Assembly: GCF_032884065.1 (NCBI RefSeq)
Contig: NC_088880.1
Coordinates: 25,916,715-25,980,714 of the forward strand
Reading direction: 5' to 3'
From: Artemia franciscana
Lineage: Eukaryota > Arthropoda > Branchiopoda > Anostraca > Artemiidae
DNA length: 64,000 nt
This document shows, one piece after another, positions 1-64,000 of this stretch (position 1 is the stretch's first letter; every line of letters starts with the position of its first letter). The notes beneath the pieces were generated by a model. It had not been told where the DNA came from and made no database searches. It saw nothing but the letters and a program-made list of their open reading frames with translations. The position numbers were made by a program, and so were the translations under genes.

Positions 1-385
1 TCTCCAGAATCAAGTCCTGTTGTTTGCGAACAGCAGCTACAGGGTGGGGAATATTCTTCAACAGAAATAATAAGTCGGTCGTTTGTGATGATATACAGGG
101 TGTTTTTTAAACATTCTTTAATATTTGAAGCGGTGAAGCAGAGACACGGACCTACACAAATGAGGTGTGGCCAAAAGCAAGGAATAATTGCGAATGTCTT
201 TAACTGAGCATAAGCAACAGTATTAATGGCACTTTCACTCGGACGAAGGGCAGCATGGATAATAGAGTCTGGCCCAACTAAACTTCGTGCTTTTATCATA
301 TCTTCCTCGGTTCCAAGAGTTTTCAGCTCAGGTGACCTCATACTTTGGTCGTAAGTAGGCGGGGCTGTTGAAACAGAAGACTTCA
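1..385 (-). pseudogene. 5' part of a small PH-like protein gene, copy A
   Basis: Reading leftward from the ATG at 385-383 gives a frame open to the window edge, starting MKSSVSTAPPTYDQSMRS. It carries a PPTY motif near residue 9. A hydrophobic Cys/Trp-rich stretch (CFWPHLICVGPCLCF) lies near residues 75-90, and a strand-rich part (TLYIITNDRLIISVEEYSPP) follows. The layout of a short Pro-rich head, a hydrophobic Cys cluster and a PH-like beta domain resembles small uncharacterised PH-like proteins, but the family was not identified. Copy B carries the fuller version at 9844-10666. Whether it is a live host gene, a retrocopy or cargo of a mobile unit cannot be decided here. No intron is visible in the part present. 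Confidence 0.5.
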
Positions 386-3300
386 TGTTGCTGTTAGACC
401 TAAAAAGTACTAATATTTTTAATCATTCAAATTACATCATAACAATGATAATAAAAAGACGAAGATAACACTCAAAGAGGATTGCTCCAGAATCAAATAC
501 TTCACGGTAAGGAAAAGAGGGTGTGGGCTTACAAAATGAGTTTTAAGCCAAAATTATTTAATCTAGCCCAAAAAGAAGAGTGTTCTTCAATTGGGGAGAA
601 ATTTACCCCTTATCCTGCCTAATATGGAACTAAATATAAGTAATGGGAACTCTTATCTATCTAGTATCTTATCTTCCTGCCATTTTTTTGTGATAATTAA
701 CATCTATTTAAAGCTAGGTTAGCTTCATTCAAGCTAGGTCAAGTTTCATTAACCATACTAAGATATCTAACTAACGCGTGCACGCCCAAGACTTAACCAT
801 ACTCTCATGGTACAATGAGCGTATGACAACAAATTAAAAAAAAATTAATTTTCCTTGTTATTAGACTGTTTATTATTTATTTCTTTTTTGCGTAGTTTTA
901 TTGTTTGTTTCTTAAATTTATTGTTTTTTATTGTTTTTGTTTCCTAAGTTTAATTTTAAGCCTTTTTTAAAGGTTTTTTTCTTACTTTCCCTCCTGAATA
1001 CTTGATAAGCTGATTTAAAAACAAGAAATGACTACAACTGAATTGCTATTATTTTGTGTCTAAGAAAATCAGTTACGATTTTATGGTAATTTAATTGAAC
1101 AAAGAATCAGCTTTTGATGATGCAGTTTTTTATTGAATTTGTTGTATTTCTGCAATCAATTGATTTCAGCTTAAAATAATACCAAAACAAAGCACTGTTA
1201 TTATAATTAAATTCACTACCAGTTTTGAGGAAGTGCTGTAGCCAAATAGGTGGGGTATTAGCCATTCCCAGCAAAAACATATTCGAAGACCTTTCCTAAA
1301 TTCAAAAGAATTGAATAGGACCCCCCTTCAAACAGCGCTGAAAATTTTCAACCTTTTTAGTCTTCAGAATGTCTTTTACAGCCTTTTGGATGTTTATAAA
1401 GTCCAAAATGATGGACAATTATTTTTGTCACATCAAAAGGGCTCTAGAACTTTTAATTTCTGGTGAAATGAGCCCTCTCTCGATATTTTAGAGTCATTGG
1501 TCGGATTTTTTCTTTGAATTAAAAAATTATAAACAATATTCTGTGACTACGGGCTAACCCTACTCAGTGACAGGAGTTACGAAATGGTAACTAGAAGAAA
1601 TGTCAAATATCGACGGTAAAATATTAGAGCAGCTGTGATTGCAGAGGGTAAAATACTTGAAGTTCATTGTAGTTCAACCCCAAACGCATTCCTCTCTTCC
1701 CTACACCCTCAACGACCAGTTATAAACTGCCTGAATAAAGCGACCTATTACTTCTTAAACTGTTTCTCCTCCAAGTATGAAACAGGACATTTTTCAAAAA
1801 TAGGTACTCGTCCCGAAGGGTATTCTAAGTTGGTCCCCTGCAAAATAACTCCTCTATATCTTCTATCATAATTTCAATGCGAGTTCAGGAGAAATTCCGG
1901 AGGGATAAAGCCAGATGTAAGTTTCCCTCCAATGTTTATTTTTCGTCTTCCCTTTTTCATAACAGAAACATTTCGTTCCAGGGATGGTTTTAAGGTGATT
2001 TGGAAGTTTGATACAAAATCAAACAAAAAGAAAGAATCATATCCAAGCATGGGGAAAGCAGGGGACTTAGTAGAGAGGTTTTTACAGCTATGATCGCGAT
2101 CTTAAAAAGACTAGAAAGGAATTCTTTATAGAAGTATGGAATCTATTTAAAGCACTTTTAATATAAGGCGTAATGTTTGTTTATGACTTTGAACACAGTG
2201 ATTAGCTGTTTTGTTTTATCTAAATATTTATTTTAACAAGGATAATCTGTTTATTTGAATTAGCCAAAGCATTTCACACTTTCAATAATTGTATGCACAG
2301 GGATGAATAAGCCATGCATGGTACTGCACAGTGGAGCTGCACTATGCATGGCACACCCTCAAGTGGTGTTTTCAAGATTTACACCAGGTGGTGAGGAGCG
2401 GGTCACCTCTCGCAATCACCGAAAAACTGTTAAAAAGTATTAAGGCTTCCATATCATAATAATTTTTTAGTTCATATTATAACTGTTTATTTTCAAAACA
2501 CATTACACCCAAAAAGGCCAGACAACCCTCAAAAAAATCTTCCATCAATAAACCTGTTTTGAGCTGTTAGGAAATACATTTTTTTTTTTAAATTTAATGA
2601 ATCGGTTAATAATGTTGAGACGGCTACATGCTAGTGAGGTCGTGAACTCTTTTACCCACTCAATCTACATTTCACTAGCAGCTACGTGTAATAGGTGTAA
2701 TGAGATGTTCGTTTCGAGATGTACACCATGTGGTGAGAAGTGGGCAACCCCTTAGTTAAAGCTGTGGAGCTAAATCACTCAGCAGCATCAGCTTAAGTTT
2801 CAATATTAAGGGTTAAGTTTTGGAAAAAGGTTTTGAGTCTTAACATCAAGTTCTAAGTGTTTTAATAGTCACCTAAGTTTTTTTTACGAGTTTCAGGAAC
2901 AACGGAACAAGACCGTTGTGCATAAGAACGTTGTCTCAAAACAAGAACGTTGTCTCAAATTTGGAGTGCCATATAATACTTATCGTACATGTAACATTAT
3001 TTTTTGAGCAGAAGGTAAAAAGAAGACTAGAATATTGCAAAGTATTCATATTGAACTATAGCTAATGTACATAAATAAAGGTCATAGTCTGTTGGCCTCT
3101 TAAGTATTAACATGAACGAATAGCTAAGATCCTTACTCTAAAGTAAGGATTTCAGCGCATAATCAAAATGAAAACCATACCTCAAATGTTTCAGTTCAAT
3201 GATTTTGTTCGCTTGAATTTCGACTGATTTTTCAACTTCTGCTTATTGCATTACTTGGCTTTGTTTACTCAGCTTATCTTATCGTAATATGTAGGATTGG

Positions 3301-3480
3301 AAATAGTGACTACATACACTAGTTGACATCATACACATTTACAGATTAGATCACCAAAAAAGTGGTGATATTTCCCTTGGAAATGTTTTTCTGTTGGGAA
3401 ATGTTCATCTTTACTTATGGCGCTAGACATGGCTACCAACCTATCCTACCCTCCCTCACACTACTCTCTTTGTAACACTG
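386..3480. other. Non-coding part of duplication copy A
   Basis: No convincing gene is present. Most of the stretch recurs at 10667-10711 and 15227-17350. About 1390-1530 is a decayed fragment of the dispersed family that is complete at 42439-44122 and 48410-50113. The stretch around 2640-2830 recurs in copy B, where it has gone through a further local duplication. Confidence 0.6.
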
Positions 3481-5870
3481 CTAAGTTGTAGGGAACAATT
3501 GATGGAAGACAACAATTTTAGCAAAAGATATAGGCCTATTAATTATATTTTATTAGACGGTGTTTTATGGAATGAAAAATTCAAATAGCTGATTGATTTT
3601 GGTGAGGGAGCGTTGACTTCCCGTTTTCTGGTGTACATCTCGCAACACCACAAGTTCCGCATAATTCCACCACGTTTGGTACCTGTCTCAAAATGTTTTG
3701 GAGTGAGAGCGGTGCCATAGACTTTGACTTATTAAAAAAAAAAGTCCAATTCAAGGTCAAGGAACCATTACAGTAAGGTTTACTGTCCACAAGGAGTGGG
3801 CGTTATTCTTTAGACATTATTACTCTGCGGACCTTTTCTTTTTTTATGAAAAAAATAGTTTTCTCTCAGAATTTTTAACGGAATCCTGATTCGTTTGAAT
3901 TATTTCGACCGTTTCGTTAAAACGAAAATGAAAATAAATTTTTGACTTTTTGAACCTGAACAAACTTTGCTTCGATTTTGAAAAGTCGACTTCTTGTTGT
4001 GGCACTCAGCTATGACTATAATCGACTTATTGAAACTGAAGGCCCATACAAGCGACAAATAATACAGGCTATATATGACACTTTGAAGAGAAGGTCATTA
4101 ATAACTCATGTGCTACAATTTTACTTCACATAACCAGAAACTAAACTATTGTTAAGTTTTTGTGACACAAATTCGAATGAAAAATCCTGTCTGCTGGTTC
4201 TTCTAAAATGAAATTAGACAGACACAATTCTAAGGGACGAAATTAGGCAAAAAGTTGACCAGTAGTATATTCTACCCAAGGTTTTTAGGGGCTAGTGCTA
4301 TGAAAGACATCATAAAAAAGGAGAACGACCTTGTCAATTTGTTCTGATTTTTTCCTCTCTTCCAACAGTTTTGTATTATGATAATATTGAATTAAATAAT
4401 ATAAAACGGGCTATGTAGGACACCTTGATGAGAATACCATTAATAACTCTTGTTCTACAATTGTACTTCAGATCAGTGGAAAAAACAAATTTGAATGGAA
4501 AATCCTGTCTGTTGCTTCCTTTAAAGTGAATTTCAACAGACACAATTCTAAGGGAAGAAACTATGTTAAAAATCAACCAGTAGCATATTCTGCCCAAGGC
4601 TTTTAGGGGTATAGTGCTGTGAAAGACATGGTAAGAAAAGGAGAACAAATTTGTCAGTTCCTTCCGATTTTTTCTTCTTTTCATATAGTTTTGTATAATG
4701 TTAATATTTGTACCACTGTACTCAGTTGTAAGGAAGGTATTCACATTCAAAGACGAAAATTTGAGGTCATAAAAGCCCAATTTCATCGGCAAATGAGCCA
4801 ATATTGCTATGTTAGCTCCCCTGCCCCCCGCTTGTGTTTTGAATATGAGAAAGTTTAGTTTGAAAAAAGACTGGTAAATTGTGTCAAAAATAATGTTAAG
4901 CAAAACGTTTTGCACGATATTTCGCACGTGTAATCTACGACTAGTCTTAATCCTCAATCATCCAAAAGTATACGGTACTCTGCTTGTTTCTGATGCTTCT
5001 GATTTACTGGCAGTTTCTGATTCGTCCACAAATTCTGATTCTTTGACATCGCCAGAGTTAGGTTTTTTGTCAGGGGGGGGGGGAACAAGCACCAAGAGCA
5101 TGCCACCCGAGGTGCTTGCCTCCTATAGCCCCTTAGACTTGGCCCTGGTCGTCGGTCTTGGGCTAAGGACGCTACAGTGTAAAAGAAGACCAGCATATGA
5201 GAGCGACTATAAATCGCGATGATCTTAACAGTTGTTACTAAGTCTCCTTTCTTTAAAGTGACTACGAATTTCCCATTGGAAACTCTTTCAGACGTACTGA
5301 AAGGAGTATCTATAGCTATAAACCAAAAATTAGAGTAAAACAGCTATGGCAAGGCTTTTTGACATGATAACTTCTTAGTGATGGACTAGTGAGAGCAAGC
5401 ATTTCCTGACAGATTATTCACGTCTCTATCGCAGCTTGTGAGCATATCACAAACACATTCTCGAGTGTCTATTAAGCATTATTTCGGTTAACATAAATTT
5501 TCTTAAACTAACGTTGGAAAAGAGCGACATATCCAAAAATTGTCATTTTTTAAATATTTAGTACTCTAATAAAACGAGTGAGCTCCGAATAATATTTTTG
5601 TTCCCAGAGACAATGATTCCTCCTCCCTCCTGGGACTACTTTTGGTAGAAAGGGCAGAGATATGATTGTCATTTTAAAGACGACAGCGATTAATCAGCAC
5701 TCTTAGATCTTTAAACGAAAGATGCAGTCTCTCTGAATCTCAAAACTAGATGTTTTTCCAAACATAGGAAAAATAAGCTCTAAGGGCTGTGAGAAGTCTA
5801 AAAATGAACGAAACAATCTTGAAGTTGCCAATCAAAGGTCAATCTTAACCTTTCCGGTAAACTAATTTGG
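3481..5870. other. Private stretch of copy A with a tandem duplication
   Basis: No gene is supported. About 4060-4385 and 4390-4710 are two diverged copies of one unit (period about 318 bases, anchored at 4221 and 4539). A 193-codon open frame on the minus strand (4957-4376) falls on this repeat and looks accidental. An 11-base G run sits at 5073-5083. Confidence 0.6.
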
Positions 5871-8225
5871 AGTGCCGCGTTTGACTTTTTGTCAGTGCAG
5901 TGAAAATTATAAAAAAGCATGATGAAGTCGCGAAGAGAGCAGCCCAGTTTTTTCCAGGAAAACGACATTATGAAAGAAAATGAGATTCTATGGGAAAAAG
6001 CGAACTGTCCTTTATAGCAAAGAAGGTTGCTGTGAGTGACAATGACAACGACAATGTGTAGGAAATGATCAAACTAATACAGACTTGCCATGACGATAAA
6101 GTTACTCTGCCTACATTCCTTATTTTTGGTCTAAAAGAAGTCCCCTCAATCCCAGGTGAAATTACAGCACATGTTACACGGAAGATTACGGCAATGTGCA
6201 ATAAATTGGTCATTTTGATGGAACATAACTTCTCGAAAAGCCTACAAATTACGAAAACGAACAGTCTGATGTCTGAACATGTCTGAACAGTCTGAGTTTG
6301 TACCCACCTTCAAGCTTTTAGGTTAAGTTCTTAAAAAAAGTAGCCTCTCAAAGGGTTATCGTCGGCGGAGATTTTAACGTAGATCTAAGAAACGCGATGT
6401 CTCCCTGGTAGCAACTCTTTTGGGGCTGTGTTCCTTCCGACTGTTGTGCCTGGCCTAAAAGTGATAAATTTTCATATATTGGGCTGTTATCCTCAACCTC
6501 TAACATAGAACATGTTGTTGTTTTGTTCAGTAGTCACTAGGTCAAAGTTACAAAAAAGGATTCTATTCGGACCCCCTTCCCATCTCTACTTGCTTTCTAT
6601 CATCCCTGCCTATGGCTGAAAATAAAGAATCGCATTGGTTTTTATACTGAGATTGGAAAAATGTATCGAGAGAGACTTTCTGTAGAGTCTGTGAAGAGAC
6701 ACTGAGCAAAATCAAAGTGCTTTTCAATCTTTTATGCGATCATGCTGTTGTGCCTCAAATTGAAAAGAATACCTCAATTGACCTCACATCCTACTTGGCA
6801 CAAATAAATTCCGGGCTGAAACTTGCTCAAATAAGAGCTGTTCCTCTTCGATGTGTTCGTAAAAAGTCTCAGGTCGAAGACTGGTCAAAAAACGGAGCTC
6901 TAGTAAATGAGCGTAATTCTGCTAAGCTCTAGCTTTCGATTTAAAATGATTATGGTCGCCCGTGAGATGGCTTAGTAAATGACCTGAGGCTCCATACGAA
7001 ACAAAAATGTGATCGGTGTTGTTAAATACCACTCCAAACTCTGGAAGTAGAATAAGCCTGCAAAAGCCAACAGTACCAGTGTGACTGAAAAAAAAGTGGG
7101 AAGAATATTTCGAGAGCGAGTTTACGGTACCCGACAGAAGCAAAGAGGTGCTTAATGAAAAACGACTACACCTTGTTCTTTCAAATAAGACGAAATCTTT
7201 ACTATTTGTGTCGCCAAGTGCTGTTCACTCTTTGATTCTAAAATTAAGAGACGAAATCTTCTTCTGGTGTTGATTTTATTTCAGCAAAGTACCTGTAACT
7301 TGCAGTTCCTTTAATCGAGCAACATATAGCTCTAATGTTTCACATGATCCTGGTCCACGGTGTAATCCCAATGCAATTTTGAATCGGACGAATAAATCCC
7401 GACCTTAAAAAGGGCAAGAAAGACGCTTCCATGTACAGCCCTTATCGTCCCCTTTACCGTCTCGTGTACTATGTTTAAGCTCTTCAAGTCATTTACGATA
7501 AAAGACATTGAAGTAAAATGTTCCACCCCATCTCGCCAGCATGGGTCCCAGCGAGGCTTAAGTAGAGATCACGCTTTCTTTCTAGTTGTAAATGTGCTAA
7601 AGGATATTGAGGACGAAATGATTTCTTGATTCTATGTGCCCTTGATGTTGCAAAGCCTTTTACTCGGATATGTTTGACCAGGTTTCACGTGAGGCCCATA
7701 TGAAAAGTGCAAATATCGTGGAAATTATTTGTATAAGATATATGTATAGAAATCTGAAAGTTAAAATTAACGATGGTAGTCTGCTATTTCTGAGCTTGTA
7801 ATTTCTACGCCAAGGAGCTCAGACTTCTCCAGCTTTGTTCAATAATTGTGTTGCTGGTGCTCAGTATAAACTGAACTATACATTTATCTTCAAAGGAGTT
7901 GATCTCTCAAAAATTACGTTTGTGGATGACTTACTGAACCCTTCCTGCACTTTCCAAGGATGCTCTTCGACTTTTGAGCTTTTCCAAGAAGAGTATAAGC
8001 ACACTGGTTTGAGGTTTATTACTTATAAAACAGTTCTTCTGCCATTTAACTATAAAGGATATCAAAGTTTATTAAGTCTATCTGGCCTTGAAGATCCTTC
8101 TGATAGCATCTTTGCTTATCTGGGCATGCCCATTGGAGCAAATCTGAAAGAAACTATTTCGTATAGCACAACATTTCGTATAGCACAACTATTTCGTATT
8201 TATTTCGTAGAATTTATTTTCTGAA
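5870..8225 (+). pseudogene. Decayed LINE, copy A (ORF1 end, endonuclease, reverse transcriptase)
   Basis: Conceptual translation, with stops and frame changes, shows LINE protein pieces in the expected order. An ORF1-like stretch lies at about 6065-6290. An endonuclease motif (VIVGGDFN) is near 6355, the reverse-transcriptase entry region (SPYRP) near 7440, and a catalytic-region match near 7910 where the usual FADD reads FVDD. PIGANLKET follows near 8135. The element is dead. The same LINE is present in copy B at 17390-18960, and a related 3' end lies on the minus strand at 57852-58500. The clade (CR1/Jockey-like) cannot be fixed by eye. Confidence 0.75.
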
Positions 8226-8392
8226 TTATAACATTAGAAATAGATTGCTGGTCCAGCTGTATAGGGCGTAGTTCCATTGGATGGAAAGGACTCTTTGGAA
8301 CCCTAATCGGGGCAAAATCATTAGAATATAAAAGTATTTTGAAAAAAAAATACCTTGAACAAAAAAGCAATCCCCCAAAAAAATTCTTAAAT

Positions 8393-8665
8393 TCTTATGT
8401 AACGCTGAAGTGTGTACCGTCATTACGTAACATACCACGCATGTGCTGTCATAACGTAACACCCCACGTGCGCACTGTCATTCCGTAACACTCACTTTTG
8501 CCCCCCATCATTAGTTAATATTGGCCTGTAAGATTGCGCCATATCCCCCATGTGCACCGTCACTAAGTAATACCCCATGTCTGCGCTGCCATTACGCAAC
8601 ACCCTTGTATTCACCGCCATTACGTGACAACCACATATGCACCGTGTTCCGTTACAAGCGGGGCC
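8393..8665. repeat. Degenerate minisatellite, unit about 28 bases
   Basis: The unit, roughly CACCGTCATTACGTAACACC plus a variable CCCATGTG-like tail, recurs about eight or nine times with substitutions. The core TACGTAAC is a near-palindrome. No spacer regularity or cas-like gene is present, so it is a minisatellite and not a CRISPR array. Confidence 0.7.
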
Positions 8666-8744
8666 CCCATGGGCCCCAGGTCTAGCTTTTCACGAGAGAC
8701 AGCTTCACTCCCAATAAATCCATCTGTCATACAAGATAAATAGG

Positions 8745-8940
8745 GCAAATTTTCTCAGGCTCGTAACTTTTGATGGGTAAGACTAAACTTGATGAAACTT
8801 ATATATTTAAAATCAGCATTAAAATGCAATTCTTTTGATGTAGCTATTGATATCAAAATTCAATTTTTTATAGTTTTGGTTACTATTGAGCCGGGTCGCT
8901 CCTTACTACAGTTCGTTACCACGAACTGTTTGATTTACTG
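8745..8940 (+). repeat. 3' fragment of the 1.7-kb foldback-ended family
   Basis: The sequence matches 43935-44122 and the reverse complement of 48410-48600. It ends in the family's terminal hairpin (ACAGTTCGT, TACC, ACGAACTGT) near 8910-8931. Confidence 0.8.
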
Positions 8941-8999
8941 AAGAGTCACCTAGTTCAAGCTAGTAATTCTGGATAATCAAGATTTGAAAAAAAAAAATC

Positions 9000-9840
9000 T
9001 TTTGGTAAAGGAAGTAGTTTAATTGTTGGATTCTTTAGCGCAAGAGTCTCTACTCTAGATAGGGGCTGCAGGGGACTTCAGAGAGTTATTCCCAAAACAA
9101 AAATTCAAGGTTTAGTGACTTTTTCGAAAATTTTTCATAATCTTCATACAAATTGTCTGTTCTGCATTTTTAAATCTTGAGCATCCCAACCCCCCATCCA
9201 CCCCTCTACCCAAAAATTATTGTGTATTTCCTTGATATGAGTCACTCTCAAAATATGTATATTTTAATTAATATTATTAAAATTAAATAGTTATACCATA
9301 AAACTGAATGCCAAACAGAGGAAAAAATATACTTGATTGATGTAGTACATGAATTGATCGATGTTTTAGGAAGAAAGTACCTGATTGAGATAAGGACTGC
9401 AAGGGACTTCAGGGTGGTGCCTCAAAAGCAAAATCCAAGGTTCAGTGACCTCTTTATTATTTTTATATTCTTCATATTAATTACCTGTCTTCCAAGTCTT
9501 TATATCTTGTGTGTCTCTCCCCCTCCCTGAGCCAAAAATTTAACTTACACTTAAATATGTATATTTTAAAGAACTTCTTTGTCATAGACAAGGTCAATGA
9601 GTAGTGAATTATTTTTAGAGGTAAATTTTAAAAATACCCTCCCCCCTCTCCTCAAGAAAAGAAAAAAACAACCAAATATTAATATACCAAATCGGTTAAT
9701 GTTTATTTTTCTTGCTGATTAATGTGCAAGTAAAAAGTTTAAGCTATCCATTCCCTAAATTGTATTTACAATATTTAAGAACAAAAATAAAACATATTTC
9801 ATTTTAAAAGAAAATCGAAAGCTTCTTGTTAGGAATTTAG
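9000..9840. repeat. Tandem duplication, period about 331, in otherwise blank DNA
   Basis: About 9060-9280 and 9391-9580 are two diverged copies of one unit. The shared landmark GGGACTTCAG is near 9072 and again near 9403, and both copies end in an ATATGTATATTTTAA-like stretch. Nothing gene-like is seen up to 9840. Confidence 0.6.
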
Positions 9841-9843
9841 TGT

Positions 9844-10666
9844 TTAAAAGAAAACCAGTATTCTATCGTTCGAGCTCAAATCTGACGCACAGTTCACTTC
9901 TGCATTAATGTCAGCTAGTTTGAACATCAAAGATAGATGGTTAGGAATATTAAGGCGTCCTCTTATTTCATTTTGGAACTCTTGCCACCTCTGTGGATCA
10001 TCACCTAAATTAATAATGGAGAAGCTGTTTGGAGAATTATAAGCCGCGACAAAGATCCTCTTCTGAACTTCCGGCTGAGATTCAATTGGCTGCTGAATAG
10101 TTACTTGTCTACTTCCAACTTTCTTGTTGCTTCGTCTAAGCTCTCGGATCAAATCTGCTACTTCTGCTGGATTATCAACAATCAGAAGTGCTGTCGTTGA
10201 CACGAACTGTATCATGACTTTAGATACCCTAAATATCGTACAGCCTTGGCCTCTGTTATCCACTGCTACTTCCACAATAGTATTCTCCAGAATCAAGGCC
10301 TGTTGTTTGCGAACAGCAGCCACAGGGTGGGGAGTAGTCATCAACAGAAATAATAAATCGGTCGCTTGTGATGATATATAGGGTGTTTTTTAAACATTTT
10401 TTTATGTTTGAAGCTTCGTGTAAGCTACAGGGAAAACAAAGTAAAAATGGCCAAAAGCAAGGAATAATTGCGAATGTCTTTAACGGAGCATAAGCAACAG
10501 TATTAATGGCACTTTCACTCGGACGAAGGGCAGCATGGATAATAGTGTCTGGCCCAACTAAACTTCGTGCTTTTATCATATCTTCCTCGGTTCCAAGAGT
10601 TTTCAGCTCAGATGACCTCATACTTTGGTCGTAAGTAGGCGGGGCTGTTGAAACAGAAGACTTCAT
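9844..10666 (-). pseudogene. Small PH-like protein gene, copy B, frame-disrupted
   Basis: The ATG at 10666-10664 opens 'MKSSVSTAPPTYDQSMRSSE'. Near residues 75-90 there is a hydrophobic Cys/Trp/Pro stretch (IPCFWPFLLCFPC), then TLYIITSDRFIISVDDYSPP. Coding continues in a second frame from about 10300 down to 9844 (LENTIVEVAVDNRGQGCT, then a helical ADLIRELRRSNKK). The two halves overlap in different frames. A strand-rich core with an NRGQGC turn recalls PH-like domains, but no family is named with certainty. Copy A has the same frame relation at its edge, so the shift either predates the duplication or hides a short intron. The gene lies left of a Helitron that hit the shared downstream DNA. 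Confidence 0.5.
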
Positions 10667-10751
10667 GTTGATGTTAGGCCTAAAAAGTACTACTATTTTT
10701 AATCATTCAAATCTATATATATAAAAATAAGTTGTATGTATGTTTGACGAC

Positions 10752-10883
10752 TGACGTCATTATAAGGATTGAGCATTATGACGTCATGTATGTATTTTGT
10801 ATGTTTGTATATGACGTTATTATAAGTTGACGTCATTATAAGTATATAAGGATGTGTATATGACGTCATTGTAAGTATATAAG
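10752..10883 (+). promoter_or_regulatory. Helitron promoter: four TGACGTCA palindromes and a TATA box
   Basis: Perfect CRE/ATF-type palindromes lie at 10752-10759, 10779-10786, 10828-10835 and 10861-10868, with one near-match at 10812. A TATATAAG box follows at 10876-10883, about 40 bases before the first ATG (10923). The arrangement recurs at the starts of the Helitrons at 53969 and 56542. One TGACGTCA-plus-TATATAAGG module is also found near this element's 3' end at about 15009-15035. Confidence 0.7.
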
Positions 10884-10922
10884 GCTTGTGATTCAAAGAG
10901 AATAATTAGTATAAATCCTACA

Positions 10923-11537
10923 ATGGCAGAAGAAACAGCCGAGGAATCAAATCGTGCGAGAAATTTTAGTATAAATCCTACAATGGCAGAAGAAACAGCC
11001 GAGGAAGCGGCTCAAAGAGATAATGCCAAAAGGATTGCGGCTAAAAGAGAAAGTAACAAAAGAAAGCGTGCCGAGGAATCACAAGAACAACGTGAAAACA
11101 GGCTTGCGGCTCAAAGAGAAATTACCAAAAGAAATCGTGCCGAAGAATCACAAGAGCAACGTGAAAACAGGCTTGCGGCTCAAAGGGAACTTACAAAAAG
11201 AAAGCGTGCCGAGGAATCACAAGAGCAACGTGAAAACAGGCTTGCGGCTCAAAGAGAAATTACCGAAAAAAATCATGCCGAGGAATCACAAAAACAACGT
11301 GAAAACAGGCTCGCGGCTCAAAGAGATAATGCCAAAAGAAAGCGTGCCGAGGAATCACAAGAACAACGTGAAAACAGGCTTGAGGCTCAAAGAGATATTG
11401 CCAAAAGAAAGCGTGCCGAGGAATCACAAGAGCAACCTGAAAATTATCGCCTGGCATTCAGGTACAGCCCAGTCGATGATTATAGCTTGAGTAGATGGGT
11501 TCAAATCGGGACTATGTCTAAAATTTGTCCCTATTGA
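10923..11537 (+). CDS. Helitron N-terminal frame with 23-residue basic repeats
   Basis: This open frame of 204 codons begins in a short duplicated leader: ATG at 10923 and again in the same context at 10983. It then carries about six copies of a 69-base (23-residue) unit of the form RAEESQEQRENRLAAQRE plus a KR-rich end. Such Arg/Glu/Gln-rich repeats are typical of the N-terminal region of arthropod Helitron RepHel proteins. The rest of RepHel follows directly in another frame at 11544. Homogeneous repeats alternating basic clusters with a heptad-like EQRENRLAA suggest a helical, possibly DNA-binding array. That function is inferred. Confidence 0.75.
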   Translation: MAEETAEESNRARNFSINPTMAEETAEEAAQRDNAKRIAAKRESNKRKRAEESQEQRENRLAAQREITKRNRAEESQEQRENRLAAQRELTKRKRAEESQEQRENRLAAQREITEKNHAEESQKQRENRLAAQRDNAKRKRAEESQEQRENRLEAQRDIAKRKRAEESQEQPENYRLAFRYSPVDDYSLSRWVQIGTMSKICPY

Positions 11538-11543
11538 GAGGCC

Positions 11544-13109
11544 ATGAAATTTAATGGTGAAACAATTGGAATGTGTTGCGCCTCAGGAAAAGTTAAACTT
11601 CCTCAACTGGCTGCACCACCAGAGCCATTGAAGACTTTGCTTACTGGACCTACCGCAGAATCTAAGCGTTTTTTATTAAACATCAGAAAATATAACTCAT
11701 GTTTCCAAATGACGTCGTTTGGTGCCCAAATCGAAAATGAAGATCAATTTATGCCTACTTTCAAAGTAAAAGGGCAAATTTATCATAAATTTTTACAACT
11801 GCACTTCATCAGTGATAGCAACTCTGAATTGAATGCACGTTACGAAATTTCTCCCGACGTTGAAAGGACTATCGTTTCCCAATTGGGACATCTTTTCCAC
11901 GAAAATAATGATTTAGTGCGCCTATTCAAAACAGCAATCGATTTGATGCCTATTGATACGCATAAAATTGTTATTTCCGCTGACAAAACGCCTACTGGCG
12001 AACATGTGCGTATATACAATGTTCAAACTATCGACGAAGTGGCAATCGTTATGGTCCTGATCAGTTTTCACCTCGAGATATTATTCTTCATAAGCGAAAT
12101 GCTCAGTTGGTAAGAATTGCTGAAACTCATCGATGCTACGGTACCCTACAATATCCTATAATTTTTTGGGATGGAGCCGATGGCTATCACTTTAATAATA
12201 AATTGATAGATCCATCCAGTAACAAACAAACGGATAAGAAATACAGCGCAATGAATTATAATTTATAGACTAATTCTGAATGAAAAATCACCATGCATGG
12301 CCAAAGGAAGGTGCACAAAGCAATATCCTCGACTTTTAGTACCCAACACAATTACTGGCAATGATGGTTACCCACTATATAGAAGAAGATCTATTGAAGA
12401 TGGCGATAAAACAGCAATAATAAAGAAGTATAACGGTACCACCATCGAAATAGATAACCAGCGGGTTGTTCCATATTCACATTTATTATCAAAAACATTT
12501 AATGCACACATAAACGTTGAATACTGTAAGTCCGTGAAGGCAATCAAATGCATATGTAAATACGTCAACAAACGCAGCGACATGGCAGGTTTTGGCTTGC
12601 AGTTCGAAATCAGTGATATCGACGAAATCGTAGAATATCAGGCTGGAAGATACATAAGCAGTAATGAAGCTGTTTGGCGAATTCTTTCATTTTCGATACA
12701 TGAACGAAGTCCAGCTGTTGTTCACTTAGCGGTACATTTACTGAATGGTCAACGTGTTTATTTTTCGGAATCCAACGTGCAACAAAGAGCCCTGAATCCA
12801 CCGGATACAATGTTAACTGCTTTCTTTTCTTTATGTCAAAATGATTCCTTTGCAAAAAAATTGCTGTATACTGAAGTGCCTTCGTATTACACGTGGTATT
12901 CTAAAAATAAATCATTTGAACGTCGAAAACAGGGTAGTTCAGTCGACGGCCAACCTACGATCTTCAAAGATACCACGATAGGAAGACTCTACACCATTCA
13001 CCCCAATCAACATGAATGCTTCTTTCTCCGCCTGCTTTTGGTGAATGTACCCGGTCCGACGTCCTTAGAGTATTTGAGAACAGTAAACGGTACTATACAT
13101 GACACTTAA
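11544..13109 (+). pseudogene. Helitron RepHel, Helitron-like N domain, nuclease core deleted
   Basis: 11544-12113 encodes the conserved pre-Rep region (for example GMCCASGKVKLPQLAAPPEP and ELNARYEIS). It continues out of frame with ALQYPIIFWDGADGYHFN-like sequence to about 12265. From 12289 the text resumes at SPCMAKGRCTKQYPRL and runs to 13109 with YICKYVNK-like residues (CICKYVNK here). In full-length relatives a few hundred residues, including the HUH (two-histidine) and tyrosine nuclease motifs, lie between these points. Here only about 25 bases do. A stop also follows 13109. This element could move only if another copy supplied the protein. Confidence 0.8.
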
Positions 13110-14911
13110 CGTAGTACATGCCAAGCTCTGAATTTATTAGAGAATGACCAACTCTGGGATAGCTGCATCAATTACGCGTGCGAAACGTCAACTCCAAGTC
13201 AAAGTCGTGCATTGTTTGGAATTTTACTGACAACTTGCTCTCCTTCAGCTCCTACAGAGTTATGGGAGAAATATAAATCGAAAATGGCCGAGGATATACT
13301 CCATCGAAAGCGGTTAGAGACGTCAGATATGGCATTTGATTTTACATCATAAATTTATAACTACTCTTAAGTTATTATTGAAGATTTGTGCGTATGTATG
13401 GCAAACAAACCTCTTCAGGATTTAGGAATGCCTTCACCTAATCGTAACGCTGCTCTTTCGACATGTGTAGAATTGGATCGTGAACAAAGTTACAACACGA
13501 GTGATCTATTGTCGTATGTAGAAAATAATATTTCCAAGTTAACGTCTGAGCAAAAAAACATTTATGATAAGATAATGCATTGTGTAGATAACAACGTTGG
13601 AGAAATCTTCTTTTTGGATGCGCCAGGAGGTACTGGTAAAACGTTTGTGATAAAATTGATTCTGGCATCAATTCAATCAAAAAATTACATAACGTTGGCA
13701 ATTGCGTCGTCAGGAATAGCCGCAACGTTACTGCCTCGTGGAAGAACTGCTCATTCCGCTTTGAAATTGCCTCTGAATTTGCATTCTACAGAAACTCCCA
13801 CGTGCAATATTTCCAAATCATCTGGAATGGGTAAAGTATTGCAGCAATCCAAACTTATTATTTGGGATGAGTGCACAATGGCACATACAAAATCGCTCGA
13901 GGCTCTGGGGCAATCATTGCGAGATTTGCAAGGAAATTTGAAACCCCTTGGCAGCACATTAATATTGCTTGCGGGAGATTTCAGGCAAACATTACCTATA
14001 ATACCTAGATCAACCCCTGCGGACGAAATGTATGCTTGCCTGAAAAATTCTAATTTATGGGCACACGTAAAGACATTAAAATTAACTATAAATATGCGTG
14101 TCCGATTGCAAAACGATGACTCTGGTGAAATATTTCCAGATCAATTCCTGGCAATAGGAACGGAAAGCTCCCAGTAGACTCAATTTCAGGACGTATACAA
14201 CTGCCTGCTGAATTCTGTAATTTAGTGACGTCCAAAAATGAATTGGTTGAAAAACTATTTCAGAATATTCTAACCAATTATAAAAATCATAAGTGGCTCA
14301 GTGAGCGAGCGATTTCGGCAGCAAAGAATAAAGACGTCCACAAAATCAACAATATTATTTTGACCAAGATTCGAGACCAGGAAGTAATTTACAAGTCAGT
14401 TGACACAGTTCTGGAATCAAATGAAGCGGTTAATTATCCATCTAAATTTTTAAATTCCCTGGATCTCCCAGGGTTTCCGCCACACGTGCTATAACTAAAA
14501 ATAGGCGTACCAAGAATACTGTTACGAAATATTAACCATCCAAAGCTTTGCAATGGCACGCAACTTGCCGTAAAAAAACAAAACAATGGAAAACGTAATA
14601 GAGGCAACAATCTTGACAAGGCCTTTTGAAGGTGAGGCTGTTCTTGTTCCTTGCATTCCCATGGTTCTAACGGATCTACCTAGACAATTTAAAAGATTGC
14701 AATTCCCAATTCGATTAGCATTTGCAATCACCATCAACAAAGCTCAAGGGTAATCATTAGAAAAATGCGGTATAGATCTTAATACGGATTGTTTTTCCCA
14801 TGGACATTTGTATGTTGGATTTTCAATGGTCGGTAAACCTGACAATCTATTTATATGCACAGACAATGGGACAGCGAAGAATGTTGTATATTCGCAAGTT
14901 TTACGTAGTTA
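13110..14911 (+). pseudogene. Helitron PIF1-like helicase domain, decayed
   Basis: The frame at 13386-14177 shows the Walker A motif (APGGTGKTF near 13620), Walker B (IIWDECTMAH near 13860), and the PIF1-like LLAGDFRQTLPI and INMRV segments. 14225-14494 continues in a new frame (FLNSLDLPGFPPHVL). The C-terminal part runs to 14911 (FAITINKAQG, FSHGHLYVGF, ICTDNGTAKN). At the arginine-finger motif the usual ACSRVG reads GFSMVG, so this helicase would fail even if read through. A stop follows the KAQG motif. The sequence order matches the usual RepHel C-terminus. Confidence 0.85.
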
Positions 14912-15169
14912 ATTTATAGTGTATATGCATATCTATCTATCTATCTATCCATGTAGAAATAACTTGTATGTATGCATGTTTGTTTGTTTGTAAAAAGAGG
15001 GTTTGCATATGACGTCATTATAAGTATATAAGGCTTTGTATATGCACAGACAATGGGACAGCAAAGAATGTTGTACATTCGCAAGTTTTACGAAGTTAAA
15101 AACATATGTATATCTATCTATATTCACATGTGGGACGCAGGGACACAAATACAATGGCGCGTAACGACT

Positions 15170-15226
15170 TACGCGTGCGGGGGAGTTTGGGGTTGGGAGT
15201 CACGAAGTGTCCCCACCAACAGCTAG
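15170..15226 (+). other. Helitron 3' hairpin and CTAG end
   Basis: GTTGG near 15193 and CCAAC near 15216 flank an imperfect inner stem around a GAA loop, ending nine bases before CTAG. In the Helitrons at 53969-57250 the same place holds a clean stem (GGGTGGCGC, GAA, GCGCCACCC). This is the usual Helitron termination signal, here decayed. Confidence 0.75.
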
Positions 15227-17390
15227 TTACATTATAAAAATGATTATAAAAAGACGAAGAAAACACTCAAAGAGGCATGCTCCAGAATCAAATATTTCAC
15301 GGTAAAGAAAAGAGGGTGCGGGCTTACAAACTGAGTTTTAAGCCAAAATTACTTCGCCTAGCCCAAAAAGAAAGTGTTCTTCGAAGGGGGAGATATTTAC
15401 CCCTTATCCTGCCTAATATGGAAGTAAATATAAGTAATGGGAACTCTTATCTATCTAGTATCTTATCTTCCTGCCATTTTTTTGTGATAATTAACATCTA
15501 TTTAAAGCTAGGTCAGCTTTATTCAAGCTAGGTCAAGTTTTATTAACCATATTAAGATATCTAACTAATGCGTGCAGTCCCAAGACTTAACCATACACTC
15601 ATGTTACAATGAGCGTACGACAACATATTAAAAAAAAATTAATTTTCCTTGTTATTAGACTCTTTATCCTTTATTTCTTTTTTTGCTTAGTTATATTGTT
15701 TGTTTCTTAAATTTATTGTTTTTTATTGTTTTTGTTTCCTAAGTTTAATCTTTAAGCCTTTTTTTAAGTTTTTTTCTTACTTTCCCTCCTGAATACTTGA
15801 TAAGCTGATTTAAAAACAAGAAATGACTACAACTGAATTGCTAATATTTTGTGTCTAAGAAAATCAGTTACGATTTAATTGCAATTTAATTGAACAAAGA
15901 ATCTGCTTGTGATGATGCAATTATTTATCAAATTTATTGTATTTCCGCAATTAATTCATTTCAGCTTAAAATAATACCAAAACAAAGCACTGTTATTATA
16001 ATTAAATTCACTACCAGTTTTAAGGAAGTGTTGTAGCCAAATAAGAGGGGTATTAGCCATTCCCAGCAAAAACATCAAAATTAACGTAAATATATATATT
16101 TATCCGTTTTACACGATCTATTGGAAGACCTTTCCTAAACTCAAAAGAATTGAATAGGACCCCCCTTCAAACAGCGCTGGAAGTTTTCAACCTTTTTAGT
16201 CTTCAGAATGTCTTTTACATCCTATGTTTATAAAGTCCCAAAATGATGAACAATCATTTTGGTAACATCAGAAGGGCTCTAGAACTTTTATTATCTGTTG
16301 AAATGAGCCTTCTCTCGATATTTTAGAGTCATTGGCTCGATATGATCGCCCCTGAGACAAACGAAATAAATAAACACATACCCGTGATCTTTCTTCTGGC
16401 AAAAAATACTAAATTCCATGTTTTAAAAGAGGAAAGCTTGAAACCGCTACAGTTGAGTTCTCTGATATATCAATTCTTATGGTGGAATTTTTAATAAGAA
16501 TCTTGTGAACTCTTTTACCAGCTCAATCTATATTTCACTAGCAGCTACGTTTAATAGGTGTGAAGAGATGTTTGTTTCGAGATGTACACCATGTGGCGAG
16601 AAGTGGGCAGCCTCTCAGTTGAAGTTGTGGAGCTAAATCACTCAGCAGCATCAGCTTAAGCTTCAATATCAAATGTTAAGTTTCCAAAAAAAGTTTTAAG
16701 TATTAACATCGAGTTCACCAAAGTGTACACACCATGTGTACACCATGAAGTGGGCAGCCCCTCAGTTAAAGTTGTGGAGCTAAATCACTCAGCAGCATCA
16801 GCATAAGCTTCAATATCAAATGTTAAGTTTCAAAAAAAGTTTTAAGTTTTAACATCAACTTCCATGTGTTTTAATAGTCACCTAAGTTTTTTTTTTACGA
16901 GTTTCAGGAACACCAGGACAAGAGCCCAGTGCATAAGACTGTCTCAAATTTCCAGTCCCATATTATAATTACCGTAAATGCAACAAAATTATTTTAGCAT
17001 AAGGTAAAAAGAAGTCTATAATACCGCAAAGTGTTCGTATTGAACTATACCTAATATACTGAAATAAAGGTCATAGTCTGAAAACCTCACCTCAAATGTT
17101 TCACTTCAATAGTTTCGTTCGCTTGAACTTTGACTAATTTTTCGACTACTGCTTATTACATTACTTGGCTTTATTTACTCAGCTTATCTTATCGTATTAT
17201 GTAGGATTGGAAAGAGTGACTACATACACTAGTTGACATCATACACATTTACAGATTATATCACCAAAAAAGCGGTGATATTTTCTTTAGAAGTGTTTTT
17301 CTGTTGGGAAATGTTCATCGTTACTTATGGTGCTAGACATGGCTACCGCCCTATAATGACTATGACTGAGTCATTACATTAATATGACAG
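15227..17390. other. Non-coding part of duplication copy B
   Basis: The stretch is the counterpart of 432-3435 with no convincing gene. About 16250-16490 is a fragment of the 1.7-kb dispersed family and extends further than its copy-A counterpart. About 16600-16700 is repeated at 16740-16850 (CTAAATCACTCAGCAGCATC in both), a local duplication not present in copy A. Confidence 0.65.
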
Positions 17391-18960
17391 ATAATAAATG
17401 ACCTTAGGCTCCATACGAAAAGGAAATTCAATAAGGAACTAAAAACCCTAAGCTAATTCTGATCTAGGAAAATGTGATCGCTGTTGTTAAAGACCACTCC
17501 AAACTCTGTAAATACAACAAGCCTGAAAAAGCCATGAGTACCAGTGTGTCGGAAAAAAAAGTGGGAAGAATATTTTGGGAGCGATTCACAGCACCCGACA
17601 AAAGCAAAGAGGTGTTTTATGAAAAGCGCTAGACCTTGTTCTTTCAAATAAGACGAAATCTTTACTATTTGTGTCGCCAAGTGCTTTTCACTCTTTGATT
17701 CCAAAATTAAGAGACGAAATCTTCTTCTGGTGTTGATTTCATTTCAGGAAGGTACCTGCAACTTGCAGCTCGTTTAATCGAGCACCATATAGCTCTAATG
17801 TTTCACATGATCCTGGTTCACGGTGTAATCCCAATGCAATTTTGAGTCAGACAAATAACTCCCAAAAAGACGCAAAAAAGACGCTTCCATGTGCAGTTCT
17901 TATCGCCCCATTACTGTCTGGTGATCATCCAAAAGCTAAAGACAACCCGTGCAAGAAACTTGTGAAATGCAGCCTATGTGGCTCAGGTGACCACCCTTCA
18001 TACGCGTTTAAGTGTTCAGTCGCACAGGCTATTATTAATAAATGACTGATTCTACGATCCAAACTTTTTTCTCGAGCGTTAATGGTAGTATCTTGACGAA
18101 GCAACCTCTTCTAGTAAAGTTCATTCGACATGAAATAATTTTTAAGCGTTTTGTTTTTGATCTACGTTTAATGTACTACGTTTAAGCTATTCGAGTCACT
18201 TACGTAAAATGTTCCACCCCTCCTCGCCAGCCTGGGTACCAGCGAGGCTTAGGTAGAGAGTACGCTTTCTTTCTAGTTGTAAATGTTCTAAGGGATATTG
18301 AGGACGAGATGATTTTTGATTTTTTGTGCCCTTGATGTTGTAAAAGCTTTTTACTCGGATATATCTGACCAGGTTTCATTTGAGGCCCATATGAAAAGTA
18401 CAAATGCTGTGTTAATTATTTGTATAAGATACATGTATTGAAATCTGAAAGCTAAAATTAACGATGACAGTCTGCTATTTCTGATCCTGAAGTGTGTACG
18501 CCAAGGAGCTCAGACTAGCTTTGTTCAATAATTGTGTTGCTGGTGCTCAGTATAAGTTGAACTGTACATTTATCTTCAAAAGAGTTGATCTCTCAAAAGT
18601 TATGTTTGCGGATGACTTACTGAACCTTTCCTGCACTTTCCAAGGATGTTCTTCGATTTTCCAGATTTTCCAAGAAGAGTATAAGCACACTGATTTGAGG
18701 TTTAATACTTATAAAACAGTACTTCTACCATTTAACTATAAGGATGTCGAAGTTTATTAAGTCTATCTGGCCCTAAAGTTCCTTCTACTAGCATCCTTGC
18801 TTACCTGGGCATGCCCATTGGAGCAAATCTGACAGAAACTACAAACCTGGGCCGGAGAAATTATGCTAGTAAGATTTGGGCTGCATTTGTATCCCTGGCT
18901 TCAAATGTTTCATACCGAAGAAGAGGTCATTGTTCTCAGTTATATACTAGCCTAACAGCT
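17390..18960 (+). pseudogene. Decayed LINE, copy B, with internal ORF1 fragment
   Basis: The element matches copy A from about 6960 on. The catalytic FADD is kept here (VMFADDLLNLSCTF near 18600), and PIGANLTET lies near 18820. The 3' part continues further than in copy A, to about 18960. A stretch at about 17917-18165, absent from copy A, carries a zinc-knuckle (CSLCGSGDHPSYAFKC) of the kind that ends LINE ORF1 proteins, then a stop and what may be an ORF2 start. A piece of the ORF1/ORF2 junction seems to have been pasted into ORF2. The 5' part of the element was lost with the copy-B deletion. Confidence 0.75.
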
Positions 18961-19836
18961 CCTCATCTACTTGATCTTACTTAATCTTATTTTTATTAAC
19001 TGTGGTAAGAGAGAGCAAGTTCACTGCCTTTATTCTAAAATTGACGGAACTACCGACAAGGACAAGTAGCTCTTTTCTGCAGTGAAAATATCGATTGGTA
19101 AGCACAGCTGGGTTTATTGAGTGGCGCACCCTTGATTTTTCTGCTGAATGCCATGCTGACAAGGTATGTTTTTCTTTCTGTTATTTCTTGATTTTTATTC
19201 CGTCTTTTCTGGGCCCTGTCAAGATTTTTTATTTTTTACGGGTTACAAATAAAATGATGATGATTAGTAGCTACAAAAATAACCCTTTCGATTAACAAAA
19301 GCAAAAATTTTGGAAACAAAGAGTGAGGTTCTTTCTTAGAAGATGCATTTTCGCTTTTTGTATTTCGACAAAAATGGGTAACTATAAATTTTCACACGAC
19401 CCCTTCCGGGATTGCTATAGGCCTTAGGTGCAGTAACTTACACCTTGGAGCTACGTTTTAGATCCTCTGGGTTGGTGTCAGTAGGAGTTCCTGCATAAAG
19501 TGGGTAATAATATCCAGTTCTTACCGACATTAATCACCAAAGCCTTTTTTTTTGTATTTCGACCTTTTTAATAAAAATGGGTAACTAGAAATTTTGACAC
19601 AATCCCTTCCTAGACTGCAACGGATTTTGGTGCTGTAGCCCACCGTTAGGCTTCGATTTTTGGATCCTTTGGACAGCCAGAAAAAACAGGCATCCATATT
19701 CAGAAATGAGCCTAATGCAAAACCTGACCTGTACAGAGGGATGATTGAGTTGGATGGTAACAGGTTCTTAAAATGAATAATAACGTTTAGTTTTCTCTAG
19801 AAAAAAAGATCTAAATCGAGAAGATCCGATCAAGAT
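18961..19836. repeat. Tandem duplication, period about 194
   Basis: About 19343-19470 and 19537-19675 share TATTTCGAC, AAAAATGGGTAACTA and a run to GGATCCT/AGATCCT. They are diverged copies of one unit. The flanks hold nothing recognisable. Confidence 0.55.
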
Positions 19837-20260
19837 GTGTGCCCTAAGACCGGTCTAAGGAGGCCTCAAAGACGGACTTTGTCAACTCCCTTGATATTTT
19901 TACCTTTGAATATAAAGTCAGAATGCCAGCGCGAGATCTTTGATTGGTTGATTAGCAGCTCCTTAGTCTCGAATGAAGATGATCACCCAGGCATCAGGCC
20001 CATTCTACCATCAGCAAATAAAATCATAAGGACAGGAAAGCTTATGCAGGGTGATTGTGTTTATGCACAGCGGTATCAACAAACCTTAGCTAAATGGTAC
20101 AAGGGTTTATGAGAGAATCCCATATTAGGGTTTGATATCTCCCTGAGGAGTACTAAACCAATCGAGGACTACAGGCAAAAACAATTGCTTCTGAAACTTT
20201 CAAGATCATCAAGCAAACGACCACAAATTCTACGCCCTTGAAGTATTCTCAACAGACCCT
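19837..20260 (+). other. Open frame of unknown nature
   Basis: A 91-codon frame (19837-20112) reads as fairly normal protein (for example DWLISSSLVSNEDDHPGIRP). After its stop, plausible coding text continues in the same frame to about 20240 (ENPILGFDISLRSTKPIEDY). This suggests a broken gene or mobile-element remnant. No family was recognised, and no splice sites or promoter stand out. Confidence 0.3.
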
Positions 20261-23200
20261 TATACAAATTTTTGTTTAAAGCTTTTGCGATATCAAAATA
20301 CAGTAGCCTATAATAATATAAGCAATCAAACTATGTCAACTTTTAAATATAGAGAAGTTGGCAGCAAAGATATTTCAATTTAAACATTGTAGACAAGATC
20401 AAAATTCACAGAAAAAAAAATAAAAATAGAAATAAGAATACTGTGTATCAAGTGCGAATCCTATTTGGAGAATTTGTATTTGGTCTGATTGCGCGTCAAT
20501 GAGCCTATGACTGGATATACATGCCTTGTGACCTACCTTCAACTTTAATTGGGTAGCATACCCAATGAATAAAGGCTATCTGCATTAATGACTTCCCGAC
20601 AGGGTTTACACTCTATCTCTAGTTCCGTAATATACCCGTCCTTGTTTTACTGATTTTTTTTTTCACAAAGCATTTTTGAATTTTCGGTAACTATGGTTTA
20701 GGGTTCCTTTCTCTAATATGTTACCTCTAAGGGAGCAGCCATGTTGAAGTTGGTTAATTCAACAATATAAACAGCATATTGGGTATGTATGTATTGCTAT
20801 ATATATTCGATTGCAACAACAAATAGGATGATGAACACAAACAGTCGTCCGATGAACAAAAAAACGTCAAACGAACGTCGAACACAAACATTCGCTCGAT
20901 GAGCGAGGGAAACGTCTCTCTTCCAGTTCACAGAAAAGAAATTCAAAAAGTATACTTTATTGACATACATTAGACTTCATACAAAAGAAAAAAAAGCCTA
21001 TCCCTATTAATCATATATTATGAAAACACATTTTCAAACAGGATATTAATTTTCACAAAATGGTACAAGGAATTCCGATTCATACAGAAGAAAAAAAAAT
21101 ATTGTCTAATTTCTCCTCACATTACAAGTAATCACTGCCTAAACTGTTTTATATCCTTAAATAATATATATTTTGGTTAACAGATACTTTTGCTCATTAG
21201 TTTAGTATTGTAGTAGACAAAATAGAACAAAACAACAAATAGAATTCTTAACTTCATAACCAGATCCAAGGCACAAAATACTGAATAATCATCACATAGA
21301 GGTGGACATTAAGAAAAAGGACAGCTACTCCTTTCAAACAGTTTTGTTCTGCTGACTTATAAATTATATTTGACAAAAAAGTCTATTTTACTTCTACAAG
21401 TATTTGTAATTAAGTTAACTATAATACGTTAACTACAATCAATTAAAACTGGAAAATGTCAAAAGCTGTGCTAGAACATCATAAAGAAAACCATAATTTA
21501 GCACAAAAAATATCAACTTCTTACTGAAAAAAAAACAACAACTTAAGAATAAAGAAACATACCAATAAACCTACAACTGAAAGTTATATAATAAACTATT
21601 CAAATTAAGCGTCTGTTTTTGCCAATAATTAGAAAATTATAGTTATTTGTCCAAGAATTAGTCACAAAGTTACAAAAAAGTGAGACATTCGAAGCTTTAC
21701 CAAACATGAAAAAAATATCGTGAAATGAAATATACAAGCGAAATGAAATATAGAAATATACAACTGAAAGTTATATAATAAACTAAAAAAGTGATTTTTA
21801 TGTATTTTATAATATATAAAAAAGTGAGATATTTGAAGCTTTACCAAAACATGAAAAAAAATATCGTAATATGAAATACATAAGGCTTATTAAGAAAATG
21901 GAATAAAAGTGCATACCTTTGATAACTATATAATACTTATAGTGCTGATATAATTTATTTTTAACAATAAATTGTGATTATTTCTAAAATTAAACTTTCT
22001 GCAGGGAGAAACATCTATTATACTTTAAAGAAGGTAAATTTTGTCAATATGTACTCAATGCAAATTTCAAAGGAAAATTGAATTTTATGGAATGTTGACT
22101 AAGAGGGACTATGAAAGAGATAAGCAAAGATAAAGTAAAGGTGATGGCCTGTTGTATGTCAAATTGAAAAGAAAGATATTGAATAGGGTGCATTTTTACA
22201 TGTTTTTCAAACTGAATTCATCTTGGGGCAAAGAAAGGAGACTTAAATCCTAACTTGGACAACTGGCCCTAACTCCCTTTCACATCAACTACCGTCAGAG
22301 AAAATATCACCTCAGGCCTTTTATAAATATTTTTTAAAAGTGTTCTTGAAATAAATTTATTTTTAACTATAAATTGCGGTTATTTCCTAAATCTAAACTT
22401 CACGAAATAGGCGACATCTAATATACTTTTAAGAAAGGAAACTTTTGTCAACTTTCAACAAATGAAATTTTAATGAAAAAATTAAATTTTATTTTAATTT
22501 TCAAAATAACCAGTTAAATTTTCATTCAGATTGCCCTCTGTTTTTTTGTTTTTTTTTATTGACGAGCTATGAACCAGTATCTAATTACTTATGAACCAGT
22601 AACTAGTTTGAAATAAATAGTCAACACCCACTTATTTCATTCAAGATATGCTGAGTAGCCTATAAAAATAGTAGCTAAGGTCGTATCCATGAGGGTTAGG
22701 TCCAAGTTTATCCAACTCAAAAAACGTGACAAAATACTTACGAGCAAATTCTTGATGCGTTTTTAGTTCGTTAACAGAGATTTAATTTGCAAAAGCAAAT
22801 CTCTAAAATATTAGCTAACAAGCTTCTGTTTTCTCGTGGAAACGCAGATGCTTGTAAAATTGGTAGCTATCAGTTTATGCCAAGATTTTAAGATCTTACC
22901 AAGATTTAAGATTTATGCCAGTTTATTCAGGAAATTTTGCTATTATTTTTTCTTCTGGTTCCAATTTGCTATTCACTCATCATTCCCCTATCAAACTACA
23001 TGCTACTATCCATGCTACAACTTCAGTAGCTCTAAAATGGTCTTCATTGAATGCTTATGCGGATAAGCATTTTTGAAAAGATTCCTGGTGTTATAAATTA
23101 TTTGATGGCACCATCTACCTGCCTACCCTTGCACCCCTCTATCTTTATGCTACGATAGATAATGCCCTCAGCTGTATCGCCAAAGTGGGGCTTATATTAG

Positions 23201-24899
23201 TATCGTGAAAGGGTATTGAAATTCGTTTTAGGCAAGAATTAGGTAGCAGCTTAGGGTTGCTACCAAGGCCATATCCAGGATTTTTTTTTCGAGGGGTTAC
23301 AATAAGAAAATTTTGAAAGACGCATAAAAATACTTAAAATCAAAATTAACAGTTAAATGGCAAAAAGTAGGTAGCGAAAAGATAAACAGTCATAGAACAA
23401 TTAAATAGAACAAGTTCACTTGATGTTACAAATAGGAAGAGAATAAAATTTTGAGGAATGCAAAAATATTTCTCCCACTGGTGCGGCCGTGATTCTCTTT
23501 AATCCTTGAAATGAGTGTAACTAGATGGCATAAAAGTGTAGGAACTCAAGGAAGAAGAGAAGACAATGCCAGGGAAGACAAATCAAGGGAAGTTAATGTA
23601 AGCTTAATTTTAATAATGAATTACAGAGCCTAAATGCAAAATGGTACCCTTTAGAAACTAACCAGTTCAAACACAAGACTTTTATCCTTGACGACCTTCT
23701 ACGCAGTGACTAAAGGGCATATACTCATGTCTGATATCCGACATGATAACTGACCGTCAAATAAGGTTTATTGATAAATGTTTTCTGGTAAAGTTATTCA
23801 GTAATTGCGGTGTTGTTGTAATGCGTTGTCGTGGCCTTGATTTTGGATGGAATAGTGTTGACCCTAGATAATGTCAGAGGTTAATAAGGCTAACGTCACA
23901 AGTTAAGTATGTTTGTTCTTTACCATTTCTTTCACTATCACTTAATATTTCATAGTTGTTGGATGAAATTCAACACTTTGTGATTATTAATAGGAAGGAA
24001 ATTGATTCTTTGTTAAAGAAATAGTGTTTTATAGTCTTAAATTTGTCTTTTATTAGAAGAAATTAATTATAAGAAGCTTTGTAACCAGTGGCGGTATTGC
24101 CGCTTGGTGAAAGGAATGACAAACTTATAGGACGAAGTTTACGGAGTTTCTATTGTAAAAAGAGAGCAGTGTTTTGAACTTGTTGTAGCGGTTTCTGTGC
24201 AAGCAGAACTTTTCTAGCAAAGTTCAAAGTTTTTCGAGAACTTTTCCAAAAAAGAATTGTTACCATTTACAATTTGGATTAACAGCTCTATATATGAACT
24301 ACTTAGAATAAGCCCTTCCCCGTGTTGTCGCTAAGTTGAATTAATAGAAAATTTCTTGTGATCGCCGGTATATAGTAGTAAACCCGTCTATAGGAACTAC
24401 TCCGTATGGGGATAAGTGCTAAGCATGCATGTATCTATGATTTTGTCATTGATGAACGTATGATTTTGATATTAGTCGTTTATTCAAGCCATTAATATGG
24501 CTTGAAAATATTCAAGCCATATTAATGGGGGGGGGGGCAGAAAATATTCTGTTAGTTCCATTGATAATTCGTATATTTTGGGGGGAAGGGGGTTGGATTG
24601 AGAAATATCATCTGCCGACAGCCCTGCTTCTTCGAACCTACAACTTCGGACTGGCAATATAATAAATTCAAAACGCGACTACTTAAATTTGCTCTTAAAC
24701 TTGATATGTTTTGTTGTGGAACAATTAATGAAACTTAAAATATTCAACTGGAGTTATTGATCTTTTCAGATTGCTAAATAAGTTTGAAGAAAAAAATTTA
24801 TTTTACGTCTGGTATACAGTTCATGGAGATCTCTGAGATGTGTACATAAAATCTAAGCTGTAAAATTACATAGATATTCAAGATGTCAAATACTCTTCG
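20261..24899. other. AT-rich stretch, no gene seen
   Basis: There is no supported gene. Two local duplications are visible. AAAAAAGTGAGA-TTGAAGCTTTACCAAA-type sequence at about 21671-21740 recurs at about 21820-21890. About 21950-22060 recurs in diverged form at about 22345-22460. Near 23270 the motif AAGGCCATATCCAGGA resembles one end of the short element at 41983-42162. A 24-base palindrome (TTCAAGCCAT, TAAT, ATGGCTTGAA) sits at 24483-24506 and is followed by a half copy and 11 G. Confidence 0.5.
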
Positions 24900-25790
24900 T
24901 AGTAGGCTTTTTTGAAAAAAAAAGTTAAATGTTGATATAGAGTAAATTTACAAAATTGTGGGGCTATGCTCGAAAACAAATATGTTGGTATCAAGACTGA
25001 TCAGTTCTTAGTCCTATTCAGTTTTGATGCAGTAAAAACGAAATTTTTCCTTTTCTGAATCTATACTTTTCTAAAACAATATGTTGGTATCAAGGCTGTT
25101 CAGTTTTGGGTCGTATTCAATTTTTAATACAGTAAAAACGAAGTTTTTCCTTTCCTTTTCTGAATCTTTGCTTTTGAATTAGTGCCATTTATATGTAGTA
25201 AAGACAGAAGGTGTAACTGTTTGTCATTGTATTTGGGTCTATTGGTCTATTTGTCATATCGCCTTTGTCTATTGAATAAAAACAAAATTTTTATTTTATA
25301 TTTACGTCTTATTTTCGCTTTTCTGAAAAAAAGAGTTAAATGTTGATACAGAGTAAATTTACGAAATGGTGGGGGTATGCTCGAAAGCAATATGTTAGTA
25401 TCAAGACTGATCAGTTTTGAGTCCTATTCAGTTTTGATGCAGTAAAAACGAAGTTTTTCCTTTTCTGAGACAATATGTTTGTATCAAGACTGATCAGTTT
25501 TGAGTCCTATTCAGTTTTGATGCAGTAAAAACGAAGTTTTTCCTTTTCTGAGACAATATGTTTGTATCAAGACTGATTAGTTTTGAGTCCTATTCAGTTT
25601 TGATGCAGTAAAACAAACAAAGTTTTTCCTTTTCTGAAACAATATGTTGGTATCAAGGCTGTTCAGTTTTGGGTCGTTTTCAATATTTAACGCAGTAAAA
25701 ACAAAGTTTTTCCTTTCCTTTTCTGAATCTTTGTTTTTGAATTAATTTCACTTATATGAAGTAAAGACAGAAAGTATAACTGTTTGTCAT
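24900..25790. repeat. Nested tandem array, 83-base unit inside a 0.4-kb repeat
   Basis: The core unit starts ACAATATGTTGGTATCAAG and ends AAAACGAAGTTTTTCC. It occurs near 24980, 25077, 25390, 25467, 25550 and 25636. The spacing is 83-86 bases in the last group. The longer block 24908-25200 is repeated as 25318-25790, with the AAGTTAAATGTTGATA start and the ATTAGTGCC/ATTAATTTC end in both. Units abut without spacers. Confidence 0.75.
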
Positions 25791-27429
25791 TGTATTTTGA
25801 TCTTGTTGTTCATAGTAGCATAGTTATATCACGATTTTCAGCTTCTTAGTAATGTTAGATAGGCTTCTCGACTCAAAACAAAATGAAACACAATAAGCGA
25901 GAAAATTACCGTCAACAGGAAAAGGTTTTTTTTTTATCACATGTTCATTATATCAGACAAGTTAAATGAAGATTATCCGGGAAGCGATTGTCACCCTACT
26001 CGGCGATTTAGCCGGGCCCAAATATTGGTTTTGCAAATAAAATAACAAGCAACATTTTAATATTTAAAAACTAGTACCATTAGGTTAATAATGAAAAAAG
26101 TTTTAAAATCTAAGAGCAACTATTGCTTTCAGTTTGGCTAGTTGGATTGCCTGATAATCCCACTTCAGTTGAAAATTCTTGTTCAAAATCCAGTTCTTTT
26201 TTTTTCAAACAAAACATTTGTTTTGTTCAGAAAGTTCAAAAATATTTTTGTTGGAACTTAGACGGTTTTCCCAAGAGATGTTTATTTAATTTGGACATGA
26301 TCAAAGCTCTTGATTGACTCGAGACGATTGATAAGGACATTTCTAAAATTGGGATTAGCATAAAAGAAATTACATACACTTTCAGTTGGAAGTGTATTGC
26401 GGTTGGTGAAGAACCAACAGCAAAATCGTACAAAATTTATTGTCATGAGAACACGTCTTGAGAACATTTGTGACACCTAATGGGTTTGCCCCTGTCCTAG
26501 GAAACTAGTCCTCGTTTCTTCATTATTTTTTTTTTTCATTTTTTTTTTCTTCATGTTGAGTAAATTCACATCTAGATTCAGCTCGTCTCTGCTGATAGTT
26601 TGAGAAAACTTATTTCCGTTAGAAAACTTATATCTTACGCCTGTGTAAGTAAACATACACGGACGAACATTTCTATTAATTGATATCAAATATTTACCTT
26701 TTATCTATCCTATTATTTACCTTTATTATATTACCTATTACCTTATTATATTATCTATTACCTTATTATATTACCTATAAATATTTACCTTTTATCCATC
26801 ATATATTGATTTTTGATAGATTAATAAAAAACGTTAATACAAAAAATTGTTACGCATTCGTGACGGAAAGTGACTGCGTGGGACGTAATTAATTTTCTGG
26901 TGCGGAAGTGGTAGGATTTTGCGCTTTCTAAAATAAAGCACAGGCAAAAATCAAAAATTTGATTTAAAAAACCCGATTGTAATTTATCTTCTCAACTTTT
27001 CATCGGTTTGACCCGATCTTAAAAAGTTAAGCATGAACAATAAATCCTGAATTATGAAAAAAAGAAAACTCTCTGATACGAAAGTATTCCTAGCTTAGCA
27101 CTACAGTTTTTACTTTTTCAATACATCAATTAATAAAAAAAATACTTAATTCTTACAACAAATAAAAGATAATTCCCAATTCTCCATAACAAAAGTCCAG
27201 ATCTCGAAAAGAATATTTTCTATTAGTTCTTAATTTTCTCATCGATTTACGCTAAGATACACCCAAAAGATTATCACGGTTATACTATGACAAAAACATA
27301 AATTTAATTCATTTTTGGAAAAATTAATAAAAGTTTTTAAACAATCTAATGTTACACCTTAGGACATTTGTATATGTTACTGGCAATGTGTGAATATAAA
27401 ATTGAAGCTATCATTAAAGAAGAAATAAA
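25791..27429. other. Flank 3' of the DLGAP gene; short AT-rich repeats
   Basis: No gene is seen. 26690-26790 is a small array of TTATTATATTACCTATTACC-like units. This DNA is downstream of the DLGAP stop codon on the minus strand. No canonical AATAAA was found on that strand close to the stop, so the 3' end of the transcript is not placed. Confidence 0.45.
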
Positions 27430-27642
27430 TTATGCAAAAATTTCAATCCCTGCTTCCTTTTTCTTAGCAGCAGCACTAGCCCTCCGCATTTCAGCCAGCT
27501 TTTTTCTTGCCTCCTCACGAGATTTTGCTGCTTCCGCAGCTTTAGCAGATTTTGCAACAGCTACATTTTGAGTCTTCTCATTGGTTCGCTTTTTTGGGGG
27601 AGCTACAGCTCCTGAACTAATCGGAGCTATATGACAAGGTAC
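27430..27642 (-). CDS. DLGAP: DLGAP/HURP homologue, last coding exon
   Basis: The exon begins after an acceptor TATTATAG (AG at 27644-27643) and ends at a TAA (27432-27430), giving 70 codons in phase 0. The residues are a Pro/Lys stretch (VAPPKKRTNEK), an Ala/Lys-rich helix (SREEARKKLAEMRRASAAAK) and a short end (KKEAGIEIFA). DLGAP proteins have the same series: PPxPPKK, then QEARKRLLAAKRAAS, then an IEI tail. The vertebrate PDZ-binding end QTRL is absent, so binding to Shank through that end is not expected. The exon joins in frame to the exon at 33719-33862. Confidence 0.85.
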   Translation of the reverse strand, partial: VPCHIAPISSGAVAPPKKRTNEKTQNVAVAKSAKAAEAAKSREEARKKLAEMRRASAAAKKKEAGIEIFA

Positions 27643-28674
27643 CTATAATAAAGATCATATGAATAAAATAAAAAAGTTCCTATGAAGCATATCTTCTTAG
27701 TCAAGAAAATTAGGGGATATCTTCGAAATTATGTACAGAATACAACAATTTTTACTTTTTCCACATGATAGTACAGGCCAATAGGTTAAGGGTGGACACG
27801 GATAACACCAACACAGAGCTAACCCTGATATCCCCGTCTTAGCTGATTCAATGATCACAGATGCATGCGGTTCCGCACGCCATCTTCTTCATTTGCCTTG
27901 GGTACTTGACACACGTGTACAATATTTCTATCATTTTCAATTTCCTTTGTAATAAAGGAATTTCAGAACTTTGAGAAAAGCATTTTTGTTGGCCTCGGGG
28001 TAGGTAGCAATTTTAAGTGACAGTGCAGACAAATAGAGATAATGGAATGATTCTAAATAGCTGATAAGTTAATAATATAGTTGAAGTAATTACTGTTGTT
28101 TATTAGTGTTTTATTCTCAAACCTGTCAGGAGATGCAAAGGGTGTTAATCTTGCTCCACAAAAACTCTGACATGCTCCGACATGGGGAGTCGGATTTACC
28201 CCGTGTATACTGAGACAGAGGTATCACAGCCACATAATTTAACAAGAGTGACAACCACAGTGAATACTCATACTGATCAGATTACTATTTTACTGTTGGT
28301 TAGTCCGAAAAAGATTCGAACACACTAGATTTGAAGTGCTTCTCTGGGACTCTGCACACTGCCCTTCTCTTATAATCTCAGCATCCAGCACATCCATTGC
28401 TCGATGTCCTGGGATGGATCCTAGACATGAAAATGTCACATTTTCAAAAATTTGACAAAAAAAACATTCTAAGAGACTTTCTTCTATATACGTGATAAGA
28501 CTGACTGTTGGAATTACCCATTGGTAAGCAGAGAAACTGTGTTCCGCTGTGGCACATACAAACCATTAATGAAAGTTTTTGTTTTGCATGGTTTTCCCGT
28601 GAATAGAGGTATCTTCTATCATGTCTTTGGGTGATATAGTTTTTATCTCTGCATTCATAGAATATACAGAGATG

Positions 28675-30560
28675 TGTGGAAAACTTCCTGTGTACATAAA
28701 AAGGTCGAATCGAACGATTATACCGCTCAATTTACTACTTTCATCAAGGGATCCAGCAATTAATATGGCGCTATAAATGTTTGCAAACGAACAAATATAG
28801 GTTCAAAATGAGATAAGAAAAGTAGTACATTTTTGAATCAGAAGAATATAAGGGATTCTATTGATATGTTAATAGGATATTGTAAATGCTTATTCATGAC
28901 TACTTAAGCTCGTTAGTATTTTATAGAAAATCATGACCTAACTTACAATTTTAACCAAAATGCACTAAGTAAGAAGGTCAAGCTTACTACGAGACACGCA
29001 GTAGAAATTTTTGCCTAATTAATTTTAGTAAATAATTTTATTTACTTAGAATTGTAATTTAAATTCAAAATGCTTGATAAATAATGTTAGTTTCATTTCC
29101 AATGGCATACCATCTAAATACATCTGGTATATAAATTCAGTTTGATAAGGGGGTCCTCCACTTCTTCTAAAGAGGGTCCTCCTCTTCTGCTATGTCTGCA
29201 TTAAATCGTTTACATTCGCATAATAAGAGTTGCTGTTATTTTCTGAAAATTATTCTGTTTTGGATCAAATTCTTGGTATTCAAAGAATTATTTTTTTATT
29301 TCTTATGTGATTCATATATGCATTACCTGCTGTTCTTACAAAAAAGACACCAAGCCCCGTGATTTAGAAAATTCGTCACACATTGGTCGAGCATTGTACA
29401 TAGAAGCACAGCTAAAAATTATAGGGGAATCACAAAATTCTTCCTCCTCCAAAAAATTGTAATCAAAACTTGGATGTGAACCTAGTTTACCGAAGCTCGA
29501 CAAATCCGATATTATATGGCTTGCGTGTGTCATATTTTTCCAGACTAGGAGGTAAATTTGACATCCCCGACATGGGTTACTTTCATGCAGTAACTCATGG
29601 AAACAACAAAACTTACGAACTTTGTTGATTGTGAAGAATATTACTAGGATGACCAAGAGCGGTGGCAAATACTTTTTATTTTATGAGCAACTCCAAAACA
29701 ATTTTAGGACCACATTAAGATAAAAAACTCGATAAGGTGCCGGACTTACCCAAATTCACCCAACAGAGATCAAACTCAAGGATTTTTTAGTACCCGTTGC
29801 TGTAGTTGAGGTGCTCTTATGACTACAATCTTCAATTTTACCACAGTATTAAGAGCGTCAGGATAACCTTTGAGGGCATGCTTAATAGGTATTGTCTTTA
29901 GAATTTGAAATACAGGCCAGATGAACGATGTAGTAACGTATACACTTTATCATGTATACATTTACACCAACAATGAAATCTGATTCTTTAAATCGGTTAA
30001 CTGGAAATTTTCACAACCATATAAGTCTTAAAAATTAGCAAAATCCAATGCAAAAGATGCAGATTTAACACTTAATGGGTGCCAAGTTTAAAAAAAAGAA
30101 TGTGTATGAAAAATCAGCAGAAAATGAGCCAAAATATACCATGGTGGAGCTCTAGAAATAGTAACATTCCTGATTGCAAAGGACAAACATTGACATAAAT
30201 TGGTGAAAAACTGTGAATGAAAATTCTTCAAGGTTAAATACTTCAGATTATTAGTTAATTTACTTACCTCAGGAATATATTCTTAAACCACTAATTAGGC
30301 TAAATAATTCAATTGTATTCATCCCTTTAGTTGACTATTAACATATCAATAGAATCCCTTTTTATTCTTCTGATTCAAAAACATACTACTTTTCTTATTT
30401 GAGCCTATATTATTGAGCCTTAAGTCTGAGCCTATATTTGATCGTTTGCAAACCTTTCTAGCCTTTCATATTAATCGTTGGACCCCTTGATGAAGGTAGT
30501 GAATTGGGCAGTATAATCGTTCGGTTCGACCCTTTTGTTTGTAAACAGGAAATACTTCCA
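28675..30560. mobile_element. 1.9-kb element with about 200-base terminal inverted repeats
   Basis: About 28675-28880 is the diverged reverse complement of about 30345-30560. Shared landmarks in the arms are GGTCGAA.CGAACGATTATAC, CATCAAGGG.TCCA, TTTGCAAACGA, GAATCAGAAGAATA and GGGATTCTATTGATATGTTA. The interior holds a 110-codon frame on the minus strand (29668-29336; for example FSCASMYNARPMCDEFSKSR) of unknown family. A DNA transposon with long inverted ends or a foldback element are both possible. No target duplication was established. Confidence 0.6.
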
Positions 30561-30954
30561 CTTGTTTCTTTTCACGAACTTGTGTGGCAACAAAAAGAAA
30601 CTTCAAGCAACGAAAAAGATATTAATAGTTGCATCACAACAATAAGAAAAGTTGCAGAAAATCTCAGTTTTCACGAATGAATAGACCTAAGATAGGTTTA
30701 GGGGTAAAAACATTTCATTTTGATGTCCTTGCTACTTTCATAATCTCTCCATACGAGAACCAACATGAAAACAGTTGTTATGGAATTTTCATTTTCTCGA
30801 GTATGTCTTAAAACAAATAAATACATATATTTAAATTTTGTTACATAACAGGTATTGTTGGCAGGGAGATGCCATGTAAATGCGTAACCTGTCCATGGAT
30901 TTTCTGAAATTGGGTTCATAGTATGTTAGTGCGGTAAGAAATGATTCCATTCAA

Positions 30955-31052
30955 GAACTATATATAGTAGGTATAGTATATATAGAAACTATATAGTATA
31001 TTTAAGAACTATATATAGTATAGTATAGTATATATAGTATAGTATAATATGC
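30955..31052. repeat. TATAG/TATATAG microsatellite
   Basis: Irregular runs of TATATAG, TATAG and AACTATATAG fill the interval, which lies within a DLGAP intron. Confidence 0.8.
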
Positions 31053-31244
31053 AGGGAATGTGTTACACAACGGTGGGGCTAATGTATCCAAAAGGAGGAA
31101 TGCTGAAAGTAAAAATAATGTCATTAAATAGAGTTGAGCCTATATTAGCAAAAAAAAAAACTACAAAATAGTGAATACACCTCTTTCGCGGTTGACAACA
31201 ATGAACATGGGAAACTTGTAAAGGTAGAAACTGATACTAGTGTT

Positions 31245-32140
31245 TAAAGAAACCCCAACGCCATCTAGCGTTCGGCGGTTTCTTTTAGTGTTCAATATTT
31301 GTATTTTTGGGCAATTTAAAATGCAAATGAGGGCAAAGACAGCTATATTATACCCCCAATATATATACCATCTTAAAATCAACTAACCTGCTTAACTTAC
31401 CAAGGTTTCCCAAGCTCACCAAGACCTACTTTCTGAGGACCACATTTAGACTTTAAATAAATATTAAAAATAAAAGTATTCATTAATTAACAGTGACAGA
31501 AAATGCTTAGCTTTGATCTTGTGGTAATGCTGATTATTTGTATAAATTATGGATTTTTCTTTTCTTAAATTTGCAAATTTTCTAAAGAAAATACGAAAGT
31601 GCCAAAAAGATAATTAACGCTACCTAGCACTTGGCGACCTTTTTTTAATCTAAACTGTTCAATACTGGTCTTTTCATGTAACCTACTTTAAATGCAAGAG
31701 AGGATAAAGTAAGCCAAATTATATCAGCATTAGGCATACCATTTCAAAGTCAACTAATCAAATCAAGACACAGGGATATTCTCGATTGGCCCTAGGACTT
31801 TTTCTAAGGACTAGATGTTAACTTTAAATAATTCTTCAAAATAAAAATGCTTATTAATTATCACTTACGGAAATTGTTTAGCTTTCATCTTATTGGAGAT
31901 TTTTATCAATTATTAAAATTTTCTTGAAAATTTTCCACTTTTCTAATGAAAAGTCGAACGTACCAAAAAAAAATTATCAACGCTCTCTAGCATTTGGTGA
32001 CTTCTTTTTAACTTGAAACTACTCAATGCTTGTCTTTTCAGGCAGCCTACTTCAAAATGTAGAAGAGGATAAACCTCCTTTGGCCTACTTTCTGAGGACT
32101 AGATTTTGACTTATAAGTAGTTCTTGAAAAAGAAAACGAC
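31245..32140. repeat. Tandem repeat, period about 361, two and a half copies
   Basis: The landmark CTAGCGTTCGGCGG near 31264 recurs as CTAGCACTTGGCGACC near 31625 and CTAGCATTTGGTGAC near 31987. The text between (TTTAAATAATTCTTCAAAAT, ATGCTTAGCTTTGATCTT-like) also recurs. Copies are well diverged, so the array is old. Confidence 0.65.
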
Positions 32141-32149
32141 GAAAGCTGT

Positions 32150-32325
32150 ACCATGATTAGCCAGGATGTTGTTTGGGAGGGAAGTGCATTTTTTTTCCTT
32201 TACCAAGCACAAAAAAAATTGTTTACACGTATTTTTATTATTTTCTAAAAGTCGGACAATTTTTTTTTGGGAGGGAGGGGGTCAAACGGTATAAACATAC
32301 CCCATAACCCTGGATACAGCACTTA
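32150..32325. mobile_element. Short inverted-repeat element, family of 41983-42162
   Basis: The left end (TTAGCCAGGAT near 32157) and the reverse complement of the right end (GTATCCAGGGTTATGGGG near 32320) resemble the CATATCCAGGA ends of the element at 41983-42162. The interior is T- and G-rich. The ends are decayed, so the limits are approximate. Confidence 0.4.
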
Positions 32326-32479
32326 TTGGTACTGTTAAAACTTTAATCCCTATCTTCCCTTTTTAAATTGCCAAAGATCCAACTATTATAGATTATAATA
32401 CCTTATCACAGGCTTAATTATACTAAAGTGGGCGATTCTGAAGACGTATTTGTTCGCTGTTTACCAGAGAAATTGTCTG

Positions 32480-32875
32480 CGGATTATTTTGGATACCAGT
32501 TTGACTGGCCATATTTCAACCAGTAGACTCTGCAAAAATATGGTTCTATCCCACTTTCTAGGGCTATACAGAGAAAAAGGTTAAAATGGCTAGGAGACAC
32601 TATGCAGATAAAGAACAACAGATTGCCAAAGATTGCCCTTTTCAGCCTATCATCTAGGGCTATACAAAAGCGGATCATCTGCAAATGGGCCGGAAAGTGG
32701 TCGTAAAAAAAGAATTAAAGCAAATTGGAAATTCTTAGATGAGTGCAAAGACGGAAACCGTGAACAGGTTAGGATGGAACAGGAGCGTGGGCAGCTGTGT
32801 TGGCCTCAGGTGGCTTGGTGCCGTAATGAATCATTAGTAGTTGTAGTAGTAGCATAAGGTTAGTTATGCCTTATT
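32480..32875 (+). pseudogene. 3' end of a LINE (family of 46150-47560)
   Basis: Broken frames give IPLSRAIQRKRLKWLGDT-like text, NNRLPKIALFS, and a final NRLGWNRSVGSCVGLRWLGA-like stretch. This is the C-terminal end of a LINE reverse-transcriptase protein. The copy ends in a TAG-rich tail (GTAGTTGTAGTAGTAGC near 32840), which looks like a short-repeat LINE tail. It is truncated at its 5' side, as is usual for LINE copies, and sits in a DLGAP intron in the opposite orientation to the gene. Confidence 0.75.
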
Positions 32876-33718
32876 GTGTGTTATAAATTTTCTCTTAATG
32901 TAAATTTTCAATCTCTTAATACTTTTTCTCAAATTTCCCTCTTTTTTTCACTTAGTCCTTTTTCTCTGAATATCAAATTTCTGTATATGAAGTGGAAATA
33001 GATATGCGTGTAAATACCTGTATTTCTTTTCTTAACAGAACTCTAAAAGATTTTTTTACGGGAATCCTTTTTCCTATACACAGCAATAAACTATGGGACT
33101 GTTTCATAGAAACTGTATAGGAAAGCAATTTGAAGAAAGAAGAAAAGTTGACATATTTATAATCTGGCATTACGGTAGATTGTAGCACCGGTGTGCGGCA
33201 GATAAAATTGTGTTTATTAAGCGAAGGATTCTTTATAATAATCAGTTACAGGTCAAAGCACAGAAAATCGGAAACACATATCCTTAGGACTAAAAATTGA
33301 TCCTCTTGACAGACCCGTTTCAGATACCTGAGGACAAACTTGCAACACTGGCAAAAAAAATTAAGTAAACTCGACTTAAAAGAATTTCGAACAGGGACAT
33401 CAATGCTACATTAGCAGGATATGAACTCTGAAAGCGCTTTTTATATATTTGCAAAGGACTTTCCTAACACATGGCCTTCATGAGCACATATCTTGGCCCA
33501 AAGACTATAGTGACCTTGAAAGGTATAGGAATATGTCCGAGTTTAGCGTTAAAAACAACTCTAGGTAGCTCCAATTGGGCCTTGGGGACCACCTTACCTG
33601 AGCATCGATAGCCTTTAAAAAGGCCAAAATTGTCTTTTACCATCAATTAAAATAGGGATTAGTGAGCTATAAAGTATGTCGAATTTACAGGATGAACTAA
33701 GTTTCATATGAAACTTAC

Positions 33719-33862
33719 CGAATCAATGTTCCAATTCGCTTTTTTCAATTCTCGAATATCGTTAAAAAGACAATTCACATGATCTACCTGGATTGCAACC
33801 ATATCCCAAAATCCAGCCAAATCACAACCAGTTGTAGGAAAAGGATCGTTGGAAGGTGGCTT
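33719..33862 (-). CDS. DLGAP: DLGAP/HURP homologue, GKAP-domain exon (DLAGFWDM)
   Basis: This exon has 48 codons, phase 0 on both sides. The acceptor is TTTTATAG before 33862 and the donor is CGGTAAGT after 33719. It reads KPPSNDPFPTTGCDLAGFWD, then MVAIQVDHVNCLFNDIRELK, then KANWNIDS. The DLxGFWDM core followed by an amphipathic helix is the best-conserved part of the GKAP domain in DLGAP1-4 and in HURP (DLGAP5). The cysteine before DL and the DMV after it are closer to HURP. The exon is too short and lacks a start, so it would be missed by simple frame searches. Confidence 0.92.
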
Positions 33863-36366
33863 CTATAAAACAGAAAATAAAAATTAGATTCAGAGCATAA
33901 TATTCGAAATACATTACGGTTTCATTCGAGTGCTTATATCTAGAGTTATCAGCTGGAGTGTATTTAAGCTATTTCTATTTATTTGTTTAATGGTATCCTG
34001 AATTCCGACAGAACGCGCAACGAGACTAAAATAATTTAATTCCCTTCTAACAATAATTTAATTTTAAAAAAAATGGTTTTTGACATAGAAATTATTCCCA
34101 TCAGTCGAGTTATCATGATTTTGGTTTTTGAATGGTCAAAACACGAATATTAGAGTAGAGACAAGGATGTTAGTCTAAGAGAACAGAAACATAGTCTCGA
34201 AGCAAAAGCAGTAGTTGTAATCATTACTTACAATAGTTCTGTTTGAGGGCGAGGCAAATTAAAACTGCAAAAGCGACCTTTGATTTTGCATCTGAATTAC
34301 AAAATAGATTTCTCCGTCACGCAAAAATTACAGGTGCAGTACCACCAGGGTTGCCACCCGGTAAAAAATCACTAGATTTTTTGGTTGATTTAGTGATTTT
34401 CTTAAATAGTCTAGCGAGTTATGTGCTGATAATAGTTATTTTTTTATAATAGTTGATAATACTTACTGACAATAGTTTAATAGTTACTTTTTGTAGTTAC
34501 TTTTTTAAGGCAATATAAAAAATCGCTATAAATAGTGATAAATCACTAAGGATGGCAACCCTGGACACCAAAATACACTGCGGCCACGCCCTCTTTTGAA
34601 CTGCATGCACGTATTACGGTACATCGCTGATCAATCTATACCCTCCTTCTGGGTAAAAATGCGAAGAAAGAAATAAAAGCTAAAGTGAAAGACCTTATTT
34701 TTACAGGCTACAAAACCTGAAATAACCGATGGTTATAACAATCCCCTTCTGAAACAAGAATGCTAGATAAAGACTGGTATTTATAGCGAATTATCAGCTT
34801 TAAAGAGGGGATACGCTCCTTGATACTTTAATTTTTTTTAAATAATACTCCTCCCCCATCCCAAAACGAATTCCTGAGCACGTGGCTGTTTCTTGTACTT
34901 TCCATTTAATTCGTCTACTGTAGAGTTTTGTATTCAATTCGTTCGAAAAGGATGACTCAATTTCAAGCCAAACAGCTTTAGTCAAACAAAGCATGGTGAA
35001 AGGGACATCCATTTGAACGGTTCACATCAAACAAAAAGAAGCAACAGAAGTTGGGGGTTGCATGGAACTTGTAGGAAGTGAAACAGTAAAAAACACAAGG
35101 TCGTTTTGGCGAACTTTGGACAAGCTTATATGAGACAGCAAAATATTTAAAACAAACTCAAGATTTAGGATATGAAAAGAAACTGACAAGTAACGCTAAT
35201 AAGAACGGTGCAAACGTTAAGGGCACTAAAGAAACAGAAGACGATTTTTAAAGGAATAGTTTAGGGTTAATTTCAGGCGTTAAGCACAACGTTCCAACTT
35301 TTACACATTATAAAAAATTGGTTGAAGGCAGGCGTATACAAAGGAATTTCTTTCCGGGGGGGGGATATAAAAGAAGAGTTTTCGATAATCTGAATAAAAA
35401 GTACCCATAATCTTGGAAAAATCTTGGAGGGTCTTGGGTACCAAGTCCCCCTTCCCTGCGTACATCACTGATTGATGGATCATGGTATGCGCATCATTAT
35501 AGGTTTATAAAGAATATGCACAAGATAGACATCCTAGGGATGCTTTCACTAAATTGCACACAAGAAGGATATAGAGAAGCGGAAAGAGGTAGAAAGAGAG
35601 ACAGAAAGCTAGTAAAAGAGGTTGTAAAAACAAATTATAATATTCAGGGATTTGTGTCGGAAGTTTGATGCAAGGTTGAATGGAGTTTTTGTCAATGAAT
35701 CGGAAGATTCCACAGCTAGTTTGCAGCAATAGTAAATGTGTAACAGTAAATTCATGCAACAGTGAAAAGAATTGTCACAGTTCATATCATCAGAGACAAT
35801 ATCAATGATTAACACGAAAAAAAATGCAAGTCTCAATTTAGTAAATAGATTAAGGGGATTCAATACCTTCAAATTGTTTGTGAGTCTCAACGTTGGCTGA
35901 CCGCCTCAAAGACAAAGGTCCATAAGCGAATTCCCCCGGGGGACTAGCCGCTATTGAGAGCTATGAGAATTTACGACTTGAATAAGAAATTTGTTTGAGA
36001 TTTTATATGTTTGATTTTAAGAAAATTGTCCTAAACTTGAGACAAGTCTGCTCTGTTTAATCAAAAAAAGAATCAGATTTCCTAATAATGAAATTTTAAA
36101 CTGAATCTATCTCCGTCAAACAAACGGGAGAGGTTAAAAGTTTTTTCAAGGTATTTCATTCATTTGGATCTCTTATCCAAGCGCTATAGGTTGTCACAAG
36201 ACCGCTTAATCAATTCTGAATAATTTGGCCAAACAAACTAAAGGAATTTATGATGGACAAGATAGGGTGATCCTCCAAGGTATCGAATCCCCTTAAGCAA
36301 AAGAAAAAAAATGGATACGGTGTTAACGAATAAATTAATATTGATAAACAAATTAATTAGTCATAC
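33863..36366 (-). other. DLGAP intron (2.5 kb)
   Basis: Apart from the MITE at 34346-34563, nothing is recognised. It is bounded by ATCGTATG (donor at 36366) and TTTTATAG. Confidence 0.75.
34346..34563. mobile_element. 218-base MITE with CAGGGTTGCCA ends
   Basis: CAGGGTTGCCA at 34346-34356 is the exact reverse complement of TGGCAACCCTG at 34553-34563. Subterminal AAAAATCACTA and TAGTGATAAATCACTA add further inverted sequence. The size and AT-rich core fit a non-autonomous DNA transposon. Flanks give no clean target duplication. It lies in the DLGAP intron between 33862 and 36367. Confidence 0.75.
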
Positions 36367-36549
36367 GATGTTTTTATGACACAGTCCTGCGAACTGCTCC
36401 ATCTTCTGTGAAAGAAGCAATTTGGCCAATCCAATGGCAGCCCGAATTTTTCCAGTTACGTCTTCCATTGCTTCCAATTCAGGAATTTGCAAATAGAGCT
36501 CTGCTTCGGTGATTAGTTTCAAAATTCGTTCACGCTCACTGCTCAAGAT
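36367..36549 (-). CDS. DLGAP: DLGAP/HURP homologue, GKAP-domain exon (LLSQKMEQF)
   Basis: This exon has 61 codons, phase 0 on both sides. The acceptor is TTTTCTCTCAG before 36549 and the donor is ATCGTATG after 36367. It encodes ILSSERERILKLITEAELYL, then QIPELEAMEDVTGKIRAAIG, then LAKLLLSQKMEQFAGLCHKN and I. The pattern (helix with ER..L, then IRxAIGxAxLLxSQKxxQFxGLC) is the first half of the GKAP domain. In HURP this part belongs to the C-terminal region, and in neuronal DLGAPs it follows the GK-binding repeats. Joined to the flanking exons, the domain is continuous without gaps. Confidence 0.92.
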
Positions 36550-36812
36550 CTGAGAGAAAAAGGATTAATTAAGTTTAATTTTACCAATTTTACAGTGTAC
36601 TGTTTTTATTTGAATAAATTAATTTACTAATTCAAATCAAAACAATTCATAATATTTCAATTTTACTAAGAAAACTCAGTGATAGGAAGTTCGCATAAAA
36701 TCAATCGACACTAGAAGCAGAGCTTCCAGGATATAACAAGAACAGGGTTGGATTCAAAATTAATATTTCGGGCGCAAGACCGAAACTTGGGATTTCTAAC
36801 CCCTGTAATTAG

Positions 36813-37026
36813 CAGTAGCGTCAACTCACAAAAATTTAGGGAGGGGCAAAACGTATTTTTCAAAATTTAGGGGAGGAGTCGTTTCCTTCAGTTTTTTCAA
36901 TGAATATAACAAAAAGGGCCTTTTCAATGAAAATACCCCCCCAACCCCCAAAAATGTATTTTTGGGAACTCTAGGAGAGAGAATCTAGGGAACACATATC
37001 ACCACGCCTTCCAATTGACACCACTG
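36813..37026. mobile_element. 214-base hAT-like MITE with 8-base target duplication
   Basis: The left end CAGTAGCGTCAACTCAC and the reverse complement of the right end (CAGTGGTGTCAATTGG) match at most positions. The flanks GTAATTAG and GTAAATAG agree at seven of eight bases, as expected for a hAT target duplication. There is no coding capacity. Confidence 0.75.
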
Positions 37027-38289
37027 GTAAATAGTTTAACTTTGGATCTTTTTTTTTGGGGGGGGGGGTGTCCTGAAAATCACCCCTGGTCCGTCTCTGC
37101 GCAAGAATAGATGTAGGAAAAAGTAAATGAAAGTAGTAAAAAGAACATGACGCAAGATATTACAAACTCATAAAACTATAAAGCAAAATAAACAGTTGAA
37201 AACAAAGGGGTTCGGACATAGATACAAAAATACCCAGAGCCAATATTTGGGAAGGTTATCAGAGAGGCGATTTATTCCACATAGGTACCTCGTAGTTACA
37301 TTCATACCAGACTGTAACTGTATAGTTGACATACATGTAATTCCAACCAGAATCTGCATGAAAAGTGTGGTTCAATCCCATTTTCGATACGTATTAAAAG
37401 GAAGCTTGAAAACTGTTAGTTCATGTTTTATTTGGTTAGCGCAAAAGCATATTGTACAGTTAGCACTCTATTTAAATGCTTTTATTTAACTTATCCTGAT
37501 TAGAGAATAAAATGGTCCCAAGATAAAATCTTCAAAGAAGACGAAGTACCCTTTAATATCCCAAATACGAAGACGAAATATCCGTTGATATCTCAAATAC
37601 CCGGCGCTCATCATATCGTGCCTTACGCCTTAAGCTCGTATTTTAAATTTTCTGAATTTTGAAATTTTTGTGAAAAAACTGTTTGCTGAGACATTCAAAG
37701 TGTAGTTTTTATTTCGAACCTGCATCAGCTTTGAGGAATTCCAGGCTTTTTTACGAAATTTCTATAAATTTGTTTTCGCCATAAACTTTTACCATCAAGA
37801 TTACTTGAAATAATAGTTACCATTTCTGGATTAGCTTCCAATGATGATTATTTAAATAGCTTTCCATTGAGCTTAACAGAAGAGATTAGCAAACATTTTT
37901 TGAAAATTACCTCAAATGCGTATGTCAGATGGGACCTTTAGGTCACTTACTCCCTAGTGATACCTCTTTAGATTAATCTGAACGACCTCTCATGAAAATA
38001 TGAAAAAAATAACTGACAGAGACATAGTCTTAAATGAATCGATCAGTTCAAATAAAAATTTTTTTGTAACAGTCCCTCGTTTTATTAGGACTTCGCACAT
38101 ATTTTTTGACGAACTTGTCGCTACCACCATATGTTCACAGGAACCAAGAGATTTCGAACAAAGTTTTCTGTAGTCTTAAATGACGAGCTATCGTTGAATT
38201 TGCTTGATAGCGAAAATCGAACTAGTTTGGTCAGTTGGCGTTATTTGACCTTGTTTGGACCAGTCTGTTATTTTGCAACGACAGAATAA

Positions 38290-38680
38290 TTGATTGTACC
38301 TTGGATTAGTCTTTTACATGTAGTTTAGCTTTTAATCGTTAAATCGTTAACTGTACTTTAAATCGTCAGTCTCTCAGCGAATTTAGAAGATTTTATCTAG
38401 AACATTCTATTCGTAAGCTTTAAAATTGATTGGTCCTTTGCATGTAGTTTAGCTTCTAATCGCTAAATCCATAACTGAATTATAAATCATTAGGGTCTGT
38501 TAACAAATTTAGGAAGTCTTATATCAATATTCTCTGTAAGCTTTACATTTGAGTGATTTTCTTTGTATGTAGTTTAGCTTCTAATCGTTAAAACCTCTGT
38601 ACGAATTTATGAAATCTTATGCGAATATTCTGTTCTTAATCTTTGTGTTCGATTGCTCTTTTCCACGTAGATTAAAGATA
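38290..38680. repeat. Minisatellite, unit about 125 bases, three to four copies
   Basis: TGTAGTTTAGCTT.TAATCG starts at 38319, 38443 and 38568 (spacing 124 and 125). A fourth, partial unit may follow. Units abut and are diverged. It lies inside a DLGAP intron. Confidence 0.8.
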
Positions 38681-38928
38681 ATATTAACCAAGCTCTTACA
38701 ATCGCTATAAAAAAATTATAATACATTTTTAACAAGACCAAATGCGAGTCCACCAAGCCTGTCTTGGTTAGTAAAAGTAAAAGGTAAAGACGAAAGTAAA
38801 ACAGTTCAAAATGGGGATGAAACCTTTTTATTGACAATGAACAGATACAAAATTTAACTGAATATTTCGAACACATATACAGTGTTCATCATCAGCAGTA
38901 AAACTAAAAGACATCAATATAAACATCA

Positions 38929-39033
38929 GCAGCCAAGAAATCGACACCCAAGAGGGGACCGTCAGTCAAGAAAGCTCCCGCCAAGAAAGTGGCATCTAAA
39001 AAGTCAGTAGCTAATAAACCAGCTAAAAAGTAA
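38929..39033 (+). pseudogene. Captured C-terminal tail of a histone H1 gene
   Basis: Thirty-four codons and a TAA read AAKKSTPKRGPSVKKAPAKK followed by VASKKSVANKPAKK. The KKxPAKK and KKAPAKK composition is that of the lysine-rich H1 tail. The open frame ends exactly where H1 genes end, in -AKK. No globular domain is present, so this is only the gene's 3' tip. It is framed on both sides by the inverted repeat. After the stop there is a small hairpin (GCAGTAT, CAA, ATACTGC near 39053-39069) that does not match the canonical histone mRNA stem-loop. Chance similarity of lysine-rich text is possible, but a 34-codon match with a natural end is unlikely by accident. Confidence 0.7.
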
Positions 39034-39083
39034 TGTGTGCAATAAGTTATCCTGCAGTATCAAATACTGCATCATCAGCAGAG

Positions 39084-39134
39084 TTTTACTGCTGATGATG
39101 AACACTGTATATGTGTTCGAAATATCCAGTTAAA
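39084..39134 (+). ncRNA. Hammerhead-ribozyme-like core, right arm
   Basis: CTGATGA (39092-39098) is followed by a six-pair stem (GAACAC / GTGTTC) with a TGTATAT loop. GAAA (39119-39122) and TATC come next. TTTACTG before the core pairs with CAGTTAAA after it, with one bulged T. This is the order of a type I hammerhead with almost no helix III, as reported for Penelope-like elements. One extra base sits between CTGATGA and the stem, so activity is doubtful. The left arm carries the same motif on the minus strand at about 38853-38903. Confidence 0.45.
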
Positions 39135-39419
39135 TTTTGTATCTGTTCACTGTCAATAAAAAGGTTTCATCCCTATTTTGAACTGTTTTACTTTCGTCAT
39201 GGAAAGGCAGTGTTGTCTTCGAAGTTATCTAAAAGGTCAAGAATACTGCACTGGACTTATATTCTCTACCGGAGGAGCTGAACTCCTTTTTATGGCCTTT
39301 CAGTCAGATTTGGGGCCAGCCAACCTGCACTTTCGCAAAACTTTCCTGTTTACCTACCCAAGATTTTTTCAGGAATCCCATTTGAGCAGAGTAAAATCTG
39401 GCTGAGGCTTTGAGAGTCA

Positions 39420-39545
39420 TGCCGCTGACCCCCCCCCCCCCCAAATCATATAGCCAGAGACACCAAGACTTGAATCCCCGTCATCAGGGACAAAGGATGT
39501 CAATTCTAGCGCACTGACCATTCGGCTAGGATGGCTCGTAGAACT
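39420..39545 (-). mobile_element. tRNA-derived SINE
   Basis: Read on the minus strand, the text has an A-box-like TAGCCGAATGGTCAGTGCGC and, about 35 bases on, a B-box-like GGGATTCAAGTCTT, followed by a short 3' arm. These are RNA polymerase III internal promoter boxes in tRNA spacing. The segment after the tRNA-like head enters a 14-base G run (C on the plus strand, 39429-39442) and unrelated sequence. The anticodon arm is not well formed, so a functional tRNA is unlikely. Confidence 0.6.
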
Positions 39546-40017
39546 ACTTTACTAACAAGAAAGTAGTATTTTTGTTGATAATGGCTGTTAAGTGAGCTGA
39601 ACTTCTCATGTTCTTGAGCGACGTGTTTTGATTGAATGCCAATTTTTTATTAATACAACAATACATCTTTTTTATTAGGATATATCATGAAATTTAAGTG
39701 TAATTTCCACCTTTTAAGGTTAAAGACTAAGGGGTTGAATTGTAATACATACTTAAATGGCCCGATTTTCGACAAGAACAGGCCCTTAGTCTTTTTTCTT
39801 TTTTTTTGGAAAGCACAAATGCACAAAAAAACGATTTTCCATTTTTTCCCGTTTCCTTTTTCTTTTCTTTTTTAGAGTATATTACCATTTCCATTTTAAC
39901 CAAAAAGGAGTATTTCCAACTACTCTAGGCTAGTAATAGTACCAATCAATCAATCTAGGCCAGGAAAGCCTAGGATAAGATGAAAAAAACCCAGCCTTTA
40001 AGAATTGTTCCCCTTAC

Positions 40018-41064
40018 CTTTAAGAATTTATGTCCTTCTGGAAAATCAGTAAATGCAGTAGATGCCTCAACATCCAAACTCTTCACCAAAATCTCTCCTG
40101 CTTGTCTTTTACTTTCAATTGACGTTCCGTCAACTTCAGAAGTTAGAGGAAGCGACTGTGTCTCTTGAGGTGGGAACAATTTCCTAACTGGTTTCACCGG
40201 GGATGTTCTTTTGACAGGTAATTGTTCACGGAATTCTGGTCTTAAATGTCTGAAGACAGGGGGCGTAGCACAGCCTTTCATAGAATTTTCCACTTTTTCT
40301 TCCTTAGTATCACTAACAGAACTGGATTTAACAGTGGATCTTTTTGGTGCTTTGACAGGGGTCAAATAATTTCTAGCCAAAGCTCCAGGTCCGTAAAGTC
40401 TTTCTATTCGTTGCTCGATAAAACTTTTCTTTCCAGTCGAATGGCTAGTATTTCCATTGTCAGTAACACTTACAGGGGTCACGAAAGGAACTTCTAAGGT
40501 CCTAAAATTCCCCTCTTTATGATCTATCCTATTTCTCATTCTACCTCTCTCAGGGATGTAAACTTCATTCACTCTAACTACGGGTATTTCAACACCAGCT
40601 TCATCGTTATTGTTATTTAAAAATGATGAAAAGAATGTCTGTCTTTCACTTCTTTCTTTTCTCAAATAACCTCTATCAACACTTTTGCTTCTCAGAGGCC
40701 CACTACATTTTGACGGAGGATGAGTTGGATTCCCTCTTGAAAATTTATTATTTAACTCCATAACAGCAACAGGACTAAGAAGGCCACCAAGAGTAGTTAA
40801 CGGAACGGAAGGTATTTCCCCAGGTCTGAGAGGACTACCATCCCTGCTTTTGTTTAACAGCAAAGGTAACCGATCTCTACTATTTTCCCGGGACCTTAGT
40901 TCTCTTCTGATATCAGAGTTATAACAAGTTAATTCCGAATATCCGTTGACTGAACAGGAGATGTTGACATATGAGAGAGGGCGTGACTTTTGAGATGTTT
41001 GATTAGAGCTCTCCATTAGAAAGTACAATAGATGATTGCCAAACGCATATGCGTGTTCTTTTAC
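40018..41064 (-). CDS. DLGAP: DLGAP/HURP homologue, large 5' exon
   Basis: The exon is open from an acceptor CTATTTTAG (41066-41065) to a donor AAGGTAAGG (40018/40017), 349 codons in phase 0. The first Met is at 41016-41014. The 16 codons before it are open, so the true start may lie in an earlier exon. Counted from that Met, the product is Ser/Arg/Pro-rich and largely disordered. It has a KSFIEQRIERLYGPGALARN motif near residue 200 and basic Pro-rich stretches after it, ending TDFPEGHKFLK, the first strand of the GKAP domain. With the three downstream exons it gives about 512 residues. HURP acts on spindle microtubules and DLGAP1-4 are postsynaptic scaffolds. Which role applies cannot be read from the sequence. 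Confidence 0.85.
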
Positions 41065-41982
41065 CTAAAATAGAATAAACACCATTAGCAATAAAGAAAA
41101 TCATTATATTTGACTTTTCCCCTAGTTTGGCTCTTTTAAGAACATATTAAGAGTATAATCATTTTTTGGAATTCACTATTTGTAGAGAAAAAATCCATTT
41201 TTATACGTACAGATGAATAAAGAATTTAATTAAAAGGAAGAGGGGGGGGGGTCTCTTCGTAAATGAGCATTTCCAAAGTTTTAGTTTAAGTAGGTTTATG
41301 TATTACAAACAATATATAATAATTAACAAATTGCCACGAATATCTGGCAAAGAGTAAACCCTTGTTTTGTTTGGAGACTGGAGGATCGATTTGGAACTCT
41401 TAGTAACTCATCTTTCAATCACGAAAGAAGGAATGAGCCAGGTGAAAAAATCCTATGATAATTTTACGAGGTGAAAAGACCGACTTTTGTCATCCAAATA
41501 CTGCCATTAACTCTAATCAAATAGGTCAATTCTCAAATTTTCGCTTTCCGTCCCACCTTGGTTCTCAGATAATAATGTAAAAAATAAGCAAAAGTACTTA
41601 GGTATTATGGTTACAACACCCAAGAAGTAAAGTTAGTTTAACAATAATGAAATGTACCACAATATGACGAAAATATAAAATTTTAGTAACACAATTATGG
41701 AAACTACAACAGAAAATTACGACTAGCAGACTGCCCAGAACGCATTGCATTCAATACCTAACCTAACCCTCCCTATGCATTAACTATTTAATTGAAATAT
41801 ACCTGTACAGTACTTTATCCCACTCAGACTCGGCTAATTATCTCCAAATGCAGACAGAAAAACTGGTTTTACTCAGATCAAGAACAACAGTGTGGCTGCT
41901 ATAACATGTAGGTACCAAAATATATTCAAATAACAGGCTATATGCTCAATATGGGGTGGGAGGATTAATTGCATATACTAGC
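41065..41982. other. Upstream side of the DLGAP exon; nothing recognised
   Basis: There is no gene. A 10-G run sits at 41242-41251. If the exon at 62388-62492 belongs to the gene, this is intron. Confidence 0.4.
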
Positions 41983-42162
41983 CAAGGTCTTATCCAGGAA
42001 GAGGAGGGTCTTGCCGGGTCCCAACCCCATAATTTTTGTCCGACTTTTTAAGAAGTAAAAATATGCATACAAACAATTTTTGAAGCGTTCTGTCAATTAT
42101 TTTTTATAGCCCACTACCCCCCAGAAAAAAAATACCCTAACAAAATCCTTGATATGCCCTTG
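41983..42162. mobile_element. 180-base MITE with 8-base target duplication
   Basis: CAAGGTCTTATCCAGGA at the left and the reverse complement of the right end (CAAGGGCATATCAAGGA) match at most positions. The flanks ATACTAGC and ATGCTAGC agree at seven of eight bases, which fits hAT-type insertion. Related ends occur near 23270 and at 32150-32325. Confidence 0.7.
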
Positions 42163-42438
42163 ATGCTAGCTCAAGCTGAAACTGTGCTAAAAAAAAATAT
42201 CTTAATTATATAAAAGCGAATATTACACTTTTATAGGAGCTTCCATCCAAAAACGTATGATAAAGTTAGACAGAGAAACTAGCAACTGCACTTAGAACAA
42301 ATCCACTAAAACTAAATCATAACAACATGCAATAACTGTATGAAGGAAACATGTTCAACACGCAAAAGCATGATGTACAAAACTGCATGACCTCTCACGA
42401 TAAATAAAAGACAAACTGAAGGTGACGCCATCTTTATA

Positions 42439-42736
42439 TTAAATAAAAAAACAAGTTTTTTAACTGAAAGTAAGGAGCGACATTAAAACTTAAAACGAAC
42501 AGAAATTACTCCGTGTATGAAAGGGGCTGTTCCTCCCTCAACGTCCCGTTCTTTACGCTAAAGTTTTACTCTTTCTCTCAATTTTACTTTATTAAACAGT
42601 AAATAACTTTAGCGTAAAGAGCGGGACGTTGAGGGAGGAACAGCCCCTTTCATACACGGAGTAATTTCTGTTCGTTTTAAGTTTTAACGTCACTCCTTAC
42701 TTTCAGTAAAAAAAACAACCTTTTTTTTTATTTAAT
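42439..42736. repeat. Foldback of about 127-base arms
   Basis: 42439-42565 pairs with 42605-42736 across a 39-base loop. Pairing is nearly perfect over the central 90 bases (GAACAGAAATTACTCCGTGT on one arm, its complement on the other). A transcript would form a long RNA hairpin. The sister copy keeps the same structure at 49822-50113. Confidence 0.9.
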
Positions 42737-44122
42737 TTCTGAACGTTTTTGAATTAATGCATTTTTTTTATTTTGGCTCTCCCCAAATGAATAATTAAAC
42801 GAAATTTGCGTATTAATTTTTTTTTTGATAAATGGCTTTCTCTTAGTTTTGATAAGACAATTTTGAGAAAAGGGGTGGGAGAGGAGGCCTAGTTGCCCTC
42901 CAATTCTTCGGTTACTTAAAAAGGCAACTAGAATTTTTAATTTTTAACGAACGTTTTTATTAGTAAAAAATATATCACTTATAAATTAACTTACGTAACG
43001 AACTTCAATATTCGTATATTTTTATTATGTATATGAGGGGGTTTGCCCCCTCATTAATACCTCACTCTTTAGACTAAAGCTTTAATTTTGTCCCAATTCT
43101 TTAAGATTGACCCCTGAATCACAAAGGCTGTAGAATAAATAGTTGATATTACTAACAACACTTTAGCGAAAAGAGCGAGCTATTAAAAAGAGATGCGCCC
43201 CCCATATGCGTAATAATCTCTGTTTGTTTTAAGTTTTAATGCTGGTCCATACTTGCAGTTGAAAAAAAACTTTTTCATATTTATTTTTCATTGTTTTTTT
43301 TTTAAATACTTCTAGAAAGTCCTGCGCCCCCTTCATGGAATTTCTTTTCTCCCATGACAAATTCCTCCAAGAGAGATCCTCCCACATATCCCCCTCCCCT
43401 CAACCCCCCAGCCAAAAAATCATCCTGAAAAGGTTTGTACACTTCCAAATAATCATTACCGAATGTAAACGGTAGTCAAAGTTTGTAACTTATAGCCCCT
43501 CCCCTGGGGACTGTGGGAGAATAAGTCAGCCCCAAAGACATAGCTATTATGTTTTTCAACTATGCTGAACAAAATGGCTATCTCAAAATTTTGATCCGTT
43601 GACTTTGGGAAAAAATGAGCGTGGGAGGGGGCCTAGGTGCCCTCCAATTTTTTGGTCACTTAAAAAGGGCATTAGAACTTTTAATTTCCGTTAGAATGAG
43701 CCCTATCGCGACATTTTAGGACCACGTTGCAGATCCGATCACCCCTGGGGAAAAAAAACAAACAAATAAACACACACCCGTCATCGGTCTTCTGGCAAAA
43801 AATACGAAGTTCCACATTTTTGTAGATAAGAGCTTGAAACTTCTACAGTACGGTTCTCTGAAACGCTAAATGCGATGGTGTGACTTTTGTTAAGATTGTA
43901 TGACTTTTAAGGGGTGTTTCTCCCAATTTTCCAAAACAAGGCAAATTTTCTCAGGCTCGTAACTTTTGATGAGTAAGACTAAATTTGATCAAACTTATAT
44001 ATTTAAAATCAGCATAAAAATCCAATTCTTTTGATATATCTATTGGTATCAAAATTCCGTTTTTTAGAGTTTCGTTTACTATTGAGCCGGGTTGCTCCTT
44101 GCTACAGTTCGTTACCACGAAC
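42439..44122 (+). repeat. 1.7-kb dispersed repeat, foldback end, plus-strand copy
   Basis: This is colinear with the reverse complement of 48410-50113 over the whole length. From left to right it has a large foldback (42439-42736), an AT-rich spacer and a further single copy of the foldback arm near 43180-43290. A G/C-run-rich middle and a conserved 3' third ending in the hairpin GTTCGT-TACC-ACGAAC (44107-44122) follow. Fragments of the 3' third lie at 8745-8940, 1390-1530 and 16250-16490. No protein frame was recognised. The class (SINE-like, non-autonomous transposon or Helitron-like with a terminal hairpin) is open. Confidence 0.8.
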
Positions 44123-46000
44123 CATTAACGTAAAATAGCATGACTTATTTATAGTTGACTATACTTTTTCACAGTGGCAGCATGTTGAATGGCACCAAGA
44201 GGTGATATAAAACTAAAGGCTGCACATTCTCTTCCTTATATGTATAAGTACTCTGTGCCTCCAAAATTATCTTTATTTCAATATCGCCAAAGAATACTCT
44301 ACAGATAAGTCATGCAGTATAGAAATGTGCCACGCCTGACGCGAGGAGGCACACCATCCCGTTAGTGTGTCTACACGTGTCGTCAGCGTTACCCGTGTGG
44401 AAGAACAAATGGCAATCCGAATATATAGCAGGTGGGGGATAATGGGCAACCCCTTATGTATCCAATGATGCACACGGGTTCAATGTCAAGGAGGGAGGGG
44501 GGAATGATTGTTTTTTTCTAAACAGCATAAGCATGAAAAATGGTTAAATCTAAGTATGAAAAGAGTTTACCGTGATCTCCCAATTTTCTCCCCTCCTTTA
44601 TTATAGTAATACTAAAAAAAATGCGAAAGTCAAATGACGACTTTGACAACCAATAAACAATTTTCAGAAAAGATTTTATTGACCTTAAGGGGAGGGTCGA
44701 ATAAACACAAATAAACATAACATAAATCAGGCAATATAAATATACGCCACATCTTACCTATAATTATCAACTATCGATTATAATCAAAGCAAAAGAGTAA
44801 TCATTTAAACATTTCAGCATTTATCAAAATATCCTTTCGTGCACACTTCGGGGGGGGGGGTATTCCCTTTCCCTACAATTCAGCCTTCCTTTTTGTCAGT
44901 TCTAAAATAGAACTGAGTTCAAACATCAATTTAACGGAATGAAAAAAGATAATTAATTCAGTAATTAAATAATCCTCTGGTTGATATCTTATTGCATTAT
45001 TTTTTTATGTATCCAAAGATATATTAAACAAATTACCTTAAACAAATCCAATATCCAAGGATACAATGATTCATAAAAACTCGTGGTATCCTTCCTTTTG
45101 TCAGTTCTAAAATACGACTGAGTTCAAGCACCAATTTAACAGAACGAAAGAAAAATCATCAATTCGGTTTGAATCAGTACCATGAATTCAGTAGCGAATT
45201 AATCCTTTGGTTGGTATGCTATTGCATCATTTCGTTTACCTTCGTATTTGAGCTAATTCACCAAATCTTTTTTTTAAATAGTGGAGTCAATCGAAAATCA
45301 ATTGCTGATTTTTCAAATATTAAACAATTCGAACAAAAATGCACGTTCTCTGTATCTCTATTTGTTGTCAAGCCTGGAAAAAATTAATTATTTATTTTTA
45401 TTCTTATTGTATCTCCTACCGATTGTAGAAAACCTTTATCATTAGAAGTAGCAAAAACCATTCCTAATTGAAAAGATTACTCGGGTAGATAAAACGATAT
45501 TCAGCAAGATTAAACAAAAAAACGTTCTTTTATTTTTAACTTAAGTACTTTCTATATAGGATTAGGTCAAACATTTATGTGCACGAGAATTTTCTCCGTG
45601 GGAGGGGGGATAGTAAGAAAATTGATAATTTGGATAAAAAGTACCAGAAAATGGAGAAATACAGTAGTTGGGGACCAGACCCTAAGCCCCCCTCATACGT
45701 GCCTGAATTGGGTCCCCAATCGTCCTTCCTGAAAATACTTGTATGTGTGGCCAATTTAAATTTGCCAAAGCAAGAAGTATTGTAAAACATCCCCTAAGTT
45801 TCAACATGTCTTAATTTTTCACAGCCCCCTCCCCCGAGCAAAGAAATCGAACTCTTAGTTTGAATATATTCCTTTGAATAAAGAGACGTGAGCGGAAAAA
45901 ATTCCAACCTACTCCACATTTCACCAAGGCTTGCACCTTATTTTAGTGCTATTACTATGATACACTAACATTTTGGCCCTATGAGCATTTGGCCCTCACT
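44123..46000. repeat. Mostly blank; one tandem duplication of about 210 bases
   Basis: About 44885-45000 and 45090-45240 are diverged copies of a unit starting CCTTCCTTTTGTCAGTTCTAA (one base variable) and including GAGTTCAA and AATCC.TTGGTTG. An 11-G run is at 44850-44860. No gene is seen. Confidence 0.55.
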
Positions 46001-46047
46001 CTTATCACCTAAGGGATAGGGTTTATCCCTATCCCTTAGGTGATAAG
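46001..46047. repeat. Perfect 21-base inverted repeat with 5-base loop
   Basis: CTTATCACCTAAGGGATAGGG (46001-46021) and its exact complement (46027-46047) flank TTTAT. It is followed by another short inverted set (GTGATATCAC at 46047-46056). No gene or terminator context explains it. Confidence 0.9.
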
Positions 46048-46149
46048 TGATATCACCATAGGGTTTTTCTAAAATTGCTAGGTACTTTTCCTTTTCCGAA
46101 AATAATAATCGTAATCTTCGGAAACTTTTTTTTAACCTCTAACAACCGT

Positions 46150-47560
46150 GTTTAAGAAACTCATTTTCTGCACTATCAGTACCTTGGGCCATATTGTTTT
46201 TTAATGCCTTTAATACTGTCAATAATTCTTCTTCACAAAATATATCTTCCTTCACATCCAAGGTGCCAAAAACTTATTCATTCTACTATAAATCTTTGTC
46301 TCTAACTCTGTCATGGTTTAGCATATTCTCAAAATGTTCTGTTCATCTCTCTTTAACTCTTACCTTATCACTAATTGTGACCCTGTTCCTGCCTTTACTG
46401 AGACATGTCCAGATTGACTACTCCCTCTCAATTTATGAGCATACCATTACAACATTTTACTGTTATGACCTCTAGCTGCATCTTTTGGATTCTAAGCAAT
46501 TTCATCCATGGCCTCCACTTCACAGCTCCCAAGTTCACTTTTAGTTCTTTCTTGACTTTCTTTATATTCCTCTTATTTACATATGATCTATCACTCAGAC
46601 AATTCTGGTACAAGCCCATCCTCCTCTCTATTAAGCATAAAGCTGTTTCACTGATGTTCCTAACTGCGTTCCTTACTTTCAACAATAAGATAACATCAGT
46701 GACCTCAGAAACTATTTTCCTAGAATTATTCCATCCATTTCCCACGTTGCAAAATTTTCAACTGTTCACCTGTTCCTGGAAAGTTCTTCTTAAATTATCA
46801 TCCTAGAGTTTACCAACGTCATAGCTCCTAGGAAGGTAGTTACCCTTCCTAAATTTCAGCTTTATATTATCCCTAGACGCTACTAGATGGTGATATTTAC
46901 TTTTAACAGTACTCCTATATACCCTAGTAAAATCTTCCAGTAAAAACACTATATTTCTACCTAGGGTAAGTAGAATGAATCTCAGACACTGGTATCAGTC
47001 GGTTCTACAGGGGCAAATACTACTATCACTGATACCCCGCATTTGTTAGTCATAAAATGAGCGAAAAGTATTCTACTGTTAATATCTTCCCAACCTAAAT
47101 AAGACTTAGCAGTTTCCTTATCCTTCATGAGCACTACTCAATAAATAAATTCTTTATCACCTAATCTGATGTTTCCTACCCCTGGAATATGACTTTCTGA
47201 AACTCCTCACAAGTCCAGTTTGAAGTGTCTGAATTCGTCAGTCGGAATAACGAAGCGATAGTTATTTTTTAGCGCTGTTACATTTCAAATTGCAATATAT
47301 CTATTCTTTCGAAAATTTGCTGCTCGATTTGATAGAATAGGGCCAATACAATTTTCCCGTCTCTAAGCATATTAAACTTATGTCACCAGTAATGTCACTA
47401 ACGTATAAAACGTAAGTCTAACTTATTACCTTTGTTCATTTTCCAAATGAATTTTTCTATACAAGATAAGAAGCCTTAAAGTTCTACCAGTCTGAAAATT
47501 CAAAACCGTCCAGTATAATTCACCATTACCACTAACAGAATTTAGATCATCATCGTTCAT
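46150..47560 (-). pseudogene. LINE fragment: endonuclease end and linker, no reverse transcriptase
   Basis: Read on the minus strand from about 47260 there is broken LINE text (LGWEDINSRI-like, VIVVFAPVEPT-like). KLKFRKGNYLPRSYDVGKL lies near 46850. An open 105-codon stretch follows (46745-46428: RNISETALCLIERRMGLYQN, then CLSDRSYVNKRNIKKVKKEL). This linker precedes the reverse transcriptase in the full protein. The C-terminal end of what appears to be the same family lies at 32480-32875. Keeping the middle-5' part without the 3' end is the reverse of ordinary LINE truncation, so a deletion or rearrangement removed the rest. Confidence 0.75.
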
Positions 47561-48409
47561 TCATTTCCGGGTTTTAATTTCCTCTTGAATCTTGCAATTT
47601 ATTACGCCAAGGAAAAAAAAAAACTTACTATGTAATATTTGTCTGGTAAAAAAAAACCATAAAAACTCACTTTTATAGAAAGTATAGAATAGTTAATCTA
47701 GCTTATTCGTGTGGTACTAAATTGAACCTACGTGGTGCAAGCCCTGGATCAGGGACGGTATTACAGGCATTTTCCTTGAGTAGGAGGGGATTCCCTAAAA
47801 AGGGACTGCATTTTCCCCCTTGTGCAATACAGTCCTCTTGGCCCTAGGGCTTAATAATAGAAGTTTCAACCCTATACAAAAAACACTAGATTTTTTTCTG
47901 TATTTTTGGGGCCCCCAAATTTTGTTGTAAATTACGTTTCCCATACCCCAGGTATTTGTGACTGTAAGCTACAAACTGATCATAGACGAAATCTTTTCGT
48001 GGCCAATTTTTGGACCTCCCTCTCCCCACCCCAAGAAAAAGGGTCATCCCTTTGATTTAGGACACAATCACTGGAAGTTTCGAGTCAGCCAGAACACCAA
48101 AATTAAACATGCCTGCCTGTCCCCAGCTATAAAACTTATATGTAAATAATGAGTAATTTGCATAACTTAGGGCTTTTCCCCTAGGGACTTAAGGGCTCAC
48201 ATTATCCCTAGAGGCATATATAGTTCAACCTTTCCACTATTCTGAATAAAATGACCATCTCAAAACTTCGACCCAATGTCATGCAACAGGGGTCCCCCCA
48301 AGGCAGAAAAGCGTCCTTACCAAGCTTTCAAGACCCCTCCCCCTCTTCCATACAAAGTGACCAAGGGAAAAAAAATAAGCAATAAAAAATAACACATCAG
48401 AGGCATATC
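47561..48409. other. Nothing firmly recognised; repeat-like
   Basis: The stretch is rich in short G/C runs and phrases such as CCCTAGGG and CCCCTCCCC that also mark the dispersed families nearby. It is probably decayed repeat. No gene is seen. Confidence 0.4.
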
Positions 48410-50113
48410 ATCAAACAGTTCGTGGTAACAGACTGTAGGAGCTACCCGGCTCAATAGTAACCGATACTCTAAAAAACAGAATTTGATACCAATATATACA
48501 TAATAAGAATCGGATTTTTATGCTGATTTTGAATATAAAAGTTTTTTCAAGTTAAGTTTCACCCATCCAAAGTTACGAGCCTGAGAAAATTAGCCTTATT
48601 TTCGAAAAAAGGGGAAAACACCCCCTAAAAGTCACACTAATGAAAATCACGCCATCAGATTCGGCGTATCAGAGAACCCTGTTGTAGAGGTTTCAGGCTC
48701 CTATCTGCAAAAGTGTGGAATTTTATAATTGTTTTTTGACAGAAGAAAGATCACGGATGCGCGTTTTTGTTTCTTTTTTTTCCCAGGAGTGATTGTACCA
48801 ACCCAGCGGTCCTAAAATTTCGTGAGAGGGCTCATTTTAACGAAAATTAAAAGTTCTAGTACCCTTTTTAAGTGATCGATAAATTGGAGGCAGCTAGGCC
48901 TCCCTCCCACGCTCATTTTTTCCCAAAATCATCGGATCAAAATTTTGAGACAGCCAATTTTGTTCAGCAGAGTCGAAAAATCTACTAACTATGTCTTTGA
49001 GGACGACTTAATCCCCCACATTCCCCTGGGAAGGGCTACAATTTAGGACCTTTCCCTATTGTTTACATATAGTATTGGTTATTGGGAAGTATACTGACGT
49101 TTTCAGGGGGAGTTTTTCTGGTTGTAGAGGGTCGGGGGGAGGGCGTTACATGAAAAGATCTTTCCATGGAGGATTTTATCATGGGGGAAGAGAATTCTTA
49201 TGAAGAAGGTGCTGGATTTTCTAGCGTTATTTAAAAAACAATGATAAACTAAATAATAAAAAAAACAAGTTGTTTCAACTGAAAATAAGGAACAACATTA
49301 AATCTTAAAACTAACAGAAATTATTACATATATGAGGGGTTCGTCCCCTCCTCAATATCTCGTTCTTTACACTTAAGTATTTTTTAGTAATTTCAAAAGA
49401 GTTATTTATTCTAGTTAAACAGTCTTTGTGATTCAGGGGTCATTCTTAAAGAATTGGAACAAAATTCGAACTTTAGTGCAAAGAGCGAGGTATTGACGAG
49501 GGGGCGAACACCCTCAAATACGTAATAAAAATATACGAATATAGAAGCTCGTTACGTAAGTTAATGTGTAAGTTACGTATATTTATTACTAATAAAAACA
49601 TTCGTTAACAAAATTAAAAGTTCCACTGGCCTTTTCAAGTAACAAAGAATTGGAGGACAACTAAACATCCTCCCCCACCCCTTTTTTCTCAAAATCGTCC
49701 GATCAAAACTATGAGAAAGCCATTTAGCCAAAAAAGTAATATTAACATGCAAATTTCGTTTTAATTATTCATGTATGGTAAGCCAAAATCAAAAGCTGCA
49801 TTGATTCAAAAACGTTCAGAAATTAAATAAGAAAAACAAGTTTTTCTAAACCGAAAGTAAGGAGCAACATTAAAACTTAAAACGAACAGAAATTATTCCG
49901 TATATGAGTTCCCTCCTCAACACCCCGCTCTTTACGCTAAAATATTTATAATTTTAAAAAGTAGAGTTGACAGAAAGAGTCAAACTTTAGCGTAAAGAGC
50001 AGGGCGTTGAGGAGGGGATCGCCCCTTTCATATATGGAATAGTTCACGTTCGTTTTAAGTTTTAATGTCGCTCCTTACTTTCAGTTATAAAAACTTGTTT
50101 TTCTTATTTAATT
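48410..50113 (-). repeat. 1.7-kb dispersed repeat, foldback end, minus-strand copy
   Basis: This is the inverted relative of 42439-44122, complete at both ends. It carries the terminal hairpin near 48416-48437 (one arm mutated), the conserved third, a single arm copy near 49261-49375 and the foldback at 49822-50113. The two copies are about 4.3 kb apart in opposite orientation, and so could themselves pair or recombine. Confidence 0.8.
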
Positions 50114-51600
50114 TTTTACTAAGTCGAAACTAGTCCATTACCTCTGACATGATCGCTTACAATAATATTTTTATTTCTTTCTTTCTTCAGTCGTCAGTAC
50201 CCATGCCTGGATACAAGGATGAGTGACGAGGAAATGAACATAGGTTATGAACATGACTTAACCTTTAGTGATTGGAACAACCAGAGGAATTGGGTTGAAA
50301 CCAACTCACAGCTTGTAGCCTACCTAAGATATGGTCATCTATGATAAACCTAGTTCCAATACTTGCTGGTATATTCATTAATGTACTTTCTTTTCATCAA
50401 ATTCTACTATTCAAGTAGGTTTACCATTTGGCAGTTTAAACCCAACATTCATTCTCAATTATTCACCCGTTACTTGATTGTACACAACTTAGAAACCTAA
50501 CTTCCCATATGGATCAGTCTACTTTTGCTAATAAATTGGGAATTCAATTAAACCAATCTATACAACGCCCTTAACTTGTGTAAAGGGTGCCACGAGGTGC
50601 AAGAAAAGACAATACAGGGTTTGATGTTAAACTTACAAATTTTTGGTCTTTGGAATGAGACCATAGCTTCCATTTAATCACTAATCTTCAGCCGTACCTG
50701 AAACATATAGGCAAGCATTTCTTAGCCAGTAGATTTACACATTCTCACAAGATGCTGTCACAAGATCACTATATGCTGTTTTTTTTTTATCTTTCATCCG
50801 ACAGAATCTTTGGCTATTTATATAATAAAGCATATATTTAAAACAAAAAAAAATATCAGTGTATTAAAAACAAGCAAGCTCATGTAATAAGGTTTGAAAG
50901 AGGTGGATCAAAAAAAGTTTAAAACCCCTGAGTCACGGGATGGGGAATAAATACCCACCTGAATAAATCCCATGCCGCTTCTTGAATTACGCCAAAACAC
51001 AGCTTTTTATAAAAAATGCATCTTACTAAAACCCAACAATTTTTTACTCTTAAAAGGGGTCTAGAACTTTCAATTCCAAATCGAATGACCCCTCTTTCAA
51101 GTTTCTACAACCACTCCTTCTATGCAAAATAGCTGAAGGAACAAAAAATAATACATTGGAGTTACATCGTTCTTTACTGTGTCGTTTACAGGACGTACTT
51201 GATACGTCAGAATTGGGCACTAATCTTTCAGAGTGCATGGAAAATAGCTTTAAACTAAAATATACTTAAATAATAAAAAAATTATTTATGATACAACTTA
51301 TTTATGATATTCTTTTTAAAAAATGAACCAAAAGTCGATGGGGGAATTAAAATTTTACACAATCACCAGGGGACAAGATTACCCACTAGACCAAAAAGAG
51401 TTGCTTCAATGTTAGCTTACAAGAGGATTATTTCGCAACAGAATAATTAACTAAGTTTCAATTTTCATAAATTTTTCCTCAGTTGCTCTTTGATTCTCAT
51501 TGAAGTAACTCGCATAGCTGCTTTTCCCTACGTGGATAAGTAGCGACAATTGTATTTATTATATTTGGTGGTGGTTTTTATTTGTTTTTAGATTAGTTTT
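50114..51600. other. No gene seen
   Basis: There is no supported gene. About 51045-51110 has a phrase (GGGGTCTAGAACTTTCAATT) like the 3' third of the 1.7-kb family, in plus orientation, but it is short and diverged. Confidence 0.45.
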
Positions 51601-51775
51601 CTTTTAATTTTCTATCTTGTGCTGAAGACGCCTTGTTTTATACAGGCGAAATATCCGCGTTGTTTTAGTCTTTTAATTCTACTGGCCGTCGTCTCGTTTG
51701 AAGTTTTCTTTTTGTAGAGTTTTATCTCTCTTGATTGTTTATTGAATAAAAGTACAAAGAGGGTTTTATTTACCA
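51600..51775 (+). mobile_element. Penelope-like terminal segment with hammerhead-like core
   Basis: CTGAAGA (51622-51628) precedes a stem (GCCT / AGGC) with a long loop, then GAAA (51648-51651) and TATC. This is the same arrangement as at 39084-39134, with different stem bases. Compensating differences between the two sites support a real structure. AATAAAAGTACAAAG follows near 51744. It lies about 1 kb upstream of a Penelope-type GIY-YIG domain, which fits an element terminus. Confidence 0.5.
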
Positions 51776-52539
51776 GTTAGCTGAGGAGGATCAACTGACA
51801 GGAGGGGGTGTATTTTGCCCTCTAAGACCTTTAAGAATACGTTTTTGGTAATATCATCAAAAAATGCTTTTTTTCGTATTTTTCATTGGAAATATACAAA
51901 AATCAACAACAACCCCACTCCCAAATACATTTTCGGAAATTGACTGCACTGAACTAACTTACAAATCATTCATCACTTATATCAAATGCAAATAAATAAG
52001 TCCTTTCATATTTTCACACAACAAGAAAAATAAAGTCAAACTTGAGCAAAAGGGAGGGGGAGGTGAGGCCGCATCAGTGCCCTCATATATGGAACAGCTT
52101 ATGCTCATTTAAGTTTTGATGTCACTCAATAATTAAAAAAAGATCCTTGTTTCACTATTCAGAGATATCAAATACATGGGGGGAGCTGTCATTCCATTAA
52201 CCCCCCAAATCTTTTGATCATGTTCCTCTTTGTTACAAGAATGGACATATACAGTACCTATTTTATACAGTAGAGAGAATTATCTTTTATGGGATTGAAT
52301 CAAGTATCACACCTATTCCAAGTTCTAAGCCAAGTTCTAAGATATGAACCTTGTCATAAAGGATAGGGTATCTTTTTACTAATTTCTACTAGGCACATAT
52401 TAGCTGTTTTGCTGGTAAATTGGATTAAGGTAATGATCATGACATCTCAAACCCCAGTCATGTATTTTAATACTTTAACGTTACTAGAAATATTTAGAGT
52501 TTTCCTAAATTTCCTAATTTTTTAAGAGCAACTAAGACC

Positions 52540-53620
52540 ACACTGCCTTTCGATCTGAAACATCGACAACAAGAAAAACAATAGGGAATTCTTTTCGCAA
52601 GACAGTGGAATTCTATATTTGAATAAATATTAATCAGAGACACACTTTTTGGAAATGGGTTTCCCATTTTACTTATTGGTAATACAAATAGCCTTAGACT
52701 GAAAAGACACTCCCTACAATCAAAGCTATTTTACCAAGTGAGAATCCCAACAAGCCCTCAGTTATAATCTACCTCCCATACATCCCAAAAATCATTACAA
52801 ATTTAAAAAGGTTTGCACACAAGACAATCTATATGTAGTTACTACATATACGCCAGTTACTTACAAAGAGGGGTTTATCAAATACCATGTGACTGTGGCA
52901 AATACTATGTAGGTAGAACCCACCAGAATTTCGAAAAACACCTAAAACAGCATAAACATGATATCACCAAAGCTTTAAATTCTAATAGTAGTAATACTTC
53001 TTTTGATTCTGTGTTAAGCAGCTATGTTTTTGAAACCCCAACCAGAAAATACTTTTTGTAAAATCTGCCCTTAATAGCAATGACCTAGGCATAAAATAGT
53101 TAAAGAAGTTAGAGAAGCAATTGTAATACGACTCAAATAAATACTAATCTTTCATTAAATAGGGATTTGGGGGAGTACTGACTAAATGCTTTATACATAA
53201 AATTAATTAAAAAGATTTTACCAAAAAAAGCCAGTAGACAGTAACACAGAGCCAGTTACAAAAAGACCTTCAAGGTAAGCTGCCAAAAAGGTCAGATTAG
53301 CAGCAGAAGTATATTTTTTAATTATTTTCCTTTCACTTCAATGAATTGCCTTATTTCACCTTGTTTATTTATCAGTCCTGGTTGAACTTCACTTAAGTAA
53401 GGATGTTGGGACTGTTTTAAAAGATTTAATAATAGTTTTAATGTTCATATTTTATTGCAAGTCTCTTTTCTTTTATATATTTATGTTCTGTAGAGGACAG
53501 CCCTGGGATATATGGTCAAGATATTCATTCAAATATAGAATTCCACTGTCTTGCATACAGAATTCCCTATTGTTCTTCTTGTTGTTGATAATTATTTCTA
53601 TTTTTTTGTTTACTAATGAT
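52540..53620 (+). mobile_element. Penelope-like element remains with GIY-YIG domain
   Basis: A frame around 52860-53050 reads RGVYQIPCDCGKYYVGRTHQ and then a His/Lys-rich helix (LKQHKHDITKALNSN). This is the GIY-YIG endonuclease (GVY, YVG, then R) that ends Penelope-like retroelement proteins. Further C-terminal text continues in broken form to about 53260. The reverse transcriptase is not recognisable. About 52564-52625 recurs inverted at about 53530-53595, so the piece is flanked by a short inverted repeat. The copy is old and non-functional, with several breaks. Confidence 0.75.
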
Positions 53621-53968
53621 ATTAGCTTTCTGACCATCAGTCCTTTATCACTAACATCAGGGTATGGGGTAGAGATGTTTCTTACACAAACCTCTTTTAT
53701 CCTATCTTTTGTCACTGGGTCTTTTTGAGAATCTTTGTCACTGAGATCTTTTGAGAATGGCTGAGAAAATGTCATTTTGTGATAATGTAGGAATTGTACT
53801 ATTGACATTTTCTATGTTACTGTTAACCTCAGACTGAGAAGGATGCTTAAACGGGGGACTATAGGTTTTCTTGACTTCCAGAAATGACTTCTTTAGGGCA
53901 GTTCTTATTCTACACCACCCCTTTATGACAGGAATAATTATTTTAAACTGACTATCTATATATATATA
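53621..53968 (-). other. Unassigned minus-strand open stretches
   Basis: Two overlapping minus-strand frames (53808-53473 and 54025-53738) contain ordinary-looking protein text (FSKDLSDKDSQKDPVTKDRI; KGWCRIRTALKKSFLEVKKT). They overlap the inverted repeat of the Penelope-like remains and probably belong to the same or another decayed element. No family is recognised. Confidence 0.3.
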
Positions 53969-55210
53969 TCTATATATATAAAAATAAGTTGTCTGTCTGT
54001 CTGTCTGTGGATCAGGTGACGTCATGTTTCTGTGTCGGCTGACGTCATGAAATTAGTTGTCGTCATTTTTGCTTTGACGGTGACGTCATTAAAAATATTT
54101 AAGACATGCGTTCACGGAAAAATGTTTAATTGTAAAATGACTGAAGAACCTACAATGGCAACAGCCGAGGAAGCTGCTCAAAGAGTCTATGCCAAAAAAC
54201 TTGCTGCTGATAGAGAAAGTAAGAAAAGAAAGCGTGCCGAGGAATCACAAGAACAGCAAGAAAACAGGCTTGCAGCTGATAGAGAAAGTAAGAAAAGAAA
54301 GCGTGCCGAGGAATCACAAGAACAGCAAGAAAACAGGCTTGCGGCTAAAGAACGCAAAACCGCGCAGTTAGATGAAAATCCGCCTGGAAAGCGAGAGACA
54401 AAACATATCAAAACTGAAAATGATAGCGATGATGATTGGGTTTGGGATTTTGACTTGGATAAGGTCATCAATGCCTACCAGATTTAAGTTAAAAAACATA
54501 GGTTCGGCGATATGTACTTCATAGTGACGCTGAAAAATAAAGAAGAAAAAAAAACTGAAAAAATGTAAAAAACTAAAAAAATCTAAAAAGAAAAAACACT
54601 CAAAGATAAATTACAGACCGGGACACAAATGACGACCGACACAGAGGGAATATAAATGACGACCGGGAACCTCAAAGAAAAATTACAGACTGGGACACCC
54701 GGACACAAATCACAACCAGGAATATAAATGACGACCGGGACGCAGGGACACAACTACAACAGGGACGCCGGGGGCACAGGCGGGATATATAATTGACGAC
54801 TGAGACACAGGGATTGTTTGAATAGAAATTACAGACCGGGACACCGGGACACAAATGACGCCCGGGACACTGGAACACAGGGAATATAAATGACGACCGG
54901 GACACTCAAAGAGATATTACAAACTGGGACACCAGGACACAAATGACGACCGGGACACAGGGAATATAAATGCTATTTATATGCACAGACAATGGGACAG
55001 CGAAGAATGTTGTATATTCGCATGTTTTACGTAGTTAAAAATATATATTTATATCTATCTCTATTCACAGGTGGGACACAGGGACACAGCTACAATGGCG
55101 CGTAACTAATATGGCGCGTAACGACTTACGTGCGCGGGGGGGCTTGGGGGGCGCAAAGCGCCCCACCAACTAGGTGTTGGGGTGGCGCGAAGCGCCACCC
55201 CAACAGCTAG
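53969..55210 (+). mobile_element. Short Helitron 1 of a tandem trio
   Basis: The first 23 bases (53969-53991) are identical to the start of the Helitron at 10712: TC, a TA run, then AAAATAAGTTG. The end is a strong hairpin (GGGGTGGCGC, GAA, GCGCCACCCC) followed by AACAGCTAG at 55210. Inside are three TGACGTCA sites (54017, 54040, 54081), a small intact frame (54137-54487), a GACCGGGACAC-type minisatellite and a RepHel C-terminal scrap near 54970-55040. An alternative earlier stop signal (ACCAACTAG near 55161) lies just before the last hairpin. It is non-autonomous. Confidence 0.85.
54137..54487 (+). CDS. Intact small Helitron protein, basic repeats plus acidic tail
   Basis: The frame encodes 116 residues from the ATG at 54137. 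The frame is open further upstream, but that part overlaps the promoter sites. A second ATG at 54155 has the same CCTACAATGGCA context as the Helitron at 10712. Two near-identical basic repeats (LAADRESKKRKRAEESQEQQ) are followed by a linker and an acidic, aromatic tail (NDSDDDWVWDFDLDKVINAY). The N-terminal half is RepHel-like, but the tail is not part of RepHel as known to me. A TATTTAAG box lies at 54096-54103. The frame is unbroken although the element has lost the enzyme. The role is unknown. Confidence 0.6.
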   Translation: MTEEPTMATAEEAAQRVYAKKLAADRESKKRKRAEESQEQQENRLAADRESKKRKRAEESQEQQENRLAAKERKTAQLDENPPGKRETKHIKTENDSDDDWVWDFDLDKVINAYQI

Positions 55211-56541
55211 TATATATATATAAATAAGTTGTCTGTGTGTGTGTGTGGGTCTGTTGGGTGACATCATGTTTGTGTGTTGACTGACATCATGTTTGTTGAC
55301 TGACGAAATTACAGACTGGGACATCAGGACACAAATGACGACCGGGACACCGGCAAGCACCAGGACACAAATGACAACCGGGACACAGGGAGTATAAATG
55401 ACGACCAGGATATAAGTAAAAAAAACCTAAAATACCTAAAAAAAAGGTAAAAACTACAAAAAAACTAAAAAGAAAAAAAAATGAAAACTAATATAAAAAC
55501 TAAAAAAGCTAAAAAACTAAAAATACTAAAAAAAAATAAAAAAAGGAACAAAATGAAAAATAAAGGAGAAAAACAAAACTAAAAAAAATAAAAAAAACTA
55601 AAAAGAAAAAAAAACTAAAAAGAAAAAAGGGGAAAAATACAAAAATATATTTCATCATATACCATTTCAAAAACGAATGCATATACTGACCGGGACACCG
55701 GAATACAAATGACGACCAGGACACAGGGAATATAAATGACGACTGGGACACAGGGACACAACTACAATGGGGACGCCGGGGAGTACAGGGGGATATATAA
55801 ATGACGAAGGGGACACAGGGAATGTTCGATTAGCAATCACCATCAACAAAACTCAAGGGCAATCATTAGAATCATGAGGTATCACTAAAAAAAAAGGTAA
55901 ACAACTAAAAACTAAAAAAAGACCAATTCAAAAACGAATGTATATACAGACCCAGACACCAGGACACAAATGACAACCAGGACACCGGGACACAAGGAAT
56001 ATAAATGACGCCCAGGACACTCAAAGAGAAATCACAGACTGGGACACAAATGATGACCAGGACACAGGGAATATAAATGACGACCTGGACACAGGGACAC
56101 AACTACAACGGGGACGCCAGGGGGCACAGGGGGATAAATAAATGATGATGGCGACACAGGGAATGGTCGATTAGCAATCACCATCAACAAAGTTCAAGGG
56201 CAATTTATTAGAATCGTGAGGTATAGATCTGAATACGGATTGTTTTCCCATGGACCATTATATGTTGCATGTTCAAGAGTCGGTAAACCTGACAATCTAT
56301 TTATATGCACAGACAATGGGACAGCAAAGAATGTTGTATATTCACAAGTTTTATGTAGTTAAAAACATATATATATATAATATATATATATATCTATATT
56401 CACAGGTGGGACATAGGGACACAACTACAATGGCGCGTAACTAATATGGCGCGTAACGACTTATGCGCGCGGGGGGGCTTGGGGGGGGGGGGGCGCGAAG
56501 CGCCCCCACCAACTAGGTGTTGGGGTCACCCCAACAGCTAG
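55211..56541 (+). mobile_element. Short Helitron 2 of a tandem trio
   Basis: It starts directly after the CTAG of the previous copy with TATATATATATAAATAAGTTG, so the TC of the canonical start is missing. It ends CAACAGCTAG at 56541. Its promoter sites read TGACATCA instead of TGACGTCA, as expected from CpG decay. The interior has GACACAGGGAATATAAATGA minisatellite blocks, an A-rich array (55405-55660) and a RepHel C-terminal piece with an intact VACSRVGKPDNLFICTDNG motif (about 56260-56320). Confidence 0.8.
55405..55660. repeat. A-rich array of CTAAAAA-type units
   Basis: Irregular repeats of AAAAACTAAAAA, AAAAAGAAAA and similar fill the stretch. A shorter relative lies at 54530-54600 in the preceding Helitron, so it belongs to the element family. 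Confidence 0.8.
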
Positions 56542-57250
56542 TATATATATAAAAATAAGTTGTATGTGTGTGTGTGTCGAGTGACGTCATGTTTGTGTGT
56601 CAACTGACGTCATTATAAGGATTGAGCTGTATGCGTCATGAAGTTGTTTGTTGACTGACGTCATGTTTGTCAACTAATGAAATTACATACCAGGACACTG
56701 GGACACAGGGAATATAAATGACGACTGGGAACCTCAAAGAGAAATTACAGACTGGGACACCCAGACACAAATCATGACAGGGACACAGAGAATATAAATG
56801 ACAACCAGGATACAGGGACACAACTACATCAGGGATGCCAGGGGCACAAGCGGGATATATAAATGACGACCAGGACACAGGGATTGTTTGAATAGAAATT
56901 ACAGACCGGGACACTGGGACACAAATGACTACCAGGACACCGGGACACAGGGAATATAAATGACAACCAGGACACTCAAAGAGAAATTACAAACTGGGAC
57001 ACAAATGTTGCATGTTCAAGAGTCAGTAAACCTGACAATCTATTTATATGCACAGACAACAGGACAGCAAAGAATGTTGAATATTTGCATGTTTTACGTA
57101 GTTAAAAACATATAAATATATATATATCTACCTCTATTCACAGGTGGGACACAGGGACAAAACTACAATGGCACGTAACTAATATGGCGCATAACGACTT
57201 ATGCACGGAGGGGCTTGGGGGGGGGCGCGAAGCGCCACCCCAACAGCTAG
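56542..57250 (+). mobile_element. Short Helitron 3 of a tandem trio
   Basis: It starts directly after CTAG with TATATATATAAAAATAAGTT, again without TC, and ends CAACAGCTAG at 57250 before TTAG. It carries TGACGTCA at 56582, 56605 and 56656, a minisatellite (56690-57010) and a RepHel C-terminal scrap near 57008-57080. It has no protein frame. Confidence 0.8.
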
Positions 57251-57573
57251 TTAGATATAAATTCCAAAGAGAAAACCAAGTCAATGTTGCCTCTAGACTT
57301 GGCATACTGAACAATTTATGCTTTTATTGAATTTTTTTTGCAGATTGAAGACATTTGATGCATAATCAGAGGCATTGTTTGGGAGCAAGGCCAGTTGCCC
57401 CACCCCCCATGATGCAGAGAAAATTATTATATATCCCATGTCCCTTGACTATCCAGGTATGGACTCCTCTTACCCCCCCCCCCCCCCCCAAAAAAAGTAC
57501 TTTGAGCCTTATACCTTTGTTTGACCTAAATTTAAAGATCTTGAAGCTTTGAATATCTTTCTCTTAAATTTAG
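57251..57573. other. No gene seen; long C run
   Basis: Seventeen C lie at 57473-57489. Otherwise the stretch is plain sequence leading to an acceptor-like site at 57572-57573. Confidence 0.5.
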
Positions 57574-57842
57574 GGAAGGGGGAACCTTAGTACAACTTAA
57601 AATCCTGCTGAAACAGTTGGAATCACATTTTCCAGAACTAGAGCTGATGCAAAGGAACCAAAAACACAAAACAATTGCCATAGAAGATAGGAAAGAAATA
57701 GAGCAGGAGCATGAGCTACTCCATAAAATAAACACAATACATTGCTTTATGGATAGTTTATTTTTGAAGAAAAAGTGGGAAGTAGTAGGCCTATACCAGA
57801 ATATGCCTGATCTGGACAAGCAGAAAATCAGTAACCATTTGG
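57574..57842 (+). CDS. Possible internal exon of unknown protein
   Basis: The stretch is open between an acceptor (TTCTCTTAAATTTAG) and a donor (GGTAGGT), with 89 codons plus one base. It is Glu/Lys/Leu-rich and helical, with parts such as LKILLKQLESHFPELELMQR and IAIEDRKEIEQEHELLHKIN, then MDSLFLKKKWEVVGLYQNMP. No family is recognised. A LINE tail begins ten bases after the donor, so the intron, or the continuation of the frame, was hit by that LINE. Text at 58503 onward on the same strand may be the continuation. It could equally be mobile-element protein without introns. Confidence 0.4.
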
Positions 57843-57851
57843 GTAGGTGTG

Positions 57852-58500
57852 CTATTTATTTATTCATTTTATTTTTCACCCACATAATACATAAAGTAAA
57901 TATGGTGGAGTAAGAATAAATATAAAGAACACAAAGAGGAAAACAAACACACATACAAAATCAACAAAAAAAAAACAGATAAGATAGTGGTTAGGGGATA
58001 GGTGCACAGAAGCTATACTGGAGAGTTTTCTGTCAGGAATCTCCAACTTTAAAGTTATATCAGGAACTGAGATTTTCTAACAAGAGTCCAGTTCTTTGTC
58101 CAAGGTGGAAGATACAGAAGAAATTTGCAAAATTTGAAATAATTTATCCAAATGCTTTTTAAATTACCATTATTAAGAAGGGAGAAAAGACCTGAAGCAT
58201 AAAGGACAGAATAATCACAGAAAGTAGAATCAAGTTTGGCCAGCACACATCTATTATACTTCCCTCTGTTTGCAACAATTTTTGCATAACCAACCTGAAT
58301 CTTTTTACTTTTATCACAGACAGTGCACTGACATAAGCTCAAAAGATTGTTAGTAATAGAGATACCAAGCCAATGAATACAGTCAACAAGAGGGATAGTA
58401 AAGTGCTATATATAGTGAAGTGATAGTGATAGTGGGATATGGTGCTCTAAGCAAAAATGTTTGGAATAAAATAGGCTATTAAAACACTGATCCAAAGGAT
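57852..58500 (-). pseudogene. LINE 3' end, minus strand
   Basis: On the minus strand, from about 58495, there is reverse-transcriptase C-terminal text (LVDCIHWLGISITNNLLSLC near 58370). The open stretch 58342-58055 (YAKIVANRGKYNRCVLAKLD; KFLLYLPPWTKNWTLVRK) follows, then a 3' region ending in AATAAATAAATAG at about 57852. That short-repeat tail marks the LINE 3' end. It is 5'-truncated in the ordinary way, and the family is close to the LINE at 5870-8225. It splits the plus-strand protein pieces at 57574-57842 and 58503-59128. Confidence 0.8.
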
Positions 58501-58502
58501 TA

Positions 58503-59128
58503 TATAGGTCAGAAAAGGGATGACATTTTAGTAGACTTTGCTAAAAAGACTTTTACAAATCTCCTAGGGAAACTTCCTAAACAAACAACTCAGCTGGTTG
58601 TTGTAGCACACCATTATGAAGGACTATTCAAAGACACTCAGGGTTATGAAGTTGTTTTGTTGAAAGACCAAAAAGGTTGCCATGAATGGCATGAAAACAG
58701 GCCTAGAAAGTCTTTTTCAATTCAACTGAATATGGTTCTCAATAGCTGCAACTATCCTGCTTGATATCCAATGTAAAACAAAACTTATAGAATGCACTGA
58801 CCACAAAGTCTTTGCTTTTCTAGTGTACCTATCAGGAGGATTAGATAGAACTAGAGTAGTTCAACTATTTCCAGGTAACCAGACTATAAACTGTTGGAAA
58901 TTTGCCAATGAACCAAACAGCAAACATGAAGAAGTGGATAACTGTGTTGCTCTTCAAACAGGTTTCTGTGCCAGGACAGGGTGCACAGTTGTAATTGTTG
59001 AAACAAATAACACAGACATTGTAGTCATCTTGCTGCAGTCTTTTAAGAAGATTAAAAGGCAAAGCCATGCTACCCTTAATGTTTTGGGGTGTATAAAATG
59101 TGTATTACTGCATATAGCAAGATTCTGA
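58503..59128 (+). pseudogene. Pieces of a mobile-element-type nuclease-like protein
   Basis: Two plus-strand stretches are readable. About 58503-58767 gives KTFTNLLGKLPKQTTQLVVV and HENRPRKSFSIQLNMVL. About 58775-59128 gives VYLSGGLDRTRVVQLFPGNQ, SKHEEVDNCVALQTGFCA and TVVIVETNNTDIVVILLQ. The second has the HEEADTR...DTD pattern (HEEVDNC, NNTD here) of PIN/FEN-like proteins common in invertebrate mobile elements. Two acidic clusters are kept but the usual DTR is not. The element class is not known to me, and the copy is decayed. Confidence 0.45.
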
Positions 59129-59466
59129 TGACCAAATATTGTTTCTTCATCATTATCAGAGAAGGGCATTCATTTCTTAGCTTTCTAAAGTTTCTCTCTA
59201 ACAAGACTAAAAATGCATAAAGTGAGCAGGGTTTTGAAGCTGAGAGAAATGTTGGGGTTGGAAAATATGAATGAATAATGACCTAAAAATAATATGCAAC
59301 CATCAGAACCTACCTATATGCAGTAATTAAAAAAAAACTAACAAAGAACTAAATATCCTGCCTTCAAACTTTTAACACCACAGATTCATCCCTTAACTAC
59401 CTGCAATTTCTGGCAAAAATAGGGTCACAGTGATAAAACATCATGAAGATAATAAACAAGGCTTAA

Positions 59467-59575
59467 CCAATCAGCAAAAAGTAGGTCATAAACATCAACT
59501 AACAATTCAACCAATCAGAATACAGACCCTAATGCCCATATGGCTCATGGACTCATTTGCTTTACTCTATAAATA
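59467..59575 (+). promoter_or_regulatory. Promoter candidate: two CCAATCAG boxes and TATAAATA
   Basis: CCAATCAG lies at 59467-59474 and 59511-59518, and TATAAATA at 59568-59575, in the usual order and spacing of an RNA polymerase II promoter. The first ATG in good context downstream is at 59831. Confidence 0.4.
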
Positions 59576-59830
59576 ATGTTACTATAAGCTAAATTGGATG
59601 TTTGTTTTGTTCAAACAGCTGACTAGTTTAAAATCAAAAGTGAACAATTTTGGACATTCACATTAAGGGATGCATAAGTTTTTTAATTATGTTTTGACTT
59701 CTTACTATACAGAAATTACTAGTGATAACTAGAATTAGCATTTAAAATATAATTTCATTCATATTGTACAACCTCAACTATTCCCTTGGCTTCAAAACCC
59801 TGCCCACTTTACACATTTTTAGTTTGCACA

Positions 59831-59885
59831 ATGGAGGAGGATGGTCAATCAGAAATAGATGCACTTCTAAACTTAGGATTTCTAA
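59831..59885 (+). CDS. Possible short first exon
   Basis: ACAATGG context opens MEEDGQSEIDALLNLGFL, acidic and helical, followed by GTAATA as a weak donor at 59886. It stops 21 codons after the ATG if unspliced. No following exon was identified on this strand before the window ends, so the call rests on the start context and the promoter candidate alone. Confidence 0.25.
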
Positions 59886-62387
59886 GTAATATAGTATAAC
59901 TATGCTACTTTACAGCATAGTTTCCAGTTTAGACAGCTTGTGATGAAACTAAACAATTACCTAGCTCTGAAGTTGTTATATCAATTCTCAAAGGCCTATC
60001 AGGTAGCATACCAGTATATGCATAGAATTTACCTGCCAAAACCAAACAGTGCATAGGGGTTTCTATGAGGTTAATATAGACTAGATTTGTTATGCTGGGC
60101 CATAAAGAGCTGTTTCCAGTATATGCCAAGAGAAGAACCTATAGCAAAAGAAACATGTTAAGAAAACAATCCATACTTCATAATAGGCCTATGCAGAAGA
60201 ATTTTAGCTAGCAGATCCTACATGTAGCTCTGGATAGGCTGGTTACAATGCCACAAGTATTGTATAGTTCTATAAATGACGTTAACATAGTTTATTTGCA
60301 ATTTTGTCCAAATAAAATACTTACTACAGTTTTACTAATACGGATTATTTACTTATTTATCTTATTTTTCTTCAAGTTGAAATTTTGGGCTGATATCCTA
60401 ACTGAAATATGCTGTTTCTTCATTAGAATGAATAGTCTGAATAACAGACATCTTTAAGAACGTGAAACAATACCTAGATAGTAGATAAAACGTCTAATAT
60501 AGCCGTATTATGAAAGTAGATTGAATAGAGATGTTAAAACATTAAGCTATGTATCAAACTAGAACTGTATTCCTTCTGTAGCATTAATTTCAACAACTAT
60601 TATCCGAGATACACCATTTCAAAATTATGGTATTGAAATAAGCTTAAAAAGGAGCAGACATAAGTCAAAGTTAATCAGCGGAACTTACTAAAATGAACAG
60701 AATTAAATTGAAAACTCGTAGAATCAACAGGCATTCTGGAATAGTTATGAAATAGGTCCTAAATTTTTCAGTTTTTTAATTTTTCTGGGTAATATATTTC
60801 TGTTTACTTTAAAGTGCATTTGGAGACGCCAGTTTTTTTTAAAGTTTTATTTACCCATTTCAATAATTAAAAATAAACAGCAATGCTAAAATATGAACTG
60901 CGGAAACGACTTTCCTCACAAAGAGATAATACATTTTTTTCACGTGAATATTTTTAATGCATATACTGAATAACATTTTCAGTTTGGACAGCATAATCAT
61001 AACATCTATGTTATGTAAATATAATCAGTTAAGTACATATTTTTAAGCCTTTAATGTATATTTCAAGCATTAACTGGATAAAATACATTAAAAATTATGG
61101 ACAGCACTCATATTCTGGGGATACAGCTAAGTTTGCCAAAATCATCGGAATTATTTTAAATTTAGTTCTGGGGGCTGGGACTTCTTCTGGAAAATTTTAC
61201 CTGCATGCTTTTTTTAGCTCAAAAGTTCCCAAACTTCTATCCTCATAGACCACTTGAAGGTTTTGCTGGTTCCAGTTTACCCCTTCAGCTAGGTTTACAC
61301 CGTGTTTCCAAAACTCAATAAGAAAAATATGAAGATTATATCTAAATATCAAATTTTAGTTGCTGCTAGGTTCCAACCACACAGTGTTCAAAAAACAAAC
61401 TAAGAATTGATTGGTTGATTAATTGTTGTTGTTTGGAATTTGACACATTCGACCAATAAGTCAAATGTGTTCGTATCACTTGATTGTATTGTGCCTTTTG
61501 TAATCACTGGCTTGCTTGGGTGTCACTTCAGTCAAAATTCACTGAACCAGATAATATATCACTAACCGTGCTATAGGTAGGGGGCTATTCACCTGCAGCA
61601 AATGCCTGTGTTGAAAAACAGAAATCAGAGTAATCCGTTAATTAATTAATAGATCGTGTCGTGAATGGATCAAAACAGTACAGTAGGCCATTCAAAAAAG
61701 GAAACTATCCTACCTGACTTTTTCCTTACATCTACTCACAACACAAAAAAAAACAAATAATTCCAACTTACCCTATTTGGAATACTTCCGGTTAAAGTGG
61801 TAAAAATAAAAAAAGGAATAGTATATTGTTTTGTGTTGTATTTATTCAAAAATTTAATGAAGACACTTTTAATTATTGTTGTTTCCATATTAAATTGTTA
61901 AATGATAACAGGTGTATTATAATTAAAATTAAACATCAATAGTTCAATGTAACTTCTACGTTGACAATCACAAAATACTCATTATTTTAATGGGAAGGAT
62001 GTGCTTGATAGATTGAAGGCAAATTATCAATATTTGATTTGAGTTTTGTTAGAAATAATCACAAATCTCCTTGTTCTGTGACACTCAATCTGCTTTCTTT
62101 TTCAAGATTTGACAAGGGTAAAGCTCAAAAGGATTATCAAGCTTCTCCGCAGTCCAGTATATTTTTTGGGTGTTTCTGTCTACAGCCAAAATATTTGACA
62201 ACCTCTTTGAAATTTGACCTTAATCCAGGGCCACGTTTAAAACGTTGACACTTCTAGACCCAAGCGTTTTTGTCGCTCCGTTTTTACGAGATTTTCGGGG
62301 AATGCCCTAAAAATTTGGGGATAGTGGAGGCGTGAATGCAATTGATGAGCCCAAAAAACTGAAATAGATAGGTGATACCGAGCTCAC
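59886..62387. other. AT-rich stretch, no gene seen
   Basis: No reading frame, repeat family or structure stands out. Confidence 0.5.
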
Positions 62388-62492
62388 CGCTGCTTCAGTT
62401 TGAATGCTAAGCTTGAGTAGCTCTCTTTGTAGTACCATGTTCTCCACTTCCATCTTATTGAGCAGATTTATGATCCATGGTTGTATTTCCAT
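62388..62492 (-). CDS. Coiled-coil first exon, possibly 5' exon of the DLGAP gene
   Basis: The ATG at 62492-62490 (context ACGATGG, in-frame stop just upstream) opens 35 codons, MEIQPWIINLLNKMEVENMV then LQRELLKLSIQTEAA. A strong donor GCGGTGAGC (GT at 62387-62386) follows in phase 0. Leu/Ile/Met heptads predict a short coiled coil. The DLGAP exon whose acceptor lies at 41065 starts in phase 0 with an open lead (VKEHAYAFGNHLLYFLM), so direct splicing is frame-compatible. It would need a 21-kb intron and could involve other exons. A TATAAG box lies about 100 bases upstream near 62590. Confidence 0.4.
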
Positions 62493-63639
62493 CGTTAGAA
62501 TGACTTAAATCTGATTTTGAAGAAATCCTACAGGCTAATTAAATGTTAAACGTACGTTTGAATATCCTCTACAAACTTTTGCAAACTTATATTTTGCTTC
62601 ATAAACTTGAGTTTCCAAGACACTCTTCTTTTATATTAAGGCTGTCCCCTTGCAAATTTAAGTCATATCGAATGCATGATGTACATTTTTAAATTTATCA
62701 ATTTGTTTTTAATCTCGTTCTTTACTTTTCAGAAACTCTAAAAATTGATTAAAAAATTGAGTGAATTCTTATATACATACACCTTTTATCAACCGGCGTC
62801 CTTCAATATGTAAGGGCAATCATTGTAAGTATTCCTCACACAATTTAATTAGCAAAAGAATACTCAATTTTTTACTTCTTATTTTGATTATTGAATTAAT
62901 CACACATTGAAGTGATTGGCACAATCTATAACTCTGATTCTTGCTACTTGGTGTTGTCAGGAAATAACACAGTAAATAACGGTTACTATTTTTACGATCA
63001 GCAGTTGCTGAGCATCTTAAAATATTAGCTGGCTGCATTGATTGGTGAAGTTAAACATATAAACTTTCATAAGCCCCCTTTTACGAATTATGAACTCCTA
63101 TTTTAATGTCATGGCAGTGTTGACTTCTGACGAGTCTTGCTTCACCTCTGTGGTACACCTAGATCACTTTAGCAACCATTGCCTTGGCTAGATCAACCAC
63201 GGACACTTGCATAAACTCAGATTTTGTATTCTTATGAATTTATGATTTTGGTTCTTGGTGAGAGTAGGGGGAGGAAATAAGGTATGAGATAAAAAGGGAT
63301 ATATGTTCCCAGTTTCTTTCAACCTGTATCCAAAAATCCAAAATTTTACTAGATTTCTCTTTACTTTTTATTCAAAAAATCAAATATATTTATTATTATT
63401 ATTCTACCAACCCCCTTCCCCCTGAATCAAAATATTTTTTTGTGTATCTGGATGTACTTATCGTGCCATTTGTAGCTACTTTAATGGTTTCCTGAGTACC
63501 CAAACTACCAATCAGCAGTCCTGATTTCAGGTACATGGTTTACATACATAGTTTAGATATATGTTTAAAATTTTCGAAAAAATTTCGAGAGGGTTCACAA
63601 CCGATATTCTGAGATAGTGGCATATGGTTGTTCATTCAT
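62493..63639. other. No gene seen
   Basis: The stretch is plain AT-rich sequence. It would be upstream flank if the exon at 62388-62492 is real. Confidence 0.45.
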
Positions 63640-64000
63640 TTCTAAAGGCACAAGTAGTCTTAAAAAACAAACGGCTTACATAGACATTTATTTTAGCCAA
63701 AATTATTGCCTCAGAACAAAGCGGTGGTTTTAGCCACTTTCTGGTGCAAAACATCAATTCTAGCCAAAATAAGTTTAAAATGCTATTGTGTAAAAATTCT
63801 GAGACAGTCAATTATTAATAGACTATACGCATATTGAGCCTCGGGTTTCAGAGGCAGCAGTGCCGCAAGGTAGCCTATTGGCTTCTAAAGGTGCAGGTAG
63901 TCTTACAACATAAACATCTAACATAGAGATTTATTTTAGCTAAAAAGAATGTCCCTCAACAGAGCGTGTTTTCGGCCATTTTTTGATGTAAAACAACAAT
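63640..64000. repeat. Tandem duplication, period about 243, cut by the window edge
   Basis: TTCTAAAGG starts the unit at 63640 and again at 63883. Both continue through AGTAGTCTTA/GGTAGTCTTA, GAGATTTATTTTAGC-like and ACATCAAT/ACAACAAT text. The second copy reaches the window end. Confidence 0.75.

Follow-up and report, generated by a model that had tools for sequence, protein, structure and literature searches.

Penelope-like elements (PLEs) of lizards and rotifers are the closest described systems to the locus considered here, as far as the excerpts of the reports on which we draw extend. In common with the Artemia franciscana element, the Penelope/Poseidon-type PAc of Anolis combines GIY-YIG and reverse transcriptase domains with a hammerhead pseudo-LTR, and both target strands are cleaved and extended, with reverse transcription starting at two neighbouring internal sites, one on either side of the tail; in vitro, the start site was the same between strands (PMC11167929). 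PAc was studied in vitro, and the excerpt reports neither host cargo nor a strand difference, unlike the situation here, where one arm is tailed in 25/25 loci. Penelope insertions of the rotifer Adineta vaga likewise contain pseudo-LTRs in inverted arrangement, of which one may carry a tail, together with target-site duplications and host sequence or a host gene between the pseudo-LTRs; the captured gene, encoding an NRPS, retained its introns, and an antisense template for self-priming was put forward (PMC3846280). Capture of host sequence between pseudo-LTRs by a PLE is in itself known already from that work (PMC3846280, excerpt), but, unlike the A. vaga case, the cargo here consists of two histone 3′ ends with the same polarity and break point. 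How a PLE insertion is finished is unsettled, as the excerpted lizard study leaves the later steps to be validated (PMC11167929) and the rotifer study advanced the self-priming proposal (PMC3846280).

Chimeras of LINE-1 with U6, U3, 5S and other RNAs are alike in that a host RNA is fused to the element, with U6 mostly in the sense orientation (98.3%) and often inside a single target-site duplication; they differ in belonging to another element class and in having no inverted second arm as a rule, and no histone mRNA chimera is named in the excerpt (PMC13174262). Limited literature searches on PLEs, Penelope, histone mRNA and template switching found, among the titles and abstract openings listed, no capture of histone mRNA by a PLE, which is a weak negative.

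Structure of the insertion

The window, a stretch of 64,000 nucleotides of A. franciscana contig NC_088880.1, contains at 38791–39231 what looks like a single PLE insertion, judged by its arms, hammerhead-like cores, one tail and target duplication (Table 1). The inverted arms (38789–38905 and 39082–39198) are 117 nt long and 97% alike. The duplicated target covers 13 nt with one mismatch, 8 nt of it perfect, and surrounds both arms and the cargo. The preliminary description had placed the tail of an H1 gene exactly between the arms; the H1 sequence does lie between them, but the fit is not exact, as the left-arm element runs about 19 nt further (to about 38924) and 17 nt of filler lie on the right. 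Similar filler is found in other arm pairs of the genome. The filler's TACTGCA (39065–39071) is complementary to TGCAGTA in the H1 tail; a snap-back from the H1 tail as its source is possible but not preferred, since TACTGC occurs in the arm too. There is no ORF in the window insertion itself.

Table 1. Parts of the insertion, in positions of the window
Feature	Position	Strand	Remarks
Left target-site duplication, TAAAAGGTAAAGA	38778–38790	.	13 nt, 1 mismatch to 39230–39242; last bases may be arm
Tail-less inverted pseudo-LTR arm of PLE	38791–38924	-	Element sequence past the repeated part is 38906–38924
Hammerhead-like core, left arm (CTGATGA, 6-bp stem II, GAAA)	38865–38895	-	Core pattern and fold
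H1 3′ end, replication-dependent gene or mRNA	38925–39064	+	Clear homology from 38928
Junction filler, 17 nt	39065–39081	+	Reads as short arm copies: TACTGC, then inverted ATCATCAGCAG
Pseudo-LTR part of tail-bearing arm	39082–39198	+	
Hammerhead-like core, right arm	39092–39122	+	Core pattern and fold
Tail	39199–39231	+	On right arm only; starts at the ATG that opens the PLE ORF in relatives
Right target-site duplication, TAAAAGGTCAAGA	39230–39242	.	

A tandem repeat with a unit of 124 nt (2.3 copies, 38309–38592) lies about 190 nt to the left of the insertion. On the minus strand at 39970–41064 there is an open frame of 364 residues that matches nothing in Pfam at E 0.01 and is a candidate host-gene exon.

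Element family and hammerhead-like core

On the strength of its domain matches, the element family is assigned to the GIY-YIG (EN+) PLEs. A 3.5-kb locus (L059), chosen for its match to a cargo piece, contains pieces matching RVT_1 (3e-8, 34 bits) and GIY-YIG (5.6e-5, 23.8 bits), both above the Pfam cut-off, which lie between two pseudo-LTRs that match the arm (452–600 and 3089–3212); its coding region is split over several frames. The sequence from the ATG of the tail runs into an ORF in L039 and L047. Copies of the arm are dispersed over the genome: a 43-base piece of its core has 4,338 matches at up to three mismatches in the 1.27 Gb searched, and its reversed control has none.

The preliminary description had noted inverted arms with hammerhead-like cores, and this reading stands. 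The 31-base core pattern CTGATGATGAACAC...GTGTTCGAAA occurs exactly once per arm; with as many as three mismatches allowed, the window has no further copy, and 100 shuffles have none. In both arms stem II is bounded by the conserved CUGAUGA and GAAA of the minimal type I hammerhead core. The hammerheads of PLEs are described as minimal type I forms (PMC7761336, PMC11167929) without helix III, and those described for PLEs and terminons resemble the Artemia core in their CTGATGA...GAAA motif, in having almost no helix III and in their location in the pseudo-LTR (PMC7761336, excerpt). Unlike them, the predicted core here is without a match to the Rfam hammerhead models, either at gathering scores across the window or at E up to 10 in 38750–39280. 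Stem II is present in all three folds computed, although the lowest-energy folds are not hammerheads and inclusion of the filler leaves the core paired away. The core is therefore termed a putative ribozyme, an assignment that rests on the core motif and on the published PLE hammerheads. A retrozyme, which would have tandem canonical hammerheads, was considered and rejected, the arms at the locus being inverted rather than tandem and no canonical hammerhead match having been obtained.

Histone H1 cargo

The 34 codons and stop of an H1 gene that the preliminary description reported between the arms read as such at 38929–39033, and are followed by 31 nt of 3′ UTR; the codons are the C-terminal ones. 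Over 38928–39064 the cargo differs at 5/137 positions from each of three H1 genes of the same genome (L010, L013 and L014). Besides the window, H1 matches occur in at least 39 places at 91–96% identity (best 40 of 125 candidates scored), six of which (L010–L015) were looked at. The frame of the H1 genes looked at is mostly unbroken, and in them the match to the cargo stops at TATCAAA, after which most continue with the histone stem-loop CAGCCCTTTTCAGGGCT, with one base changed in L013. The comparison with the H1 genes of this species that the preliminary description had proposed thus finds the identity sought, with continuity into the 3′ flank breaking off one base before the stem-loop. The Histone3 model matches the H1 gene L014 at 1634–1680 (E 1.6e-6, below gathering score), this match starting 4 nt before the break point. 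Degraded H1 copies that contain stops are also present in the genome.

Histone H4 cargo and the shared break point

A second locus (L054, contig C12, 37576474–37576616) has the same layout with the 3′ end of an H4 gene as cargo, comprising 21 residues, the stop codon and 3′ UTR, and is flanked by a perfect target duplication of 13 nt. This cargo is 97% identical to the nearest H4 genes (best 40 of 830 candidates scored). It stops at CTACCCAA, where the H4 genes L056 and L057 continue with CGGCCTTTTTAAAGGCC and L058 has CCCTAC. Histone3 scores above its gathering score in 2/3 H4 genes searched (L056 and L058, not L057), whilst the stem is visible in all four source histone sequences (H1 L014 and H4 L056–L058). 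The H1 and H4 cargoes share one break point, which lies one base before the 6-bp stem and corresponds to position 4 of the Histone3 model, counted for H4 from the start of the Histone3 match. In both cargoes the histone has the same sense as the tail-bearing arm and is oriented with its 3′ end towards that arm's 5′ end.

On a scale of hairpin strength drawn from L059 600–2999, the H1 and H4 stem-loops are equalled by 0.8% and 0.5% of positions, respectively. A general rule that the PLE reverse transcriptase lands by hairpins was rejected, as it fits 1/5 of the sites at which PLE ORF sequence is the cargo (L039, L044, L047, L050 and L061). Only the landing site of L050 has a modest hairpin starting within 5 nt, and 11% of L059 600–2999 is as good or better; the landing sites of L044 and L050 end in A runs. 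Because hairpins are not the rule at PLE-ORF landing sites, the coincidence with the stem-loop rests on the two histone cases. Intermediates of histone mRNA decay, as described in the excerpt, end inside the stem with up to 7 nt trimmed (PMC10388802), whereas the cargo breaks here fall before it.

Survey of inverted arm pairs

The preliminary description had also suggested looking for the same arms around other cargo, and such pairs were found genome-wide within the gaps searched, the H4 tail among them. Inverted pairs were sought by exact 15-base ends at gaps of 51–271 only. Gaps of 51–109 gave 64 pairs, those listed holding mostly filler of arm fragments; gaps of 91–151 gave 22 forward and 23 reverse matches, one of which is the H4 pair; gaps of 151–211 gave 18 pairs, 15 of them aligned to L059; and gaps of 211–271 gave six. 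Cargo was assessed visually, on no more than 80 letters of each strand, for 3/18 pairs at gaps of 151–211, for most at 91–151, for 5/6 at 211–271 (the exception being L052) and for all but a few at 51–109.

At gaps of 151–211, the cargo besides H1 was PLE ORF in four pairs (L039, L044, L047 and L050), a 141-nt piece in one (L042) and longer, rearranged or only partly assigned pseudo-LTR sequence in nine. L061 supplies a fifth PLE-ORF cargo. Amongst the remaining loci, the L055 cargo is partly a dispersed repeat, whose query interval 75/82–145 recurs in at least 39 further places (best 40 of 210 candidates scored), and L062 holds a 52-nt piece. In L060 a dispersed repeat is joined to an 87-nt stretch of a histone locus that is not an mRNA end; in the two places looked at (L063 and L064) this stretch lies upstream of H4-like genes, antisense to them and beside a dispersed repeat. 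Rfam gave nothing above cut-offs in L055 or L060, and no tRNA genes were found in six loci.

Outside all of these counts, two further PLE-ORF cargoes were seen by eye (C3:45855248 and C13:44967760). L042 and C3645:116064–116273 are near-identical pairs with the same 141-nt cargo, perhaps through a segmental copy or as a re-mobilised cargo element. Opposed arm cores about 2 kb and about 1 kb apart (C1:6634299–6636339 and C1:38448773–38449842) may hold longer cargo.

A tail of about 33 nt is present on exactly one of the two outer arms in 25/25 loci; 20 of these (L039–L055 and L060–L062) had been chosen without regard to the tail, whilst five (L003, L004, L005, L007 and L008) came from a query containing it. 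The end of the tail-less arm falls, in all 25, no more than about 10 nt from a single inner site. With duplications scored as length minus 3 per mismatch, a score of at least 8 was reached in 21/25 pair loci vs 6/300 controls in which the left flank of one locus was paired with the right flank of another. No target duplication was found at L048, L053 or L060 (3/25 loci), and L052 scores 7.

The tail-arm sense is shared by both histones and by 4/5 of the aligned PLE-ORF cargoes (L044, L047, L050 and L061); in L039 the PLE sequence has the opposite sense, and this exception means that the polarity rule is not absolute. Arm identity within loci averages 0.968 (19 loci) vs 0.947 between loci, and the partner is the closest sequence for 13/38 arms, a comparison that decides between no models.

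A model for the capture of histone mRNA

The arms, the asymmetry of the tail, the target duplication, the H1 and H4 cargoes with their identical break point and the sense polarity can all be read directly from the DNA. On this evidence we consider that the window locus is probably a non-autonomous single insertion of a GIY-YIG PLE that captured H1 mRNA, with a probability of roughly 0.78. This figure is no higher because the stem-loop argument rests on two loci and because the histone-linked L060 does not fit. The proposal in the preliminary description that host 3′ sequence was captured by template switching agrees with the matching H1 genes, the occurrence of the arms with other cargo including H4, the orientation and the single target duplication; the jump of the reverse transcriptase on RNA at the H1 locus is what we infer from these.

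Two-sided priming, an RNA jump and the joining of cDNAs would produce such a structure as follows. A PLE ribonucleoprotein would cut both target strands 8–13 nt apart, and each 3′ end would prime reverse transcription on PLE RNA. Use of the outer start site on one end would keep the tail and use of the inner site on the other would omit it, such that the two primed cDNAs would become two arms pointing away from each other. The tail-arm cDNA, on reaching the 5′ end of the pseudo-LTR, would switch to H1 mRNA one base before the stem-loop and copy about 140 nt, after which a head-to-head junction of the two cDNAs would form, with short templated filler between them. An RNA cargo could have been copied by the tail-arm cDNA only, because the other would give the opposite strand; the order would therefore be tail arm, histone mRNA and then joining with the tail-less arm.

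A more specific combination can be proposed tentatively, although as a whole it remains doubtful. The outer start would be fixed to one cut strand and the inner start to the other, and the outer-start cDNA would switch preferentially at the stem-loop base of histone mRNAs; PLEs might insert while these mRNAs are being trimmed as S phase ends, or the stem-loop and its bound proteins might place the enzyme there.

Alternative explanations

The best-surviving rival, which we nevertheless regard as unlikely, is capture at the DNA level, in which a piece of a histone gene served as filler when the cDNA ends were joined, without a jump to RNA. Arms are commonly separated by short filler, and the antisense piece from upstream of H4-like genes in L060 would be in keeping with this route; moreover, the H1 genes are mostly without frame breaks, so splicing cannot mark an RNA origin. 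However, the breaks at two separate loci fall on an identical base with respect to the stem-loop, and the polarity is the same, which is unexpected of random DNA ends. The identical break point of H1 and H4 would thus argue for RNA over DNA capture, on two cases.

Slightly less probable still is that the second arm formed when a single cDNA folded back or primed itself, a route suggested for Penelope copies that lie head to head in rotifers (PMC3846280, excerpt). Palindromic filler is frequent and arms are somewhat more alike within than between loci, as this would predict, but fold-back past the cargo should duplicate it, whereas H1 and H4 are single. The constant inner end of the tail-less arm in 25/25 loci and the duplication in 21/25 also speak against fold-back.

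Capture of RNA by ligation, in which PLE RNA would have acquired a cleaved histone mRNA ahead of reverse transcription, has a published precedent as one of two routes to U6/LINE-1 chimeras (PMC13174262, excerpt), yet appears improbable here. What is present of the PLE starts at TTTTACTG or close to it, on the upstream side of the hammerhead, and the H1 junction is interrupted by 17 nt of filler. A 5′-OH left by hammerhead cleavage is usable by RNA ligase and would suit this route, but the start of the PLE part does not coincide with the cleavage point in the arm, which we take to be UAUC/CAGU. Finally, the notion that two solo arms, or two element ends as the preliminary description had it, inserted independently and by chance around a resident H1 pseudogene can draw on the degraded H1 copies in the genome but merits almost no credence, since arms and cargo lie together within one target duplication and H4 is found in the same layout.

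Implications for PLE insertion

Capture of H1 mRNA by a PLE, as preferred here, would bear on how these elements insert. Because both the polarity and the 3′ end of a histone mRNA are known, histone cargo acts as a strand marker in natural insertions, and the two histone cases, as judged from their sequences, favour a template in the sense orientation and separate priming of the two ends. The tail pattern appears to join the one-arm tail of the rotifer elements to the two start sites of the lizard element and to go beyond the absence of a strand difference in the excerpted lizard data (PMC3846280, PMC11167929). That the arms differ each time in Artemia, when PAc showed no such strand difference in vitro, counts against the model. 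Should a break at the base of the stem-loop recur, PLE activity would be tied to histone mRNA and perhaps to S phase. If both the fixed division between strands and the preference for histone mRNA are true, histone cargo would preserve, in natural insertions, the cell-cycle phase and the strand polarity with which PLEs insert.

Other elements in the window

The window contains further candidate mobile sequences. A reverse transcriptase fragment at 7802–8221 (+; RVT_1 1.2e-5, below the Pfam cut-off) perhaps belongs to another retroelement. A PIF1 helicase piece (12255–14174, +; 3.4e-60) reads as Helitron-like remains; upstream of it, at 11031–11443, a 69-nt coding repeat (RKRAEESQEQRENRLAAQRE-like) is present six times, and a similar repeat lies at 54200–54346.
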